Shown here in pieces: positions 1 to 64,000 of a stretch of 64,000 bases of DNA. This DNA comes from Cetobacterium sp. 2A (GTDB lineage: Bacteria > Fusobacteriota > Fusobacteriia > Fusobacteriales > Fusobacteriaceae): contig NZ_JACFAJ010000006.1 of assembly GCF_014250685.1 (NCBI RefSeq), forward strand, positions 1,014,501 through 1,078,500, read 5' to 3'. Both the position numbers and the translations under genes were made by a program. Under the pieces are notes generated by a model. The model worked only from the letters and a program-made list of their open reading frames with translations. It searched no databases and was not told where the DNA came from. Numbering within the stretch: the stretch's first letter is position 1; each line of letters starts with the position of its first letter.

Positions 1-393
1 GAAACTCTTGATAACTCAGAAGGGAAATTATCTCTGCTAAATGCAGAAGAGTTTTCAAACTGTGGGATAGAGATATTTGTTAAGTTCAAAAACAAAAAGA
101 AACAATCTTTATCATTACTATCTGGTGGAGAAAAGTCTATGGTAGCAATAGCATTTATTATGGCAATATTTATGTATAAACCAAGTCCATTTACGTTTTT
201 AGATGAGATTGAAGCTGCTTTAGATGAAAAAAATACAAGGAAATTAATTGGTAAACTAAAGGAATTTACGGATAGATCCCAGTTTATTTTAATTACTCAC
301 AATAAAGAAACTATGAGAGCATCGGATTCTTTATTTGGAGTAACAATGAATAAAAAAATAGGTATATCAAAATTGGTTCCTGTAAAACTTTAG
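1..393 (+). CDS. smc: Chromosome segregation ATPase SMC, C-terminal end (partial)
   Basis: This is the 3' end of an SMC gene whose start lies outside the window; the frame is open from base 1 to the TAG at 391-393. The translated part carries the ABC signature LSGGEKS at about residues 41-47, followed by the Walker B/D-loop stretch FTFLDEIEAALDE and an ITHNK H-loop. These are the hallmarks of the C-terminal half of an SMC head domain. SMC dimers organise and segregate the chromosome. RecN or SbcC could share some motifs, but the short hydrophobic tail and the LDEIEAALDE spacing fit SMC best. It ends 15 bases before lpxK, so the two may be cotranscribed. Confidence 0.88.
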   Translation, partial: ETLDNSEGKLSLLNAEEFSNCGIEIFVKFKNKKKQSLSLLSGGEKSMVAIAFIMAIFMYKPSPFTFLDEIEAALDEKNTRKLIGKLKEFTDRSQFILITHNKETMRASDSLFGVTMNKKIGISKLVPVKL

Positions 394-408
394 TAAGAAG
401 AGGGACAT

Positions 409-1413
409 ATGAAAATTTTATCGTATATATATTTTTTTATAACTTCCTTTAGAAATTGGCTCTATGATAAAAATATTTTAAAAGTATTTAAAGTTGAAGA
501 TGTGGAGATAATTTGTATTGGAAATATAACAGTAGGCGGAACTGGAAAGACACCGGCAGTTCAATTTTTTGCTAAAAAACTCCAAGATATGGGGAAAAAT
601 GTAGCAATAGTTTCAAGAGGTTATAAAGGGAAAAGAAAACACGAACCGCTTTTGGTGAGTGATGGAAAAACAAGATATGCAACTCCAATTGAAAGTGGAG
701 ATGAACCCTATTTACATGCTTTAAATTTAAAAGTTCCAATAATAGTTGGAAAAAATAGATACAAAGCTTGTTTGTTCGCGAAAGAAAAATTTAATGTGGA
801 TACAATTATATTAGATGATGGATTTCAGCATAGAAGGTTAAAAAGAGATAGAGATATAGTTTTAATAGATGCTACGAATCCATTTGGTTGGAGAGCACTC
901 TTGCCTAAAGGAACCTTGAGAGAAGATTTTGAAGGTGGATGTAAAAGGGCTAGCGAATTTATAATAACTAAATCTGATTTAATAGAAGACAGAGATTTGG
1001 AAAAATTAAAGAGATTTTTTAAAACTAGATTTGGAAAACCAGTATCTATTGCAAAACATGGTGTAACATCTTTATGTGATATGGAGGGAAATCCTAAACC
1101 TTTGTTTTGGTTAGAAGGTAAAAGAGTTCTTTTATTTTCAGGATTGGCTAATCCTTTGAATTTTGAAAAAACGGTGATATCTTTGAAACCAAGTTATATT
1201 GAAAGAGTTGATTTTATGGATCATCATAGTTTTAAACCAAAGGATATGGAGCTTATAAAAAAACGTGCTGAAAATATGCATGCTACATTCATAATAACAA
1301 CTGAAAAAGATTTGGTGAAGTTACCAAAGAATTTAGATATAGAAAATCTTTATGTTTTGAAAATAGAATTTACTATGTTGGAAGATAACAGTTTAGAAAA
1401 TATGGAGGATTAA
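409..1413 (+). CDS. lpxK: Tetraacyldisaccharide 4'-kinase LpxK
   Basis: LpxK phosphorylates the 4' position of the lipid A disaccharide precursor at the inner face of the cytoplasmic membrane. The protein is 334 residues, normal for the family. An N-terminal hydrophobic stretch (about residues 5-17) suits membrane association. The P-loop GNITVGGTGKTP is at residues 38-49, and DDGFQHRRLKRD (about 141-152) is the conserved LpxK active-site block. The ATG follows a GAAGAGGGA ribosome site. The next gene begins directly after the stop codon, so the two are translationally close. With kdsB and lpxD elsewhere in the window it shows that the organism makes lipid A. Confidence 0.96.
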   Translation: MKILSYIYFFITSFRNWLYDKNILKVFKVEDVEIICIGNITVGGTGKTPAVQFFAKKLQDMGKNVAIVSRGYKGKRKHEPLLVSDGKTRYATPIESGDEPYLHALNLKVPIIVGKNRYKACLFAKEKFNVDTIILDDGFQHRRLKRDRDIVLIDATNPFGWRALLPKGTLREDFEGGCKRASEFIITKSDLIEDRDLEKLKRFFKTRFGKPVSIAKHGVTSLCDMEGNPKPLFWLEGKRVLLFSGLANPLNFEKTVISLKPSYIERVDFMDHHSFKPKDMELIKKRAENMHATFIITTEKDLVKLPKNLDIENLYVLKIEFTMLEDNSLENMED

Positions 1414-2166
1414 ATGAATAGATTAGAGAATCTACTTGAAGAAGTAGAACTTCTAGACAAAAGAGCTTATTTTACAATAGATCAAAATGGAATAAAAAGA
1501 AAAGAAATGAATATGGCAATTCCATCTTTAGCATTTATAAAGGATGAACAACTTTTTGAAGAAATTTTAGAAAGTTTAGTAGATCCGAAAGAAAGAGTTA
1601 AATTAAAATCTATCGATAGAATGAGTAGTTTAGAACTAAGCAAATTAAAAGATAATTTTATAAAAATAATGGCTAATGGAGATTTAGATTTTTCTAAAAG
1701 ATATGGAAAAGAATTGGCTCTAAGAGATAAAGAAAGTTTTTTGAAACTTCTTTATGAGATATCTCTTATGGAAAATATAGAATTTTTAAAACCTTTAATG
1801 GCCCTTTCACTGGAAGAAATATTAAAAACAAATGAATGGAATGATAATATATGGTATTTAGTAATATCGTATTTTACTAAACAAAGATTTGATTTTTCAG
1901 GATTTGAAAGTGCAGATACATTAGATGTTTCTAAAGAAAGTTTAATGAAAGAAGTTTTAGAATCAAAAAAATATCTGGAGAATAAAGAGGGATTAGCTCT
2001 ATTATCATACGTTTTAGTATTACAAAAATATAACTATAAAAATGAAAATAAATTTATATTCCTTGCAAAAGATAAATTAGAAAAAATTAAATCAATGAAA
2101 AAATTAAAACAACTATCAGAGATTGAAGAAAAAATATTTCAGAGTTTATTTCTTAAGGAGGAATAA
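1414..2166 (+). CDS. Hypothetical protein in the lpxK-nadD operon
   Basis: I do not recognise this 250-residue protein. It has no signal peptide, no membrane segment and no recognisable catalytic motif. It is rich in Leu, Lys and Glu with a helical look throughout (for example LESLVDPKERVKLKSIDR), compatible with an all-alpha repeat-type or scaffold fold. The ATG immediately follows the lpxK stop, and GGAGGAT within the end of lpxK serves as its ribosome site. The PTS EIIA gene starts 5 bases after its stop. This tight packing suggests a conserved job linked to the flanking genes, but no function can be assigned. Confidence 0.8.
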   Translation: MNRLENLLEEVELLDKRAYFTIDQNGIKRKEMNMAIPSLAFIKDEQLFEEILESLVDPKERVKLKSIDRMSSLELSKLKDNFIKIMANGDLDFSKRYGKELALRDKESFLKLLYEISLMENIEFLKPLMALSLEEILKTNEWNDNIWYLVISYFTKQRFDFSGFESADTLDVSKESLMKEVLESKKYLENKEGLALLSYVLVLQKYNYKNENKFIFLAKDKLEKIKSMKKLKQLSEIEEKIFQSLFLKEE

Positions 2167-2171
2167 AAAAC

Positions 2172-2624
2172 ATGATTTCCTATTTTAATAGCAAATTAAT
2201 TAATTATATGGATAATGAGAATAAAGATAAAAATGAAATTTTAAAAAATTTAGTTGACCTTATAAAAAATAATAGTGATGCTTTGGATAATCAGGAAATT
2301 TTTTATAACCAAATAATTGAAAGAGAATCAATAGGAAGTACAGGAATAGGTATGGGAATAGCCATTCCTCATGCAAGGTCTGAAAGTATTAGTAAAATTG
2401 TGGTAGCTGTTGCATTGCTTAAAAATCCAGTTAACTTTAATTCACTAGATGGAGTTGCAGTTAAATTGGTTGTTATGGTTGGAGCTCCCAAAGAACAAAG
2501 TAAAGAATATTTAGGACTTCTTTCGACTTTAGCTAGAATATTTAGAAATAACCAATATAGAGAAAGAATATTAGAGTGTTCCAATACAGAAGAGTTATTG
2601 GAGGCCATTGCGGAGTTGAAGTAA
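2172..2624 (+). CDS. PTS EIIA domain protein (fructose/mannitol/PtsN type)
   Basis: This is a stand-alone 150-residue EIIA phosphocarrier of the fructose/nitrogen (PTS_EIIA_2) family. The signature GIGMGIAIPHARSE contains the phospho-accepting His67, and the family's usual length is about 150. No EIIB or EIIC genes are adjacent, so a regulatory PtsN-like role is more likely than a dedicated sugar transport role; that is inference from context. AAGGAGGAATAAAAAAC precedes the ATG. Its TAA overlaps the ATG of nadD by one base (TAATG), implying translational coupling. Confidence 0.9.
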   Translation: MISYFNSKLINYMDNENKDKNEILKNLVDLIKNNSDALDNQEIFYNQIIERESIGSTGIGMGIAIPHARSESISKIVVAVALLKNPVNFNSLDGVAVKLVVMVGAPKEQSKEYLGLLSTLARIFRNNQYRERILECSNTEELLEAIAELK

Positions 2625-3181
2625 TGAGAATTGGAATATATGGAGGTAGTTTTAATCCTATACATAATGGACACATAGCTGTTTCTCAATTTGTAATAGA
2701 AAAGTTAAAACTAGATAAACTTATAATTGTTCCTGTTGGAAATCCATCTCATAGAGATAATAATCTTTTAGATGGGCAGTTAAGATTTGAAATGTGTAAA
2801 AGAGCGTTTGAAGAAAATGATAAAATAGAGGTTTCAGATATAGAGATTTTATCTAATCAGAAGAGTTATACATATGACACTCTTATAAAATTGATGGAAA
2901 AATACAAAGATGGAGATTTTTATGAGATAATAGGCGAAGATTCTGCAGAATACTTTACTAAATGGAAAGAATACAAAAAAATATTGCAACTTTCAACGGT
3001 TGTTGTACTAAAGAGAAAAGGATATAAAAGTTTTCTTTCTGGAAAAAAGATATTAAATCTAGAAAGCCCATATTTTAATTATTCGTCTACTGAGATTAGA
3101 AGAAAAATAAGGGATGGAGAAAGTATTTCTGATTTTGTTCCTAAAGATATAGAAAAGTTATTATTAAAACAGAGGATGTAA
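2624..3181 (+). CDS. nadD: Nicotinate-nucleotide adenylyltransferase NadD
   Basis: NadD transfers AMP from ATP to nicotinate mononucleotide in NAD synthesis. The N-terminus MRIGIYGGSFNPIHNGH is the conserved nucleotidyltransferase motif (GGSFNPxHxGH), and SSTEIRRKI near the C-terminus matches the ISSTxIR motif. The chosen ATG at 2624 overlaps the stop of the EIIA gene. A longer in-frame reading from 2576 only adds 16 residues encoded inside that gene and would displace the conserved N-terminus. The length from this start is 185 residues, normal for bacterial NadD. The gene's stop codon sits inside the arm of a perfect palindromic terminator. Confidence 0.94.
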   Translation: MRIGIYGGSFNPIHNGHIAVSQFVIEKLKLDKLIIVPVGNPSHRDNNLLDGQLRFEMCKRAFEENDKIEVSDIEILSNQKSYTYDTLIKLMEKYKDGDFYEIIGEDSAEYFTKWKEYKKILQLSTVVVLKRKGYKSFLSGKKILNLESPYFNYSSTEIRRKIRDGESISDFVPKDIEKLLLKQRM

Positions 3182-3199
3182 TATTACATCCTCTGTTTT
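3166..3199. terminator. Bidirectional terminator between nadD and the phosphatase gene
   Basis: This is a perfect 34-base palindrome with 17-base arms, the left arm starting AAAACAGAGGATG. A-rich flanks make a U-tract in both directions. It lies between convergent genes and includes the nadD stop codon, so it should end transcription from both sides. Confidence 0.88.
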
Positions 3200-3206
3200 A
3201 ATAATT

Positions 3207-3821
3207 CTATTTTAAGTGATCAGTATTTGAAAATAAAGAAATTTCAAAATTAGAATCAATATAGTCAATTATAGTAACACTCGTATTTTCAGGAACTTGT
3301 TGTTTTGAAAAATTGCTAATATCGTGATTTGAAACTAAATTGCAAATAGCTTTTAACATGACACCATGAGTTACTACTAAGATGTTTCCATCTTTATGAT
3401 TAGCTATAAGCTTTTTAAGACCTAATTCAGCTCTTTCAAGGACTTGTGCATAAGACTCTCCACCAAAAGCTTTAGGATTATAATTTATTGCATCGTTCCA
3501 AAAGTTAAAGTATTCTTCTGGATATGTTAATTCAAATTTTATTCTAGGAATACCCTCGACGTCTCCCATTCCGATTTCTTGAAATTCATCTATGGGAATA
3601 ATTGGGATATTTCGATCTCCTTTGATAATTTGAGCAGTATCCATAGCTCTTCCAAGAGGAGATGAATAAAAGGCTTTAAATTCTTTATCTTTTAATTTTG
3701 AGGCTAGTTTCAAAGTTTGTTCTTTTCCTTCGGAAGTAAGATTTGAATTATTTCTTCCTTGAAAAATCCCTTGAGTATTCCATTCGGTTTCACCATGCCT
3801 AACAAAGTATATTTTTAACAT
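3207..3821 (-). CDS. Histidine phosphatase family protein (phosphoglycerate mutase/CobC-like)
   Basis: This 204-residue protein belongs to the histidine phosphatase superfamily. The phospho-accepting motif RHGETEWN is at residues 8-15 (His9), and the second catalytic histidine lies in VVTHGVMLKAI (about residue 152). Length and sequence resemble small broad-specificity phosphatases and alpha-ribazole phosphatases rather than glycolytic phosphoglycerate mutase; the substrate cannot be read from the sequence. It is the second gene of a two-gene minus-strand operon, starting 7 bases after the upstream gene, whose 3' end supplies an AAGGAGAA ribosome site. Confidence 0.9.
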   Translation of the reverse strand: MLKIYFVRHGETEWNTQGIFQGRNNSNLTSEGKEQTLKLASKLKDKEFKAFYSSPLGRAMDTAQIIKGDRNIPIIPIDEFQEIGMGDVEGIPRIKFELTYPEEYFNFWNDAINYNPKAFGGESYAQVLERAELGLKKLIANHKDGNILVVTHGVMLKAICNLVSNHDISNFSKQQVPENTSVTIIDYIDSNFEISLFSNTDHLK

Positions 3822-3828
3822 CTTTAGA

Positions 3829-4488
3829 TTATTCTCCTTTTTGTAATTTTAAATTTTCCATTTCAAAACTCATTTTAGTAAGGAAAAGTGTAGTTAAAAA
3901 TGGATTTTCATCTATTGGAAGATTGAAGAAGCAATAAAGAATTTTTTCCACTAAATCTTGATTTTCTGGAGTTGAATTTTTTGACATTTTAAATAAAAGT
4001 TTGAATATTTTAATGATAGATTCTTCTCTAGAAAATAAATCATTGATTCCTTTTCTTAAAATATCGTTTATATCAGCATTGGGATCTTTATCTAATCTAC
4101 TTTTTATTTCTTTAGCGTAGTCTGAAGTTATTTTATAAGAGTTATTAAAATCAAAAAGTTGAATATTTTCAAATATAAATGTATTTATGTCTAATAATAT
4201 GATATCTAAATCAGTATGTGGTAAAAATTCAAATAGTTTATCGTGAGTTTTTTCAAAATGCATTGTTATTTTATCAGATTGATCCGTGTAATTAACTAAA
4301 GAAACAATCTTATCATCTTTTAATTTATTAATAATACCAGAGATTAACTGCTTATCAATTTCAATTTTTTCCTGTAAATCTTGCAAAGAGAAAGAAATAT
4401 CTGCTGATTCATTTTTTAAATTAGGAACTAAAAGCCCTTTAAGTAGGTTAAAAAAGACAAGTTCCTCGGATTTTAATATCGTGTCCAT
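3829..4488 (-). CDS. Hypothetical protein upstream of the histidine phosphatase
   Basis: This 219-residue soluble protein is not one I recognise. Residues about 30-70 (ending ISGIINKLKDDKIVSL) have the look of a winged helix-turn-helix, resembling replication-initiator or MarR-like wings, followed by a mostly helical C-terminal part. There is no catalytic motif, signal peptide or membrane span. On the minus strand a GGGGGAA ribosome site precedes its ATG, and the gene is divergent from kdsB with about 105 bases between them. A DNA-binding role is possible but only weakly supported. Confidence 0.75.
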   Translation of the reverse strand: MDTILKSEELVFFNLLKGLLVPNLKNESADISFSLQDLQEKIEIDKQLISGIINKLKDDKIVSLVNYTDQSDKITMHFEKTHDKLFEFLPHTDLDIILLDINTFIFENIQLFDFNNSYKITSDYAKEIKSRLDKDPNADINDILRKGINDLFSREESIIKIFKLLFKMSKNSTPENQDLVEKILYCFFNLPIDENPFLTTLFLTKMSFEMENLKLQKGE

Positions 4489-4544
4489 TACAAATTCCCC
4501 CTTTGAATTATGTAAAATATCTTTTTTTTATTTTCATATTTTTG

Positions 4545-4550
4545 TATAAT
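4545..4550 (+). promoter_or_regulatory. Likely -10 box of the kdsB promoter
   Basis: A perfect TATAAT lies 44 bases before the kdsB ATG in the divergent intergenic region. No good -35 is present: the position 17 bases upstream is a T-run. AGGAGG at 4580-4585 is the kdsB ribosome site. Confidence 0.55.
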
Positions 4551-4593
4551 TATTCTTAGTATGTATTGTACATCTTTATGAGGAGGTTGTAAA

Positions 4594-5331
4594 ATGAAAT
4601 TTTTAGGAATTATTCCAGCAAGATACGCATCAACTAGATTAGAAGGTAAACCATTAAAAGATATTTGTGGACACACAATGATAGAGTGGGTTTATAAAAG
4701 AGCTTTAAACTCGAATTTAGATAGAGTTATTGTTGCGACAGATGATCAAAGAGTCTATGAAGAAGTGAAAAGGTTTGGTGGAGAGGTAGTTTTGACTGAT
4801 AAAAGTCACCAAAATGGAACGAGTAGGATAGCCGAAGTATGTGGAAATATATCTGATTTTGATGTTGTAATAAATATACAAGGAGATGAGCCTTTAATAG
4901 AAGGAGAAATGATAAACTCCTTAATAGAAGTTTTTAATAAAGAACCTGATTTAAAAATGGCAACTTTAAAACATAAGATAGATGAAATGGAAGAGATTAA
5001 AAATCCAAATGTAGTAAAAGTTGTAACAGATAAAAAAGATTATGCAATTTATTTTTCAAGAAGTATAATACCTTATCCGAGAGAATTAAATATGGATAAT
5101 TATTATAAACATGTTGGGATATATGCATATAAAAGAGAGTTTGTAATAGAATATTCAAAAATGGAAGCAACTCCACTTGAGAAATCTGAATCGCTAGAAC
5201 AACTTAGAGTTATAGAAAATGGTTATAAAATAAAAGTTTTAGAAACTCCCTATAAAGTTGTTGGAGTAGATACAGCCGAAGAGTTAGAAAGGGTTAGAGA
5301 AATTATAAAGTTAGAAAAGATTACTATATAA
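4594..5331 (+). CDS. kdsB: 3-deoxy-manno-octulosonate cytidylyltransferase KdsB
   Basis: KdsB makes CMP-Kdo from CTP and Kdo for addition to lipid A. The 245-residue length is standard. The N-terminal IPARYASTRLEGKPL block binds CTP, and NIQGDEPLIEGEMI is the conserved metal/nucleotide motif. YKHVGIYAYKREF and the TPLEKSESLEQLR block complete the family signature. AGGAGG lies 8 bases before the ATG. The gene is followed after 20 bases by the SpoIID-like lipoprotein gene, which is probably in the same transcript. Confidence 0.97.
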   Translation: MKFLGIIPARYASTRLEGKPLKDICGHTMIEWVYKRALNSNLDRVIVATDDQRVYEEVKRFGGEVVLTDKSHQNGTSRIAEVCGNISDFDVVINIQGDEPLIEGEMINSLIEVFNKEPDLKMATLKHKIDEMEEIKNPNVVKVVTDKKDYAIYFSRSIIPYPRELNMDNYYKHVGIYAYKREFVIEYSKMEATPLEKSESLEQLRVIENGYKIKVLETPYKVVGVDTAEELERVREIIKLEKITI

Positions 5332-5351
5332 ATAAAAAATAAAGGAGAAAA

Positions 5352-6929
5352 ATGGGAAAGAAATTATGTATAATAGGTATAGTATGCCTAATAATGGGAT
5401 GTAGTAGTACAGAACGAAATAAAAATACCTATGATGATATGTATGCCAAAAACAATTTATCTAATTCAAGTTCAGATAAAAATAAAGGGTTGGATAGAAT
5501 TTCATTTTTCGAAAAATATAATTATCCAGAAGGAAAATTTTATATAGCAACAAGAAATGAGTACTTATCGGCTAATAATGATAATAGTGCTAAGAAAAAA
5601 TATTTTCAATCAGACGATGAAAAAGAATTTTTAAAATTTTACAAAAATTTAGATATAAGAGGTTATGGTGATAATTCTGGATATTGGAGATGGAATTTTT
5701 CACTTACTCACAAAGAATTAAACTCAATTTTAAATAAAAATTTGCCAATAGTTGCTAAAAATAGATCGAAAGATATTCTAACATTAGTTGATAATAAATG
5801 GCAAATTCAAGAAGTACCTCTAAATCCAATTGGAAACTTAAGTGAAATAAAAGTTATGGAAAGAGGTAAATCTGGAATAATAATAAAATTACTGATAAAG
5901 GGAAGTAGAGGAACTTATTTGATAGCCAGAGAGCACAATATTAGAGGCTTAATAAGTTTAAATAAAAATACAGTAGGAAGAGAAGTAAATATTTATGGAG
6001 CAAATGGTGCGGCAAAAGAGTACTCACAAAAACCGATATCTAGAAATCCAAATTTACTTCCATCTGGATACTTTGCCTTTGAAAAAAAAGCATCAACTTA
6101 TAATTTCTATGGTGGCGGATATGGACACGGAGTTGGGATGTCTCAATGGGGAGTTGCCGATTTAACTAAAAATTATGGATATAGCTATAAAGCTGTTTTG
6201 CATAGATATTATAAATCTGTTAAATTAGAAAATATGTATAATCTTCCAGGAGTTGGGAAAACGATTCGTGTTGGAATAATGACGACAAGTTTTAAAAGCT
6301 TAGATCATGACAAAGTAGTATTGAGCTCTGGTAGTTCAATTAAAATAAAAAATAGTAAAATAAGTTTAGAAGCTAAACCTAGAGAAAAAGTTGAATTTAT
6401 AAATAAAAATGGACAGATAAAAATATTTATAGCTGGGAAACAAAAAGCTATAACAAAAGAGAAAATTGAAATAACTAGTTCTAAAGCAATGATATCTGTA
6501 AATTCAATAAAAAGAAATATAAAGAAAATTAGTTCACCTTCGTATAGAGGAAGTTTTGAAGTAAGATTATCAAAAAATGAGAATAAACTAAGATTGATAA
6601 ATGAAGTTGATATAGAGCAATATCTTCTTCAAGTTCTTCCAAGTGAGATGCCTGAAAGTTTTGGATTAGAGGCATTGAAAGTTCAAGCTGTTGCAGCTAG
6701 AACATATGCACTAAGTGATTATCAAAAAGGAAGATATTTAAAAGATGGCTTTCATATAACTGATAGTACACAAAGTCAAGTTTATAATAATTTAGATGAA
6801 AATCCTAAATCGAGACAAGCGATAAGTATGACTAAAGGTGAGGTTATGACATACAAAAATAAACCTATAGATGCAAAGTATTATTCTACATCATCTGGCT
6901 ATGGTGCTGCAGCTCACAATGTTTGGTAG
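5352..6929 (+). CDS. SpoIID/LytB-family lipoprotein with swapped domain halves
   Basis: This 525-residue protein has a lipoprotein signal (hydrophobic core at residues 5-15, lipobox ending GC at Cys17), so it is probably anchored in the periplasm or outer membrane. The SpoIID/LytB family includes lytic transglycosylases acting on denuded peptidoglycan glycan. All the family's blocks are present, but the order is inverted. The half that normally ends the protein comes first (YWRWNFSLTHKEL at about 113-125, GHGVGMSQWG at 258-267). The half that normally begins it follows (IRVGI at 305-309, LPSEMP at 429-434 with putative catalytic Glu432, AVAARTYAL at 446-454, STSSG at 512-516). The protein stops at NVW, exactly where an ordinary SpoIID would continue into its second half. 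This looks like a circular permutation rather than a truncation. An AAAGGAG ribosome site precedes the ATG. Confidence 0.88.
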   Translation: MGKKLCIIGIVCLIMGCSSTERNKNTYDDMYAKNNLSNSSSDKNKGLDRISFFEKYNYPEGKFYIATRNEYLSANNDNSAKKKYFQSDDEKEFLKFYKNLDIRGYGDNSGYWRWNFSLTHKELNSILNKNLPIVAKNRSKDILTLVDNKWQIQEVPLNPIGNLSEIKVMERGKSGIIIKLLIKGSRGTYLIAREHNIRGLISLNKNTVGREVNIYGANGAAKEYSQKPISRNPNLLPSGYFAFEKKASTYNFYGGGYGHGVGMSQWGVADLTKNYGYSYKAVLHRYYKSVKLENMYNLPGVGKTIRVGIMTTSFKSLDHDKVVLSSGSSIKIKNSKISLEAKPREKVEFINKNGQIKIFIAGKQKAITKEKIEITSSKAMISVNSIKRNIKKISSPSYRGSFEVRLSKNENKLRLINEVDIEQYLLQVLPSEMPESFGLEALKVQAVAARTYALSDYQKGRYLKDGFHITDSTQSQVYNNLDENPKSRQAISMTKGEVMTYKNKPIDAKYYSTSSGYGAAAHNVW

Positions 6930-6945
6930 GCTGGGAAAATAGTCG

Positions 6946-6974
6946 TTGACTAATGAGTCAAAGTGTAATAAAAT
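6946..6974 (+). promoter_or_regulatory. Promoter of the tetR-efflux operon overlapping operator 1
   Basis: TTGACT (6946-6951) and TAAAAT (6969-6974) are separated by exactly 17 bases. The -35 is itself the left half of a palindrome TTGACT-N4-AGTCAA (6946-6961), so a repressor bound there would block RNA polymerase. The first operon gene starts 43 bases after the -10. Confidence 0.72.
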
Positions 6975-6978
6975 ACAT

Positions 6979-7003
6979 AATGACTTGTTAGTCATTTTTT
7001 TTT
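6979..7003 (+). promoter_or_regulatory. Operator 2 / possible terminator hairpin before tetR
   Basis: The inverted repeat AATGACT-N4-AGTCATT (6979-6996) has the same TGACT-N4-AGTCA core as the palindrome over the -35. The centres are 34 bases apart, about three helical turns. It is followed by a T-run, so as RNA it would also look like a weak intrinsic terminator for the upstream SpoIID-like gene. Repetition of the core favours an operator for the adjacent TetR protein. Confidence 0.62.
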
Positions 7004-7016
7004 AGGGAGAGTTGAC

Positions 7017-7664
7017 ATGAAAGATACGGATAAAAAAAATAAAATATTGCGGGCAGCAAAAAAACATATTTTACAAAAAGGGTATTGTAAAGCGAGTATT
7101 TCAGAAATAACTGAAAGTATAGGAATAGCGAAAGGAAGTTTTTATACCTATTATAGCTCGAAAGATGAGTTGCTTGCAGAGATTATTGAAGAGACAATAG
7201 GAAACCGTGAAGAACGGTTCCAAAAGATGATAGATAAATCGGAAACATTGGAAGATGCAATAAATGGATATTTAAGACAATTATTTTGTATTGAAGCTAA
7301 GAGATTAGAAAATATAATTATCCTACTAAATCTTGCTAGAAATATTGATGCTATTCCTCAAGAATTAAAACAACGTCTTATGGAATTTGAAAAAGTAGAC
7401 AAAAAAATATTAAAAAAAATTCTTAAAAAGTTTTCATCTGAAGTTGGTGATTTAGAAGAAGAGGACTCAGATAGAATTGTAATTTTTATAAATGGTGGAA
7501 TAAGGTCTTTCAAAAGAGAAAGAATATTCTATAGTAAAAGTGCAGATTTCTTTGTTAAAGACATAGAGGAAGCACAGTCTAGAATAGACAAAATAGATTT
7601 TGAAAAAGAGATAGAAATTATATCTTTAAACATTATAAGAGTACTTAAGGGAGGAAGAATATGA
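7017..7664 (+). CDS. TetR/AcrR family transcriptional repressor
   Basis: This 215-residue TetR-family regulator has its DNA-binding domain at residues about 7-52, ending in the recognition helix and conserved tail GIAKGSFYTYYSSKDELL. The C-terminal domain is divergent, as expected for a ligand-binding region. It is the first gene of the efflux operon: its TGA overlaps the tolC ATG (ATGA), so it is cotranscribed with the pump. Two matching palindromes (6946-6961 and 6979-6996) sit at the operon promoter, so autorepression with release by a pump substrate is the natural model. That model is inference from arrangement and family precedent such as AcrR. Confidence 0.93.
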   Translation: MKDTDKKNKILRAAKKHILQKGYCKASISEITESIGIAKGSFYTYYSSKDELLAEIIEETIGNREERFQKMIDKSETLEDAINGYLRQLFCIEAKRLENIIILLNLARNIDAIPQELKQRLMEFEKVDKKILKKILKKFSSEVGDLEEEDSDRIVIFINGGIRSFKRERIFYSKSADFFVKDIEEAQSRIDKIDFEKEIEIISLNIIRVLKGGRI

Positions 7665-8917
7665 AAAAGTTACTGGGCGCTCTATTATTACTATCAGCAT
7701 CTGTATTTGCTAGAGAGCTAACACTACAAGAAGCTATCGATTTAGCCTTAATTAACAGCAAAGCTATTAAATCTTCAGAATTATCAAAGGAGAACTCAAG
7801 TTTACAAATTAAGTCAGCATTTAAAACTGCTCTACCAAGTGTAGTTTACAATGGGACATATCAAAAATCTGAATACGGAAGAAAGATTGATGGTCAAGAG
7901 AATCTAAGGTCAGGTTATCAGCAGACAATTGGTATATATCAACCCTTATTCCAAGGTGGGACAATCATGGCCGGAATAATGGGCGCTAAAGCTGGAAAGA
8001 ATATTGCAAATTATCAGTATCTTTCACAAGTTAGAGACATTAGATTGGAGACGATTCAAACGTTTTCAAAAATAGTTAAACTTCAGAAAGACTTAACTGT
8101 TTTAGAAAGTTCAAAAAAAGAGTTGGAAGTAAATTATAATAAACAAAAAGCGCAGCTAGATATGAGACTTATAACAAAAGCTGATCTTTTAAAAACAGAA
8201 TATAGTATATTAGATTTAGATTCAAGTATTACAGCTGCTAAAAATCAAATTGCTATTGAAAAAACAAATTTAAAAGTAAATTTAATGATACCAGAAAATG
8301 AAAAGCTTATAGTAAAAGATTTTGAAGTTCCAAATAATCTTTTACAAGGAGTAAACTTTGAGATAGATTTAACAAATGCTATGTCAAATAGCTTATCAGC
8401 AAGAATAGCCAAAAGTCAGGTTGAAGTATCAAAAGCACAAAAAATTGCAGCAGCAGCAGATTTCTATCCTCAGGTAGAAGCTTTTGCAAAATATGGTGGA
8501 GTTGAAACAAAAAAGTTTAATTCTTCTTATGAAGATGCTGACTGGATTGGTGGAGTAAGTGTATCATGGAATATGTTTGAATTTGGAAAAGGAATTGACG
8601 ATTATAATATTTCAAAAAATAATGTTAAAATTCAACAGTTAAGTGAACAGACGACGGTGGATAATATTGAAATAAACGTTACATCTAATTATTTAGAAGT
8701 TGTTAGATTTGAATCACTTAGAGTTTCAACAAAGAAAGCTTTAGAAGCAGCTCAAGAGAACTTTAAAATTGATACAGAAAGATACAATGCTGGACTTATT
8801 TCAACTGTGGATTATTTGATTTCAGAAACACAGATGAGACAAGCAGCGGTTATTTATAACCAAGCGAATATAGATTATTTAGTTGCATTTGAAACATATA
8901 GATCAAGCTTGATTTAA
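7661..8917 (+). CDS. TolC family outer-membrane efflux protein
   Basis: This 418-residue outer-membrane channel of the TolC/OEP family forms the exit duct of the tripartite pump encoded here. It has a cleavable signal peptide (residues 1-17, ending SVFA). It shows the two-fold OEP repeat: LTLQEAIDLALINSKAIK at the N-terminus and a matching helical block in the second half. YNAGLISTVDYLISETQMRQA near the C-terminus matches the conserved RYxaGxxsxldlLxaqtxL motif. AGGGAGGAAG precedes the ATG. The adaptor gene follows after 16 bases. Confidence 0.94.
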   Translation: MKKLLGALLLLSASVFARELTLQEAIDLALINSKAIKSSELSKENSSLQIKSAFKTALPSVVYNGTYQKSEYGRKIDGQENLRSGYQQTIGIYQPLFQGGTIMAGIMGAKAGKNIANYQYLSQVRDIRLETIQTFSKIVKLQKDLTVLESSKKELEVNYNKQKAQLDMRLITKADLLKTEYSILDLDSSITAAKNQIAIEKTNLKVNLMIPENEKLIVKDFEVPNNLLQGVNFEIDLTNAMSNSLSARIAKSQVEVSKAQKIAAAADFYPQVEAFAKYGGVETKKFNSSYEDADWIGGVSVSWNMFEFGKGIDDYNISKNNVKIQQLSEQTTVDNIEINVTSNYLEVVRFESLRVSTKKALEAAQENFKIDTERYNAGLISTVDYLISETQMRQAAVIYNQANIDYLVAFETYRSSLI

Positions 8918-8933
8918 ATTTTAGGAGGACATA

Positions 8934-10007
8934 ATGAAAAAATATTTATATTTAGTGCTTGTCGCAGGAATGGCTTTTACTGCTTGTGGGAAGAAAAGCA
9001 ATACAGATGAAAAGGTAGAGATTATACCTAAAAATGTAGTAGTAGAATCGGTTAAATTAAATGATATTTCAGATATTTATAAAAGTGATGCAACAATAGT
9101 TCCTGCAGATAAAGTAAACCATAGTTTAGATGGAATTGGAACTGTTAAAAAAGTTTATAAAAAGAACGGAGAAGCTGTTGATAAGGGAGAAGTTGTAGTA
9201 GTTATGACTGATTCAAAGACAGAATCTGATTACTCAAGAGCAAAGGCAAATTTAGCTTCTGCAAAATCAAATTTAGCAATAGCTACAAATAACTATAAAA
9301 AACATAAGAGTCTTTATGAAAAAGAAATGGTTTCAGAATTAGAATTTTTAGATTACAAAAATAGATTTATAGATGCAGAAGGAAATCATGAAGCTAAAAA
9401 AGCTGAGTTTGAAAATGCTAAAGATAAATATGAAAAATTAACAAGAAAAGCTGAAACATCAGGTGTAGTAGGAAATCTTTACTTAAAACCTGGAAATGAG
9501 GTCAAAGAAAAAGAAAACTTATTTACTGTTGTAAATGAACAAGAAATGGAAGTTATAGTAGATTTTCCTGGAAAATGGTTCAATAGAGTTACTATTGGTT
9601 CTCCAGCCTATGTAGAAATTTCAGATTTAGGAAAAAAAGAATTAAAAGGATATATTAAGGAAATTAATCCAGTTGCAACTCCAGAAACAAGAAAGTTTCC
9701 AGTGACAATTAGAATTCCAAATTTAAGTGGAAATATGAAAGATGGAATGTATGGAAAAGTAAATATTCCAGCTGGAAAAAGAGAAACTTTAGTTGTTCCT
9801 CAAGAAGCAGTATTTGTAAGAGACTTATTAAGTTATGTGTTCATAGTTGAAGATTCTAAAGCAAAAAGGGTAGAAGTAAAAACTGGTGCAATAGAAGAGC
9901 CAATGATTGAAATCACTACAGATAATTTAAAGCCTGGAAATGAAGTTATTGTCGAAGGACTATTTGGTCTTGAAGATGGAGATTTAATAAATATAGAGAA
10001 AAAATAG
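8934..10007 (+). CDS. RND efflux periplasmic adaptor lipoprotein (HlyD/MFP family)
   Basis: This 357-residue membrane-fusion protein bridges the inner-membrane pump and TolC. The signal ends in the lipobox FTAC (Cys19), so it is a lipoprotein like AcrA. The order is a lipoyl half (GTVKKVYKKNGEAVDKGEVV), a coiled-coil hairpin (about residues 95-155, rich in Ala/Lys/Glu), the second lipoyl half (SGVVGNLYLKPGNEV), a beta-barrel domain and a membrane-proximal domain (VPQEAVFVRD). Length and domain order are normal. It lies between tolC and the pump gene with short gaps. Confidence 0.94.
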   Translation: MKKYLYLVLVAGMAFTACGKKSNTDEKVEIIPKNVVVESVKLNDISDIYKSDATIVPADKVNHSLDGIGTVKKVYKKNGEAVDKGEVVVVMTDSKTESDYSRAKANLASAKSNLAIATNNYKKHKSLYEKEMVSELEFLDYKNRFIDAEGNHEAKKAEFENAKDKYEKLTRKAETSGVVGNLYLKPGNEVKEKENLFTVVNEQEMEVIVDFPGKWFNRVTIGSPAYVEISDLGKKELKGYIKEINPVATPETRKFPVTIRIPNLSGNMKDGMYGKVNIPAGKRETLVVPQEAVFVRDLLSYVFIVEDSKAKRVEVKTGAIEEPMIEITTDNLKPGNEVIVEGLFGLEDGDLINIEKK

Positions 10008-10027
10008 ACTGGATGAGGTGAAGAATA

Positions 10028-13000
10028 ATGTCATTAGCTGGAATAGCCATACGTAGGCCAGTAGCTACAACTATGTTAATGGTTTCAATGGTATTTATAG
10101 GGATAGTATCTATGATGTCAATGAAATCAGAATTATTACCAAATATGAATATTCCTATCGTAATGGTAAGTACAACATGGCAAGGAGCAGTGCCACAAGA
10201 TATAGAAACACAAGTAACAAAGAAAATAGAAGATACACTTTCAAATGTAGATGGAATAAAACAAATCAGGTCTACATCATCTTTTGCAAATTCCCAAGTA
10301 CTTATAGAGTTTGACTATGGAGTAGACATAAATACAAAAAAAGGGGATGTACAAAAGGAAGTAGATGCAATAAAGGGAGATTTACCAGCCAGTGCTGATG
10401 ACCCTTCTGTAAAAAAAATACAAGCTGGAGCTGGAAACCTAACAATGATGGTAAATGTTTCGGGACCTAATTTGCTTGAAGTAAATACATTTGTAAATGA
10501 ATTTATGAAACCTAGATTTGAAAGAATAAAAGGAGTAGGAACTGTTGATGTAACTGGTTCTGCCGATAAACAAGTTCAAATTCAAATAGATTCTGATAAA
10601 CTTTCTGCTTATAATATGACTCCAATTGAACTATATGACCTGATTAAAGGGTCTAGTTTAAACGTTCCTCTTGGTGTAATAAATACAGGCGGGAAAGAGA
10701 TAGTTGCTAGATTTATGGGAGAAATAAACTACTTAGATGAGTATAAAAATATGATCATAAGAAGTAATGGTCAAACTTTGAGACTTAAAGATGTAGCAAC
10801 CATAGTTTTAACAACTGAAGATCCAGAAAATTCAACTAAAATGAATGGAAAACAAGCTGTAAGTATAAGTATTGAAAAATCAGCCGATGGAAATACTATA
10901 GATATCGCAGATGCTGCAAAAAAATCTATAAATGAAATGAAAGCATATCTACCTCCTGGAGTTAATATTGATATAATAATGGATTATTCTACTGATATCA
11001 ATTCAGCTATTTCAGGAGTTAAAGGAAATGCTGTAACGGGACTTGTACTTGCAAGTATAATCTTAATGGTCTTTCTTAAAAACTTTAGAGCTACACTACT
11101 TATATCTTTAGCACTTCCAATTGCGATAATGTTTACGTTTGTATTCCTTGCTTCTCAAGGTGTTACAATAAATGTTATCTCACTTATGGGATTATCAATC
11201 GGAGTAGGAATGCTAACGGATAACTCGGTTGTTGTTATAGATAATATATATAGACATATAACTGAACTAAAAAAACCAGTAATAGAAGCTGCAGAAGATG
11301 GAGCAACAGAGGTTACAATAGCTATTATCGCATCTGCACTTACAACAATGGTTGTATTTATACCAGTGTTATTTATACCAGGAATTGCTAGAGAGATATT
11401 TAGAGATATGTCTTTTGCAATTATATTCTCAAACGTTGCAGCACTTATAGTATCATTAACTCTTATGCCAATGGTTGCGAGTAGATTCTTAAAAAGTAAC
11501 GTTGATATAACAAAAGAGGGGAAAATATTCTCATTAGTTAAGACTAATTATATAAAATTAATTGGTTGGGCTGTAAAAAATAAGATTAAAACAGTTGGAG
11601 TAGCATTTGGATTATTTATAGTTATGATGATTGTTGGTTCAAAAGCCACTAAAACAAAATTCTTACCAGATCAAGATTTCGGTAAGTTTGGAATTATTTT
11701 AGAGTTACCAAAAGGATTGAGTTTAGAAACTTCAGAAGCAATTGCTAAAAAAGCTGAAGATATTGTTAAAGCTAATCCTAATACTGTAGCATATACAACT
11801 CTTACTGAGAAAAATATTATAATACTAAACGTTGATATCGGTGAAAAATCTGAAAGAGACGTATCAATGTTTAAGATAATGGAAGATTTAAGACCTACGG
11901 TTGGAAATATTAGAGATACAAAACTGAATATAAAACCAAACTTCCAAAGTAAAGCTCCTGAAAGAGATGTTGAGATGAGAATTACTGCGGAAAACTTGGA
12001 GACTGCTAGAGAAATTGCAAGAAAAATTCAAGATAAAATATCAACAAATCCAAAGATTATAGATATTAAGTCTACACTGGATCCTGGAAATACAGAGGCA
12101 AGAGTAGTTCTTCATAGAGATAAGCTACGTTCTTATGGAATGAACCCAGCAGATTTAGGAAGAACAATAAGTTACTCATTCCTTGGTGGAAATAGAGGTA
12201 AAGGTGAAACTGTAACAGTTAAAACTGGAACAGAAGAGATAGATGTTTTAGTTAGATTATCAGATAAAGATAGAAAGAAAATGTCAAGTCTTGAGCAATT
12301 AAATGTAAGAACAGCAGATGGAAAATTTATTAAAGTTTCTGACGTAGCTGATATAACTATGGCTGAAGGAGCTTCTGAAATAAATAAAGTTGATAAAATT
12401 TATTCTATTTCAATTGGAGCAAATGACGGTGGATTAGGACTTAGTGGAGTTCAAAAAGCTATGACAGATGCTTTTGAGGAATTAGATATTCCAAAAGGAG
12501 TTTCTTATACATGGGGTGGAAATTCACAAATGTTTAGTGATGCAATCATACAGATGGGAGCAGCATTACTAATTTCAATCTTCTTAATTTATGCAATACT
12601 TGCAGCACAATTTGAAAACTTTGTTCTACCTTTCATAATAATTGGTTCAGTACCTTTAGCTATGATTGGAGTTTATACAGGTCTGATTTTAACAGGACAA
12701 CCATTTGACTTAATGGTTATGATAGGGATAATCATGCTTGCTGGAACAGTTGTTAATAATGCCATAGTATTGATAGACTTTATAACGATACTAAGAGAAA
12801 GAGGAATGAGTGTTGACGAAGCAGTTCAGGAATCTTGTAAGACGAGACTTAGACCAATTATAATGACTACTATGACAACAGTATTTGGAATGATTCCTCT
12901 TGCGTTAGGATTAGGAGAAGGAGCAGAACTTTATTCTGGAATGTCAATAGCTGTTATATTCGGACTTTCATTCTCAACACTACTAACTCTTGTTGTAATT

Positions 13001-13087
13001 CCAGTTCTATACATGATTACTGAAGAAATGGGAGAAAAGGCTGGAAAAGCGTTTAAAAAAATATTTAAATTTAAAAAGAAAAAATAA
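10028..13087 (+). CDS. RND multidrug efflux permease (AcrB/SwrC-like, HAE1)
   Basis: This 1019-residue inner-membrane proton-driven pump shows the standard RND duplication: an N-terminal TM helix, a large periplasmic loop, six helices, a second periplasmic loop and five to six helices. The TM4 block reads GMLTDNSVVVIDNI, so the AcrB Asp407 equivalent is kept and the Asp408 equivalent is Asn. TM10 reads AGTVVNNAIVLIDFI without the AcrB Lys940. Both variants are usual in the SwrC/YerP branch found in Firmicutes-like lineages, so I do not treat them as loss of function. The substrate range cannot be read from sequence. It is the core of the tetR-tolC-adaptor-pump operon. Confidence 0.95.
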   Translation: MSLAGIAIRRPVATTMLMVSMVFIGIVSMMSMKSELLPNMNIPIVMVSTTWQGAVPQDIETQVTKKIEDTLSNVDGIKQIRSTSSFANSQVLIEFDYGVDINTKKGDVQKEVDAIKGDLPASADDPSVKKIQAGAGNLTMMVNVSGPNLLEVNTFVNEFMKPRFERIKGVGTVDVTGSADKQVQIQIDSDKLSAYNMTPIELYDLIKGSSLNVPLGVINTGGKEIVARFMGEINYLDEYKNMIIRSNGQTLRLKDVATIVLTTEDPENSTKMNGKQAVSISIEKSADGNTIDIADAAKKSINEMKAYLPPGVNIDIIMDYSTDINSAISGVKGNAVTGLVLASIILMVFLKNFRATLLISLALPIAIMFTFVFLASQGVTINVISLMGLSIGVGMLTDNSVVVIDNIYRHITELKKPVIEAAEDGATEVTIAIIASALTTMVVFIPVLFIPGIAREIFRDMSFAIIFSNVAALIVSLTLMPMVASRFLKSNVDITKEGKIFSLVKTNYIKLIGWAVKNKIKTVGVAFGLFIVMMIVGSKATKTKFLPDQDFGKFGIILELPKGLSLETSEAIAKKAEDIVKANPNTVAYTTLTEKNIIILNVDIGEKSERDVSMFKIMEDLRPTVGNIRDTKLNIKPNFQSKAPERDVEMRITAENLETAREIARKIQDKISTNPKIIDIKSTLDPGNTEARVVLHRDKLRSYGMNPADLGRTISYSFLGGNRGKGETVTVKTGTEEIDVLVRLSDKDRKKMSSLEQLNVRTADGKFIKVSDVADITMAEGASEINKVDKIYSISIGANDGGLGLSGVQKAMTDAFEELDIPKGVSYTWGGNSQMFSDAIIQMGAALLISIFLIYAILAAQFENFVLPFIIIGSVPLAMIGVYTGLILTGQPFDLMVMIGIIMLAGTVVNNAIVLIDFITILRERGMSVDEAVQESCKTRLRPIIMTTMTTVFGMIPLALGLGEGAELYSGMSIAVIFGLSFSTLLTLVVIPVLYMITEEMGEKAGKAFKKIFKFKKKK

Positions 13088-13140
13088 AAATTAAGGTATA
13101 GACATAGGTAAGACTCATATTGAAAATGGGGGGTTGCTCT

Positions 13141-13512
13141 ATGAAAGACTCGAAAAACTATAAAGTTATAAGTATTTATATTAACGAATCTCAAAAAAGA
13201 AGTTTAGAAGAGTTTTTTGAAAGAATTGATTTTCACACATACTCTATTCAGACAAAACTTGAAGGTATTTGGGGCAAAGGAATAAGACATAAAAATAATC
13301 AGATTTGGCCTGGTGTGGATTGTTTGTTTTATTTGATTGTAAAAGATTTTCAAGTTGAATCCATGTTAAAAAAATTAAAATTTTTTAGATTAGGAATAGA
13401 GGAAGCTGTTGTCATGTCAGTATTTGTAGCAAATTTAGATTATTATTTTGATAATATTCAAAAAGCTAATATTGAACCTGAAGGTGAAGATGTAGAGATT
13501 CAATGGGAATAA
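13141..13512 (+). CDS. PG0541 family transporter-associated protein
   Basis: This 123-residue soluble protein resembles the PG0541 family, which sits beside RND efflux genes in several phyla and has no known biochemical role. It shares the family's pattern: a short N-terminal strand, W-x-K-G-x-G around residues 42-47 (GIWGKGIRHK), a WPG motif, a MLKKLK helix and a final V-F-V-x-N-L strand. The ATG at 13141 was chosen because GGGGGG lies about 8 bases upstream; an ATG at 13120 would leave that ribosome site inside the gene. It closes the efflux operon before a strong terminator. Confidence 0.75.
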   Translation: MKDSKNYKVISIYINESQKRSLEEFFERIDFHTYSIQTKLEGIWGKGIRHKNNQIWPGVDCLFYLIVKDFQVESMLKKLKFFRLGIEEAVVMSVFVANLDYYFDNIQKANIEPEGEDVEIQWE

Positions 13513-13522
13513 TAGAATTCAT

Positions 13523-13560
13523 GATGGTATCACTTTAAAAGTGATACCATCTTTATTTTT
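13523..13560 (+). terminator. Terminator of the efflux operon
   Basis: A 12-base-pair hairpin (GATGGTATCACT pairing with AGTGATACCATC across TTAAA) is followed by a T-rich tract. It is placed just after the last efflux-operon gene. Confidence 0.9.
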
Positions 13561-13580
13561 ATTGAGGAATATAGTATAAT
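13552..13580 (+). promoter_or_regulatory. Probable promoter of the AIR-synthase-like gene
   Basis: TATAAT at 13575-13580 has a weak TTTATT 17 bases upstream (13552-13557), overlapping the U-tract of the preceding terminator. The gene starts 46 bases downstream after AGGGGGAA. Confidence 0.5.
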
Positions 13581-13626
13581 ACTCTGTACATAATAAGATT
13601 TCAAGTGTCTAGTTTAGGGGGAAGTT

Positions 13627-14610
13627 ATGAAAGTTGGAAAATTAACAGTTTTAGATTTAGAAGAACTAGTTTTTAAGAATTTAAAAAGCAGTAGAAAAGA
13701 AGTAATATCATCTCCAGAAATAGGTGGAGATTGTGCTATTATTGATTTCGGAGATAAAGTAGCTTATCTTTCAACAGATCCCATAACAGGTACAAGTAAA
13801 GGAATCGGAAAGCTTGCAATTAATATAAATTGTAATGATATAGCTACAGGTGGAGTTGAACCTGTAGGAGTGATGTTAACAATATTACTTCCTCCTGGAA
13901 CTACAAAGAATGAAGTGACAGAAATAATGAGAGAAGCGGAAGAAGAATGTAAAAAATTAAATGTGACCATAATGGGAGGTCATACAGAAGTAACAACAGC
14001 AGTAAATAGAGTTGTGATATCTGCAACAGCTATAGGTATAGGAGAAAAGAAAAGCTGTAAGGATAAAGAAAAAGTTATATGTGGAGATAGAATCATAATA
14101 ACAAAAGGGATAGGAATTGAAGGAACTGGAATAATAGCTTATGAAAAAGAAAGCGAACTTCAAGATGTAATTGGAGAAAGCTTGCTAAGAGAAGCTAAAG
14201 ACCTTTTAGATAAAACTAGTGTAGTTAAAGATGGGTTACTAGCAGCAAAGCATGTAAAGGGTATGCACGATGTAACTGAGGGTGGACTTTTAGGAGCAAT
14301 TTGGGAAATTACAGAATTCTATAAGTTGGGGACTAAAATATGTTATGAAAATATTTTAATTCCAATTTCAACAAAAAAAATATGTGAATATTTTAAAATA
14401 GATCCTTTAAAACTTATTTCGAGCGGGACTATGTTGATGATAGTATCGGAAGAAAAAGTTGAAGAGCTTATAACAGTGTTAAAAAAAGAGGGAATAGATG
14501 CTTTTGATATTGGTTTTTTAACAAAAACAAAAGAAAAAATTCTATCAAAAAATAAAATAGAGTATGAGATATTAGAGCCTGAAAGTGATGAACTCTATAA
14601 AGTAGTATAA
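13627..14610 (+). CDS. AIR synthase-related protein (HypE/ThiL/SelD superfamily)
   Basis: This 327-residue member of the PurM/AIR synthase ATP-binding superfamily has the N-terminal Asp block GGDCAIIDFGD, followed by STDPITG, NCNDIATGGVEPVG and GGHTEVT, all typical nucleotide and metal binding segments. The C-terminal part carries HDVTEGGLLGAIWEI, the glycine-rich motif of the AIRS_C domain. It is closest in style to stand-alone HypE-like proteins. The C-terminal Cys of true HypE is absent (the protein ends ELYKVV) and no hyp genes are nearby, so hydrogenase maturation is not implied. The substrate is unknown. Confidence 0.85.
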   Translation: MKVGKLTVLDLEELVFKNLKSSRKEVISSPEIGGDCAIIDFGDKVAYLSTDPITGTSKGIGKLAININCNDIATGGVEPVGVMLTILLPPGTTKNEVTEIMREAEEECKKLNVTIMGGHTEVTTAVNRVVISATAIGIGEKKSCKDKEKVICGDRIIITKGIGIEGTGIIAYEKESELQDVIGESLLREAKDLLDKTSVVKDGLLAAKHVKGMHDVTEGGLLGAIWEITEFYKLGTKICYENILIPISTKKICEYFKIDPLKLISSGTMLMIVSEEKVEELITVLKKEGIDAFDIGFLTKTKEKILSKNKIEYEILEPESDELYKVV

Positions 14611-14632
14611 ATAAATTGAAAGAGGTGTTGTG

Positions 14633-15931
14633 TTGAATATAAAACAAAGAGTAATATCTTTAATTGGAAGTGTTGAAAAAGGGAAGTATTCAAATATTGC
14701 TTTAAATGAATATTTTAAAGAAAATAAATTAACGAGCGGAGAAAGAGGATTTATTACGGAACTTTTTTATGGAGTAATAAGAAACAAGGTATTCTTAGAT
14801 TATGAAATTGAAAAAAGAACTAAAAGCATAAAAAAAGATTGGATAAAAAATTTATTAAGAATTTCAATATACCAAGCCACTTTTATGAATAGTGACGACA
14901 AAGGTGTTGCATGGGAAGCTACTGAGCTTGCTAAAAAGAAATACGGAGTTCCAGTTGGTAAATTTGTAAACGGAGTAGTTAGATCATATCTAAGAGATAA
15001 AGAAAAGGATATAGCTGAATTAAAATCAAATGATAAATTAGATATACTATACTCTTATCCAAAGTGGTTTTATGAAAGAATAAAGGCAGAGTATGGAGAT
15101 TCGACAGAGCAGTTCTTAATCTCTCTAAAAAAAGTTCCGTATATGAGTGTAAGGGTAAATAAATTAAAATATACTGAATCTGAGTTTGAAGAATTAGCTA
15201 AAAAGTTAGATATAAAAATTATAAAAAAAGTTGATACAGTTTATTATATCGATTCTGGAATAGTTTTATATACAGAAGAGTTTAAAGATGGAAAAATTAT
15301 AGCTCAGGATGCTTCATCGTATTTAGCCGCTGCAATACTTAATCCAAAATCTGGAGAAAGTGTTATCGATGTTTGTAGTGCTCCTGGAAGTAAAACTGCA
15401 GTTTTAGCAGAAATTATGAAAAATAAGGGAGAAATATTAGCTCTTGATATTCACGCTCATAAAATTAAATTGATAGAAGAAAATTTAAAAAAATTAGGAA
15501 TAACAATTGCAAGAACAGTAAAAATGGATGCTCGTAATCTTAAAGAGCAAGGAAAGAAGTTTGACAAAATATTAGTTGATGCACCTTGTAGTGGATATGG
15601 AGTACTAAGAAAAAAACCAGAAGCACTTTACAATAAAGGTTTAGAAAATGTGAAAGAATTATCAGAACTTCAGTATGAGATACTTGAATCATCAGCTTCA
15701 GCATTGAAAGTTGGAGGAGAGATGGTATATAGTACATGTACTATATTTAGAGAAGAAAATACTGATAATATAAAGAAATTCTTAGAAGAAAATCAGAATT
15801 TTTCTGTTATGAAAATAGAAATTCCAGAAAATATTTCTGGAGAATTTGATGAACTTGGAGGATTCTTTATAAATTATAAAGAAGAAATTTTAGATAACTT
15901 TTATATCGTGAAAATGAGAAAGGATAAATAA
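14633..15931 (+). CDS. rsmB: 16S rRNA (cytosine-967-C5)-methyltransferase RsmB
   Basis: RsmB methylates C967 of 16S rRNA using S-adenosylmethionine. The N-terminal 130 residues are a NusB-like RNA-binding domain (KLTSGERGFITELFYGVIRNK). The C-terminal domain is a Rossmann methyltransferase with DVCSAPGSKTAVLAE, the catalytic DAPCSGYGVLRKKPE and YSTCTIFREEN, giving the two cysteines expected of a C5-methyltransferase. A TTG start at 14633 is preferred because GAGG lies 7 bases upstream; a GTG at 14630 is the alternative and adds one residue. The TrmR-like methyltransferase gene follows after 2 bases. Confidence 0.94.
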   Translation: MNIKQRVISLIGSVEKGKYSNIALNEYFKENKLTSGERGFITELFYGVIRNKVFLDYEIEKRTKSIKKDWIKNLLRISIYQATFMNSDDKGVAWEATELAKKKYGVPVGKFVNGVVRSYLRDKEKDIAELKSNDKLDILYSYPKWFYERIKAEYGDSTEQFLISLKKVPYMSVRVNKLKYTESEFEELAKKLDIKIIKKVDTVYYIDSGIVLYTEEFKDGKIIAQDASSYLAAAILNPKSGESVIDVCSAPGSKTAVLAEIMKNKGEILALDIHAHKIKLIEENLKKLGITIARTVKMDARNLKEQGKKFDKILVDAPCSGYGVLRKKPEALYNKGLENVKELSELQYEILESSASALKVGGEMVYSTCTIFREENTDNIKKFLEENQNFSVMKIEIPENISGEFDELGGFFINYKEEILDNFYIVKMRKDK

Positions 15932-15933
15932 GA

Positions 15934-16566
15934 ATGTTGGATGAATTAGTACAAGCTAATGAGTATGTAGTTAGTAAGATAAAAGAAAAAGATAAATTAG
16001 TTTTAGAAATGGAACAGTTTGCCAAAGAAAATAATGTTCCGATAGTAACAAAAGAAGTAGCTGAATATTTAAAGTTTACTCTAGATATGTGTAAGAGTAA
16101 AAATGTTTTAGAGATTGGAACGGCTATTGGTTATTCTGGAATATTAATGGCACAAGTGATTGAAAAATATGATGGAAAACTTCTTACAATAGAAATAGAC
16201 GAAACAAGATTTAACCAAGCTAAAGAAAATTTTGAAAAATCAAATTTAAAAAATATAACATCTATTTTAGGAGATGCTACAGAAGAAATAAAAAAATTGG
16301 ATGATGTATATGATTTCGTATTTATAGATGCTTCAAAAGGTCAATATATGGAGTTTTTCAAAGATTCATATAAGCTTTTAGCACCTGGTGGGATAATTTT
16401 TATAGATAATATAATGTTTAGAGGTTATTTATATAAAGAATATCCAAAAAGATTTAAAACTATAGTAAAGAGATTAGATAGTTTTATAGAATATCTGTAC
16501 GAAAATCATAACTTTGTATTGCTTCCTTTTGGTGATGGAATTGGTTTGTTAAAAAAAGAGGATTAG
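15934..16566 (+). CDS. trmR: O-methyltransferase, TrmR/YrrM-like
   Basis: This 210-residue class I SAM-dependent methyltransferase is of the methyltransf_3 family. The SAM motif VLEIGTAIGYSGILMA is at about residues 56-71, followed by the acidic LLTIEIDE and the metal-binding DFVFIDASKGQY and IIFIDNI stretches. It resembles Bacillus TrmR (YrrM), which methylates 5-hydroxyuridine at tRNA position 34; in Firmicutes that gene is often near mltG, as it loosely is here (mltG starts about 2.3 kb downstream). Assignment as TrmR rather than another small O-methyltransferase is moderately supported. Confidence 0.82.
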   Translation: MLDELVQANEYVVSKIKEKDKLVLEMEQFAKENNVPIVTKEVAEYLKFTLDMCKSKNVLEIGTAIGYSGILMAQVIEKYDGKLLTIEIDETRFNQAKENFEKSNLKNITSILGDATEEIKKLDDVYDFVFIDASKGQYMEFFKDSYKLLAPGGIIFIDNIMFRGYLYKEYPKRFKTIVKRLDSFIEYLYENHNFVLLPFGDGIGLLKKED

Positions 16567-16622
16567 AAGAGAATCTGTAGTAAATATCTCATGAAGTCAT
16601 AAAATTAATGGGAGGAATTACT

Positions 16623-17075
16623 ATGGGATACCAAAAATCATATTCTGGAGTTTTTAATAAATATTGGGATACTTATAGACAAAAAGTTTCAGAGAGTCAA
16701 TCAGCTTCTCAAGCTGAGAGTATTCAGAATGTAAAAGATATATTTACACAAACAGTTGTAAAAATGTTATTAGAAATAAACCCGAATTTGAACATTAATC
16801 AAAATGATATAGTTTATGTATCAAGTGAAGTTGTAGACGGAATGACAGACAAGTCTGATGATGTGAAAAACAGATTAGAAAATGACGAGAACTATCCAAA
16901 ACATTATAAAATATCAGATAAGCTATTAGGTGAACCAGAGTTTGTAAAAATGATAGAGGAATCAGATTTAATATCATGTTTTGACAAGTTTGCGGAAATA
17001 ACAACTAATAGAATCGTACATATATCAAAAGAGCACGGACACGAAAAAGCTAATGGTAAGAGAATAATACATTGA
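16623..17075 (+). CDS. Hypothetical protein
   Basis: I do not recognise this 150-residue soluble protein. It has no signal peptide or membrane span. The N-terminus is rich in polar residues (YQKSYSGVFNKYWDTYRQKV), the middle is helical, and the C-terminus is His/Lys-rich (HISKEHGHEKANGK). The ATG at 16623 was preferred over one at 16608 because GGGAGGA lies about 6 bases upstream of the later codon. It stands alone between the methyltransferase and helicase genes and is closed by its own terminator. Confidence 0.78.
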   Translation: MGYQKSYSGVFNKYWDTYRQKVSESQSASQAESIQNVKDIFTQTVVKMLLEINPNLNINQNDIVYVSSEVVDGMTDKSDDVKNRLENDENYPKHYKISDKLLGEPEFVKMIEESDLISCFDKFAEITTNRIVHISKEHGHEKANGKRIIH

Positions 17076-17076
17076 T

Positions 17077-17104
17077 AAAGTGGGGGTGTTCTACTCCCAC
17101 TTTT
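17077..17104 (+). terminator. Terminator after the 150-residue hypothetical gene
   Basis: The hairpin AAAGTGGG / CCCACTTT with an 11-base loop ends in a short T-run. It starts right after the stop codon of the upstream gene. Confidence 0.82.
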
Positions 17105-17151
17105 ACTTATGTTAAAGAATTTAAAAAAAATACACATTTTTTAAAAAAGTG

Positions 17152-17160
17152 TGGTATAAT
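17152..17160 (+). promoter_or_regulatory. Extended -10 promoter of the DEAD-box helicase gene
   Basis: TGG-TATAAT is a perfect extended -10 with no recognisable -35. It sits 37 bases before the helicase ATG. Its position also argues against a GTG start at 17149, which would place the promoter inside the gene. Confidence 0.65.
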
Positions 17161-17196
17161 GATATGATTGAATATAAAAAGATTAAGGAAGTGACT

Positions 17197-18786
17197 ATGG
17201 AAAAATTAAAAGAATTTAGAGATCTTGGGTTGACTGAAAAAACATTAAAACCATTACTAAAAAAGGGATTTGAAAAACCAAGTCCAATTCAGGCATTAAC
17301 AATACCAGCTCTACTTACAGGAGATAAAGATATAATAGGTCAAGCTCAAACAGGAACAGGAAAGACAGCTGCTTTCTCTCTTCCAATACTTGAGAAAATA
17401 GAAAAAATAACAGGAAATGTACAAGCTATAATTCTAGTACCTACTAGAGAACTTGCTGTACAGGTTGCTGAAGAGATGAACTCTCTTTCTGCTGGAAGAA
17501 AATTAAAAATAATTCCAGTTTATGGAGGACAGTCATTAGAGCTTCAAAAGAAACAATTAGCTAAAGGTGTAGATATCGTTGTTGGAACACCTGGAAGAGT
17601 AATTGATCTTATCAATAGACAAAACTTAATATTAGACAAAATAGACTACTTCATATTAGATGAAGCAGACGAAATGTTAAATATGGGATTCGTTGAAGAT
17701 ATTGAGCAGATTTTAAGATCTACAAACGCAGATAAAAGAATGTTATTCTTCTCTGCAACAATGCCACAAGAAATTTTAAAAATAGCTAAAGCTCACATGA
17801 AAGCTCATGAAATTTTAGCAGTTAAATCTACTGAACTTACAACAGATTTAACAGATCAAATTTATTTCGAAGTTAAAGAAAGAGATAAGTTTGAAGCTCT
17901 TTGTAGAATAATTGACATCGAAGCAGATTTCTATGGAATTGTTTTCTGTAGAACTAAAAATGATGTTAATGAATTAGTAGGAAAGTTACATGATAGAGGT
18001 TATGATGCTGATGGTCTTCATGGAGATATCACTCAAAATCATAGAGAAGTAACTTTAAGAAGATTCAAAAAGAAAAACATAAACATATTAATAGCTACTG
18101 ACGTTGCTGCAAGAGGAATTGACGTTAACGATTTAACACACGTTATCAACTATGCAATACCTCAAGAGCCAGAAAGTTATGTACATAGAATTGGAAGAAC
18201 TGGAAGAGCTGGAAAAGAAGGAACTGCTATAACATTTATAACACCTTCTGAGTATAGAAAACTTCTTCAAATTCAAAAAATAGTTAAAACAGAAATTAGA
18301 AAAGAGAAAGTTCCTGGAGTTAAAGATGTAATCTTAGCTAGAAAGAACAGAATCTTTGATAATGTAAATAAAATAATGGCAGATGGAGATAATGAAGGAT
18401 TTAGCGAAATGGCTAGAGAACTTCTTGCAAATGATGCAAATCCAGTTGAAATCCTAGCAGCTATATTAAAAGATTGTTATGAGGATATTTTAGAAGAAGG
18501 AAACTACTCTGAAATAGAATCTGTAAATTCAAATGTAGATAAAGCTGGAAAAACAAGATTATTCATTGCTTTAGGTAAGAAAGATGCTATGACTCCAAAG
18601 AAAATAGTTGATTTAGTAGTTAAGAAAACTCAAATAAATCCAGCTAAAATTAAAGGAGTAGAAGTTTATGAAAACTTCTCATTCATGTCAGTACCATTCG
18701 TTGAAGCTGAAACAATAGTTGAGACGTTCAAAAAAGAAAGAAAAGGTAGAAAGCCTTTAGTAGAAAAAGCAAAAGAAAGAAATTAA
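17197..18786 (+). CDS. DEAD-box ATP-dependent RNA helicase with DbpA-type tail
   Basis: This 529-residue cytoplasmic RNA helicase has all the motifs in order: Q motif (KPSPIQALTIP), AQTGTGKTAAF, PTRELAVQ, TPGRVIDL, DEADEML, SAT, FCRTKNDV, ATDVAARGIDV and HRIGRTGRAGK. The C-terminal 80 residues (LFIALGKKDAMTPKKIVDLV onwards) form a DbpA-like RNA-binding domain, as in DeaD/CsdA and Bacillus DeaD. It probably works in ribosome assembly or RNA remodelling. The ATG at 17197 follows AAGGAAG. It is a single-gene unit with its own promoter and terminator. Confidence 0.94.
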   Translation: MEKLKEFRDLGLTEKTLKPLLKKGFEKPSPIQALTIPALLTGDKDIIGQAQTGTGKTAAFSLPILEKIEKITGNVQAIILVPTRELAVQVAEEMNSLSAGRKLKIIPVYGGQSLELQKKQLAKGVDIVVGTPGRVIDLINRQNLILDKIDYFILDEADEMLNMGFVEDIEQILRSTNADKRMLFFSATMPQEILKIAKAHMKAHEILAVKSTELTTDLTDQIYFEVKERDKFEALCRIIDIEADFYGIVFCRTKNDVNELVGKLHDRGYDADGLHGDITQNHREVTLRRFKKKNINILIATDVAARGIDVNDLTHVINYAIPQEPESYVHRIGRTGRAGKEGTAITFITPSEYRKLLQIQKIVKTEIRKEKVPGVKDVILARKNRIFDNVNKIMADGDNEGFSEMARELLANDANPVEILAAILKDCYEDILEEGNYSEIESVNSNVDKAGKTRLFIALGKKDAMTPKKIVDLVVKKTQINPAKIKGVEVYENFSFMSVPFVEAETIVETFKKERKGRKPLVEKAKERN

Positions 18787-18799
18787 TAAATTAATAGAG

Positions 18800-18829
18800 A
18801 GGCTGTCCTGATTTACTGGGCAGCCTTTT
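18800..18829 (+). terminator. Terminator after the helicase gene
   Basis: The hairpin AGGCTGTCC / GGGCAGCCT includes one G-U pair and is followed by TTT. It lies 13 bases after the helicase stop and 21 bases before mltG. Confidence 0.82.
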
Positions 18830-18850
18830 CTGACATAATAGGAGATAAAA

Positions 18851-19804
18851 ATGAAAAGAATATTATTTATGATTTCGATAACTATTGGAGTTTTGTTAAG
18901 TGGATACTTATATTATACTAATGAAGTGGGAAAGAAAAGAAGTTTTAATAAAATCTTAGAGATAAAAAGAGGAGAACCTTTAAAAAAGTCTTTAGAGTGT
19001 TTGGAGATTGAAAATAATATTCCTTTAAAAATTTATATAAAGAGTAGAAATAACGGAAAAGATATAAAGGCTGGATATTATGAAATAAAAGGAGAATATT
19101 CTTACGCTGAACTAATAGAAATTTTAGAATCTGGCAAACAAAAGGTATTTAAATTTACAGTTCCAGAAGGATATTCAATAGAGAATATAATAGAAGTACT
19201 AGAAAGAGATGGAAGAGGAAGTAAGGAAAACTTTAAATTAGCACTAAGTCAAATTGAAGATTTTCCATATCCTACTCCTAATAAAAATTTTGAAGGATAT
19301 TTATATCCAGAAACATATTTTTTAGCTGAGAACTCAACTGAAAAAGATATTGTGAATAAAATGTTAAAAGAATTTCTTAGAAAATTTCCAGTTGAAAAAT
19401 ATCCAGATAAAGAAGATTTTTATCAAAAGCTCATTATGGCTTCAATACTTGAAAGAGAAGCTCAGGTTAAATCTGAGAAGATAGTGATGGCATCTGTATT
19501 TTATAATAGAATGAAAAGAGGAATGACTCTTTCATCGGATGCAACAGTGAATTTTTTATACAATTATAAGAAGAAAAGAATGTATTACAAGGATTTGGAA
19601 ATAGATTCACCTTATAATACTTATAAATATAAAGGTTTACCACCAGCTCCTATTGCCAATCCAGACTACGAATCTGTAATGGCAGCCTATAATCCAGCTA
19701 CAACAGATTATCTATTCTTTGTGGCTATAGGAGATGGGAGTCACTACTTTAGTAAAACTTATAGAGAGCATCTAGAAATACAAAAAAAGAATAGTAAAAA
19801 ATAA
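18851..19804 (+). CDS. mltG: Endolytic murein transglycosylase MltG
   Basis: MltG cleaves nascent peptidoglycan glycan strands in the periplasm and helps set strand length. The protein is 317 residues with an N-terminal membrane anchor (residues 4-22) and a YceG-type domain. The conserved ASILEREAQ motif (about residues 198-206) includes the catalytic Glu. YNRMKRGMTLSSDATVNF and SPYNTYKYKGLPPAPIANPD are further family signatures. Length is near that of other MltG proteins. The radical SAM gene follows 10 bases later. Confidence 0.95.
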   Translation: MKRILFMISITIGVLLSGYLYYTNEVGKKRSFNKILEIKRGEPLKKSLECLEIENNIPLKIYIKSRNNGKDIKAGYYEIKGEYSYAELIEILESGKQKVFKFTVPEGYSIENIIEVLERDGRGSKENFKLALSQIEDFPYPTPNKNFEGYLYPETYFLAENSTEKDIVNKMLKEFLRKFPVEKYPDKEDFYQKLIMASILEREAQVKSEKIVMASVFYNRMKRGMTLSSDATVNFLYNYKKKRMYYKDLEIDSPYNTYKYKGLPPAPIANPDYESVMAAYNPATTDYLFFVAIGDGSHYFSKTYREHLEIQKKNSKK

Positions 19805-19814
19805 GGAGATAAAA

Positions 19815-21470
19815 TTGAAGAAAATAATTTTAGTTGGAATAAATAGTCAGTATATCCATACGAATTTAGCTATTAGATATTTAAAATCATACGTTGAAAA
19901 ATATAGTGATTTAAAGATTGAGTTATATGAGAGTAATATAAATAGTCAAATTTTAACTATAATAAGAGAAATATGTGAGTTGTCACCGGATAAGTTAATA
20001 TTTTCTACTTATATTTGGAATAAGGAATATGTATTCAAAATAATAAAAGAGATAAAAAAAATATTACCAAAAGTTGAGATATCTTTAGGAGGTCCAGAAG
20101 TAACTTACGACTGTGAAAAGTTGCTGGAGGAAAGATCAGAACTGGATTATTTATTAGTTGGAGAGGGAGAGAGAGTTTTTCTTAATTTTTTAACAAAAGA
20201 AATCTCAGATGTTAAGGGAGTATATTATAGAAATAATGGAAAAATAGAATATAATGGAGATGAAAATCCAATTGAAAATTTGGACGAAATTCCCTTTCCA
20301 TATACTGAAGAAGAGTTGAAATATGAGAAAAAAATAGTATATTATGAATCTTCGAGAGGTTGTCCTTTTAGTTGTTCTTATTGCTTATCGTCTATAGACA
20401 AAGGGGTTAGATATTTTTCTTTAGAAAGAACGAAGGAAGATTTAAAAAAGTTTTTAGATACTGACATAAATTTAATTAAATTTGTAGATAGAACTTTTAA
20501 TTTAAGAAAAGATAGATATTTAGGAATTTGGAAATTTTTACTAGAGAACTATAAAGAGGGAGTAACTTTCCATTTTGAAATAAATGCAAATATTTTTGAT
20601 GAAGAGATAATTGAATTTTTAAAAACAGTTCCTAAAGATTATTTCCAATTTGAAATAGGAGTTCAAAGTATAAATAAAAATACAATGGATAGTATAAATA
20701 GAAGAAATTTATTAGAAAGATTATCTAATAACGTAAGAGCAATCACAAAAAATATACATCTTCATTTAGATTTGATAGCTGGATTACCTCATGATACGTA
20801 TGAAACTTTCAAATCATCATTTAATTATGTTTATGATTTGAAGCCAGAAATGGTTCAGTTAGGATTTTTAAAGATTTTAAAAGGAACAAAAATCTCAAAA
20901 GAAATAGAACAATATCAGTATAAATATATAGAGTTTCCACCATATGAGATTTTATCCAATGAATTTATAAGTTATGAACAGATTGTAAAACTTAAAGATT
21001 TTGAAAAGATGTTGGACTTTTATTATAACTCTGAAAAGTTTTCAAAGTCTGCTGACTATATAATAAAAAATTTATATGGAGCGCCATTTGATTTTTTTGA
21101 AGATATAGCCAGTTTTTATAAGGTTAAAGGGTATATATCAATTGGTCATAAGGAAACGAGTCTTTTTAATATCCTAGTAGAGTTTTATAAGTTTAAAAAA
21201 TTTGATAATTACGATATATTTATTGAATACCTTAAATATGATTTCTTATGTTTAGGAAAACCAGGAATGTATCCAGAATGGTTTATATCTAGTAAAGATA
21301 AAGATAAGCATAACTTGATGTTAGAAAAATTAGATTTTAAAAGTAGTAGAGAAGCTTATAAAAATACAGAGATAGAAACTTTTAAATATAATGTTTTAGA
21401 TAATACTAAAGAAAATGTAGATATATTCTTTGAATATAGAAAAAAAATGACTAAAACTACTGTTTGTTAA
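19815..21470 (+). CDS. B12-binding domain radical SAM protein with DUF4080
   Basis: This 551-residue protein has three parts. The first is an N-terminal cobalamin-binding-like Rossmann domain (residues about 1-130). The second is a radical SAM core with the 4Fe-4S motif CPFSCSYC at about residues 187-194. The third is a C-terminal DUF4080 region, which is where the family assignment comes from. Members are common in Firmicutes and Fusobacteriota and are uncharacterised; a methyltransferase or other radical chemistry is possible. The start is a TTG at 19815 with AAGGAGA upstream. The gene ends about 60 bases before tilS. Confidence 0.9.
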   Translation: MKKIILVGINSQYIHTNLAIRYLKSYVEKYSDLKIELYESNINSQILTIIREICELSPDKLIFSTYIWNKEYVFKIIKEIKKILPKVEISLGGPEVTYDCEKLLEERSELDYLLVGEGERVFLNFLTKEISDVKGVYYRNNGKIEYNGDENPIENLDEIPFPYTEEELKYEKKIVYYESSRGCPFSCSYCLSSIDKGVRYFSLERTKEDLKKFLDTDINLIKFVDRTFNLRKDRYLGIWKFLLENYKEGVTFHFEINANIFDEEIIEFLKTVPKDYFQFEIGVQSINKNTMDSINRRNLLERLSNNVRAITKNIHLHLDLIAGLPHDTYETFKSSFNYVYDLKPEMVQLGFLKILKGTKISKEIEQYQYKYIEFPPYEILSNEFISYEQIVKLKDFEKMLDFYYNSEKFSKSADYIIKNLYGAPFDFFEDIASFYKVKGYISIGHKETSLFNILVEFYKFKKFDNYDIFIEYLKYDFLCLGKPGMYPEWFISSKDKDKHNLMLEKLDFKSSREAYKNTEIETFKYNVLDNTKENVDIFFEYRKKMTKTTVC

Positions 21471-21496
21471 AAAAGGTTTTAAAAAAAAACTGGATA

Positions 21497-21505
21497 TGTT
21501 ATAAT
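21497..21505 (+). promoter_or_regulatory. Extended -10 promoter before tilS
   Basis: TGT-TATAAT at 21497-21505 is a good extended -10, 30 bases before the tilS ATG. The -35 region is only an A/T run. Confidence 0.6.
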
Positions 21506-21534
21506 TCTATCAAACTGTTTAATAGAGGGAATTG

Positions 21535-22863
21535 ATGAAAATATTTAAAAGAGTTTTAGAAAAAATAAATAGAGAATTTCTTCTTCAAGAGGGAGATAAA
21601 ATAGTTCTTGCTTTTTCAGGAGGACCTGATTCAGCATTTTTACTTGAAATGTTACTAGAGTTAAAGAAAACTTTAAACTTCGAAATAGTACTTGCTCATA
21701 TAAATCATTTATTACGTGGGAAAGATTCTGATGGAGATGAGGATTTTGTTAGAAGAATTGGAAAAAAATATGGAATTGAAGTCTATATAAAAAGAGTTGA
21801 TATAACAAAAGAAGGAAAAGAAAAAGGTCTTGGTTTAGAAGAAGCAGGAAGAGAAGCAAGATATAACTTTTTTGATGAAGTTCTTAAAGAAATAGATGGG
21901 AATAAAGTGGCTTTAGCACATAATCTTGATGATCAAATAGAAACGTTTCTTTTTAGATTAATGAGAGGAACATCGCTAGAAGGATTAGAAGGGATAAATA
22001 GTAAAGGAAAATATATAAGACCAATAAATGAACTTTACAAAAGTGAGATTATGGAGTATTTAAATAATAGAGAACTAGAGTACAGAATAGATTCTACAAA
22101 TTTTGAAAATGAATTTACAAGAAATAGTATCAGATTGGATTTAATTCCTTTTATTGAAAATAGATATAATCCAAATTTTAAGGATAAAATTTTTACTACA
22201 ATAAAAGAAATAAGAGATGTAAATAACCTATTAAAAATAGATTATGAAGATTATTTTGATGAAGGATTCCTATCTGTAAAAAAAATGGAAAAGGAAAGTA
22301 ATTACATTCAAAGTAAGATAATCAATAGTTATTTAAATAATTATTCCATAAAAGTTTCAAGAGATAAAATATTAGGAATATTAAAATTTTTAAGTAGTTG
22401 TGGAAGTAAAGAATTTAAATTGAGTAAAAATCTTGTCTTGAAAAAAGAATATGATAAAATATTTGTAAAAGACAATAGTGTAGAAGTTTCAATTAGTCAA
22501 GAATTTAAGGAGTTAAAAGTTCCTGGGAAGATTGAATTTGGAAATTATTTATTAGAAGCTTTTGAAGCTGAAAAAGATTCAAAATTAAAAAATGAGTTCT
22601 TAACTAATTTAAATGTCGGAGATATACTTACAGTTAGAAAAAGAGAAAACGGAGATAAGATTATTCCAACTGGCATGAAAAATAGTAAAAAAGTCAAAGA
22701 TATTCTAATCAATGAAAAAATTCCAAAAGATATGAGAGATGATATTCCAATTGTCGTTTTTAATGATGAGGTTATTTGGATTGCGGGTGTAAGAGGAAAC
22801 GAAAATTACAAAGCTTCAAAAAATGGGATAAGACTAAAGTTAAGTACAAGGAGGCAGAGTTAG
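21535..22863 (+). CDS. tilS: tRNA(Ile)-lysidine synthase TilS
   Basis: TilS converts C34 of the AUA-reading tRNA-Ile to lysidine and is essential in most bacteria. The protein is 442 residues with the N-type ATP-pyrophosphatase loop SGGPDS near residue 28, HINHLLRG and HNLDDQIETFLFRLMRG. A middle substrate-binding domain and a C-terminal TilS_C domain (LTVRKRENGDKIIPTGMKNS) follow. ATG at 21535 is preferred over TTG at 21532 because of spacing from GAGGGA. Its TAG shares a base with the GTG start of ftsH, a tilS-ftsH neighbourhood also seen in Firmicutes. Confidence 0.95.
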   Translation: MKIFKRVLEKINREFLLQEGDKIVLAFSGGPDSAFLLEMLLELKKTLNFEIVLAHINHLLRGKDSDGDEDFVRRIGKKYGIEVYIKRVDITKEGKEKGLGLEEAGREARYNFFDEVLKEIDGNKVALAHNLDDQIETFLFRLMRGTSLEGLEGINSKGKYIRPINELYKSEIMEYLNNRELEYRIDSTNFENEFTRNSIRLDLIPFIENRYNPNFKDKIFTTIKEIRDVNNLLKIDYEDYFDEGFLSVKKMEKESNYIQSKIINSYLNNYSIKVSRDKILGILKFLSSCGSKEFKLSKNLVLKKEYDKIFVKDNSVEVSISQEFKELKVPGKIEFGNYLLEAFEAEKDSKLKNEFLTNLNVGDILTVRKRENGDKIIPTGMKNSKKVKDILINEKIPKDMRDDIPIVVFNDEVIWIAGVRGNENYKASKNGIRLKLSTRRQS

Positions 22864-25025
22864 TGATAAGTCTATATGGAAAAGATGAGGATCTAATTAA
22901 ATTAGTTGATAACAACGAGGAAAAAAAGGAAGAGAATCCAAAAGAAGAAGAGCCAAAAAAAGAAGATTCAAAAGATGGTTATGATGAATTGGGTGAAAGA
23001 AAAAAAGAGTTAAAAGCTAAGCTGAAACATGGACTTAGAAAAGGAAGAGGTTCATCGGATGATGAAGATGATGAAGATGACGACGACGATTCAAATGGAA
23101 ATGGACCAAAAAGAGAAAAAGGTGGGAAATTTAATTTTAAAGGTTTCATAATGTTATTATTTGTAATAACTTTATTTATGTCTTTACCATCGTTATTTAG
23201 TGATAGTAGTAAATCTAATTTAAAGGATATAAGTTACACTGAGTTTTTAAAACTGGCAGAGGACAAAACAATAAAATCTGTGGATGAAAAAGAAGGTTAT
23301 GTTTTTGGATATACTTCTGAAACTGATAAAACTGGTTATAAAACAAGAATGATAACTGATAGATTAGGAGGAGATCCTAATTTAGTAAATGTTTTAGAAT
23401 CAAATGGAGTTAAAGTTCAATCAGTTCCACCTCAAGAATTACCATTCTTATTAAATATTTTAGTATCTTGGTTCCCAATGCTTCTATTGATAGGGGTATG
23501 GATATTTATGCTAAATAAAATGAATAAGGGTGGAGGCGGAGGACCTCAAATATTTAATATGGGGAAATCTAGAGCTAAAGAAAACGGAGAAGAAATTTCA
23601 AAAGTTACATTTAAAGATGTAGCTGGAATAGATGAGGCAAAAGTGGAGTTGGAAGAAGTAGTTCAATTCTTAAAAGAGCCTGAAAAGTTTAAAAAAATAG
23701 GAGCCAAGATTCCTAAAGGAGTTCTTTTATTAGGAGCACCAGGAACAGGAAAAACACTTCTTGCTAAAGCTGTTGCTGGAGAGGCTGGAGTTCCATTCTT
23801 TAGTATGTCTGGATCTGAATTCGTTGAAATGTTCGTTGGAGTTGGAGCTTCAAGAGTAAGAGACTTATTCAATAAAGCTAGAAAAAATGCACCTTGTATA
23901 ATATTTATAGATGAAATTGATGCTGTAGGTAGAAAAAGAGGAAGTGGACAAGGTGGAGGAAATGATGAGAGAGAACAAACTCTTAATCAATTACTAGTTG
24001 AAATGGATGGATTTGGTACTGATGAAACTATAATTGTTTTAGCGGCTACAAATAGACCTGAAATTTTAGATAAAGCTCTTATGAGACCTGGAAGATTTGA
24101 TAGACAGGTTGTTGTAGATAGACCAGATATAAAAGGTAGAGAAGAAATTTTAAAGGTTCACTCAAGAGGGAAAAAATTCGCTGAAGATGTTAATTTCCAC
24201 GTTGTTGCTAGAAAAACTCCAGGATTTGTAGGGGCAGATATAGCTAACTTATTAAACGAGGCTGCAATACTTGCTGCAAGAGCAGGAAGAGACGAAATCA
24301 ATATGTCTGACTTAGAGGAAGCTTCTGAAAAAGTAACTATAGGTCCAGAGAGAAAATCAAGAGTAACTGTACAAAAAGAAAGAGTGATTGTTGCTTATCA
24401 CGAAGTTGGACATGCTGTTACTCAAAAGTTATCACCAAATACGGAGCCTGTACATAAAGTTACAATCATTCCTAGAGGAATGGCAGCGCTTGGATATACG
24501 ATGACTTTACCAACTGAAGATAGATACCTAAAATCTAAAAATGAATATCTTTCTGAATTAGTAACTCTTCTAGGTGGAAGAGCGGCTGAAGAGGTTGTAT
24601 TTGGAGATATAACAACAGGTGCAAGTAATGATATTGAAAGAGCCACTGCTATAGCTCATGCTATGGTAACAAAATTTGGTATGAGTGAAAAATTTGGGCC
24701 GATACTTTTAGATAATACTCATGAAGGAGACATGTTCCAACAGAAGTATTATGGAGAAACTACTGCAAAAGAAGTAGATGATGAAATTAGAAGTCTAGTT
24801 AGTAACGCTTATATAACAGCTAAAAATATTTTAAGAGATAATAGAGAAGTATTTGAAAAAATAGCTAAAGAACTTCTGGAAAGAGAAACTATTACAGGTG
24901 AAGAGTTAGATATTATGTTAAGAGGAGAGGAATTAGAACCTTTAAAACCACTTCCTCAAGCCGCAAAAGTAGAGTCTGCTGTAGAATTGGATAAGACTTT
25001 ACAGGATGAAGGAACTGTGATATAA
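22863..25025 (+). CDS. ftsH: ATP-dependent zinc metalloprotease FtsH
   Basis: FtsH is a membrane-bound AAA+ protease that degrades misfolded membrane proteins and regulators. The chosen GTG at 22863 lies 9 bases after a perfect AGGAGG and gives 720 residues. After an unusual charged N-terminal extension (about residues 1-90, with a run of Asp/Glu near 66-76) come TM1 (about 94-111), a periplasmic domain and TM2. Then follow the AAA domain with GAPGTGKT (291-298), [15 protein letters not shown] and the SRH, and the zinc site HEVGH (His513, Glu514, His517). A reading from 22776 would add residues overlapping tilS and bypass the ribosome site. Confidence 0.96.
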
Positions 25026-25026
25026 T
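24998..25026 (+). promoter_or_regulatory. Promoter of rpsO inside the 3' end of ftsH
   Basis: TTTACA (24998-25003) and TATAAT (25021-25026) are 17 bases apart, with TGA just before the -10 (extended -10). The -10 overlaps the ftsH stop codon. Transcription would start near 25033, giving a leader of about 77 bases before rpsO. Confidence 0.75.
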
Positions 25027-25040
25027 ATTTTTATATTTAA

Positions 25041-25074
25041 GCTAGGATTTGCGATTAGCCTTGCAATTCTTGGC
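25041..25074 (+). promoter_or_regulatory. Structured rpsO leader, candidate S15 autoregulatory hairpin
   Basis: GCTAGGATTTGC (25041-25052) pairs with GCAATTCTTGGC (25063-25074) at 11 of 12 positions around a 10-base loop. Within the stem a G-U pair (25045/25070) is followed by a G-C pair (25046/25069), the type of step recognised by ribosomal protein S15 in 16S rRNA and in several rpsO leaders. The hairpin ends 21 bases before AGGAGG. Pairing is read directly; the regulatory role is inference. Confidence 0.5.
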
Positions 25075-25109
25075 ATAGATAATATTTATATAATCAGGAG
25101 GCTTCAAAA

Positions 25110-25373
25110 ATGGCTATGATAAACAAAGAAGAAATAATCAGCGTATACGGTAAGGACACTAAAGATACTGGATCTACAGAGGTTCAAATCGCTATATTAA
25201 CAGCTCAAATCAATCACTTAACAACTCACTTAAGAACTCACAAGAAAGATTTCCACTCAAGATTAGGATTACTAAAAATGGTTGGAAAAAGAAAAAGACT
25301 TCTTAACTACTTAACTAAGAAAGATATCGAAGGATACAGAGCATTAATAGCTAAACTTGGAATAAGAAAGTAA
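25110..25373 (+). CDS. rpsO: 30S ribosomal protein S15
   Basis: S15 is a primary binding protein of the 16S rRNA central domain. The 87-residue product matches the family in length and sequence: [37 protein letters not shown] and [12 protein letters not shown] are the diagnostic blocks. AGGAGG sits 8 bases before the ATG. It forms a short unit of its own with promoter, structured leader and terminator. Confidence 0.98.
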
Positions 25374-25376
25374 TTC

Positions 25377-25402
25377 AAAACGAGGATTTTTCCTCGTTTT
25401 TT
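25377..25402 (+). terminator. Terminator of rpsO
   Basis: AAAACGAGG and CCTCGTTTT form a 9-base-pair hairpin with a 6-base loop, followed by more T, directly after the rpsO stop. Confidence 0.9.
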
Positions 25403-25433
25403 ATTACCTAAAAATTAAGAGAATGGAGATAAT

Positions 25434-26189
25434 ATGAAAAAAATTTGCGGAGTAATTTTATTTTTATTAACTTTTACACAAGGTATCGCTTTTAATATAG
25501 GAATAGCTCCAACGAGCTTTGAAATATCTTTAGACAAGCCAGAAACTAAAGAAGTGACAATTTTAAATAACACGGCAGAAGAAATGAGAGTTGAAGTTAG
25601 CCCTGAAAAACCGGAAAATTATAATGAAGAACATTATTTAGGAAAGTGGATGAGAATTTATCCAAAAGTAGTCAGCGTTAAACCTTTTGGGAAACAAATA
25701 GTAAGATTTGCATTAAGAACCCCATCTGATTTACCACATGGTGAGTATAAATCATACTTAGTTTTTAAAGAAATTCCAAAAAAACCAGTTGATGAAATTA
25801 ATAAAAAAGAAAATATGAAAATAAATATAAATATGTTAACAGAAATAGCAATTAGTATATATGGTGAAAAAGGAAACCAGAATATTATTGCTGAAGTAAA
25901 AAAAGTAAATCTGAAAAAAGATGGAAATAAAATTCAGTTAGAGACTGAAATTGTCCCGAAAGGAAATAGTTCAGTAAAAGCTTTCTATGAAGTGAAATTC
26001 TATAATGTTAACGGGAAATTAATTTCAAATGAAGAAGGTATAATTGGAAGAACTGGAAGAAGTAAAGCAGAAAAGTTTGAAACATTAATAAATCTTCCTC
26101 AAAAGAAGGCAGATAGAGTAAATATTAAAATTCTAGATCAGAAAAGAAAAGTAATTTTAGAAAAAGAAATGAAAATTATTACAGAATAA
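25434..26189 (+). CDS. Periplasmic PapD-like (fimbrial-type) chaperone protein
   Basis: This 251-residue exported protein has a signal peptide (residues 1-19, ending QGIA). Its first 120 residues have the immunoglobulin-like layout of pilus assembly chaperones: an IAPTSFEISLDKPETKEVTILNN strand pair, then WMRIYPKVVSVKPFGKQIVRFAL with the basic and aromatic positions seen in PapD-type G1/F1 strands. No usher or pilin gene is nearby. The upstream gene is rpsO behind a terminator and the downstream gene encodes a YibE/F membrane protein. Chaperone function is inferred from fold resemblance only. Confidence 0.75.
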   Translation: MKKICGVILFLLTFTQGIAFNIGIAPTSFEISLDKPETKEVTILNNTAEEMRVEVSPEKPENYNEEHYLGKWMRIYPKVVSVKPFGKQIVRFALRTPSDLPHGEYKSYLVFKEIPKKPVDEINKKENMKININMLTEIAISIYGEKGNQNIIAEVKKVNLKKDGNKIQLETEIVPKGNSSVKAFYEVKFYNVNGKLISNEEGIIGRTGRSKAEKFETLINLPQKKADRVNIKILDQKRKVILEKEMKIITE

Positions 26190-26227
26190 GTTAAATATAT
26201 TCAAAAAAGTTTTTTAGGGAGAATGGC

Positions 26228-27310
26228 ATGAAAAAAGTTTTATTAAGTTTTTTTATTTTATTAATATCGTTTGTATCATACTCTCAAGAAGAGTATATTA
26301 AGGGGAAGGTTTTAAAGTTAGAAAAAATTGAATCTCCTGGAGATGATGTAGAGGATATTAAAGAGATAAAAATATTTAATGTTAAAATATTGGAAGGTGA
26401 AAGTAAAGGAAAAGAGATATATTTAGAGTTTCCTGTTTATAGTGAAGAATCTTATAATTTAGATATTGAGGAAGGAATGTCTGTAGTTTTATATGAAGAA
26501 TATTTAGAGGATGGAACCTCAAGTTTTTACATAGCGGACATAGATAAAAGAAATTATATTTTTATACTCACAGGAATTTTTATTGCATTGACCGTTTTAT
26601 TTGCCAAAAAGAAAGGTCTAAAGGCTATAATTGCTCTTTCTCTTGTAATATTTTTCATATATAAAGGTTTTCTTCCAGGAATTATAGCTGGATATTCTCC
26701 AATTATACTATCAACAATAACAGCATTATTTGCTTCTTTTATAACTATTTATTTGATGACTGGATTCACAGAAAAAGGAATAGTAGCTATTTTCGGTTCA
26801 GTTTTAGGAGTTTTAGCGGCGGGAATATTATCGTTTGTATTTACTAATTTAATGGGACTGACAGGATATACTTCAGTTGAAGCATTAAATTATGCTCCTT
26901 TACTTAAAGGTATTGATGTAAAAGAAATTATATCAGCAGGAGTTATTTTAGGAAGTATGGGAGCGGTTATGGATGTGGCAATGTCAATTTCTTCAGCTTT
27001 GGAAGAGTTAAAAGAAAGAGACAACAGTATAAGCAAAAAAGAGTTATTTTATTCAGGAATGAGAATAGGTAGTGATGTGATAGGAACTATGGTTAACACT
27101 TTAATTTTAGCGTATATTGGGAGTGGAATACTTTCTTCAATATTCATATATTTGCAAAGAGATCAGTATCCTATAATTAGAATATTAAATTTTGAATCTG
27201 TAATTGTCGATATTTTAAGAGCTTTATGTGGAAGTATTGGTATTTTAATTGCAGTTCCAGTTACATCATATTTCAGTGGAATATTTCAGACTAAAAAGGA
27301 CGGTGAATAA
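26228..27310 (+). CDS. YibE/F family membrane protein
   Basis: This 360-residue membrane protein has a signal peptide (ending SYSQ near residue 20), an extracytoplasmic beta-rich domain of about 90 residues, and then six to seven TM helices with the YibE/F pattern (LMGLTGYTSVEALNYAP and SAGVILGSMGAVMDVAMSISSALEEL). Family members are common in Firmicutes; their transport substrate is unknown. An AGGGAGAAT ribosome site precedes the ATG. It ends in a terminator, so it may be cotranscribed with the PapD-like gene 38 bases upstream. Confidence 0.9.
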   Translation: MKKVLLSFFILLISFVSYSQEEYIKGKVLKLEKIESPGDDVEDIKEIKIFNVKILEGESKGKEIYLEFPVYSEESYNLDIEEGMSVVLYEEYLEDGTSSFYIADIDKRNYIFILTGIFIALTVLFAKKKGLKAIIALSLVIFFIYKGFLPGIIAGYSPIILSTITALFASFITIYLMTGFTEKGIVAIFGSVLGVLAAGILSFVFTNLMGLTGYTSVEALNYAPLLKGIDVKEIISAGVILGSMGAVMDVAMSISSALEELKERDNSISKKELFYSGMRIGSDVIGTMVNTLILAYIGSGILSSIFIYLQRDQYPIIRILNFESVIVDILRALCGSIGILIAVPVTSYFSGIFQTKKDGE

Positions 27311-27327
27311 AACCGTTCTTTTTTTTT
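27293..27327 (+). terminator. Terminator of the YibE/F gene
   Basis: AAAAAGGACGGT pairs with ACCGTTCTTTTT (one G-U pair) around a 7-base loop containing the stop codon TAA, followed by a T-run. Confidence 0.87.
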
Positions 27328-27432
27328 GCTTTTATAGCGTATAAAGAACAATGAAATTTTATTTTACATAAAGAAAATAAATGGAAAATATTTTTTATAT
27401 ATATAGTGAATCCACCTATACATTTTATAAAT

Positions 27433-27461
27433 TTGACTTGTTACATAAAAGGAGATACATT
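27433..27461 (+). promoter_or_regulatory. Probable promoter of the peptide ABC transporter operon
   Basis: TTGACT (27433-27438) and TACATT (27456-27461) are 17 bases apart. This gives a leader of about 52 bases before the binding-protein gene. The rest of the 210-base gap holds only A/T-rich sequence after the upstream terminator. Confidence 0.6.
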
Positions 27462-27520
27462 AGTAGAAATATACTGAATTTTTTAGAAAAAATAAAAAAA
27501 ATGCAAATGAGGGGGATTTT

Positions 27521-29032
27521 ATGAAACAAAAGTTTAAAAATTTAATGTTTGTCTTAATGTCTGTAGTTGTATTTTTCGGTTATACTTCTAAATTGTTAGC
27601 AGCAAAAGAAACAATAGTTATAGCTCAAGGAGCGGATGCTAAAAGTTTAGATCCACATTCAACTAATGACCAACCATCTTCAAGAGTATCAGCGCAAATC
27701 TATGATAGATTAGTAGAGCAAGATACTGATATGAATGTTATACCAGGGCTTGCAGAAAAATGGGAACAAATAGATGATGTGACAACTGTATTCCATTTAA
27801 GAGAAGGAGTGAAATTTCATAACGGAGAACCTCTAAAAGCTTCAGATGTAAAATTCTCACTAGATAGAATGAAAAAATCACCTCAAGTATCACATATTAT
27901 AGGTGCTATTGAATCGGTAGAAGTAGTAGATGATAAAACAGTAAAAATAAAAACAGCTAAACCATTCGGAGCGTTAACTAGTCACCTAGCTCATACAGCA
28001 GCTTCTATTTTAAATGAGAAAGCTGTGAAAGAAAGCGGAGATGCATACGGTCAAAAACCTGTAGGAACAGGACCATATAAATTTAGTAATTGGCAAGCTG
28101 GAGACAGAATTGTACTAGTAGCTAATGAAGACTACTATAAAGGTGTTGCTCCAACTAAAACAGTTATTTTTAGAAATATTCCAGAAGGAACAAATAGAAC
28201 AATAGGATTAGAAACAGGAGAAGTTGATATAGCATATGATTTAGAGCCAGTAGATAAAGATATGGTTAGAAATCATAAAAAGCTAGATTTTGTAGAAGAG
28301 CCATCTCTTTCTATGACATATCTAGGATTTAACACTAAGAAGGCTCCACTAGATAAAGTTCAAGTAAGACAAGCTATAGCTTATGCAATAGATGTTGATT
28401 CAATAGTAGAGGCAGTTTATCAAGGTGGAGCTGTTAAGGCAAACTCACCAATAGGGCCAAAAGTTTTTGGACATAACCCAAATGCAAAAAATTATGAGTA
28501 TAATCCTGAGAAAGCAAAAGAGTTATTAGCTGCTGCAGGATATAAAGATGGTTTAAAAATTAAACTTTGGACTAATGATAATCCAATAAGAAGAGATATA
28601 GCTACAATCGTGCAAGATCAATTGAAGCAAGTTGGAATAGATGTGACTATTGAAACTTTAGAGTGGGGAGCATATTTAGATGGAACAGCAAGAGGAGACC
28701 ATGATATGTTCATTCTTGGATGGGTTTCGGTAACAGGAGATGCAGATTACGGAATGTATCCATTATTCCACTCTTCAACTCATGGTGGAGCAGGAAATAG
28801 ATCATTCTACAGCAATGCACAAGTTGATGAGCTTTTAGATAAAGGAAAAAATAGTGTAAATCCAGAAGAGAGAAAAGAAGCTTATATAAAAGTTCAAGAA
28901 ATAGTACAAGAAGAAGTTCCGGTATTTACAATTGCTTATCCATCAGACAATGTTGGTAAACAAAAAAATGTTAAAAACTTTAAAATGCATCCGGCAGGAC
29001 ATCATAGAGTTTACGGAGCGACAGTAGAATAA
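27521..29032 (+). CDS. ABC transporter substrate-binding protein, peptide family 5
   Basis: This 503-residue solute-binding protein of the SBP family 5 (DppA/OppA/GsiB) has a signal peptide ending KLLAA (about residue 27) and no lipobox Cys, so the mature protein is probably free in the periplasm, as expected of a diderm. Family signatures are PHSTNDQPSSRVSAQIYDRL near the mature N-terminus and GTGPYKFSNWQAGDRIV in the first lobe. Dipeptides, oligopeptides or glutathione are possible ligands. The start follows GAGGGGGA. It heads a five-gene transporter set and is separated from the permease gene by a strong hairpin. Confidence 0.94.
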   Translation: MKQKFKNLMFVLMSVVVFFGYTSKLLAAKETIVIAQGADAKSLDPHSTNDQPSSRVSAQIYDRLVEQDTDMNVIPGLAEKWEQIDDVTTVFHLREGVKFHNGEPLKASDVKFSLDRMKKSPQVSHIIGAIESVEVVDDKTVKIKTAKPFGALTSHLAHTAASILNEKAVKESGDAYGQKPVGTGPYKFSNWQAGDRIVLVANEDYYKGVAPTKTVIFRNIPEGTNRTIGLETGEVDIAYDLEPVDKDMVRNHKKLDFVEEPSLSMTYLGFNTKKAPLDKVQVRQAIAYAIDVDSIVEAVYQGGAVKANSPIGPKVFGHNPNAKNYEYNPEKAKELLAAAGYKDGLKIKLWTNDNPIRRDIATIVQDQLKQVGIDVTIETLEWGAYLDGTARGDHDMFILGWVSVTGDADYGMYPLFHSSTHGGAGNRSFYSNAQVDELLDKGKNSVNPEERKEAYIKVQEIVQEEVPVFTIAYPSDNVGKQKNVKNFKMHPAGHHRVYGATVE

Positions 29033-29040
29033 TTAAAAAA

Positions 29041-29071
29041 AGAGAACCCGCTTTTTTTAAGCGGGTTCTCT
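29041..29071 (+). other. Intercistronic hairpin between binding-protein and permease genes
   Basis: AGAGAACCCGCTT pairs perfectly with AAGCGGGTTCTCT (13 bp) around a TTTTT loop. No T-run follows on the plus strand (AGATATAAAAAC comes next), so it is not a classical terminator in the operon's direction. A 3' stabilising or partial-attenuation hairpin that raises binding-protein output is more likely. Confidence 0.75.
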
Positions 29072-29103
29072 AGATATAAAAACATTGAATGGGAGGCGAA
29101 TTG

Positions 29104-30030
29104 ATGCACAAATACATACTTAGAAGATTACTTTTATTAATCCCAGTTTTACTGGGTGTTTCATTTTTAGTGTTTACAATAATGTCGTTCACACCTGGAG
29201 ATCCAGCACAGTTAATACTTGGTGAAAATGCTCCAAGAGAAGCGATATTAAAACTTAGAACTGAAATGGGATTAGACGATCCGTTTTTAATTCAATATTT
29301 TAAATTTGTTAAAAATGCAATTGTTGGTGATTTTGGTAGATCGTATACAACTGGAAGAGAAGTTTTTGGAGAAATCTTTTCTAGATTTCCAAATACTTTA
29401 ATCTTAGCAGTTTTAGGAGTAATTATAGCTATTGTAATTGGAATTCCGCTGGGAATTATATCAGCTACAAAGCAGTATTCATTACTTGATAGTGTTAGTA
29501 TGATTGCAGCACTACTAGGAGTTTCTATGCCAAACTTTTGGCTAGGACTTATGCTTATATTAACTTTTTCTGTAAAACTTGGATGGTTGCCATCTGGAGG
29601 GTTTGATGGATGGAAAAGTATAATTTTACCAGCGGTCACACTAGGGGTAGGATCGGCAGCTATAATTACTCGTATGACTCGTTCGTCGATGCTTGAAGTA
29701 ATAAGACAAGACTACATAAGAACAGCTAGAGCAAAAGGAGTTTTAGAAAGAGTAGTTATAACAAAACATGCTTTGAAAAATGCACTTATTCCAGTAATAA
29801 CTGTTATTGGTCTTCAATTTGGAGGACTTTTAGGTGGAGCAGTACTTACAGAATCTGTTTATTCATGGCCGGGAGTTGGAAGAATGATGGTAGATGCTAT
29901 CAGACAAAAAGATACTCCAACAGTTTTAGCGGCAGTTGTTTTCTTAGCAGTAACATTTAGTATAGTTAATTTACTAGTAGATATATTATACGCTTATGTA
30001 GATCCGAGAATAAAATCTCAATATAAGTAA
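29104..30030 (+). CDS. Peptide ABC transporter permease (DppB/OppB-like)
   Basis: This 308-residue inner-membrane permease has the BPD_transp_1 layout with six TM helices. The first helix follows MHKYILRRL; PGDPAQLILGENA is the OppB-type periplasmic signature. The EAA loop near residue 205 (DYIRTARAKGVLERVVITKHALKNALIP in sense) contacts the ATPases. ATG at 29104 was chosen because GGGAGG lies 7 bases upstream; an ATG at 29089 would contain that site. It pairs with the next permease. Confidence 0.95.
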   Translation: MHKYILRRLLLLIPVLLGVSFLVFTIMSFTPGDPAQLILGENAPREAILKLRTEMGLDDPFLIQYFKFVKNAIVGDFGRSYTTGREVFGEIFSRFPNTLILAVLGVIIAIVIGIPLGIISATKQYSLLDSVSMIAALLGVSMPNFWLGLMLILTFSVKLGWLPSGGFDGWKSIILPAVTLGVGSAAIITRMTRSSMLEVIRQDYIRTARAKGVLERVVITKHALKNALIPVITVIGLQFGGLLGGAVLTESVYSWPGVGRMMVDAIRQKDTPTVLAAVVFLAVTFSIVNLLVDILYAYVDPRIKSQYK

Positions 30031-30044
30031 AAGGGGGACATAAA

Positions 30045-30923
30045 GTGGCAGAGCAGACTGTTGTAACAACGAAAAAAAGAAGTCAATGGGCAGAAGTATG
30101 GAGAAGTTTGAAAAAAAATAAAATGGCACTAACAGGTCTTTTTATATTAACGGTTTTAATATTATTGGCAATTTTTGCAGATCAAATAGCAAACTATGAT
30201 AATGTAGTTATTAAACAAAATCTAAGAATGAGATTGAAACCACCAAGTGCTCAGCATTGGTTAGGGACCGATGAATTTGGAAGGGATATTTTTGCAAGGA
30301 TAATTCACGGAGCTAGAGTATCTCTAAAGGTTGGAGTTGTAGCTGTTGGAATCGCGATAGTTATAGGTGGAACTTTAGGGGCAATCGCTGGATATTACGG
30401 TGGAAAATTAGATAATGTAATAATGAGAATTATGGACATATTTTTAGCGGTTCCAAGTATTTTACTTGCTATAGCAATCGTTTCAGCATTAGGTCCAAAC
30501 CTTTTAAATTTGATGGTGGCAATTAGCGTATCTTCCATTCCAGGGTATGCAAGGATAGTTAGAGCATCAGTGTTATCAATTAGAGACCAAGAGTTTGTAG
30601 AGGCAGCTAGAGCTATAGGAGCTAGTGATGGAAGAATAATATTTAGACATATTATTCCAAATGCTTTAGCCCCAGTAATAGTTCAAGGAACTTTAGGAGT
30701 TGCAGGAGCAATACTTTCAACAGCAGGATTGAGCTTTATAGGATTAGGAATTCAGCCACCAGCTCCAGAATGGGGATCAATGCTTTCAGGTGGAAGACAG
30801 TACCTTAGATATGCTTGGTGGGTTACTACTTTCCCAGGAGTAGTTATAATGATTACTATTTTATCTCTTAATCTTTTAGGAGATGGACTTCGTGATGCAT
30901 TAGACCCAAGATTAAAACAATAA
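30045..30923 (+). CDS. Peptide ABC transporter permease (DppC/OppC-like)
   Basis: This is the second permease of the transporter, 292 residues. The OppC N-terminal cytoplasmic segment (WAEVWRSLKKNKMALTGL) leads into TM1, then HWLGTDEFGRDIFARIIHGAR, the DppC signature, and five more TM helices. The EAA loop is FVEAARAIGASDGRIIFRH, and GDGLRDALDPRL is the standard C-terminus. The start is a GTG with GGGGGA upstream. It lies 14 bases after the first permease. Confidence 0.95.
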   Translation: MAEQTVVTTKKRSQWAEVWRSLKKNKMALTGLFILTVLILLAIFADQIANYDNVVIKQNLRMRLKPPSAQHWLGTDEFGRDIFARIIHGARVSLKVGVVAVGIAIVIGGTLGAIAGYYGGKLDNVIMRIMDIFLAVPSILLAIAIVSALGPNLLNLMVAISVSSIPGYARIVRASVLSIRDQEFVEAARAIGASDGRIIFRHIIPNALAPVIVQGTLGVAGAILSTAGLSFIGLGIQPPAPEWGSMLSGGRQYLRYAWWVTTFPGVVIMITILSLNLLGDGLRDALDPRLKQ

Positions 30924-30941
30924 TTGAGGTAGGGGGAACAA

Positions 30942-31949
30942 ATGAAAAAAAAATTACTTAGTATAAAAGAATTAGCAATAAATTATTCTACAGACGAGGA
31001 AGTTGTAAATGCTGTAAATGGAGTAGATATAGAATTAAGTGAAGGAGAAACATTAGGACTTGTTGGAGAAACAGGAGCAGGGAAAACAACAACTGCACTT
31101 GGAATTATGAGACTTGTTCCAAATCCTCCTGGAAAGATAATCTCAGGAAGTATAGAATTCGAAGGAGAGGATCTTCTAAAGGTAACAGAAGATAAAATGA
31201 GAACTATAAGAGGAAGTAAGATATCAATGATATTCCAAGATCCTATGACATCCCTAAATCCAGTGTTGACCGTTGGATATCAAATTGCTGAAGTATTAGA
31301 GATACATGAAAAGCTCTCTAAAGATCAAGCTATGGAAAAAGCTAAGGATATGCTAGAGCTTGTTGGAATACCAGGTGGAAGAGTAAATGATTTCCCTCAC
31401 CAGTTTTCTGGTGGAATGAAACAAAGAGTTGTAATAGCAATAGCGCTGGCTTGTAATCCACAACTTCTTATAGCAGATGAACCAACTACAGCACTGGATG
31501 TTACTATCCAAGCTCAGGTATTAGATTTAATGAATGATTTAAAAAATAAATTTAAAACTTCTATGATTTTAATAACTCATGATTTGGGAGTAGTTGCACA
31601 AGTTTGCGATAAGGTTGCTATTATGTATGCAGGAGAAATAGTAGAGTCAGGAAGCATCTATGATATCTTTGAGCGTCCAAAACATCCATATACTCATGGA
31701 TTATTTGATTCAATTCCTAGTTTAGATTCAGAAAATGATAGATTAAATCCAATAAAAGGTCTTATGCCAGATCCAACAAACTTACCAACTGGTTGTAAAT
31801 TTCATCCGAGATGTCCATATGCAGCTGAAATCTGTTCATCAAGAGTTCCAGCAGTTTCAGAATACAATGGTCATAAGTATAGATGTTTAGTTTACGAGGG
31901 GCTAGTTGAGGCTCCAGAGCTACTAGAGGAGGATAAACATGGAAGATAA
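30942..31949 (+). CDS. Peptide ABC transporter ATP-binding protein (DppD/OppD-like)
   Basis: This 335-residue ATPase subunit has Walker [10 protein letters not shown], a Q-loop ([13 protein letters not shown]), the signature FSGGMKQRV, Walker [13 protein letters not shown], an H-loop THD, and the C-terminal oligo_HPY region with cysteines ([14 protein letters not shown]) typical of OppD/DppD. It should form a heterodimer with the next gene product. Its last 11 bases overlap that gene. Confidence 0.96.
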
Positions 31950-32916
31950 GATTTTAGAGGTAAGAAATTTAAAAAAATACTTTAATACTCCTAAAGGAAC
32001 TCTTCATGCTGTTGATGGAGTAAGTTTTTCAATAGGAGCAGGAAAAACTTTAGGTGTAGTTGGAGAATCAGGTTGTGGAAAATCAACAACGGGGCGTGTG
32101 ATTTTAAGATTACTAGAAGCTACAGATGGAGAAATAATTTTTGAAGGTAAAAATATAAGAGAATTTGACAAAGATCAGATGGTAAAACTTAGAGAAGAAA
32201 TGCAAATAATATTCCAAGATCCATTTGCTTCGTTAAATCCAAGAATGACCGTGAGTGAAATTATAGCGGAACCTTTAATAATACATAAAAAATGTAAAAA
32301 TAAAGCAGAATTAAATAGTAGAGTAAAGCAGTTAATGGAAACTGTAGGGCTAACAGAAAGATTAGTTAATACTTATCCACATGAATTGGACGGAGGAAGA
32401 AGACAAAGAATTGGTATTGCTAGAGCTCTAGCCTTAAATCCAAAATTTATAGTTTGTGATGAACCTGTTTCTGCTTTGGATGTTTCTATTCAAGCTCAAG
32501 TGTTAAATCTTATGAAAGATTTACAAGATGAGTTAGGACTAACATATATGTTTATAACTCATGATCTTTCAGTTGTAAAGCATTTTGCAGATGAAATAGC
32601 TGTAATGTATTTAGGAGAGCTAGTTGAAAAAGCACCGTCAAAAGATTTATTTAAAAATCCAGTTCATCCATATACAAAAGCTTTACTTTCTTCAATTCCA
32701 GTTCCAAGTTTAAAGTATAAAATGAATAGAATAAAATTAGAAGGAGAAATAACTTCTCCTATCAATCCTGCACCGGGATGTAGATTTGAAAAAAGATGTG
32801 TATATGCCAAAGATATTTGTAGAAAAGAAAGTCCTGTATTAAAAGAGATTTCACCAGGGCATTCATATTCTTGCCATTTAGCAAAAGAAATAAAGGCAGA
32901 AAATGAAAAAAATTGA
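31939..32916 (+). CDS. Peptide ABC transporter ATP-binding protein (DppF/OppF-like)
   Basis: This 325-residue partner ATPase has Walker [12 protein letters not shown]-loop [13 protein letters not shown], Walker [13 protein letters not shown] and an H-loop THD. The C-loop reads [10 protein letters not shown] instead of LSGGQ; I believe this variant is widespread among OppF/AppF-type subunits, so it is not treated as damage. The oligo_HPY cysteine motif ([14 protein letters not shown]) is at the C-terminus. It overlaps the upstream ATPase gene by 11 bases and the nucleoside kinase gene by 14. Confidence 0.95.
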
Positions 32917-34369
32917 TGAAAAAAAATATTATGAAACCTTAAAGTTTATTTTATTTAAGGCAACAAATGATTTATATCCCGATGCTGAAGTTTTAATTGA
33001 AAATTCTTTAAATAATGGTGTATATGGTAGAGTAAAACATCTCTGTCATATAAAAGAAGAGTATATCAAACAGGTAAAAGCAAAAATGAATGAAATAATA
33101 AAATTGGATTTACCAATCAGTCTAGTATGCTCAGATATTGAAGTATTAAAAAGAAGAAGTTTTTCGATAAAAAGAGAAGATATAAAAAAACTTCTTGATA
33201 ATACAGGACTAATAACTATGAAAGAATATGAAATGGATGGGTATCGTGATTATTTCCATGGTGATCTCTATAAAAGTACCGGAGAAATTTATCTATATGA
33301 ACTGTATTCATATAATGGTGGATTTATTTTAAAAATTCCATCGGCTTCAAATCCAGAAGAACTTCCAAAATGTATAGAAAATCCAAAAATGGCTAAAGTT
33401 TTTGAAGAGAGTGCTTTGTGGAATGAGATAATGGATGTTTCTTATATTGGGAGTTTAAATGAAAAAAATTTAGATGGAAAAATAGAGAGACTAATTAGAA
33501 TAAATGAAGCATTACATAATAGAAAAATTACAAAAATAGCTGATGAGATATTAAAAAGTAAACAAATTAAATTAGTTACTATTGCAGGACCGTCGTCATC
33601 AGGAAAAACAACCTTTAGTAAAAGATTAGAACTTCAACTTTTAGCAGCTGAATTAAGCCCAGTTGTTATATCTTTGGATAACTATTACTTGGGAAGGGAA
33701 AAATTATCTTTGGATGAAAATGGTAGAAGAGATTATGAAACTATAGATGCACTTGATTTAGAACTTTTAAATAATCATTTGCAACAGCTTATGGAAGGTT
33801 ATGAAATAGAGGTACCAGAATATAATTTTATAACTGGAAAAAGAGAAATGAATGGAAGATATGTTAAGCTTCCTGAAAATGGAATAATTATAATAGAGGG
33901 AATTCATGGATTAAATGAAAGAATGACAAACTCTATCAAAAAAGAAAATAAATATAAGATTTATATTAGTTGTTTGACTCAACTGAACATAGACAGACAT
34001 AACAGAATTTATACAAGTGATGTAAGAAAGATAAGAAGAATAGTTAGGGATAGTCTATCAAGAGGTTCTAGTGCACAAGAAACTCTTGAGATGTGGGAAG
34101 ATGTGAGAAGAGGAGAGGAAACATATATATTTCCTTTTCAAGAGGACGCAGATATAATATTTGATTCAAATTTGGTATATGAATTAGGTGTTTTAAAAAG
34201 CTTTGCAGAGAAAGAACTTATTAAAGTTAAAATAACAAGTGAGTATTATGAAGAGTCAAAACGATTGTTAAAATTTTTAAATTATTTTTTAGAAATACCT
34301 TCTGAAATGGTGCCAGATGACTCTATTTTAAAAGAGTTTATAGGTGGAAGTTATTTTTATAAATATTAA
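32903..34369 (+). CDS. Nucleoside (uridine) kinase family protein with N-terminal extension
   Basis: This 488-residue protein joins an N-terminal region of about 200 residues, related to the threonyl-tRNA synthetase second-additional-like domain often fused to such kinases, to a P-loop uridine/phosphoribulokinase domain. The kinase P-loop GPSSSGKTTF is near residue 230, followed by SLDNYYLGREK and IIIEGIHGLN. Proteins of this kind are common in Clostridia and Fusobacteriota, usually annotated nucleoside kinase. It overlaps the upstream ATPase gene by 14 bases, so it is translated with the peptide transporter, although no functional link is obvious. Confidence 0.9.
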   Translation: MKKIDEKKYYETLKFILFKATNDLYPDAEVLIENSLNNGVYGRVKHLCHIKEEYIKQVKAKMNEIIKLDLPISLVCSDIEVLKRRSFSIKREDIKKLLDNTGLITMKEYEMDGYRDYFHGDLYKSTGEIYLYELYSYNGGFILKIPSASNPEELPKCIENPKMAKVFEESALWNEIMDVSYIGSLNEKNLDGKIERLIRINEALHNRKITKIADEILKSKQIKLVTIAGPSSSGKTTFSKRLELQLLAAELSPVVISLDNYYLGREKLSLDENGRRDYETIDALDLELLNNHLQQLMEGYEIEVPEYNFITGKREMNGRYVKLPENGIIIIEGIHGLNERMTNSIKKENKYKIYISCLTQLNIDRHNRIYTSDVRKIRRIVRDSLSRGSSAQETLEMWEDVRRGEETYIFPFQEDADIIFDSNLVYELGVLKSFAEKELIKVKITSEYYEESKRLLKFLNYFLEIPSEMVPDDSILKEFIGGSYFYKY

Positions 34370-34394
34370 CTTGTTAAGTATAGTTAAAAATATA

Positions 34395-34422
34395 TTGAAA
34401 ACTAAAAAAAAAGTGATATAAT
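34395..34422 (+). promoter_or_regulatory. Promoter of the formate/nitrite transporter gene
   Basis: TTGAAA (34395-34400), a 16-base spacer and TATAAT (34417-34422) preceded by TGA make a strong extended -10 promoter. The leader is about 53 bases and AGGAGGAA precedes the ATG. Confidence 0.75.
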
Positions 34423-34481
34423 AAAAGACAGTGTGAATTGAGTATTTAAATTCATTTTAATTACTAATTTTAGGAGGAAAT

Positions 34482-35279
34482 ATGTCGAAATTATATCTTG
34501 ATACGACGGAGTGCACAGAAGCTGTTGTTGAATTAGGAGTAAAAAAGGTAGGTTATTCAGAAACAAAAACATTGTTACTAGGGTTTATGGGTGGATTATT
34601 CATAGCTTTAGCAGCCGCTGGAAACTTAATTGCCGGTCAGACTATTGGTGGAGGGCTTGGAAAGATGGTTGGAGCAACTGTTTTCCCTGTTGGACTTATA
34701 CTTGTAGTATTGGTTGGAGGATCTTTATTTACAGGAGACTGTTTAGCATTCTTATCTTGGTTTGAAGGTAAAACAGATTTTTCAAAAATGATTAGAAATA
34801 TTGGAAGTGTATGGATTGGAAATTTATTGGGATCAATCTTTATAGCTGTTATAGCTTATTATGGTGGAACATTTAGTTCTCCTGCTCTAGCTTCTTATTC
34901 TGTAAATGTAGCAACTCATAAAATTCATTTAGGATTCATAGAAGCCATAGCTAGTGGATTTTTATGTAATATCCTAGTTGCTTTAGGAGTATGGTTCTCA
35001 TTTTCAGCAAAAGATTCTTTTGGTAAAATGATGGCTATATGGTTTCCAGTTATGCTTTTCATTCTTGGAGGATATCAGCACGTCGTAGCAAATATGTTCT
35101 ACTTATCAATTGGAAAAATATTATCTCCAGAAAGTTATACTGTATTTGAAATGGTAAAACATTTTATACCAGTTACAATAGGAAACTTTTTATCAGGAGC
35201 AATATTCCTACCTCTAGTTTATAGAAAATTATATTTAAAAAAATCATATAAAGCAGAAAAAATAGAAGTAGAGGCTTAA
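34482..35279 (+). CDS. Formate/nitrite transporter family protein (FocA/NirC-like)
   Basis: This 265-residue inner-membrane channel of the FNT family has six TM helices. It shows FMGGLFIALAAAGNLIAGQT in the first helix, LFTGDCLAFLSWFEGK with the conserved TG after TM2, and SGFLCNILVALGVWFSF, the FNT signature in TM4. In a fermenting anaerobe formate export or import is the most likely role; nitrite or hydrosulfide channels of the same family cannot be excluded. Its stop codon overlaps that of the convergent sigma factor gene. Confidence 0.93.
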   Translation: MSKLYLDTTECTEAVVELGVKKVGYSETKTLLLGFMGGLFIALAAAGNLIAGQTIGGGLGKMVGATVFPVGLILVVLVGGSLFTGDCLAFLSWFEGKTDFSKMIRNIGSVWIGNLLGSIFIAVIAYYGGTFSSPALASYSVNVATHKIHLGFIEAIASGFLCNILVALGVWFSFSAKDSFGKMMAIWFPVMLFILGGYQHVVANMFYLSIGKILSPESYTVFEMVKHFIPVTIGNFLSGAIFLPLVYRKLYLKKSYKAEKIEVEA

Positions 35280-35299
35280 AGCCCTACTTCTATTTTTTT
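35257..35299. terminator. Shared bidirectional terminator with overlapping stop codons
   Basis: A long hairpin of 15-base outer arms (core AATAGAAGTAG / CTACTTCTATT), an unpaired A, and a GGC/GCC inner stem has loop TTAAA (35276-35280). The stop codons of both converging genes lie in that loop and overlap. A-rich and T-rich ends serve both directions. Confidence 0.88.
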
Positions 35300-35887
35300 A
35301 CCCAATTCATATTCAGAAATAAAACCTTTCAGTTTTTTCTTAATACGTTGAATTGTGTTGTCTATTGATTTTATGTCTCTTTCAGTTTTAGTTGCAATTT
35401 CAATATAATTTATCCCCAAAAGCATTTCTTGAAAAATTTCCTGCTCCATCTTACTAAGATTATTTTTCAAGTATTCATTAAGAGCTTCTAATTTTTCCTT
35501 TCCTAAAAAAATCTCTTCTGGAGTATAAAAATTTAAAGATTTTTTTTCGTAAGAAATATTATTTTCTTCGCCTTCATAAAATCCATTAGTTGCTAAATTT
35601 AATATTCTGTTTTTACCTGAATTATAATTTTTTATAGCTGTTATAATTTGTCTTTTAATACAAAGGGATGCAAAAGTATTAAAGGATGTGTTCTTATCTT
35701 CATCATAAGCTCTAATTGCCTTTAAAAGTCCAATCATTCCTTCTTGAAGCAAGTCTTCTTTATCTGCACCATTTAAAAAATATGATTTATTTCTTACTAG
35801 AATAAATTTTTTGTACTTTTCAAATATTTCAGATATTGCTTCTTGATCTCCACATTGTGCTTTTTTAACAATTCCGTTCTCAACCAT
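35276..35887 (-). CDS. SigH (Spo0H)-like sigma-70 family sigma factor
   Basis: This 203-residue sigma factor has region 2 (SYFLNGADKEDLLQEGMIGLLKAIRAYDEDK, then FNTFASLCIKRQIITAIK) and region 4 (MEQEIFQEMLLGINYIEIAT, then RDIKSIDNTIQRIKKKL) but no region 1 or full region 3. Sequence and length follow Bacillus SigH closely, especially the LCIKRQIITAIK and KSIDNTIQRIKKKL blocks. The ATG at 35887 was chosen because GGGAGGA lies just upstream; a longer reading to 35926 contains that ribosome site. It is transcribed alone, toward the FNT channel gene. Its regulon is unknown; competence or envelope genes are possibilities. Confidence 0.9.
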   Translation of the reverse strand: MVENGIVKKAQCGDQEAISEIFEKYKKFILVRNKSYFLNGADKEDLLQEGMIGLLKAIRAYDEDKNTSFNTFASLCIKRQIITAIKNYNSGKNRILNLATNGFYEGEENNISYEKKSLNFYTPEEIFLGKEKLEALNEYLKNNLSKMEQEIFQEMLLGINYIEIATKTERDIKSIDNTIQRIKKKLKGFISEYELGKKIEVGL

Positions 35888-36012
35888 AAAATCCTCCCAT
35901 AGATTCCAAACAAGTAGTAAAACCATTTAAGAACACATTTCAAATAAAAAAACAGTTTTCTAACATAATTAATATATAACTCTAAAACCAAAAAAAATCA
36001 ATAGAAAAATAA

Positions 36013-36040
36013 AAAAAACGAGAAAAAATTCTCGTTTTTT
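36013..36040 (-). terminator. Terminator of the ABC-F gene (minus strand)
   Basis: AACGAGAA pairs with TTCTCGTT around AAAA, with A- and T-runs outside. It lies 24 bases beyond the stop of the minus-strand ABC-F gene. Confidence 0.82.
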
Positions 36041-36063
36041 ATGAAAAAATTGCTATTATATTT

Positions 36064-37686
36064 TTAAGCAAGATACATTGATTTAATTTTTTCTTGAAGA
36101 TCTGTGTCCGAAATATAATCATCGTATTCCATAAGCTTATCTACTAAACCATTTGGTGTAATTTCGATAATTCTATTTGCAACAGTTTGTATAAATTCAT
36201 GGTCATGAGCTCCAAATAAGATAGTTCCTTTGAAAGCTGTAAGAGCTTTGTTTAGTGAAGTAATAGACTCAAGGTCTAAGTGGTCTGTAGGGTTATCGAA
36301 TAAAAGAACGTTAGCGTTAGTAAGCATCATTCTAGATAGCATACATCTAACTTTTTCTCCTCCAGATAAAACTTTAGATTTCTTCATAGCTTCCTCACCA
36401 GAGAATAGCATTCTTCCTAAGAATCCTCTTACGAATGAATCATGTTGGTCAGGAGAGTATTGTCTTAACCAGTCAATAAGGTCTAAATCAACATTTTCAA
36501 AGTAGCTTGAGTTATCTTTTGGCATATAAGCTTGAGATGTTGTAACTCCCCAAGTAAATGTTCCACTATCAGGCTCCATCTCACCAGATAGAATTGAAAG
36601 TAAAGTTGTTTTTACAATATCGTTTTGAGAAATTAATACAACTTTATCTCCAGTATTTATAGTAAACGATACATTATCAAGAACTTTAATTCCATCGATT
36701 GTCTTAGTAAGGTTTTCAACTCTAAGTAGGTTGTTTCCAGCATCTCTATCTGGTTTAAATTCGATAAATGGATATTTTCTGTTAGAAATTTGCATATCTT
36801 CAAGTTGAAGTTTATCAAGTTGTTTTTTTCTAGAAGTAGCTTGAGAAGATTTAGAAGCATTCGCACTAAATCTAGCGATGAATTCTTGAAGTTCTTGTCT
36901 TTTTTGTTCAACTTTTTTATTTTTATTGTTTATAAGTGTTTGCATAAGTTGGTTTGATTCGTACCAGAAATCATAGTTACCAACATACATTTTAATTTTT
37001 CCATAGTCGATATCTGCTATGTGAGTACAAACTTTGTTTAAGAAGTGTCTATCATGAGATATTACGATAACAGTTGTGTTATCAAGTTTCATAAGAAACT
37101 CTTCTAACCAAGCTACAGCCATAATATCTAATCCGTTTGTAGGCTCATCTAGTAGAAGAACATCTGGGTTACCAAATATAGCTTGTGCTAGTAGAACTTT
37201 AACTTTATCAGGCTCACTAAGATCTTTCATAAGTTTGTGGTATTGTGATTCTTGAATTCCTAAACCAGAAAGTAACATTTCCGCTTCAGTATCAGCTTCC
37301 CAACCGTTTAATTCTGCAAATTCTCCTTCAAGTTCAGCAGCTCTCATACCATCTTCATCTGAGAACTCTTCTTTAGAGTAAATTGAATTTCTTTCTTCTA
37401 TAATCTTCCATAGAACTGAGTGTCCCATAAGTACAACGTTTAAAACTGTATCATTTTCGTGAGCGAAGTGATCCTGTTTTAAAACAGCCATTCTTTTATT
37501 TTTTTCTAAAATTACATCTCCTTCAGTTGGATCCATTTCACCTGAAAGAATTTTAACGAAAGTAGATTTTCCTGCTCCGTTAGCTCCGATTAGTCCATAA
37601 CAATTTCCTGGAGTAAACTTTACGTTAACATCTTCGAAAAGTTTTCTACCAGCAAATCTCATACTAAGATTACTAGTTGATATCAT
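36064..37686 (-). CDS. ABC-F family ATPase (YkpA/YbiT-like)
   Basis: This 540-residue soluble protein has two ABC domains joined by a charged linker (about residues 240-310) and no membrane part, as in ribosome-associated ABC-F proteins. Domain 1 has an intact Walker A GANGAGKS (34-41) and LLLDEPTNGLD. Domain 2 has a degenerate P-loop SQNDIVKTT (353-361), an intact LSGGEKVRC signature, and Walker B LLFDNPTDHLD in which the catalytic Glu is Asn465. Related YkpA-type proteins share an irregular second P-loop, but the Glu-to-Asn change leaves domain 2 probably unable to hydrolyse ATP. The antibiotic-protection or translation role is unknown. The ribosome site AGGAGG sits 12 bases before the ATG. 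Confidence 0.92.
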   Translation of the reverse strand: MISTSNLSMRFAGRKLFEDVNVKFTPGNCYGLIGANGAGKSTFVKILSGEMDPTEGDVILEKNKRMAVLKQDHFAHENDTVLNVVLMGHSVLWKIIEERNSIYSKEEFSDEDGMRAAELEGEFAELNGWEADTEAEMLLSGLGIQESQYHKLMKDLSEPDKVKVLLAQAIFGNPDVLLLDEPTNGLDIMAVAWLEEFLMKLDNTTVIVISHDRHFLNKVCTHIADIDYGKIKMYVGNYDFWYESNQLMQTLINNKNKKVEQKRQELQEFIARFSANASKSSQATSRKKQLDKLQLEDMQISNRKYPFIEFKPDRDAGNNLLRVENLTKTIDGIKVLDNVSFTINTGDKVVLISQNDIVKTTLLSILSGEMEPDSGTFTWGVTTSQAYMPKDNSSYFENVDLDLIDWLRQYSPDQHDSFVRGFLGRMLFSGEEAMKKSKVLSGGEKVRCMLSRMMLTNANVLLFDNPTDHLDLESITSLNKALTAFKGTILFGAHDHEFIQTVANRIIEITPNGLVDKLMEYDDYISDTDLQEKIKSMYLA

Positions 37687-37732
37687 ATTTTAATATAGCC
37701 TCCTATAGTATTATATTTTTAAAATTCATCAT

Positions 37733-37741
37733 ATTATATCA
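37733..37741 (-). promoter_or_regulatory. Extended -10 promoter of the ABC-F gene (minus strand)
   Basis: Reading the minus strand, TGA-TATAAT lies 46 bases upstream of the ABC-F start. The -35 region is not convincing. Confidence 0.6.
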
Positions 37742-37783
37742 TGAAAATTAATTTTTAAAAATATATTATATTTTTCTTTTTTA

Positions 37784-37792
37784 TGATAAAAT
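37784..37792 (+). promoter_or_regulatory. Extended -10 promoter of the OYE gene
   Basis: TGA-TAAAAT at 37784-37792 is an extended -10, 40 bases before the GTG start. A second candidate, TGA-TACAAT, lies at 37799-37807. Confidence 0.5.
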
Positions 37793-37832
37793 TTTTACTG
37801 ATACAATAAATATTTTGGAAAGGACGGGTTAA

Positions 37833-38792
37833 GTGATAAATTTATTTACTCCATTAAAAATAAAAGGTTTAACTTTAAAAAATAGAGTAGTACTACCACC
37901 ACTAGTAAGATTTTCGATGGTCGAAAAAGACGGATTCGTAACAGAAGGGTTATTAGAGTGGTATAAAGATGTGGCAGAAGGCGAAGTTGGTATGATTATA
38001 GTAGAGGCCTCTTGTATAAGTGAGGATGGAAAATTAAGAGAAAATCAAATAGGTATTTGGGATGACAAATTTATAGATGGATTAAAAAAAATAGCAGATA
38101 TTGGAAAAAAATATTCTGTTCCAACTATTATTCAAATTCATCACGCTGGATATAAAGAAGGTATTGCAACAGTTCAAGAAGAGGTTTTAGATGAACTTCT
38201 GGAAAAATTTGTAAAGGCTTTTAAAAGAGCTAAAGTAGCAGGGTTTGATGGTATAGAAATTCATGGTGCACATACATATCTTATATCTCAATTAAATTCA
38301 AGGATTTGGAATTTAAGAGATGATAAGTATGGAGGAAGTTTTGAAAAAAGAATGTACTTTTCAGAGGAACTTATCAAAAGAACAAAAGATTTATTTGATG
38401 ATAAATTTATCTTAGGATATCGTATGGGTGGAAATGAACCAGATTTAGAGGATGGAATAGAAATTGCAAAATATCTACAAAAGATAGGAGTAGATGTATT
38501 ACACGTCTCTTCTGGTGTGCCAGATCCGGAAAGAAAAAGTCCAGTAAAAATAGACTATCCAGAAACATTTCCTTTAGATTGGGTTGTATATATGGGAACT
38601 GAAATAAAAAAATATGTAACTATACCAGTTATAGGAGTAAAGAATATAAAGCTTGAAGAACAAGCAAGTTGGTTAGTTGAAAATGAATTGTTAGATTTAG
38701 TCGCAGTTGGTAGAGGAATGATTGCTAGACCAAACTGGGTAAAACATGCTAAAAAAGAGTATGAGAAAAGAACTGGAAAAAAGGTGGACTAA
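37833..38792 (+). CDS. NADH:flavin oxidoreductase (old yellow enzyme family)
   Basis: This 319-residue FMN-dependent oxidoreductase has a TIM-barrel with the OYE signatures: LKIKGLTLKNRVVLPPL at the N-terminus, QIHHAGYKEG (His pair for substrate), FDGIEIHGAHTYLISQ, DDKYGGSFEKRM and VAVGRGMIARPNW near the FMN phosphate. It lacks the C-terminal NAD/flavin domain of the larger enoate reductases. The substrate is unknown. The start is a GTG after GGACGGG. Its last base pair overlaps the earP start (TAATG). Confidence 0.92.
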   Translation: MINLFTPLKIKGLTLKNRVVLPPLVRFSMVEKDGFVTEGLLEWYKDVAEGEVGMIIVEASCISEDGKLRENQIGIWDDKFIDGLKKIADIGKKYSVPTIIQIHHAGYKEGIATVQEEVLDELLEKFVKAFKRAKVAGFDGIEIHGAHTYLISQLNSRIWNLRDDKYGGSFEKRMYFSEELIKRTKDLFDDKFILGYRMGGNEPDLEDGIEIAKYLQKIGVDVLHVSSGVPDPERKSPVKIDYPETFPLDWVVYMGTEIKKYVTIPVIGVKNIKLEEQASWLVENELLDLVAVGRGMIARPNWVKHAKKEYEKRTGKKVD

Positions 38793-39961
38793 TGGACTTT
38801 AAAACTTTGGATATATTTTGTGAAGTTATAGACAACTACGGGGATATTGGAGTAGTTTATAGAATAGCTAAGGAGTTTAAAAAAAGTTTTAATGATTCTT
38901 TAGAGATAAGAGTTATATTAAATAGATTAGATGAGTTTATTGCAATTAATAAAAACTGTGAAAAAAAAGAGATTCAAAATATAAATGGAATTACTTATAT
39001 CACAAAAGATTTTCTAATTAAAAACATATGTACATTTGAGACATCAGATGTTATAATAGAAGCCTTTGGATGTAATATTCCCAACGAATATATGGAGATT
39101 GCAAAAGAAAAATCGAAGTTACTTATAAACTTAGAATATCTTTCTGCTGAGGATTGGATAGAGGATTTTCATCTTCAAGAATCGCCTCTTGGACTGAAGG
39201 GATTAAAAAAATATTTCTATATGCCTGGATTTACTAAAAAATCAGGTGGCTTGATTGTAGATAGTTTATTTTTAAAAACAAAGGAAACAGTTTTACAAAA
39301 TAAAGGTAAATATCTAAAAAAATATTTAGAAAATTTTGAAATAGATTTTTCTGATAAATTGATTGGAACAGTGTTTTCTTATGAGAAAAATTTTACTCCT
39401 TTATTAGAAAGTTTAAAAAAATTAGATAAAGAAGTAATTCTTTTAATAATGGGTGAAAAGTCACAGCAAAGTTTTGTTGAAATTTTTAAAAATATTTCAG
39501 TAGAAAATTTTGGAAAAACATATAAATATGGTAAAATATATATGAAGTTTATGGATTTTTTAAATCAAGAAGAGTATGAAGAAATTATAAATGCTGTTGA
39601 TTTTAATTTTGTTAGAGGAGAGGACTCTTTTGTAAGAGCTCTTTTAACTGGAAAACCATTTATTTGGCATGCTTATCTTCAAGATGAATTAGTGCATATG
39701 GATAAAGTTGAGGGTTTTATAGAAAGACAGACAGAGTATTTACGTGAAAATCATGACATAAAAGTCATCGAAAAACAAAATAAGCTTTTAAGGGATTATA
39801 ACTTTAGAAAAGAGAACACTTTGGAAATAGGTTTAGAAGAATATGATGAATTTTTTAAAAATTTTAAAGAACTTCAGAGTATGTATTTTGACTATTCTGA
39901 GTTTCTGATATCGGAGTGTAACCTTATAAATAAAATAAAAAAATTTATTGTTAAATATTGA
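38792..39961 (+). CDS. earP: EF-P arginine rhamnosyltransferase EarP
   Basis: EarP transfers rhamnose from dTDP-rhamnose to an Arg of elongation factor P. The 389-residue protein has the family's N-terminal block DIFCEVIDNYGDIGV, with Asp14 and Asp18 matching the two catalytic aspartates known from Pseudomonas EarP. The nucleotide-sugar block FVRGEDSFVRALLTGKPFIWH near residue 270-290 includes the conserved Glu. LINLEYLSAEDWIEDFHLQ and GLIVDSLFL are further matches. It starts on the stop codon of the upstream OYE gene and is followed 10 bases later by efp, the gene for its substrate. Confidence 0.93.
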   Translation: MDFKTLDIFCEVIDNYGDIGVVYRIAKEFKKSFNDSLEIRVILNRLDEFIAINKNCEKKEIQNINGITYITKDFLIKNICTFETSDVIIEAFGCNIPNEYMEIAKEKSKLLINLEYLSAEDWIEDFHLQESPLGLKGLKKYFYMPGFTKKSGGLIVDSLFLKTKETVLQNKGKYLKKYLENFEIDFSDKLIGTVFSYEKNFTPLLESLKKLDKEVILLIMGEKSQQSFVEIFKNISVENFGKTYKYGKIYMKFMDFLNQEEYEEIINAVDFNFVRGEDSFVRALLTGKPFIWHAYLQDELVHMDKVEGFIERQTEYLRENHDIKVIEKQNKLLRDYNFRKENTLEIGLEEYDEFFKNFKELQSMYFDYSEFLISECNLINKIKKFIVKY

Positions 39962-39971
39962 GGAGGTTTAA

Positions 39972-40538
39972 ATGAAAGTAGCTCAAGAATTAAGAGCAGG
40001 AAGTACAATCAAAATCGGAAACGAGCCATTTGTAGTTTTAAAAGCTGAATATAACAAATCTGGAAGAAACTCAGCGATGATGAAATTTAAAATGAAAAAT
40101 TTATTATCTGGAAATACATCAGATGCAGTTTACAAAGCAGATGAGAAAATGGATGATATTAGACTGGATAAAGTAAAAGCAGTTTACTCATACAACGATG
40201 GTGGAGATTTCTATGTATTCTCAAACCCAGAAACTTGGGATCAAATCGAACTTAAAGAGGAAGATTTAGGAGATGCAATAAACTATCTAGAAGAATCAAT
40301 GGAATTAGACATCATATATTATGAGTCAACTCCAGTTGCTGTAGAATTACCAACTTTCGTAGAAAGACAAGTTGTTTATACAGAGCCAGGATTAAGAGGA
40401 GATACTTCAGGAAAAGTTATGAAACCTGCTAAAATAAACACAGGATTCGAAATTCAAGTACCTATATTCGTTGAGCAAGATGAGTGGATTAAAATAGATA
40501 CTAGAACAAATGAGTATGTAGAGAGAATAAAAAGATAA
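39972..40538 (+). CDS. efp: Translation elongation factor P, Arg32 type
   Basis: EF-P relieves ribosome stalling at polyproline. The 188-residue protein has three beta-barrel domains. The loop that is modified reads NKSGRNSAMMK, placing Arg at position 32, the residue rhamnosylated by EarP. The Lys34 used by the lysylation pathway is replaced by Ser. YTEPGLRGDTSGKVMKPA and the C-terminal WIKIDTRTNEYVERIKR are standard. AGGAGGTTTAA precedes the ATG. Together with earP it forms a complete modifier-substrate pair. Confidence 0.97.
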   Translation: MKVAQELRAGSTIKIGNEPFVVLKAEYNKSGRNSAMMKFKMKNLLSGNTSDAVYKADEKMDDIRLDKVKAVYSYNDGGDFYVFSNPETWDQIELKEEDLGDAINYLEESMELDIIYYESTPVAVELPTFVERQVVYTEPGLRGDTSGKVMKPAKINTGFEIQVPIFVEQDEWIKIDTRTNEYVERIKR

Positions 40539-40548
40539 TAAAAAATAA

Positions 40549-40588
40549 AAATAGCCTAAGTTCTGTATATACAGAACTTAGGCTATTT
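40549..40588. terminator. Bidirectional palindromic terminator after efp
   Basis: A perfect 40-base palindrome with 20-base arms (left arm AAATAGCCTAAGTTCTG...) has A/T-rich ends between efp and a convergent membrane-protein gene. It should stop transcription both ways. Confidence 0.9.
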
Positions 40589-40591
40589 AAT

Positions 40592-41188
40592 TTAACTGAA
40601 CTTTACCAAGCTAGGCAAAAATCCTATAATAGAAAAAATAATAACTAAAAAAATAGTTTTTATTGTTTCTGCATATTTTATATCTTTTAAATGATAATCT
40701 GTAATTTTAAGAACATATTTTTCATACTTATATTTATAGTATTCGTTAGAGTCATTTTTTTTCCAAAAATAATATCCTAAAAAAGAAGCTAAAATATATC
40801 CAACTGAAAAACATAACAAGTCCATGAGATCAAAAGTTCCCAGAAGAGTACCATGACCTCCAAAATAAAATTGAATAACTTCAATTATTACCATTACTAC
40901 ATAAATTCCAGTGTATATAAGCTGTATTCCTGGAAAAAATATTCTGTGAAGAAGCATAGCTGAACCCATTGAAAATAACCATATTCCATCTGGAAGAGAA
41001 TAAATAACCCAGTTTGGAATCGCCGGTCGAATTAATTTTGTATATTTTCTAATTTCTAATATAGGAGTATCTAAAGATAAGTGATTTAATAGTTTAAAAT
41101 ATAAAAGATTTTTACTTCTAAAAAGCATATAGATTAAAACTCCAAAAATCAAAGGAAATATGACTAAAAATATTCTTTTTCTACTCAT
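40592..41188 (-). CDS. Hypothetical multi-pass membrane protein
   Basis: This 198-residue protein has about five TM segments (near residues 5-22, 56-80, 88-107, 121-141 and 179-197). A charged cytoplasmic-looking loop rich in Tyr and Lys (NDSNEYYKYKYEKY) lies before the last one. I do not recognise the family; the block NWVIYSLPDGIWLFS is distinctive. It stands alone on the minus strand with GAGGTGG before the ATG and ends at the shared palindromic terminator. Confidence 0.78.
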   Translation of the reverse strand: MSRKRIFLVIFPLIFGVLIYMLFRSKNLLYFKLLNHLSLDTPILEIRKYTKLIRPAIPNWVIYSLPDGIWLFSMGSAMLLHRIFFPGIQLIYTGIYVVMVIIEVIQFYFGGHGTLLGTFDLMDLLCFSVGYILASFLGYYFWKKNDSNEYYKYKYEKYVLKITDYHLKDIKYAETIKTIFLVIIFSIIGFLPSLVKFS

Positions 41189-41287
41189 GTGACATCCACC
41201 TCGAATTATAATTATTAGATTATACTCTATTTTTAATTTGTAATAAACAAAATTTTAAAAGGAAATTTCAATTTAAAAGTGTATTTT

Positions 41288-41293
41288 TATAAT
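41288..41293 (+). promoter_or_regulatory. Possible -10 box for the SRPBCC gene
   Basis: TATAAT lies 26 bases before the ATG. No clear -35 is visible in the A/T-rich sequence upstream. Confidence 0.4.
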
Positions 41294-41319
41294 TATAGAA
41301 ATAATTATGAGGTGAAGTT

Positions 41320-41766
41320 ATGGAAAAGAGTCCATTTTTTATGGAAAGTATAGTAATTGAAGCGCCAAAGGAATTAATTTTCTCAGTAATTGAAGATGGG
41401 GAAATTCAAAATGAATGGATGGAAGGGTTTAAGGAGGGTAGAGTTATCTCTAAAACTAATGACCTCGTAGGAACTGAATTTGAAGAAATAATTGAAGTTG
41501 ATAAAAGAAGACATGTTTTTCACGGAAGGATTCTAGCGTACGAGAAAGATGAAAAAATAAAAGTATCTTTAGATGAGGATGACTTTGAAATTAAAATAGA
41601 GTATGATGTTGAAAGATTGGAAAAAAATAAGACATTGTTGATATTGAAATGTTGGTTACTAAATACTTTAAAACCTAAACTTGTAGTAGAATATTACATG
41701 AACTCAAGATTAGAAAAACAACTGCAACGTATAAAGACAACTGCAGAAAGTAAAGTAAAAAAATAA
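41320..41766 (+). CDS. SRPBCC (START-like) family protein
   Basis: This 148-residue soluble protein has the pattern of the polyketide cyclase/START-like fold. The first strand and helix read ESIVIEAPKELIFSVIEDGE, then a W-containing turn (NEWMEGFKEGRVI), a run of antiparallel strands and a long C-terminal helix (EYYMNSRLEKQLQRIKTTAESK). Such proteins bind hydrophobic ligands; the ligand here is unknown. It is a single-gene unit ending in a hairpin terminator. Confidence 0.78.
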   Translation: MEKSPFFMESIVIEAPKELIFSVIEDGEIQNEWMEGFKEGRVISKTNDLVGTEFEEIIEVDKRRHVFHGRILAYEKDEKIKVSLDEDDFEIKIEYDVERLEKNKTLLILKCWLLNTLKPKLVVEYYMNSRLEKQLQRIKTTAESKVKK

Positions 41767-41777
41767 TCTTTATGAAT

Positions 41778-41806
41778 GAGCTGACTTTAGAGTCAGCTCT
41801 TACTAT
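41778..41806 (+). terminator. Terminator after the SRPBCC gene
   Basis: GAGCTGACT and AGTCAGCTC form a perfect 9-base-pair hairpin around TTAG, followed by a modest T-rich tract. Confidence 0.82.
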
Positions 41807-41818
41807 TTATCTAATCTG

Positions 41819-41847
41819 TTGAAAGAGAACACAAAATAATGTATAAT
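41819..41847 (+). promoter_or_regulatory. Promoter of the ktrB-to-lpxD gene run
   Basis: TTGAAA (41819-41824) and TATAAT (41842-41847) are separated by exactly 17 bases. The leader is about 28 bases and GGAGGAG precedes the ATG of the potassium transporter gene. Confidence 0.78.
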
Positions 41848-41880
41848 TGAAAAGTATTTCAAAAATTTGGAGGAGTTTAG

Positions 41881-43218
41881 ATGAATGTAAATTCTTTTAA
41901 GAAATTATCTCCATCAAGAAAACTAATACTAGGTTTTTTTATGGCAATAGTTGTTGGATCAATTCTGTTAGTTATGCCTTTTTCACTTCAAGAGGGACAA
42001 AAAATTAGTTTTTTGACATCCATTTTTACAATCACATCAGCTATGTGTGTGACTGGACTCTCTACAATTGATATAAGTAAGGTTTTGTCATTTCAGGGTC
42101 AAATAATACTGCTTATATTTATACAGCTAGGTGGACTTGGAGTAATGACTTTCTCTTCAATACTTTTTTTGTTGATTGGAAAGAGAATGAGTTATCATGA
42201 AAGAGAGCTATTAAAAGAGGAGAGGAATGCTGAAAGTAATGGAGAAATTGTAAGTTTTGTAAAAGGACTTATAGCGACTGTATTTGTAATAGAAACTATA
42301 GGGGCAATTTTTTTAACATTTGAATTTTTAAAAGAATTCCCTTTGAAAAAAGCTATATATTTTGGAATATTCCACTCTATATCAGCATTTTGTAATGCTG
42401 GTTTTTCTTTGTTTTCAAATAATTTAGAGACATACTCTGAAAGTTTTGGATTGAATATGACGATAGCTTATTTAATAATAATTGGTGGAATTGGTTTTTC
42501 TGTAATTAACTCAGTTCTTATGGCTGTTAGAAAAAATGTAAAAAGATTTACATTGACTTCAAAAGTAGGTATTTTAATTTCTATTTTTTTAACATTTGGA
42601 GGGACGATTTTATTTCTATTATTAGAATTTAAAAATCCATCTACAATTGGAAATATGAATATATTTGATAAAATATTGGCATCATTTTTCCAAAGTGTTT
42701 CAACAAGAACAGCAGGATTTAATACGGTACCTATGGGAAGTTTAAATGGTGGAACAATTTTCATGTTTTATATATTAATGTTTATTGGTGCTTCGCCAGG
42801 TTCAACTGGTGGAGGAATAAAGACGACAACACTTGGAGTTATGGCTTTTTATGTGGTTGGAGTTGTAAAAGGAAGAGAGAATATTGAAATATTTAACAGA
42901 AGAATTGGTTGGGAGATTCTAAATAGAGCCTTGGCAATTCTGGTTATATCTATAATATATGTTTCAATTGTTATAATGCTTATGTTAATGGTTGAAAATT
43001 TTAGATTTGAAGAGATAATTTTTGAAGTTATTTCTGCTTTTGGAACTGTTGGACTATCTATGGGAATAACAGCAGATTTATCAATATTTTCAAAAATTTT
43101 GATAATAATAACAATGTTTATTGGAAGACTTGGACCACTTACTTTTGCCCTAGCTTTAGGTGAAGCAAAAGTTAAAGAAAATGTAAAATATCCAAAAGAG
43201 AATATATTAGTTGGATAG
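41881..43218 (+). CDS. TrkH/KtrB family potassium uptake protein
   Basis: This 445-residue membrane subunit of a Ktr-type K+ transporter has four pore-loop repeats whose selectivity-filter turns read VTGLS, NAGFS, TAGFN and TVGLS, each flanked by two TM helices. The length (about 450) fits KtrB rather than the longer Gram-negative TrkH. GASPGSTGGGIKTTT is the conserved stretch after the third pore. The regulatory RCK partner is encoded immediately downstream, 15 bases away. Confidence 0.94.
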   Translation: MNVNSFKKLSPSRKLILGFFMAIVVGSILLVMPFSLQEGQKISFLTSIFTITSAMCVTGLSTIDISKVLSFQGQIILLIFIQLGGLGVMTFSSILFLLIGKRMSYHERELLKEERNAESNGEIVSFVKGLIATVFVIETIGAIFLTFEFLKEFPLKKAIYFGIFHSISAFCNAGFSLFSNNLETYSESFGLNMTIAYLIIIGGIGFSVINSVLMAVRKNVKRFTLTSKVGILISIFLTFGGTILFLLLEFKNPSTIGNMNIFDKILASFFQSVSTRTAGFNTVPMGSLNGGTIFMFYILMFIGASPGSTGGGIKTTTLGVMAFYVVGVVKGRENIEIFNRRIGWEILNRALAILVISIIYVSIVIMLMLMVENFRFEEIIFEVISAFGTVGLSMGITADLSIFSKILIIITMFIGRLGPLTFALALGEAKVKENVKYPKENILVG

Positions 43219-43233
43219 TTATGGAGGAGATAA

Positions 43234-43890
43234 ATGAAACAGTATCTTGTTATCGGAATGGGAAGATTTGGAGCGAGTGTGGCAAAAACTCTTTATGAAT
43301 CTAATGAAGATGTTTTAGCAATAGATGTGGATGAAGATATTATTCAAGAATCAATTAATAACAACATAGTGGAGAATGCTCTAGTTTTGGATGCAACAGA
43401 TGAAAGTCATCTTAAAGGTATAGGGATAGAAGGTTTTGATTTGGCCTTTGTATGTATAGGAGCAATTGAGCCAAGTATAATGGTAACTCTTAATTTAAAA
43501 GAGATGGGTGTAAAAAAAATAATTGTGAAAGCCATTAGTAAGAGACATGGAAAAGTTTTAGAAAAAATTGGTGCAACACAAGTTATCTATCCAGAAGAGT
43601 ATATGGGAAGAAGAGTAGCGATGCTTGCTATGGAACCAAATATGATAGAGCATTTAAGATTTTCACAAGATTTCTTATTGGTAGAAATAAAGGCTCCAAC
43701 ACCGTTTTGGGGAAAGAATTTAATAGAATTAGATGTTAGAAATAAGTATAATGTTAATATAGTTGGAATTAAAAAAGAGGATCAGTCATTCAAACCAAAC
43801 CCAAGTGCTGATACTATAATAGAGCAAGGGGATGTGTTATTAGTTATAACAGATTCTAAAACAGCTGACTATTTAGAAAATTTAAAGTAA
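43234..43890 (+). CDS. Potassium uptake regulatory protein KtrA/TrkA (RCK)
   Basis: This 218-residue cytoplasmic gating subunit has an RCK_N Rossmann domain (YLVIGMGRFGASVAKTL at the N-terminus, acidic IDVDED for nucleotide ribose) and an RCK_C domain (about 135-218). A single RCK pair is the KtrA arrangement; Gram-negative TrkA usually has two. AGGAG precedes the ATG. Confidence 0.94.
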   Translation: MKQYLVIGMGRFGASVAKTLYESNEDVLAIDVDEDIIQESINNNIVENALVLDATDESHLKGIGIEGFDLAFVCIGAIEPSIMVTLNLKEMGVKKIIVKAISKRHGKVLEKIGATQVIYPEEYMGRRVAMLAMEPNMIEHLRFSQDFLLVEIKAPTPFWGKNLIELDVRNKYNVNIVGIKKEDQSFKPNPSADTIIEQGDVLLVITDSKTADYLENLK

Positions 43891-43914
43891 TTTAGAATAG
43901 ATTTAGGAGGAAAA

Positions 43915-45801
43915 ATGCAAAATTTTGATGTAATTGTAGTAGGTGCTGGTCACGCTGGATGCGAAGCAGCTTTAGCATCGGCAAGAATAGGAGCAAAGAC
44001 AGCAATTTTTACAATAACTTTAGATAATATAGGAGTTATGTCTTGTAATCCATCTTTAGGAGGACCAGCAAAATCTCACTTAGTAAAAGAGATAGATGCG
44101 TTAGGTGGAGAGATGGGAAGAAATATTGATAAAACTTTTATTCAAATAAGAGTTTTAAATACAAAGAAGGGTCCAGCAGTTAGATCTCTTAGAGCTCAAG
44201 CAGATAAAAAACTGTATCATATGGAAATGAAAAAAACTATCGAAAATACTGATAATTTAGATGTTATCCAAGGAATGGTAACAGAGATATTAACAGAAGA
44301 TGGAAAAGTTACAGGAATAAGAACTAAAGAGGGTGTAGAATACAAAACTAAAGCTGTTATAATAGCTTCTGGAACTTTCATGAGAGGACTTATTCACGTA
44401 GGAGATAGAAAATTTAGTGGTGGAAGAATGGGTGAATTATCTTCAGAAGAACTACCTTTATCTTTAGAAAAGTTAGGTCTAGATTTGGGAAGATTTAAAA
44501 CAGGAACACCTCCTAGAATAGATGCTAGAACAATAGATTATAGCAAAGTTGAAATTCAACCAGGCGATTCAGGAATATTAAAGTTTTCTAGTAGAACTTT
44601 AGATTCTGAAGTTCAAGATAGAGTACAAATTCCTTGTCATATGGTCTTTACAAATAAAGAGGTTCATAATACTATTGTTAGTAACAAAGATAGATCACCT
44701 TTATTTAACGGAACAATACAAGGAACAGGCCCAAGATATTGTCCTTCGATTGAAGATAAAGTGTTTAGATATCCGGATAAAGATAGACATCACTTATTTT
44801 TAGAAAAAGAGGGCTATGGAACTAATGAAGTTTATATAAGTGGATTTTCTTCTTCGCTTCCAACAGATGTGCAGTATGAAATGTTAAAAGGAATAGAAGG
44901 TTTAGAAAATGCTAAAATAATGAGATTTGCATATGCAATAGAATATGATTACGTGAAGCCTCATGAAATAAAATATTCATTAGAGACTAAAAAAGTTGGA
45001 AATCTTTTCTTAGCTGGACAAATAAATGGAACATCTGGATATGAAGAAGCAGGATCTCAAGGTCTTATAGCTGGAATAAACGCAGCTAGAAAGGTTCAAG
45101 GAAAAGAAGCTATTATTTTAGATAGAGCAGATTCATATATAGGAACACTTATAGATGATCTAGTTTCTAAAGGGACAAATGAACCATACAGAATGTTTAC
45201 AGCTAGAAGTGAGTATAGACTTATTTTAAGAGAAGATAACGCTGATCTTAGACTTTCAAAAGTAGGATATGATATTGGATTACTTCCAGAGAGTGAATAT
45301 AAAAGAGTCTTAAAAAAGGAAGCAGACGTTGCTGAAATCATATCTAAACTAGAAGTTCAACACGTTGGAAGCAGTAATCCAAGAGTAAATGAAGTTTTAG
45401 TAAGAGTTGGAGAGCCAGAAGTAAAATCAGGAATAACTTTATTTGAACTTTTAAGAAGACCTGATGTAACTTATGATGATATAAAATATATGGCAGAATT
45501 AATAGAGAAATTTGAACTTGGAAATTATGATAAAGACACTGAATATCAAGTTGAAGTTCAAGTTAAATATTCAGGATATATAGATAAATCTTTAAAAATG
45601 ATTGAAAAACATAAAGGTCTTGAAACTAGAAAAATACCAGATGATTTAGATTATGATACTTTAGACAATGTGACAAAAGAGGCAAAAGATAAATTAAAAG
45701 AAATAAGACCGTTAAACATTGGACAAGCTTCAAGAATATCAGGAGTTTCTCCAGCTGATATCCAAGTTTTATTGGTTTATTTAAAGATGAGAGGAAACTA
45801 A
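43915..45801 (+). CDS. mnmG: tRNA 5-carboxymethylaminomethyl modification enzyme MnmG (GidA)
   Basis: MnmG, with MnmE, installs the cmnm5 group on U34 of several tRNAs using FAD and folate. The protein is 628 residues. FAD-binding [19 protein letters not shown] is at the N-terminus; [32 protein letters not shown] and [13 protein letters not shown] are family-specific blocks. [20 protein letters not shown] is the second GidA signature. It is followed after 2 bases by rsmG, the usual gidA-gidB pairing; mnmE is not in the window. Confidence 0.97.
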
Positions 45802-45803
45802 GA

Positions 45804-46505
45804 ATGAGAGAGTACTTGATAGAAGGAATAAATAAAATAGGAATAAAATATACAGATAAAAAAATAGATGATCTTATCAACTATTTGAATTTATTAGTTA
45901 ACTATAATTCACATACAAACTTGACAGCTATAAGAGATGAGGAAGGGATACTAGAAAAACATTTTCTAGATTCACTTCTTGTACAAGAGTTTATACCTTC
46001 AGGAGCTAAAAAAATAATAGATATCGGGACAGGTGCTGGATTTCCAGGAATGGTTTTAGCTATATTCAATCCAGAAATAAAATTTACTTTAATGGATTCA
46101 ATTGGTAAGAAAACTAAATTTTTAGAGCTTGTAAAAGAAGAATTAAATTTAGAAAACGTTGAAGTTGTAACAGCTAGAGCGGAAGAGTTTATAAATGAAG
46201 AGAATAGAGAAACTTATGATATAGGTTTATGTAGAGGAGTTTCAAAGCTAAATACTATATTAGAGTATATGATTCCCTTTTTAAAGGTAGATGGAATTTT
46301 CCTTTCTCAGAAAATGGAAGGGACAGGAGAAGAGCAGGAGGCTCAGAATGCTCTTTCTATTCTAAACTCACACATAGGTCAAGTGCATACTTTGAAACTG
46401 CCATACTGTGGAGATCAGAGGCTGATTGTTGAAGTTATAAAAGATAAGACAACAGACAAGAAATATCCAAGAAGAACTGGAATGGCTTTAAAAAAGCCAC
46501 TGTAA
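45804..46505 (+). CDS. rsmG: 16S rRNA (guanine-527-N7)-methyltransferase RsmG (GidB)
   Basis: RsmG methylates G527 of 16S rRNA. The 233-residue protein has the SAM-binding motif IDIGTGAGFPGMVLAIF, the preceding NLTAIRDEEGILEKHFLDSL, and the C-terminal YPRRTGMALKKPL, all standard. The gene follows mnmG directly and precedes tamB by about 20 bases. Confidence 0.96.
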   Translation: MREYLIEGINKIGIKYTDKKIDDLINYLNLLVNYNSHTNLTAIRDEEGILEKHFLDSLLVQEFIPSGAKKIIDIGTGAGFPGMVLAIFNPEIKFTLMDSIGKKTKFLELVKEELNLENVEVVTARAEEFINEENRETYDIGLCRGVSKLNTILEYMIPFLKVDGIFLSQKMEGTGEEQEAQNALSILNSHIGQVHTLKLPYCGDQRLIVEVIKDKTTDKKYPRRTGMALKKPL

Positions 46506-46526
46506 AATAATAAAAGGGGGAGAGAT

Positions 46527-49500
46527 ATGAATTTATTTTTAAAATACAAAAAAATACTTTATATATTAATCCCCCTTTCTTTAATTTGGGGGATTTATTA
46601 TAATCTTAAAAATAATCTTCCTTGGGTTGTGGAAAAAACTTTAAAAGTGGCTCTAGGACCTGAAATTTCAAGTAAGTCTATCACTTTCCCAAAATTTGGA
46701 GTTATAGATATAAAAGATGTGGTTTTAAAAGATAAAGGGGACATAATTGTTAAAGCTCCAGAAATAAAGATAACATATTCTAAAAATTCGTTGTTTGCTT
46801 TAAGATTAGAAGAAATAAATGTTTATAATCCAGATGTAAAAATAGTAAGAGATGATTCTGACATAAATATAGTTACCGCATTTACAGGGCCAAGTTCAAA
46901 CACAGAAAAAAAAGAGGATAAGAAGAAGTCAGGTTCAGCCGTACCAATAGGAAAAATTAACGTATATAATGCTAATTTAACCTTTATAGATTTGTCATAC
47001 TCGAGACCTATTGAAAAAAAATTAGTTGATACGAATGGATTCGTGGCATTTGATAAAAAAACAGGTATAGATTTAGAATTTAAAGGAAAAAACGAACAAG
47101 AAGTTATAACCTATTCTTTCAATGATTTAAGTGAAAAGTATGATATGACTATAAAACTTCAAAATGTTATTTTAAACTCAGCTTTACTTCAGTACGGATA
47201 TGATGATAAGAATATAGAAACAGTAAATGGAATAATAGATATGAATTTACAAATAACTCCAAAAGGTCTCTATGGTAGAGCTGATTTTAAAAATGGGGAT
47301 GTGGTTTACTTAGATTTATTATCTCCTGTAAAAAATATAAATGGATATGTTAATTTTCTAGGAGAAAGAATAAATGTAGAGGCAGATTATAAAGTGTTTA
47401 ATAAAGATGGAAAATTTTCTGTAAATTATGATAGTGGATCTGGAGTGAATGTAGATTTTAAATTAAATAATATTACATACTCTGAAGCTGAAGAATATAC
47501 TTTGCTAAAATCTTTAGATCTCCCATTAAAAAATTTAAATTTTAAAAATGTGAATATAAATTTAAATTATAATGAAAAAAAGGAGTTTAAGGTTACAATA
47601 GGGTTTGACTCAGATTTGTATAAAATAGACAATATTGAATTTTCTAAAATAGATGGGAAATTTATATATGCTAATGATAAATTTTATTTAGATAAAATTA
47701 AATTCAAACTTTCTTATCCAAATGAATATATTGATATTCAAAAGGACGTTGAAATCTATTCTGAGATTGAAAGTGATGAAAATGCAGTTAATTTTAAGGT
47801 AGAATCAAATATTATTTCTATAAATGGAATATACGATAAATCAACAGAACTTTTAGAGATAAATCAAAATGAAAACCCAATTTTTATCTATGATGTAAAG
47901 AATAAGAATTTAATAACAGGAAATTTAGAGATTGAAAATATTTTTGATAAGTATAATTTTGCATTAACAGCAAGAGAAGAAGAAGATATAATTTACTTGG
48001 ATAGGTTTATGCTTGAGAAAGATGATGAAATTATAAATATTTTTGGATTTTTAGATACAATATCAAAAAATTATGATTTTGATTTTTATGGAGAAAACTT
48101 CAATTCAGATGGAATTAAAAATATTGGAGATACAGTATTTCAAGGAAACTTTTTAGGTAAAATAATAGGTGAGAAAGAAAAATTTAAATTAGAATTACAA
48201 TTAGAAGATATAAATATTGAGAAAAACTTTAAGATTGAAGGATTTAGGGGTTATGTTTTTGCGGAACAATCAGAAAAATTAGCAGTTAATTTTCAAGGAA
48301 GTGTAGAAAAAGTTGCTTATGATAAATATTTTATAGATGGAGTAAAATTTGGTGGTGGCTATGCTGATAACAAAGTTACAATATTAAATATTGGAAATGG
48401 TCTATTTTCTGTAAATGGAGAGTATGATATTTTAAAATCTAATATAAATTTAAGTTATTTTATAGAGAGTTTAACAAGTGAAAGGTTAAATATAGATGAA
48501 ATTAATTTTGTTATAAATGAAGCAGAAGGAACCATAAAAGGAGATGTAAAAAATCCTGAGGTTATTTCTAATATAGTTTCGGCAAATATAGAATCTCCAA
48601 ATGGATCACAAGCTAATGTAAGCGGAAAGATAAATTTTAAAAATTCAAATTTAAAAATAGAAAAAATAAATATAAACGAGAGTTTTATAGAGGGAAATTA
48701 TAGTTTCGGAGATAAAAAAGGTACGATGATAGTTCAACTCTTTGAGGAGGAGCTAAATAGATACTACGCAGATAAATCATTTAATTATAGACTTATAGGA
48801 AGAGCAAAAATAGATATAGATAATAAAAATATCAAAGTTATTGGGGGACTTGGACTAGATAGAGGATATTTTAAAGGGGAAGCAATTCCAAAATTAAAAA
48901 CTAATTTTGAATATATAAGTAATGATTTTTTTAATGGAATATTGAATTTAAAAAATTTAGAAATACTAAATTCTAGAGATGAGAATATATTATCAGGTAA
49001 TGGAAGTGTTAATCTGAAGGATAGGAGAATAGATTTTAGTATCAAAGATCAGAAAGTAATTCTTAAAAAATTAGATAAATATTTAAAAAATGATACTATA
49101 TCTGGAGATTTTTTATTAAATTCTTTTGTAAAAGGAAGCTTTAATGATTTGAAATATGGAGTTGAAATTTCTAAAGGTATAGTTAAAGTAAGTGATGTTG
49201 AGTTTGATGGAGTACAGGCACAAATTTTAGGGGATTTAAATCAAATTAATTTAAATTATCTAAGATTCAAATATCTTGGAAACTCGTTGGAAAATAGAGG
49301 AAGTTATAGTTTTGATAATGGAGTATATAGTTTTTCAGCTGAATCTTCAAGAATAGATTTAAGCTTCTTAAATATTTTATTTAAACGTTATGGTATAGAA
49401 AATATATCAGGAAGTTCAAAATTAAACTTAACTTTAGGAAATAATTCAAATACTGGATATTTTAGTATAGATAACTTAAATGTTTATTCTAAAAAATATG

Positions 49501-50840
49501 GTGTATCACTTGAAAAATTAAATATGTCAGCAGAATTAAATGGAAAATATTTAAATTTAAACAATTTTTCAGGAATTTTAAATGATGGTGAGATATCATC
49601 TAAAGGATATTTGAAAATTCCGAGTATCTATGATATTGAGGAAAATCCAGAGTTTTATAAAGATTTGGATTATTCGTTATATTTTGATATGAAAAATATA
49701 AAGTATCAATATGAAGATTATTTTAACCTAACTTTAAGCAGTTCAATGAGTTTTAAAGAAAGTAAAATTATGGGAAATTTATCTATCGATAGAGGAGAGA
49801 TAAAAGCAATTCCAAACGCAACTAAAAGTTTATTAAATATTGTATTGAAATTTTTATTTGATAAAACTAGAAGTGTAATAAATAGAAGTAAAGATTTAGG
49901 TTCAGATTTTGAAATATATACAGAGATAGAAAATAGTGTAGAGATAGATATAGGCGTAGATATAAAAGATGGAATAATTCTAGATATTGCACAATTAAAT
50001 CCATTTGTTGATGATGTAAAAGGTGAGATATTTGGTAGAGGTAAATTTACAGGTAAAGGAAGTAAAATCTTATTTACTGGAGAAGTAGAAGCCAAAAAAT
50101 CATCCTTGGTTCTAGGAGGAAATCAATATATACTATCTAGGGCTATGATGGTATTCAATGATAGAAATGACTATATTCCGAATGTAAATCCAACTATAAT
50201 TTTAGAGGCCTATTCTCTTTTAGATTCTGGAAGAATTGATTTATCACTATTTGGAACATTAAAAGATTTAACCTTTAATATAAAGACAAATCAAGGAGTG
50301 AGCAGTAGCAATTTGAGCCGGTTATTTACAGGTGAGGATATAGAGAGTGAGACTACGGCAACGTCATTTATAATGAAAACTATAATAGATAGTCAAATTT
50401 CTAATATGTTACTACGTCCTATATCGAGTACAGTAAAAGATATGTTTGGAATTTCTAAATTTAGAATAGTATCAAATATTATGAACTTTGCAGATCCTGT
50501 TCAAAATCAAGAAGCTGGAAATGATAATATGTTTGGCTTCGGAGCTTCTTTAGAAGCTGAAAATCCAATATATAAAGATAATTATTTTTGGGTAGCGAAA
50601 GTTGGAATTATAGAACCGGGTAATAAGAGTAATCAAAATATGTCAAATGCTGTAAATGAGTATGATTTTAAAGTAGAAAGAAGGTTTCCATCCGGATGGT
50701 CGTGGGGAGTAGGGGTTTCTAAAATTCCTAATGAATCAATCATTCAAAATGAAAATAAAAATGGAATATTAAATTATTATATTGATTTTAAGTTTGAAAG
50801 AAAATATAATAGTCTAGTAGACATCTTCAAAAGGGAGTAA
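46527..50840 (+). CDS. tamB: TamB-like translocation and assembly module protein
   Basis: This 1437-residue AsmA/TamB-type protein has one N-terminal membrane anchor (about residues 10-27) followed by a very long, repetitive beta-strand-rich region. The C-terminal 350 residues hold the conserved TamB domain (FTGEVEAKKSSLVLGGNQY onward to the end). It should span the periplasm as a hydrophobic-groove bridge and take part in lipid transport or outer-membrane protein insertion. GGGGGAGA precedes the ATG. bamA starts 15 bases after the stop and no tamA lies nearby. Confidence 0.9.
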   Translation: MNLFLKYKKILYILIPLSLIWGIYYNLKNNLPWVVEKTLKVALGPEISSKSITFPKFGVIDIKDVVLKDKGDIIVKAPEIKITYSKNSLFALRLEEINVYNPDVKIVRDDSDINIVTAFTGPSSNTEKKEDKKKSGSAVPIGKINVYNANLTFIDLSYSRPIEKKLVDTNGFVAFDKKTGIDLEFKGKNEQEVITYSFNDLSEKYDMTIKLQNVILNSALLQYGYDDKNIETVNGIIDMNLQITPKGLYGRADFKNGDVVYLDLLSPVKNINGYVNFLGERINVEADYKVFNKDGKFSVNYDSGSGVNVDFKLNNITYSEAEEYTLLKSLDLPLKNLNFKNVNINLNYNEKKEFKVTIGFDSDLYKIDNIEFSKIDGKFIYANDKFYLDKIKFKLSYPNEYIDIQKDVEIYSEIESDENAVNFKVESNIISINGIYDKSTELLEINQNENPIFIYDVKNKNLITGNLEIENIFDKYNFALTAREEEDIIYLDRFMLEKDDEIINIFGFLDTISKNYDFDFYGENFNSDGIKNIGDTVFQGNFLGKIIGEKEKFKLELQLEDINIEKNFKIEGFRGYVFAEQSEKLAVNFQGSVEKVAYDKYFIDGVKFGGGYADNKVTILNIGNGLFSVNGEYDILKSNINLSYFIESLTSERLNIDEINFVINEAEGTIKGDVKNPEVISNIVSANIESPNGSQANVSGKINFKNSNLKIEKININESFIEGNYSFGDKKGTMIVQLFEEELNRYYADKSFNYRLIGRAKIDIDNKNIKVIGGLGLDRGYFKGEAIPKLKTNFEYISNDFFNGILNLKNLEILNSRDENILSGNGSVNLKDRRIDFSIKDQKVILKKLDKYLKNDTISGDFLLNSFVKGSFNDLKYGVEISKGIVKVSDVEFDGVQAQILGDLNQINLNYLRFKYLGNSLENRGSYSFDNGVYSFSAESSRIDLSFLNILFKRYGIENISGSSKLNLTLGNNSNTGYFSIDNLNVYSKKYGVSLEKLNMSAELNGKYLNLNNFSGILNDGEISSKGYLKIPSIYDIEENPEFYKDLDYSLYFDMKNIKYQYEDYFNLTLSSSMSFKESKIMGNLSIDRGEIKAIPNATKSLLNIVLKFLFDKTRSVINRSKDLGSDFEIYTEIENSVEIDIGVDIKDGIILDIAQLNPFVDDVKGEIFGRGKFTGKGSKILFTGEVEAKKSSLVLGGNQYILSRAMMVFNDRNDYIPNVNPTIILEAYSLLDSGRIDLSLFGTLKDLTFNIKTNQGVSSSNLSRLFTGEDIESETTATSFIMKTIIDSQISNMLLRPISSTVKDMFGISKFRIVSNIMNFADPVQNQEAGNDNMFGFGASLEAENPIYKDNYFWVAKVGIIEPGNKSNQNMSNAVNEYDFKVERRFPSGWSWGVGVSKIPNESIIQNENKNGILNYYIDFKFERKYNSLVDIFKRE

Positions 50841-50855
50841 AAGGTGGAGGTTAAG

Positions 50856-52922
50856 ATGAGAAAACAAATTTTAGTACTGCTAGTGTTTCTTTTATCAATT
50901 GTTTCTTTCAGTACAGAAGCTGGTTATTTGGTAAAGGGAATAGAAATTACGAATACTAGAGAAATACCTCAAGAAGTTATAATTTCAAAAATGACTTCTA
51001 AAATCGGTCAGAAGTTTTCTACTGAAAATTTACTAAAGGATTATACAGCTATTAAATCAGCAGATTATGTTGAGAACGTAGCGATTTATCCAAAAGTATA
51101 TGATGGTGGGATAAAGCTAACTCTAGAAATAACAGAAAAAAAGGATGCAAAAGCCTTGCTTGAGAAAATTGGAGTCATTCCTCTTTCAGAGCGTGAAAAA
51201 ATAGATAAATCACTTGTGGTTTCATCTGTTGAAGTAGTAGGTAATTCATACATTACTATGGCTGAGCTTTCAGAAAAGTTACCAATTAAGGTTGGTGGAT
51301 ATTTCTCAAGAAATAAAATTATTGAGGGACAGAAGAATCTTATAGAAACAGGGTTGTTTAGAGAAGTTGAACCAGATGTTTATAACTATCCAAGTGGGGT
51401 TGTAGTAGTTTATAATCTTATTGAAAATCCAATTATTTCAGGATTTAGTATAGTTGGAAATACTGTGTACTCAACAGAAGAGTTACTAAAACTTGTTAAA
51501 ACACAACCAGGAAAAGTTTTAAATATCAATACCCTTAGAGAAGATAAGGATGCTATTATTAACAAGTATAGTGAAAATGGATATATTTTGGCAGAGGTTG
51601 TAGATATCGGATTAAATTCTTCAAATGAGATAGAGATTATCTTAAACGAGGGAGTAATCAGAGATATACAATTTAAAAAGATGGTTACGAAGCAAAAAGG
51701 TGGAAGAAGAAAAGCCACAGATGATATTCTTAAAACAAAGGATTATATCATTGAAAGAGAAATAGAATTAAAAGATAATCAAGTATTTAATATAAATGAC
51801 TATAATGAAACTGTAAAAAATCTGATGAGACTTGGATATTTTAAAAATGTAAAATATGAAGTTAGAGATCTTCCAGGAGATCCAGATGGAAAAGAGTTAG
51901 TGCTTCTGATAGATGAAGATAGAACTGCAACACTTCAAGGAGCTATATCTTACGGTTCAGAGGTTGGACTTCTAGGAATGATCTCAGTTAAAGATATGAA
52001 CTGGGAAGGTAAGGGTCAAGATTTAGGATTTACTTTTGAAAAATCAGACCAATCTTATAGCAGTTTCTCTATTGATTTTTATGATCCTTGGATAAAAGGA
52101 ACAGACAGAATTTCATGGGGTTGGAGTGCTTATAAAACAGAATATGAAAATGATGACAGTGTTTTATTTAACAAAGTTGATACTTATGGAGCAAAGTTAA
52201 ATGTAGGTAAGGGATTAAATAAAAATGTTAGATTAAACTTAGGAACTAAATTAGAGCATGTAACTGAAGAAAGAGATACTTCAAGTCCATATTATCCAGC
52301 AATCGAAAAGGAAGCTGGAAGTAAGGGAGAATACATGTTAGGAAGTGTATTCCCATCTATAAGTTATGACACAAGAAATAACTATTGGAATCCAACATCT
52401 GGAGAATATGCTAAGTATCAAGTAGAGGTTGGTTATGCTGGTGGAGACTATAGTGAAACATTTGCAAATACAACTTTAGAGCTTAGAAAATATCATAGAG
52501 GATTCTTTAAGAAAAATACTTTTGCCTATAAAGCGGTATTAGGAATAATGACTGATTCTACTCCTGAATCTCAAAGATTCTGGGTTGGAGGAGGAAGTAC
52601 TCTAAGAGGATACGATTCTGGATATTTCCAAGGAACACAAAAAGTAGTTGGAACAATTGAAAATAGAACTCAAATTAATGATATGTTAGGATTTGTATTG
52701 TTTGCTGATGCAGGAAGAGCTTGGAGCTATGATGGTATAGACCCTGGTTATTTAAGTGAAGATAGAGATGCTAAATTCCCAGATAAAATAGCAACAACAG
52801 TTGGAGTTGGAGCAAGATTGAATACACCGATTGGACCACTTAGATTTGATTTCGGTTGGCCAGTTGGAGACGATCAAGAGAGTGGAATGAAATTCTACTT
52901 TAATATGGGACAGTCATTCTAA
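50856..52922 (+). CDS. bamA: Outer-membrane assembly protein BamA (Omp85), four POTRA
   Basis: BamA inserts beta-barrel proteins in the outer membrane. The 688-residue product has a signal peptide (ending SFS near residue 19), and I count four POTRA domains (roughly residues 20-95, 115-190, 190-265 and 265-355, each with a V-E/G-x-x-V-x-G or equivalent strand and a LR-x-x-G-Y/L-F pattern). A 16-strand-type barrel follows, with LRGYDSG in the L6 VRGF/Y position and a C-terminal Phe (MGQSF). The ATG at 50856 has GGAGG 7 bases upstream; a GTG at 50844 is a poor alternative. Genes for TamB and Skp flank it. Confidence 0.94.
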   Translation: MRKQILVLLVFLLSIVSFSTEAGYLVKGIEITNTREIPQEVIISKMTSKIGQKFSTENLLKDYTAIKSADYVENVAIYPKVYDGGIKLTLEITEKKDAKALLEKIGVIPLSEREKIDKSLVVSSVEVVGNSYITMAELSEKLPIKVGGYFSRNKIIEGQKNLIETGLFREVEPDVYNYPSGVVVVYNLIENPIISGFSIVGNTVYSTEELLKLVKTQPGKVLNINTLREDKDAIINKYSENGYILAEVVDIGLNSSNEIEIILNEGVIRDIQFKKMVTKQKGGRRKATDDILKTKDYIIEREIELKDNQVFNINDYNETVKNLMRLGYFKNVKYEVRDLPGDPDGKELVLLIDEDRTATLQGAISYGSEVGLLGMISVKDMNWEGKGQDLGFTFEKSDQSYSSFSIDFYDPWIKGTDRISWGWSAYKTEYENDDSVLFNKVDTYGAKLNVGKGLNKNVRLNLGTKLEHVTEERDTSSPYYPAIEKEAGSKGEYMLGSVFPSISYDTRNNYWNPTSGEYAKYQVEVGYAGGDYSETFANTTLELRKYHRGFFKKNTFAYKAVLGIMTDSTPESQRFWVGGGSTLRGYDSGYFQGTQKVVGTIENRTQINDMLGFVLFADAGRAWSYDGIDPGYLSEDRDAKFPDKIATTVGVGARLNTPIGPLRFDFGWPVGDDQESGMKFYFNMGQSF

Positions 52923-52962
52923 AAGAAATAACAAATTTCAATAGAGAAAATGGAGGAAAAAC

Positions 52963-53448
52963 ATGAAAAGAATATCAGTTTTACTAATAGGATTAGCACT
53001 ATCATCATCAGCATTCGCAGTAAAAATGGGGTATGTAAATTCACAGGAACTTTTTTCTAAGTATTCACAAACAAAAATTATTCAAGAAAATCTAAACAAA
53101 GAGAAATCAAGATTAGAAAATGAACTTAAGCAAAAAGAAATTTCTTTACAAAAGATGCAAGTAGAGCTTCAAGGAAAGGGAGCAGCAGCTACTGAGCAAG
53201 AAAAGAAAAGTTTCCAAGCAAAAGTGGATGAATTTCAAAAGCTAGTAAGAGACTCACAAACTAAATTAAATAAAGAAGAAATGACTAGATTACAAGAAGT
53301 TGAAAGACTTATCAATACAGCTGTTCAAAATGTTGCTAAGACAGATAAATATGATTATGTTCTTGAGCAAGGTGCGGTTAAGTATGGTGGAGAAAATATA
53401 ACTGAGAAAGTTCTTCAAGTTATGGAAAAAACAAAAAAAATAAAGTAA
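52963..53448 (+). CDS. skp: OmpH/Skp family periplasmic chaperone
   Basis: This 161-residue exported chaperone of the Skp/OmpH family holds unfolded outer-membrane proteins. It has a signal peptide (residues 1-19, ending SAFA) and MGYVNSQELFSKY, the family's first beta/helix element. A long coiled coil (about 40-125) and the C-terminal YDYVLEQGAVKYGGENITEKVL strand-helix follow. It is the standard neighbour of bamA and lpxD, as seen here. Confidence 0.94.
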   Translation: MKRISVLLIGLALSSSAFAVKMGYVNSQELFSKYSQTKIIQENLNKEKSRLENELKQKEISLQKMQVELQGKGAAATEQEKKSFQAKVDEFQKLVRDSQTKLNKEEMTRLQEVERLINTAVQNVAKTDKYDYVLEQGAVKYGGENITEKVLQVMEKTKKIK

Positions 53449-53475
53449 GATACAGATAATATGGAGGTTATATAG

Positions 53476-54480
53476 ATGGCTTATAAAATAAGTGATTTAG
53501 CTAACCTTCTTGGTTGTCAAGTTAAGGGAGATTTAAGTTTAGAGGTTTCTGGACTTGCTCCCTTTTTTCAAGCCCAAGAAGATAGCTTAACATTTGCATC
53601 AGATGAAAAGTTTTTAAAAAAATTAAACGAAACTAAAGCAAAGGTAGTTTTAGTTCCAAATATAGATTTACCAGAATTAGGAAAAACATATCTAATAGTT
53701 ACTGAAAATCCAAGAGTATTAATGCCAAAACTTTTAAATTTCTTTAAAAAGAAAGTTAAAAAAATGGAAAAAATGAGAGAAGATTCAGCAAAAATAGGTG
53801 ATAATGTTGAAATCGCTCCAAATGTTTATATTGGTCACGATGTTATAATTGGTGATAATGTAAAAATATATCCAAATAGTACAATTTTTGAAGGTGCAAT
53901 CATTGGAGAAGGAACAATTATTTATTCTAATGTTACAATAAGAGAATTTTGTCAAATAGGAAAAAGATGTGTTATCCAACCAGGTGCTGTTATAGGGTCA
54001 GATGGATTTGGATTTGTGAAAGTAAATGGAAATAATACAAAGATTGACCAAATTGGTGGGGTTATATTAGAGGATGAAGTAGAAATTGGTGCTAATACAA
54101 CCATCGATAGAGGAGCAATTGGAGATACAATTATAAAGAAATATACAAAAATTGATAACTTAGTTCAAATAGCTCATAATGATATTATTGGTGAGAATTG
54201 TTTACTTATATCTCAAGTTGGAATAGCTGGAAGTGTAGAAGTTGGAAACAATACGACACTAGCTGGACAAGTAGGAGTAGCTGGGCATCTTAAAATTGGA
54301 AGTAATGTTATAGTTGCTGCGAAATCAGGAATAATTGGGAATATTGCAGATAATCAGATTCTTTCTGGGTATCCATTAGTTGATCACAAAGAGGATCTTA
54401 AAATAAAAGCCAGTATGAAAAAATTACCTGAACTTCTAAAGAGAGTAAAAGACATCGAGAAAAAAATTGGAGATAAATAA
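53476..54480 (+). CDS. lpxD: UDP-3-O-acylglucosamine N-acyltransferase LpxD
   Basis: LpxD adds the second hydroxyacyl chain in lipid A synthesis. The 334-residue protein has an N-terminal uridine-binding domain ([12 protein letters not shown] onward), a left-handed beta helix made of hexapeptide repeats (about residues 110-290, [IV]-G-x-[ND] pattern), and the catalytic [21 protein letters not shown] block. A C-terminal helix ([18 protein letters not shown]) completes it. AGGAGG-like GGAGG precedes the ATG. It is the last gene of the envelope cluster. Confidence 0.96.
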
Positions 54481-54523
54481 TTAAAAAAGGCAATAGAATT
54501 TAAACTATTTACATGATACAATA

Positions 54524-54532
54524 TGATAAAAT
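54524..54532 (+). promoter_or_regulatory. Extended -10 promoter before the DUF2344 gene
   Basis: TGA-TAAAAT at 54524-54532 lies 28 bases before the chosen ATG. No -35 at the right distance is convincing. Confidence 0.45.
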
Positions 54533-54560
54533 TAATAAGAAATGTAGAATTGAGGCAAAA

Positions 54561-55148
54561 ATGAAAAAAAGAGTATATTTTGATAAGTATGGTGAAATGA
54601 GATTTATTTCCCACTTGGATATGCTTAGATTTATGGAGAGGTTAATAAAAAAAACTCACATACCTGTAAAGTATAGTCAAGGATTCCATCCAAGACCTAG
54701 AACTTCATTTGGGAATCCAGTTTCTCTTGGAACTGAAGCTTATAATGAGGTTATGGATATAGAACTAGAAAAGAATATGTCAGATCAAGAGATAATGGAT
54801 ATGTTAAATTCTGGTGGAGTAATTGGATTTCGTGTAAATAAAGTAGAAACAATTACTGATAAAATTAGTATAACGGATATATTTACAAATGCTATCTATG
54901 AAATAGATGGCGATGAAAAAACAATAGACACACTAGAAAATCTTTTTAAAAGTGATAATATAATAGAAGTTAAAGAAAAAAATGGTAAAAGAACAGAAAG
55001 AAATTTAGGTGAAAGAGTTATATCTTTCGAAAGAACAGGAAATAAAATAGAAGTAGAACTTGTTAATACATCACCTAATTCATTTTTAATACTTGCGGGA
55101 ATAGATGTAAAAGATGTTGTTATCAAAAAAAATGGATATAAAAAGTAG
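54561..55148 (+). CDS. DUF2344 (radical-SAM-associated, TIGR03936) protein
   Basis: This 195-residue soluble protein belongs to the DUF2344/TIGR03936 family. The N-terminus RVYFDKYGEMRFISHLDMLRFMERLI and KYSQGFHPRPRTSFGNPVSLGTEAYNEVMDIEL are its signatures. In most genomes it lies next to, or fused with, a radical SAM protein (TIGR03960) and near rng or ribosomal genes; neither is adjacent here. The ATG at 54561 aligns with the family's N-terminus; a start at 54513 adds 16 residues and places the likely promoter in the gene. Function is unknown, possibly RNA modification. Confidence 0.88.
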   Translation: MKKRVYFDKYGEMRFISHLDMLRFMERLIKKTHIPVKYSQGFHPRPRTSFGNPVSLGTEAYNEVMDIELEKNMSDQEIMDMLNSGGVIGFRVNKVETITDKISITDIFTNAIYEIDGDEKTIDTLENLFKSDNIIEVKEKNGKRTERNLGERVISFERTGNKIEVELVNTSPNSFLILAGIDVKDVVIKKNGYKK

Positions 55149-55168
55149 TGAAGGAAGGGAGATAAAAA

Positions 55169-56440
55169 ATGTTAGAGTTAAGATTTATTCGTGATAATAT
55201 TGAGTTTTTAGGGGAGATGCTTGAGAATAGAGGGAGTAATGTTGACCTTAAAGAATTTGAGCAACTAGATGCAGAAAGAAGAGAGATTCTTACGGAAGTT
55301 GAGGGTCTAAAAAATAAGAGAAATACAGTTTCAACAGAAGTTGCAAAGATGAAAAAGTCTGGAGAAGACGCTTCAGAAATAATAAAAGAGATGGGAATTG
55401 TAGCAGCTAGAATAAAAGAGTTAGATGCAAAATTGGCAGAAGTTGACGAAAAGTTAACTTATTTCCAAATGACTATACCTAATGTATATCATGAGTCAAC
55501 TCCAATTGGAAAATCAGAAGATGATAACGTTGAGGTTAGAAGATGGGGAACTCCAAAAGAGTTTTCATTTGAACCAAAGCCACATTTTGAAATTGGAGAA
55601 GATTTAGAAATTTTAGATTTTGAAAGAGGAGCAAAACTTGGAGGATCAAGATTTGTTATCTATAGAGGTGCTGGAGCAAGATTAGAAAGAGCATTAATTA
55701 ACTTCATGCTTGATACTCATACAACAGAACACGGATATACAGAGCATATAACTCCGTTTATTGTAAAAAGAGAAATATGTGAAGGGACAGGACAACTTCC
55801 AAAGTTTGAGGAAGATATGTACAAAACTACAGATGATATGTTCTTAATATCAACTTCAGAAATTACTATGACAAATATTCATAGAAAAGAAATATTAGAA
55901 GAAAAAGATTTACCTAAATATTATACAGCTTATTCTCCTTGTTTTAGAAGAGAAGCAGGATCATATGGTAGAGACTTAAAAGGTCTTATAAGATTACACC
56001 AATTCAACAAAGTTGAGATGGTAAAGCTTGCAACTCCTGAGACATCTTATGATGAGCTAGAGAAAATGGTTGTAAATGCAGAGACAATTCTTCAAAGGCT
56101 GAACCTTCCTTACCGTATAATTCAGTTATGTTCTGGAGATATGGGATTTGGAGCTACTAAAACTTATGATTTAGAAGTTTGGTTACCGGCTCAAGGAAAA
56201 TATAGAGAAATTTCATCTTGTTCAAACTGTGGAGATTTCCAAGCAAGAAGAATGGGATTAAAATATAAGCCAGAAGGAACAACAAAGAGCGAGTTTTGTC
56301 ATACATTAAATGGTTCAGGATTAGCAGTTGGAAGAACTTTAGTTGCTATTATGGAAAACTACCAACAAGAAGATGGATCTTTCTTAGTTCCAGAGGTTTT
56401 AATACCTTACATGGGTGGGTTAGATGTTATTAAAAAGTAG
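55169..56440 (+). CDS. serS: Seryl-tRNA synthetase
   Basis: SerRS charges tRNA-Ser with serine. The 423-residue protein has an N-terminal antiparallel coiled-coil arm (about residues 28-100), then class II motif 1 (around [12 protein letters not shown]), motif 2 ([24 protein letters not shown]) and motif 3 ([16 protein letters not shown]). GREIS-type serine-binding [15 protein letters not shown] is present. Its 3' end overlaps the next small gene, and its stop codon lies in a terminator-like hairpin. Confidence 0.98.
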
Positions 56441-56897
56441 TCTCTTACTACTTTTTTTGGCTAATATATTCAGTAAAAATATAAAAGCATTAACTATTCT
56501 ATTTGTGATAGGTATAGTTTTAAATTTAATATATAATAAAGAACTTTTAAAAAGTTTAAAAAAGATGAGATTTTTATTTTTCTTCTATTTTACGACTTGT
56601 ATTTTTCAACTTTTTTATATACAAGAAGGAGAAGTAATTTTAAAAATTTACAATATGTACATTACAAGAGAGGGATTAGAGAATTTTGGAATCAATTTTT
56701 TTAGAATCTTTAATTTACTTTCACTATCTTGGATTGTAAATTCTAAGAATTTACTTAAAGGAAGATTTTCATCATATCAAAATGTAATAGAAAATGTTAT
56801 GGACTTAGTTCCAGAAGTTATGAAGCTTTTCAAAAAAAGAATGAAGATAAAATGGTTCTTTAGACATATTTTAAATCAGATAAAGGTAAAAATATGA
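56424..56897 (+). CDS. Small membrane protein, possible ECF T-component-like fragment
   Basis: This 157-residue protein has three to four hydrophobic segments near residues 3-15, 22-37, 47-66 and about 85-105. The segment [27 protein letters not shown] recalls the CbiQ-type T component of ECF transporters (YITREGL..., R-x-L-x-L), but the protein is far shorter than CbiQ and I see no ECF ATPase genes nearby. It ends in a basic stretch ([13 protein letters not shown]). The proposed ATG lies inside serS, with GGTGGG as a weak ribosome site. The serS terminator hairpin overlaps its first codons, so expression may be low. Confidence 0.6.
56432..56458 (+). terminator. Hairpin at the serS stop, inside the next ORF
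   Basis: AAAAAGTAGT and ACTACTTTTT pair around CTCTT, followed by TT. The serS stop codon is in the left arm. It has the form of an intrinsic terminator yet lies within the 5' codons of the following small membrane-protein gene. Confidence 0.72.
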
Positions 56898-56909
56898 TAG
56901 TTTCAAAAA

Positions 56910-56938
56910 TTGATTTTATGATAAAAGTTTGTTAAAAT
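56910..56938 (+). promoter_or_regulatory. Promoter of fba
   Basis: TTGATT (56910-56915) and TAAAAT (56933-56938), preceded by TGT, are 17 bases apart. The leader is about 30 bases, with AGGAGGG before the ATG. Confidence 0.7.
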
Positions 56939-56973
56939 TAAATTGAATAATAAAAAATGCAGGAGGGTTACAA

Positions 56974-57954
56974 ATGACTTATAATTATAAGGAGTTAGGT
57001 CTTTCAAACACAAGAGAGATGTTCGAAAAAGCAAATAAAGAGCATTATGCAGTTCCAGCTTTCAATTTTAACAACATGGAGCAAATGCTAGCAATAATTG
57101 AAGCTTGTGCAGAAACAGGTTCGCCAGTTATTCTTCAATGTTCAATGGGAGCACTAAAATATATGACTAAAGAGGTTGTTCCTTTACTAGCAAAAGCAGG
57201 AGTAGACAGAGCAAGAGCTATGGGGTCAGATATTCCAGTTGCATTACACTTAGATCATGGACCAAATTTAGAAGCGGTTAAAGAAGTTATCGATTGTGGA
57301 TTCTCTTCAGTTATGATTGATGGATCACATTATGATTTTGAAAAAAATATAGAGGTTACTAAAGCAGTTGTTGAGTATGCTCATAACTATGATGTAACAG
57401 TAGAAGCAGAACTAGGAGTTCTTGCAGGAATAGAGGATGACGTAGAAGCAGAACACCATATCTATACTGATCCAGAAGAAGTAATAGAATTTGTTGAAAA
57501 AACAGGAGTAGATTCATTAGCAATAGCTATTGGAACTTCACATGGAGCTCATAAGTTCAAACCAGGATCAAACCCTAAGTTAGAATTAAGCATATTAGCT
57601 AAAGTTGAAGATAAACTTCCAGGATTCCCAATTGTACTTCATGGATCGTCAGCAGTACCAGCAGAGTATGTTGAAAAGATTAAAAAGTATGGTGGAGAAT
57701 TAAAGGATGCTATAGGAATTCCTGATTCTGAGTTACAAGGAGCAGCTAAATCTGGTGTAGCTAAAATAAACGTTGATACAGACGGAAGATTAGCTTTCAC
57801 TGCAGGAGTTAGAGAAGTATTTGCTACTAAACCAGCAGAATTCGATCCAAGAAAATATTTAGGTGTTGCAAAAGAAGAAATGAAAAAATATTATATTTTA
57901 AAAATTAAAAATGTATTCGGATCTGAGAATGCATATACAGCAGCAAAAAAGTAA
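56974..57954 (+). CDS. fba: Class II fructose-1,6-bisphosphate aldolase
   Basis: This is the zinc-dependent aldolase of glycolysis and gluconeogenesis, 326 residues. PVALHLDHGPN carries the catalytic Asp and a zinc-binding His; AIDGSHY-like MIDGSHYDFEKN, VEAELGVLAG, and the later GTSHGAHKF and VLHGSSAVP supply the remaining metal and phosphate contacts. INVDTDGRLAFTAGVRE near the C-terminus is also conserved. It is a monocistronic unit between a strong promoter and a strong terminator. Confidence 0.97.
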   Translation: MTYNYKELGLSNTREMFEKANKEHYAVPAFNFNNMEQMLAIIEACAETGSPVILQCSMGALKYMTKEVVPLLAKAGVDRARAMGSDIPVALHLDHGPNLEAVKEVIDCGFSSVMIDGSHYDFEKNIEVTKAVVEYAHNYDVTVEAELGVLAGIEDDVEAEHHIYTDPEEVIEFVEKTGVDSLAIAIGTSHGAHKFKPGSNPKLELSILAKVEDKLPGFPIVLHGSSAVPAEYVEKIKKYGGELKDAIGIPDSELQGAAKSGVAKINVDTDGRLAFTAGVREVFATKPAEFDPRKYLGVAKEEMKKYYILKIKNVFGSENAYTAAKK

Positions 57955-57960
57955 AATATT

Positions 57961-57991
57961 AAGGAGAGTTCTACGGAACTCTCCTTTTTTT
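57961..57991 (+). terminator. Terminator of fba
   Basis: AAGGAGAGTTC and GAACTCTCCTT form an 11-base-pair hairpin around TACG and are followed by a T-run, 6 bases after the fba stop. Confidence 0.93.
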
Positions 57992-58023
57992 ATTACTAAT
58001 CTGAATTAAATAATTTGATTGCA

Positions 58024-58052
58024 TTGATTTTTTATAAGAGATGTAGTAATAA
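58024..58052 (+). promoter_or_regulatory. Possible promoter of the hydrogenase operon
   Basis: TTGATT (58024-58029) and TAATAA (58047-58052) are 17 bases apart. The first hydrogenase gene starts 40 bases later after GGGGAGGAA. TAAAAT at 58050-58055 is an alternative -10. Confidence 0.45.
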
Positions 58053-58092
58053 AATAGGGAGTATTTTACTTTCAAAAATAGGGGAGGAAATA

Positions 58093-58584
58093 ATGGATTG
58101 CGAGAATAAGTTATCAGCACAATGCTACGGAGCATTAAAAGACTATATTGATAGTTTGGAAGAGAAAAAAGGAGCACTGATATCTGTACTGCACAAAGCA
58201 CAAGAAATATTTGGATATCTGCCTACTGAAGTTCAAGAATTTATAGCAGTAGAATTAGGAGTGCCAGTATCTAAGGTTTATGGAGTTGTTAGTTTTTATC
58301 ATTTCTTTACAATGACACCTAAGGGAAAATACTCGATATCTGTTTGTATGGGGACAGCTTGTTATGTAAGAGGAGCAGAAAAAGTTCTAAATAACGTAAA
58401 AAACTATCTTGGAATTGAAGTTGGCGAAACCACAGAGGATGGATTATTTTCTTTAGACGCTCTAAGATGTGTTGGAGCATGTGGACTAGCACCCGTTGTA
58501 TTAGTTGGGAAAGATGTTTATGGAAAACAAGAAGTTAAAGATATGAAAAAAATCTTAGAAAAGTATAGAGCTATGGAAAAATAA
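58093..58584 (+). CDS. hydC: NADH-linked [FeFe] hydrogenase, NuoE-like 2Fe-2S subunit
   Basis: This 163-residue subunit is related to NuoE and HndA/HydC. The thioredoxin-like 2Fe-2S domain has its ligands in CMGTACYVRG and CVGACGLAPV. The N-terminal helical part (LISVLHKAQEIFGYLPTEVQEFIA) is standard. It passes electrons between the NADH-oxidising HydB and the rest of the complex. The ATG at 58093 follows GGGGAGGAA; a reading from 58015 would include the promoter and adds 26 unrelated residues. It is the first gene of a three-gene operon. Confidence 0.92.
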   Translation: MDCENKLSAQCYGALKDYIDSLEEKKGALISVLHKAQEIFGYLPTEVQEFIAVELGVPVSKVYGVVSFYHFFTMTPKGKYSISVCMGTACYVRGAEKVLNNVKNYLGIEVGETTEDGLFSLDALRCVGACGLAPVVLVGKDVYGKQEVKDMKKILEKYRAMEK

Positions 58585-58602
58585 TATAGGATGGAGGATG
58601 TA

Positions 58603-60390
58603 ATGACGCAGATGAAAAAAATACTTGTTTGTGGGGGAACTGGTTGTCTTTCAGCAAAGAGTGACTTAATTGTTGAAAATTTAAAAACTAGCTTAAAAAA
58701 TCACAATTTAAATGATAGTGTTGAAGTTATAAAAACAGGATGTTTTGGATTTTGTGAGAAAGGTCCAATTGTAAAAATTTTACCAGAAAATACATTTTAT
58801 ATTGAAGTAAAACCAGAAGATGCGGAAAGAATTGTAGTTGAAGATATAATAAGCGAGCAAAGATTAGTTGACTTGCTGTATATAGATCCCAAGTCAGGGG
58901 AAAGAATATTCGAAGGTGAAAACATGGAATTTTATAAGAAGCAAGTCAGAATTGCTCTTAAAAATTGTGGAGAGATAGATCCAGAGAATATAAAGCATTA
59001 TATAGCAGCTGATGGTTATGCAGCTCTTAAAAAGGTTGTAACTACTATGAGCCAAGAAGAAGTAATAAAAGAGATTAAAGACTCAGGGTTAAGAGGAAGG
59101 GGTGGAGGAGGATATCCTACAGGTTTAAAGTGGGAGATTGCATTTAAAAATAAATCGGATCAAAAATATGTTGTATGTAATGCTGACGAGGGAGATCCCG
59201 GAGCATTTATGGATAGATCTATTTTAGAGGGAGATCCTCATTCTGTAATTGAAGGAATGGTTATTTGCGGATATTCAATAGGAGCAACTAAAGGACTTGT
59301 TTATATTAGAGCAGAATATCCTCTAGCTATTGAAAGACTTAGAAAAGCTATAGAGGATGCTAGAAAAAATGGATTTTTAGGAAAAAATATTTTTGGAACC
59401 GACTTTTCTTTTGATATCGAAATAAAATATGGAGCAGGAGCCTTTGTATGTGGTGAAGAAACAGCCTTAATTCACTCTATGGAGGGTAAAAGAGGAGAGC
59501 CTACTGTAAAACCACCTTACCCAGCAGAATCTGGATATTGGGGAAAACCAACAAATGTAAATAATGTTGAAACATTAGGAAATATTGCTCAAATAATTTT
59601 AAAAGGTTCGAAATGGTTTAAAAGTATAGGAACTTTAAATTCATCAGGAACTAAAGTTTTTGCTTTGGCTGGGAAAATAAATAATGTAGGATTAGTAGAA
59701 GTTCCTATGGGAACAACGCTAAGAGAAGTAATCTTTGAAATTGGTGGTGGAATTAAAAACGATAAGAAGTTCAAAGCTGTTCAAACTGGTGGGCCATCAG
59801 GTGGTTGTTTAACAGAGAAAGATTTAGATACTCCAATTGATTTTGATACTTTACTTTCAAAAGGTTCCATGATGGGTTCAGGTGGAATGATTGTAATGGA
59901 TGAAGACGACTGTATGGTTGCTGTTTCAAAGTTTTATTTAGAATTTACTGTTGATGAGTCATGTGGGAAATGTGCACCTTGTAGAATTGGAAATACAAGA
60001 CTTTGGGAAATTTTAGATAAAATAACAAAAGGTCATGGAACAATGGAGGATTTAAATCTATTAAGAGAACTTTCAAGCACAATAAAAAGTACGTCTCTAT
60101 GTGGATTGGGTCAAACTTCTCCAAATCCAGTTTTATCAACATTAAACCAATTCTGGGATGAGTATGTAGCACATATAGAAGATAAAAAATGTCCAGCAGG
60201 ACAATGCCAAGCTTTAAGAAGATATCTAATAAATGAAAAGTGTGTTGGCTGTACAGCTTGTGCTAGAGTATGTCCTGTTGCTTGTATAGAAGGAAAAGTA
60301 AAAGAGCCTCATGTTATAGATCAAAGTAGATGTATAAAGTGTGGAGCTTGTTACACAGCTTGTAAATTTAATGCTATTGACAGAGTTTAA
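58603..60390 (+). CDS. hydB: NADH-linked [FeFe] hydrogenase, NuoF-like flavin subunit
   Basis: This 595-residue subunit is of HydB/HndC type. It has an N-terminal 2Fe-2S thioredoxin-like domain (CGGTGCLSAKSD and TGCFGFCEKGP), then the NuoF NADH/FMN core (GLRGRGGGGYPTGLKW, CNADEGDPGAFMDRS, GAGAFVCGEETALIHSMEG). A SLBB domain, the 4Fe-4S site SCGKCAPCRIGN and a C-terminal pair of ferredoxin clusters (CVGCTACARVCPVAC and CIKCGACYTACKF) follow. It oxidises or reduces NAD(H). ATG at 58603 is preferred since GGAGG lies 5 bases upstream; 58591 is the alternative. Confidence 0.93.
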   Translation: MTQMKKILVCGGTGCLSAKSDLIVENLKTSLKNHNLNDSVEVIKTGCFGFCEKGPIVKILPENTFYIEVKPEDAERIVVEDIISEQRLVDLLYIDPKSGERIFEGENMEFYKKQVRIALKNCGEIDPENIKHYIAADGYAALKKVVTTMSQEEVIKEIKDSGLRGRGGGGYPTGLKWEIAFKNKSDQKYVVCNADEGDPGAFMDRSILEGDPHSVIEGMVICGYSIGATKGLVYIRAEYPLAIERLRKAIEDARKNGFLGKNIFGTDFSFDIEIKYGAGAFVCGEETALIHSMEGKRGEPTVKPPYPAESGYWGKPTNVNNVETLGNIAQIILKGSKWFKSIGTLNSSGTKVFALAGKINNVGLVEVPMGTTLREVIFEIGGGIKNDKKFKAVQTGGPSGGCLTEKDLDTPIDFDTLLSKGSMMGSGGMIVMDEDDCMVAVSKFYLEFTVDESCGKCAPCRIGNTRLWEILDKITKGHGTMEDLNLLRELSSTIKSTSLCGLGQTSPNPVLSTLNQFWDEYVAHIEDKKCPAGQCQALRRYLINEKCVGCTACARVCPVACIEGKVKEPHVIDQSRCIKCGACYTACKFNAIDRV

Positions 60391-60408
60391 TTCTTGGAGG
60401 TATTTTTA

Positions 60409-62163
60409 ATGGCCAATGTAGTTGTTATAATAGATGGGAAAGAAGTTGAGATAGCTAAAGGAGCTACGATTTTGGAAGCTGCCAAAAGTGCAGGAATAAA
60501 AATTCCAAGTCTTTGTTTTATGGAGATACCCGAAATGGGCTTCAAAAATGATTGTGCTTCTTGTAGAATTTGTGTGGTTGAGGTGGTAGGAAGAAAAAAT
60601 TTAGTTCCATCTTGTGCTACTCCAGTAACTCCTGGAATGGTTATCAATACAAATACGATGGAAGTATTAGAAAAAAGAAGAAATGTATTGGAACTTATGT
60701 TATCTAATCATCCGACAGATTGTTTGATTTGTGCTAAAAATGGAGATTGTGATTTACAAACTTTAGCGAGAGAATTTGGTATTAGAGATATCAGATTTAA
60801 GGGTAAAATATTTGAATACAGAAGAGAAGTTTCTCCTTCTATTGTAAGAGATTTAGATAAATGTATAATGTGTAGAAGATGTGAAACTATGTGTAATGAA
60901 GTTCAAACTTGTGAAGTTCTTTCAGGTATAAATAGAGGATTTAAGTCTATAGTTTCAACAGTGTTTGAAAAAGATTTGGATAAAACTAATTGTACATTCT
61001 GTGGACAATGTGTTGCAGTATGTCCAGTAGGAGCATTATATGAAAAGGATTACACTTGGAGACTTGTTAAAGATATAGCAAACCAAAAGAAAAGAGTTGC
61101 CGTTCAGGTTGCTCCAGCAGTTAGAGTTGCTATAGGAGAAGAATTTGGATACGAACCTGGAACAGATGTGACAGGGGAGTTAGTGACAGCTTTGAAAAAG
61201 CTGGGATTTGATGATATATTTGATACAAACTTTGCTGCAGATTTAACAATTATGGAAGAGGCTGCAGAGTTTAAGGATAGACTTGAAAGATACTTATTGG
61301 GACATACGGATGTAAAACTTCCAATTCTTACATCTTGCTGCCCTGCATGGGTAAATTTCATAGAAAATCATTTTCAAGATATGTTAGATATACCTTCATC
61401 TGCTAAATCACCACAGCAAATGTTTGGATCTGTACTTAAAAATATATGGGCACCAGCTAGAGGAATAAGAAAAGAAGATTTAGTATGCGTTTCTATTATG
61501 CCGTGTTTAGCTAAAAAATTTGAAGCATCAAGAAATGAATTTTCAGATAATGGGGTTCCAGATGTGGACTACTCTATTTCAACAAGAGAACTAGCTCATC
61601 TTCTAAAGCAGTCTAATATAGATTTAAAAACTTTAGAAAAGACAAGTTTTGATAATCCTCTTGGATACTCAACTGGAGCTGCTGATATTTTCGGAAGAAC
61701 TGGAGGGGTAATTGAAGCAGCCACAAGGACAGTTTATGAGTTAGTTACCGGAGAAACATTAGAAGATGTTAACTTTAATCAACTAAGAGGAATGTCAGGA
61801 GTTCGTATAGCTGAAATTCCAGTTGGAGATTTAAAATTAAGAATAGGAATAGCAAATGGATTAGGATCTGCAAGAAAACTTCTAGAAAAAGTAAGAAATG
61901 GAGAAGAGACATTCCATGCCATAGAAATAATGGCTTGTAAAGGAGGGTGTATCGGTGGAGGCGGACAACCTTATCACCATGGAGATTTTTCTATAATAAG
62001 AAAAAGATATGATGCATTACAAAATATAGATGATAAAAAATCTTTTAGAAAATCACACGAGAATCCGTATGTTCAATCAATATACGAAAATTACTTAACT
62101 CATCCACTTAGTACCGAAGCTCACAAATTATTGCACACTCATTATTACCCTAAAAATAAATAG
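60409..62163 (+). CDS. hydA: [FeFe] hydrogenase catalytic subunit HydA (group A3-like)
   Basis: This 584-residue catalytic subunit makes H2 at an H-cluster. The N-terminal 2Fe-2S domain (CASCRICVVE) and a His-Cys3 cluster site (HPTDCLICAKNGDC) are followed by two 4Fe-4S sites (CIMCRRCETMC and CTFCGQCVAVCPVGAL). The H-domain has L1 TSCCPAWVNF, L2 MPCLAKKFEA and L3 MACKGGCIGGGGQP, and the small-subunit region runs to the end (SHENPYVQSIYENYL, HKLLHTHY). L3 has Lys in place of the usual Pro. ATG at 60409 follows GGAGG. Together with HydB and HydC this fits the trimeric, possibly electron-bifurcating enzyme; maturases HydEFG are not in the window. Confidence 0.95.
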   Translation: MANVVVIIDGKEVEIAKGATILEAAKSAGIKIPSLCFMEIPEMGFKNDCASCRICVVEVVGRKNLVPSCATPVTPGMVINTNTMEVLEKRRNVLELMLSNHPTDCLICAKNGDCDLQTLAREFGIRDIRFKGKIFEYRREVSPSIVRDLDKCIMCRRCETMCNEVQTCEVLSGINRGFKSIVSTVFEKDLDKTNCTFCGQCVAVCPVGALYEKDYTWRLVKDIANQKKRVAVQVAPAVRVAIGEEFGYEPGTDVTGELVTALKKLGFDDIFDTNFAADLTIMEEAAEFKDRLERYLLGHTDVKLPILTSCCPAWVNFIENHFQDMLDIPSSAKSPQQMFGSVLKNIWAPARGIRKEDLVCVSIMPCLAKKFEASRNEFSDNGVPDVDYSISTRELAHLLKQSNIDLKTLEKTSFDNPLGYSTGAADIFGRTGGVIEAATRTVYELVTGETLEDVNFNQLRGMSGVRIAEIPVGDLKLRIGIANGLGSARKLLEKVRNGEETFHAIEIMACKGGCIGGGGQPYHHGDFSIIRKRYDALQNIDDKKSFRKSHENPYVQSIYENYLTHPLSTEAHKLLHTHYYPKNK

Positions 62164-62170
62164 ATAAAAA

Positions 62171-62210
62171 TAAAATAACAGCAGTGTTTAACTGCTGTTA
62201 TTTTATTTTT
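62171..62210 (+). terminator. Terminator of the hydrogenase operon
   Basis: TAAAATAACAGCAGT and ACTGCTGTTATTTTA form a 15-base-pair hairpin around GTTTA and end in TTTTT, 7 bases past hydA. Confidence 0.93.
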
Positions 62211-62218
62211 AATGGTTC

Positions 62219-62247
62219 TTTACAAAGAGAAGGCAATGTAATATAAT
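62219..62247 (+). promoter_or_regulatory. Promoter of the M20 peptidase gene
   Basis: TTTACA (62219-62224) and TATAAT (62242-62247) are separated by 17 bases. The leader is about 40 bases, and GGGAGGAA precedes the ATG at 62293. Confidence 0.78.
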
Positions 62248-62292
62248 TGATGGAAGAATATGATTTTTTTATCACAAAATAGGGAGGAATAT

Positions 62293-63399
62293 ATGATAAA
62301 CGAACAGAGGCTAGTAGAGAATTTTTTAGACATGGTAAAAATCTCATCTCCATCTTTAAAAGAGAGAGAAGTTGGAGATTATCTTATAAATGTTCTTAGA
62401 GAGTTAGGCTTAGAAGTGATAGAAGATAATGCAGGAAAAATGAATAATGGAAATTGTGGAAATATAATAGGAATATTAAAATCTCCTGGAAAGAAAAAAG
62501 TACTTTTTAGTGCACACATGGATACGGTTTCACCATGTGATAAAATAACACCAATAGTAGAAGGAAGAGTTATTAAAACTGATGGAACATCTGTTCTTGG
62601 TGGAGATGATAAAGGTGGAATAGCTTCAATAATTGAAATGTTAAGAGTTATAAAAGAAAATAATATAGAGCATCCAGAAATAATTGTTGTTTTTTCAATT
62701 GCTGAGGAAATTGGATTATTAGGTGCAAAAAGTTTTGAAATAGAAAAGTATCAACCTGACTGTGGATTTATTTTAGATTCTAGCGGAAAACCAGGAGTTG
62801 CAATAGTAAAAGCTCCATACGCTGCTAAAGGAAAAATAACAATAATTGGAAAACCAGCTCATGCTGGAATATCGCCAGAGAATGGAATAAATGCTTTAAC
62901 AGTTGCTGCTCATGCAATTACAAAAATTAAACTTGGAAGAATTGATAAAGAAACTACTTCAAATATAGGAACAGTTAAGGGTGGATCCGCTGTAAATATA
63001 GTTATGCCATCTATTGAAATGATGTATGAAGCTAGAAGTTTATCTGGAGATACACTTAAAAATTTATTAGCTGAAACTATGGAAATTTTTGAATCAACAG
63101 TAAAAGAATTTGGTGCAGAATTTAAAAGCGATGTAGAAATTGGTTATGATGGGTTTATTATTTCTGAAGATTCACCTTTAATAGCGGAATTTAAAAGAGC
63201 ATGTGACAAACTTGGAGTAGAAGTTAAAACATTACCTTCAGGTGGTGGAAGTGACACTAACGTATACAACTCTAAAGGTGTTCCTTGTTTAAATTTAGCA
63301 GTTGGAATGTCTAAAGTGCACACAACAGAAGAGTTTATTGTTATTGACGATATGGTTGATATGGCAAAAATCCTAGTGGAGATAGTAAAAGGAAATTAG
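62293..63399 (+). CDS. M20 family metallopeptidase, PepT-like
   Basis: This 368-residue zinc aminopeptidase/aminoacylase-type enzyme is of the PepT-like M20B branch. Metal ligands and catalytic residues can be seen in LFSAHMDTVSP (His), LGGDDKGG (bridging Asp), AEEIGLLGAKSF (catalytic Glu and metal Glu), FILDSSG (Asp) and VHTTEEF (His). The middle dimerisation domain has GKPAHAGISPENGINAL. Role is likely cytoplasmic peptide breakdown, which suits the peptide transporter upstream. ATG at 62293 has GGGAGGAA just upstream; a start at 62260 would be 11 residues longer. Confidence 0.92.
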   Translation: MINEQRLVENFLDMVKISSPSLKEREVGDYLINVLRELGLEVIEDNAGKMNNGNCGNIIGILKSPGKKKVLFSAHMDTVSPCDKITPIVEGRVIKTDGTSVLGGDDKGGIASIIEMLRVIKENNIEHPEIIVVFSIAEEIGLLGAKSFEIEKYQPDCGFILDSSGKPGVAIVKAPYAAKGKITIIGKPAHAGISPENGINALTVAAHAITKIKLGRIDKETTSNIGTVKGGSAVNIVMPSIEMMYEARSLSGDTLKNLLAETMEIFESTVKEFGAEFKSDVEIGYDGFIISEDSPLIAEFKRACDKLGVEVKTLPSGGGSDTNVYNSKGVPCLNLAVGMSKVHTTEEFIVIDDMVDMAKILVEIVKGN

Positions 63400-64000
63400 A
63401 TGAGATTAAATAGAGGAAATAAAAAATCATCAGAAATACTATATATAATTATAGCAATTACTATAATGGCATTTGTATTAAAAGGTGTAGTGAAGTATTT
63501 CAATGAACAAATAAGTGATGCACTTTTACCTCTCCAGTCGAAGATATATTTAACTGGAGAGGATTTAAAGAATAAGATAGAAAATATAAAAAGTTATAAT
63601 AAAACTTACGAAGAAAATTCGGATTTAAGGAAACAAGTTAGTGAAAAGCAGATGCTGGAAGAGGAGACTAAGTATTTAAGAGAAGAAAATAGAAGATTAA
63701 GAGAGCTTTTAGCTATTAAAGGCGAATTTAATTATAATTTTAAAATCGGAAAAGTTAGTTTTCATCAAGTAAGAGAGCTTTATGAAAGTTTTTCAATATC
63801 TTTGGGTTCTGAAAACGGAATGAAAAAAAATATGGTTGTTTTATCTGGAAAAAATTTAATAGGAAAAGTGGATAAAGTAATAAATAATTATTCTACAGTT
63901 CAAATGATAACAGATCAAGAAGTTGTTGTAAGCGTTCTCACTGAAAATAATTTATTAGGAATTGTGAGAGGAGACAGAAGTAATCAGTTATTTTTTGAAC
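63400..64000 (+). CDS. mreC: Rod shape-determining protein MreC (5' part)
   Basis: This gene runs off the end of the window; about 200 residues are visible. They show a short basic N-terminus, one TM helix (about residues 12-26), a coiled-coil region (about 50-100, ending LREENRRLRELLAIKG) and the start of the MreC beta-barrel domain (GKVSFHQVRELYESFSISLGSENGMKKNMVVL, then a GKV-x-KV turn). MreC scaffolds the cell-wall elongation complex in the periplasm. The ATG follows directly on the peptidase stop codon, so the two genes are probably cotranscribed. Confidence 0.9.
   Translation, partial: MRLNRGNKKSSEILYIIIAITIMAFVLKGVVKYFNEQISDALLPLQSKIYLTGEDLKNKIENIKSYNKTYEENSDLRKQVSEKQMLEEETKYLREENRRLRELLAIKGEFNYNFKIGKVSFHQVRELYESFSISLGSENGMKKNMVVLSGKNLIGKVDKVINNYSTVQMITDQEVVVSVLTENNLLGIVRGDRSNQLFFE

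What the first reader, a model, noticed from the sequence alone, without database searches (positions are those of the whole stretch)
5352..6929. Circularly permuted SpoIID/LytB lipoprotein
In Bacillus SpoIID and its relatives the order is a strand-rich start, SEMP with the catalytic Glu, ARTY/ARTF, STSxG, a DVW-like stretch, then a W-x-(W) block and finally GHGVGMSQ near the C-terminus. Here GHGVGMSQWG (residues 258-267) comes first and LPSEMP (429-434), AVAARTYAL and STSSG (512-516) come last. The protein stops at NVW, the natural junction between the halves, and its N-terminal half picks up where that junction would continue. A lipoprotein signal precedes it. No block is missing, so this is a swap of halves, not a truncation. 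Tandem duplication followed by loss of the outer halves would produce it. I do not know whether this arrangement has been described.
Basis: partly seen in the sequence, partly recalled or inferred. Interest (0 to 1): 0.72.

Follow-up and report, generated by a model that had tools for sequence, protein, structure and literature searches.

The report
Circularly permuted SpoIID wall-cutting lipoprotein
A cell-wall enzyme found across bacteria (SpoIID) has its front and back halves swapped in one branch of the Fusobacteriaceae that includes human Fusobacterium; the swapped version, related to clostridial proteins, stands in place of the branch's original copy, so it is a real and apparently undescribed natural rearrangement of a known enzyme.

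Summary
Confirmed and extended. The ORF 5352-6929 encodes a lipoprotein whose SpoIID halves are swapped end to end. Rotating it at residue ~300 raises its alignment score to canonical clostridial SpoIID from 395 to 653 (shuffles at most 63), collinear to the exact canonical C-terminus. It is no assembly error: 46 genes in 44 genomes of eight Fusobacteriaceae genera have this order, as do Fusobacterium vincentii and animalis; the catalytic Glu and GHG are invariant and 43 of 45 aligned sequences end at the same Trp. Canonical order was found everywhere else checked (33 Fusobacteriota, 53 Bacillota long-form loci, 85 viral proteins). Phylogeny places the permuted clade (support 0.999) inside a Bacillota 'long-form' SpoIID subfamily, away from native fusobacterial SpoIID. 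The native gene (YceG-DUF4080-spoIID-tilS-ftsH) is missing from all eight permuted genera tested, while the permuted gene sits 3' of kdsB; both sites lie in this window. Best reading: a clostridial-type SpoIID was acquired, permuted once, became a lipoprotein and displaced the resident gene. Enzymatic function is inferred. Structure predictions were too poor to test packing. No paper describing it was found in the library searched.

The parts
5352..6929 (+). Permuted SpoIID/LytB lipoprotein gene, 525 aa
   Evidence: PF08486 and TIGR02669 above their cut-offs
5352..5402 (+). Lipoprotein signal peptide, lipobox IMGC, lipidated Cys17 (lipidation inferred)
   Evidence: sequence; Cys in 42 of 42 homologues with a residue aligned
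5403..5519 (+). Variable spacer between the lipid anchor and the fold (residues 18 to about 56)
   Evidence: A1; length variable among homologues
5520..6245 (+). Canonical C-terminal half placed first (residues 57-298)
   Evidence: residues 78-298 align to 400-625 of Paenibacillus L032 (125 bits), which lie after that protein's N-half
6123..6152 (+). GHGVGMSQWG motif (258-267)
   Evidence: G258, H259, G260, G262, Q265 invariant in 45 of 45
6240..6266 (+). Fusion joint of old C-terminus and old N-terminus (residues 297-305)
   Evidence: canonical clostridial L133 ends ...KKLY exactly opposite Y296; Y287-R306 interval constant in 43 of 45
6267..6926 (+). Canonical N-terminal half placed last (residues 306-525), containing PF08486 (410-501)
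6645..6647 (+). Catalytic Glu432 (equivalent of C. difficile SpoIID E101)
   Evidence: alignment; invariant 45 of 45
6879..6881 (+). Tyr510 (equivalent of C. difficile SpoIID Y194, needed for activity)
   Evidence: alignment; PMC6934232; Y in 41, F in 3
6924..6929 (+). C-terminal Trp525 and stop: new C-terminus, inside the canonical 'DVW' stretch
   Evidence: terminal W in 43 of 45
4594..5331 (+). kdsB, immediately upstream (20-bp gap), probably co-transcribed
   Evidence: kdsB directly precedes the permuted gene in all eight permuted genera, in every permuted locus except the two extra paralogues of genus g11 (L085, L091)
21471..21531 (.). Vacant native spoIID site between the DUF4080 gene (19815-21470) and tilS (21532-22863)
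   Evidence: canonical spoIID occupies this position in non-permuted Fusobacteriaceae; absent here and in seven other permuted genera

Best explanation
This is a circularly permuted SpoIID-family glycan-strand-cutting enzyme (lytic transglycosylase/muramidase type), anchored as a lipoprotein in the diderm envelope. SHOWN by sequence: the complete canonical set of blocks is present in rotated order; the old termini are fused through a short joint of nearly constant length; the chain is reopened just after the conserved Trp of the 'DVW' stretch; motif residues from both halves are retained; the arrangement is fixed in one clade of eight Fusobacteriaceae genera. SUPPORTED by phylogeny and synteny: the gene descends from a Bacillota (clostridial-type) long-form SpoIID, appeared 3' of kdsB in the ancestor of that clade, and displaced the native spoIID, which was lost from the YceG-DUF4080-spoIID-tilS-ftsH cluster. 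INFERRED: the halves fold into the ordinary SpoIID hand/arm structure with Glu432 as catalytic acid and Tyr510 orienting the sugar; it cuts glycan strands, probably denuded ones left by an Amidase_3 enzyme, during division; the permutation moves the membrane tether from the old N-terminus to the loop after the conserved Trp.
For: Permutation-aware alignment improves for five of five targets and peaks at a cut near residue 297-303 for the close relatives (653 rotated against 395 unrotated for L133). Paenibacillus matches of 168 and 125 bits lie in opposite order. 44 genomes of eight genera have the permuted order (46 genes) and 33 others the canonical order, with no genome holding both. Permuted clade support 0.996-0.999, within the Bacillota long-form clade (0.996), sister to clostridial ~600-aa forms (0.921). 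The permuted genera are one clade in the rpoB tree (support 1.0) among canonical genera. kdsB linkage; kdsB of canonical genera lacks it. Native site vacant in 8 of 8 permuted genera tested. Glu432, GHG, Q265, H319, Q476, Y478 invariant in 45 sequences. Own genome has Amidase_3. Activity of SpoIID on peptidoglycan and denuded glycan in a non-sporulating bacterium: PMC6635528.
Against: No experimental or reliable structural evidence that the rotated chain folds as canonical SpoIID: both AlphaFold models were poor (pTM 0.41, 0.49) and Foldseek found nothing. No biochemical data. Branching order inside the permuted clade is only partly resolved in both the gene tree and the rpoB tree. 21 of 98 Fusobacteriota genomes, mainly of family f4, have no SpoIID at all, so the function is dispensable in the phylum.
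Confidence: 0.83

Rival explanations
1. The two halves are swapped in sequence but pair between molecules: the protein works as a domain-swapped dimer rather than as an intramolecular permuted monomer.
For: Sequence cannot tell the two apart; structure tests failed.
Against: The joint between the halves is short and nearly constant in length (18 residues between Y287 and R306 in 43 of 45), as expected if the old termini lie next to each other in the fold. The canonical L133 ends exactly at the joint.
Confidence: 0.1
2. A non-catalytic glycan-binding or amidase-enhancer protein (the LytB-type role) rather than a glycan-cutting enzyme.
For: The matched domain model is named SpoIID/LytB, and LytB-type members have been described as amidase enhancers (general knowledge, not checked here). 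An amidase is encoded in the genome.
Against: The equivalents of the catalytic Glu and of the activity-relevant Tyr are retained under strong conservation.
Confidence: 0.2
3. Assembly error or chimaera of two genes.
For: The genome is in 14 contigs with 5.5% reported contamination.
Against: Same order in 44 genomes from independent assemblies, including single-contig ones, with the same kdsB linkage; also an annotated 517-aa CDS in an F. animalis record.
Confidence: 0.005
4. The permutation arose in Bacillota, and Fusobacteriaceae received the gene already permuted.
For: The nearest relatives are clostridial and only part of Bacillota was sampled.
Against: No permuted form among the Bacillota matches of two searches of 399 and 227 genomes; all 53 long-form loci parsed by script are canonical.
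Confidence: 0.12

Closest known systems
SpoIID / stage II sporulation protein D (PF08486, TIGR02870; PDB 4RWR, 5I1T, 5TXU)
   Same: Same blocks: catalytic Glu in SEMP, ARTY, STSxG, W, GHGVGMSQ; two significant aligned stretches
   Different: Order of the two halves reversed; lipoprotein anchor; below the TIGR02870 equivalog cut-off (128.4 against 234.75 bits); no sporulation context
Bacillota long-form SpoIID/LytB proteins (clostridial ~600 aa; Paenibacillus 1830-1914 aa, L032/L033)
   Same: Closest relatives; collinear over both halves including the long C-terminal half of about 215-240 aa; 36% identity over 475 columns with L133
   Different: Canonical order; an N-terminal segment lies ahead of the N-half; some have extra domains
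Native fusobacterial SpoIID (YceG-DUF4080-spoIID-tilS-ftsH cluster)
   Same: Same family; the other SpoIID of Fusobacteriaceae, never found in the same genome
   Different: Canonical order, shorter C-half, signal peptide without lipobox in Fusobacteriaceae, separate clade
Waddlia chondrophila SpoIID (PMC6635528)
   Same: SpoIID in a non-sporulating bacterium; shown to bind peptidoglycan at the septum and to cut glycan strands
   Different: Not compared by alignment here; no permutation is mentioned in the passages read

Membership tests
SpoIID family (PF08486 / TIGR02669) | PF08486 domain above the curated cut-off | tested here: met
   98.9 bits against 23; TIGR02669 174.6 against 83.3; all 21 members scanned match
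SpoIID family (PF08486 / TIGR02669) | Catalytic Glu in the SEMP motif | tested here: met
   Glu432 invariant in 45 sequences
SpoIID family (PF08486 / TIGR02669) | GHGxGM(S)Q motif and C-terminal half present | tested here: met
   258-267; full C-half aligned
SpoIID family (PF08486 / TIGR02669) | N-half before C-half | tested here: not met
   reversed in all permuted homologues; hence filed as a topological variant, not an ordinary member
SpoIID family (PF08486 / TIGR02669) | Hand/arm fold | tested here: inconclusive
   models pTM 0.41 and 0.49
SpoIID family (PF08486 / TIGR02669) | Glycan-strand cleavage | not testable with these tools
   needs biochemistry
Sporulation SpoIID equivalog (TIGR02870) | Score above the equivalog cut-off | tested here: not met
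   128.4 against 234.75 bits; not a sporulation SpoIID
Circular permutation | Complete collinear alignment after one rotation, with both old termini joined and both new termini at one internal point | tested here: met
   joint and C-terminus statistics

The most novel reading that the evidence does not exclude
The permutation was selected because it moves the lipid tether from ahead of the arm half to a loop beside the catalytic hand, turning a clostridial enzyme into an outer-membrane-tethered one that could replace the resident periplasmic SpoIID: a natural case in which circular permutation itself re-aims a wall enzyme in a new type of envelope.
Probability: 0.3. Interest if true: 0.75.

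Novelty: new variant of a known kind. Interest (0 to 1): 0.62.

Why it matters
Natural circular permutations that can be polarised and linked to displacement of a resident gene are few, as far as I know. Here the ancestral type (clostridial canonical), the single event, the displaced native gene and its vacant site can all be read from genomes, and sister genera keep the old gene. That gives a ready comparison of permuted and canonical forms of one wall enzyme in close relatives. It also warns that domain annotation hides such cases: the Pfam model covers only one half, so databases call these proteins plain 'SpoIID/LytB'. The clade includes human-associated Fusobacterium (F. vincentii, F. animalis).

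Tried and rejected
Several local alignments were tried to get a usable A7 because MAFFT mixed the separate halves. Assembly error: rejected (44 genomes). A gene on the other strand: rejected (one search shows stops throughout). Phage origin: rejected; 0 of 85 viral SpoIIDs are permuted and the phage collection gave one weak hit. Descent from native fusobacterial SpoIID by internal rearrangement: disfavoured by the tree. Tandem-duplication intermediate: none noticed in the Bacillota hits. IQ-TREE bootstrap failed because of a thread limit, so supports are FastTree SH-like values. Weak FecR (PF04773) hit inside the SpoIID core ignored, below its cut-off. Literature: no paper holding SpoIID with circular permutation or circularly permuted, nor SpoIID with Fusobacterium, in the library searched.

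Full report
OBSERVATION. The ORF 5352-6929 (+) encodes 525 aa with a lipoprotein signal (MGKKLCIIGIVCLIMGC) and a good ribosome-binding site; the other strand is full of stops. PF08486 covers only 410-501. TIGR02669 (174.6 bits) matches in two stretches. Solved SpoIID chains 4rwr, 5i1t and 5txu match in two stretches in reversed order. It is the only PF08486 protein of this genome.

PERMUTATION TEST. Canonical relatives covering both halves exist: Paenibacillus proteins (L032, L033) align first to query 313-525 (168 bits for L032), then to 78-298 (125 bits). Rotating the query and aligning it to five canonical proteins raises the score in every case (395 to 653, 437 to 695, 322 to 593, 453 to 784, 211 to 272; shuffles at most 70), with the best cut at residues 297-303 for the close relatives. 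The rotated alignment to clostridial L133 runs from R306 through W525, then on to Y296, which meets the last residue of L133 (36% identity over 475 columns). Clostridial long forms often end ...(K/E)xxY or KLY at the joint, and their stretch after the Trp (VW...FPG...PYL) corresponds to the permuted N-terminal part (...YP......PYL). No block of the canonical protein is missing.

NOT AN ARTEFACT. In 98 Fusobacteriota genomes, 44 have the permuted form (46 genes), 33 the canonical form, 21 neither, none both. Permuted genomes include single-contig ones. In 45 aligned homologues Glu432, GHG, Q265, H319, R450, Q476 and Y478 are invariant; 43 end exactly at Trp525 and 43 have 18 residues between Y287 and R306. 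F. vincentii and F. animalis carry it. Two genomes of genus g11 have a second, diverged permuted paralogue away from kdsB.

ORIGIN. With the half-alignments concatenated in canonical order, permuted proteins are one clade (0.999), nested in Bacillota long forms (0.996) with clostridial ~600-aa forms as sister (0.921), apart from native fusobacterial SpoIIDs. Supports are FastTree SH-like; with the N-half alone the permuted clade still holds (0.907) but the sister group is unresolved. The permuted genera form one clade (1.0) in an rpoB tree, branching inside canonical genera. In Bacillota searches (399 and 227 genomes) no permuted order was seen, and all 53 long-form loci parsed are canonical; viral SpoIIDs 0 of 85. 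One permutation event in the stem of this clade is the simplest history; a donor already permuted is not excluded.

DISPLACEMENT. In canonical Fusobacteriaceae the native spoIID lies in a conserved cluster YceG/MltG-like - B12/radical-SAM DUF4080 - spoIID - tilS - ftsH. In this window the same cluster is at 18851-25025 with the spoIID missing: the DUF4080 stop is at 21470 and tilS starts at 21532-21535. The gene is likewise missing upstream of tilS in the seven other permuted genera tested. The permuted gene is directly 3' of kdsB in all eight permuted genera, while kdsB of five canonical genera has other downstream genes; the divergent upstream neighbour of kdsB is shared by four of them. Thus a gene of clostridial ancestry is now the only SpoIID while the native copy is lost. 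The order of gain and loss is not known.

FUNCTION. Catalytic E101 and Y194 of C. difficile SpoIID (PMC6934232) correspond to Glu432 and Tyr510 by the alignment. SpoIID of a non-sporulating bacterium binds septal peptidoglycan and cuts glycan strands (PMC6635528). The genome holds an Amidase_3 protein that could supply denuded glycan. Glycan cleavage near division is therefore the likely role, inferred and not shown. Lipidation at Cys17 would put the anchor mostly 40-60 residues before the conserved PYL segment, i.e. beside the loop after the conserved Trp instead of ahead of the arm half.

STRUCTURE. Intramolecular packing is therefore an inference from the short joint of constant length.

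NOVELTY. No paper with SpoIID and circular permutation, or SpoIID and Fusobacterium, was found (open-access library only). The protein has the blocks and motifs of the SpoIID family but fails its order feature: a new topological variant of a known enzyme.

Noticed in passing
window 18851-25025: YceG/MltG-like, DUF4080 radical-SAM, tilS and ftsH cluster from which the native canonical spoIID has been lost.
   Followed up: yes
L085 (5312-6922) and L091 (5057-6703): Two genomes of genus g11 carry a second permuted SpoIID paralogue not linked to kdsB; the one in L091 has lost the terminal Trp.
   Followed up: partly
L081 (5598-7151): In G051 (genus g12) the permuted ORF is interrupted by one TAG, a possible pseudogene or sequencing error.
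   Followed up: no
G514:C1:515686-517091: A clostridial long-form SpoIID split into two adjacent open frames (414 and 331 aa), N-half and C-half; possibly a frameshift.
   Followed up: no
L159-L188, L239-L316 (IMG/VR): Many viral contigs encode compact canonical SpoIID domains, often at the N-terminus of ~500-aa proteins; some may be phage lysins or host flanks.
   Followed up: partly
G000:C1:1290754, C3:40552, C5:8861: Three same-scoring 207-aa Amidase_3 genes on different contigs, probably mobile-element or prophage copies.
   Followed up: no
Fusobacteriota genera g18, g19, g21, g22, g24 (family f4): No SpoIID at all by PF08486 in these genomes, although relatives in the family keep a canonical form with a lipobox.
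   Followed up: partly
window 3829-4488 (-): Gene divergent from kdsB without any Pfam match; similar proteins lie beside kdsB in canonical Fusobacteriaceae.
   Followed up: partly
window 7017-13087: TetR, TolC-like, HlyD-like and RND pump genes downstream; linked to the permuted gene only in genera g1, g2 and part of g5.
   Followed up: no
NZ_CP084075.1 (L369): A 2.1-Mb replicon of F. vincentii is labelled a plasmid in PLSDB but has the size of a chromosome.
   Followed up: no
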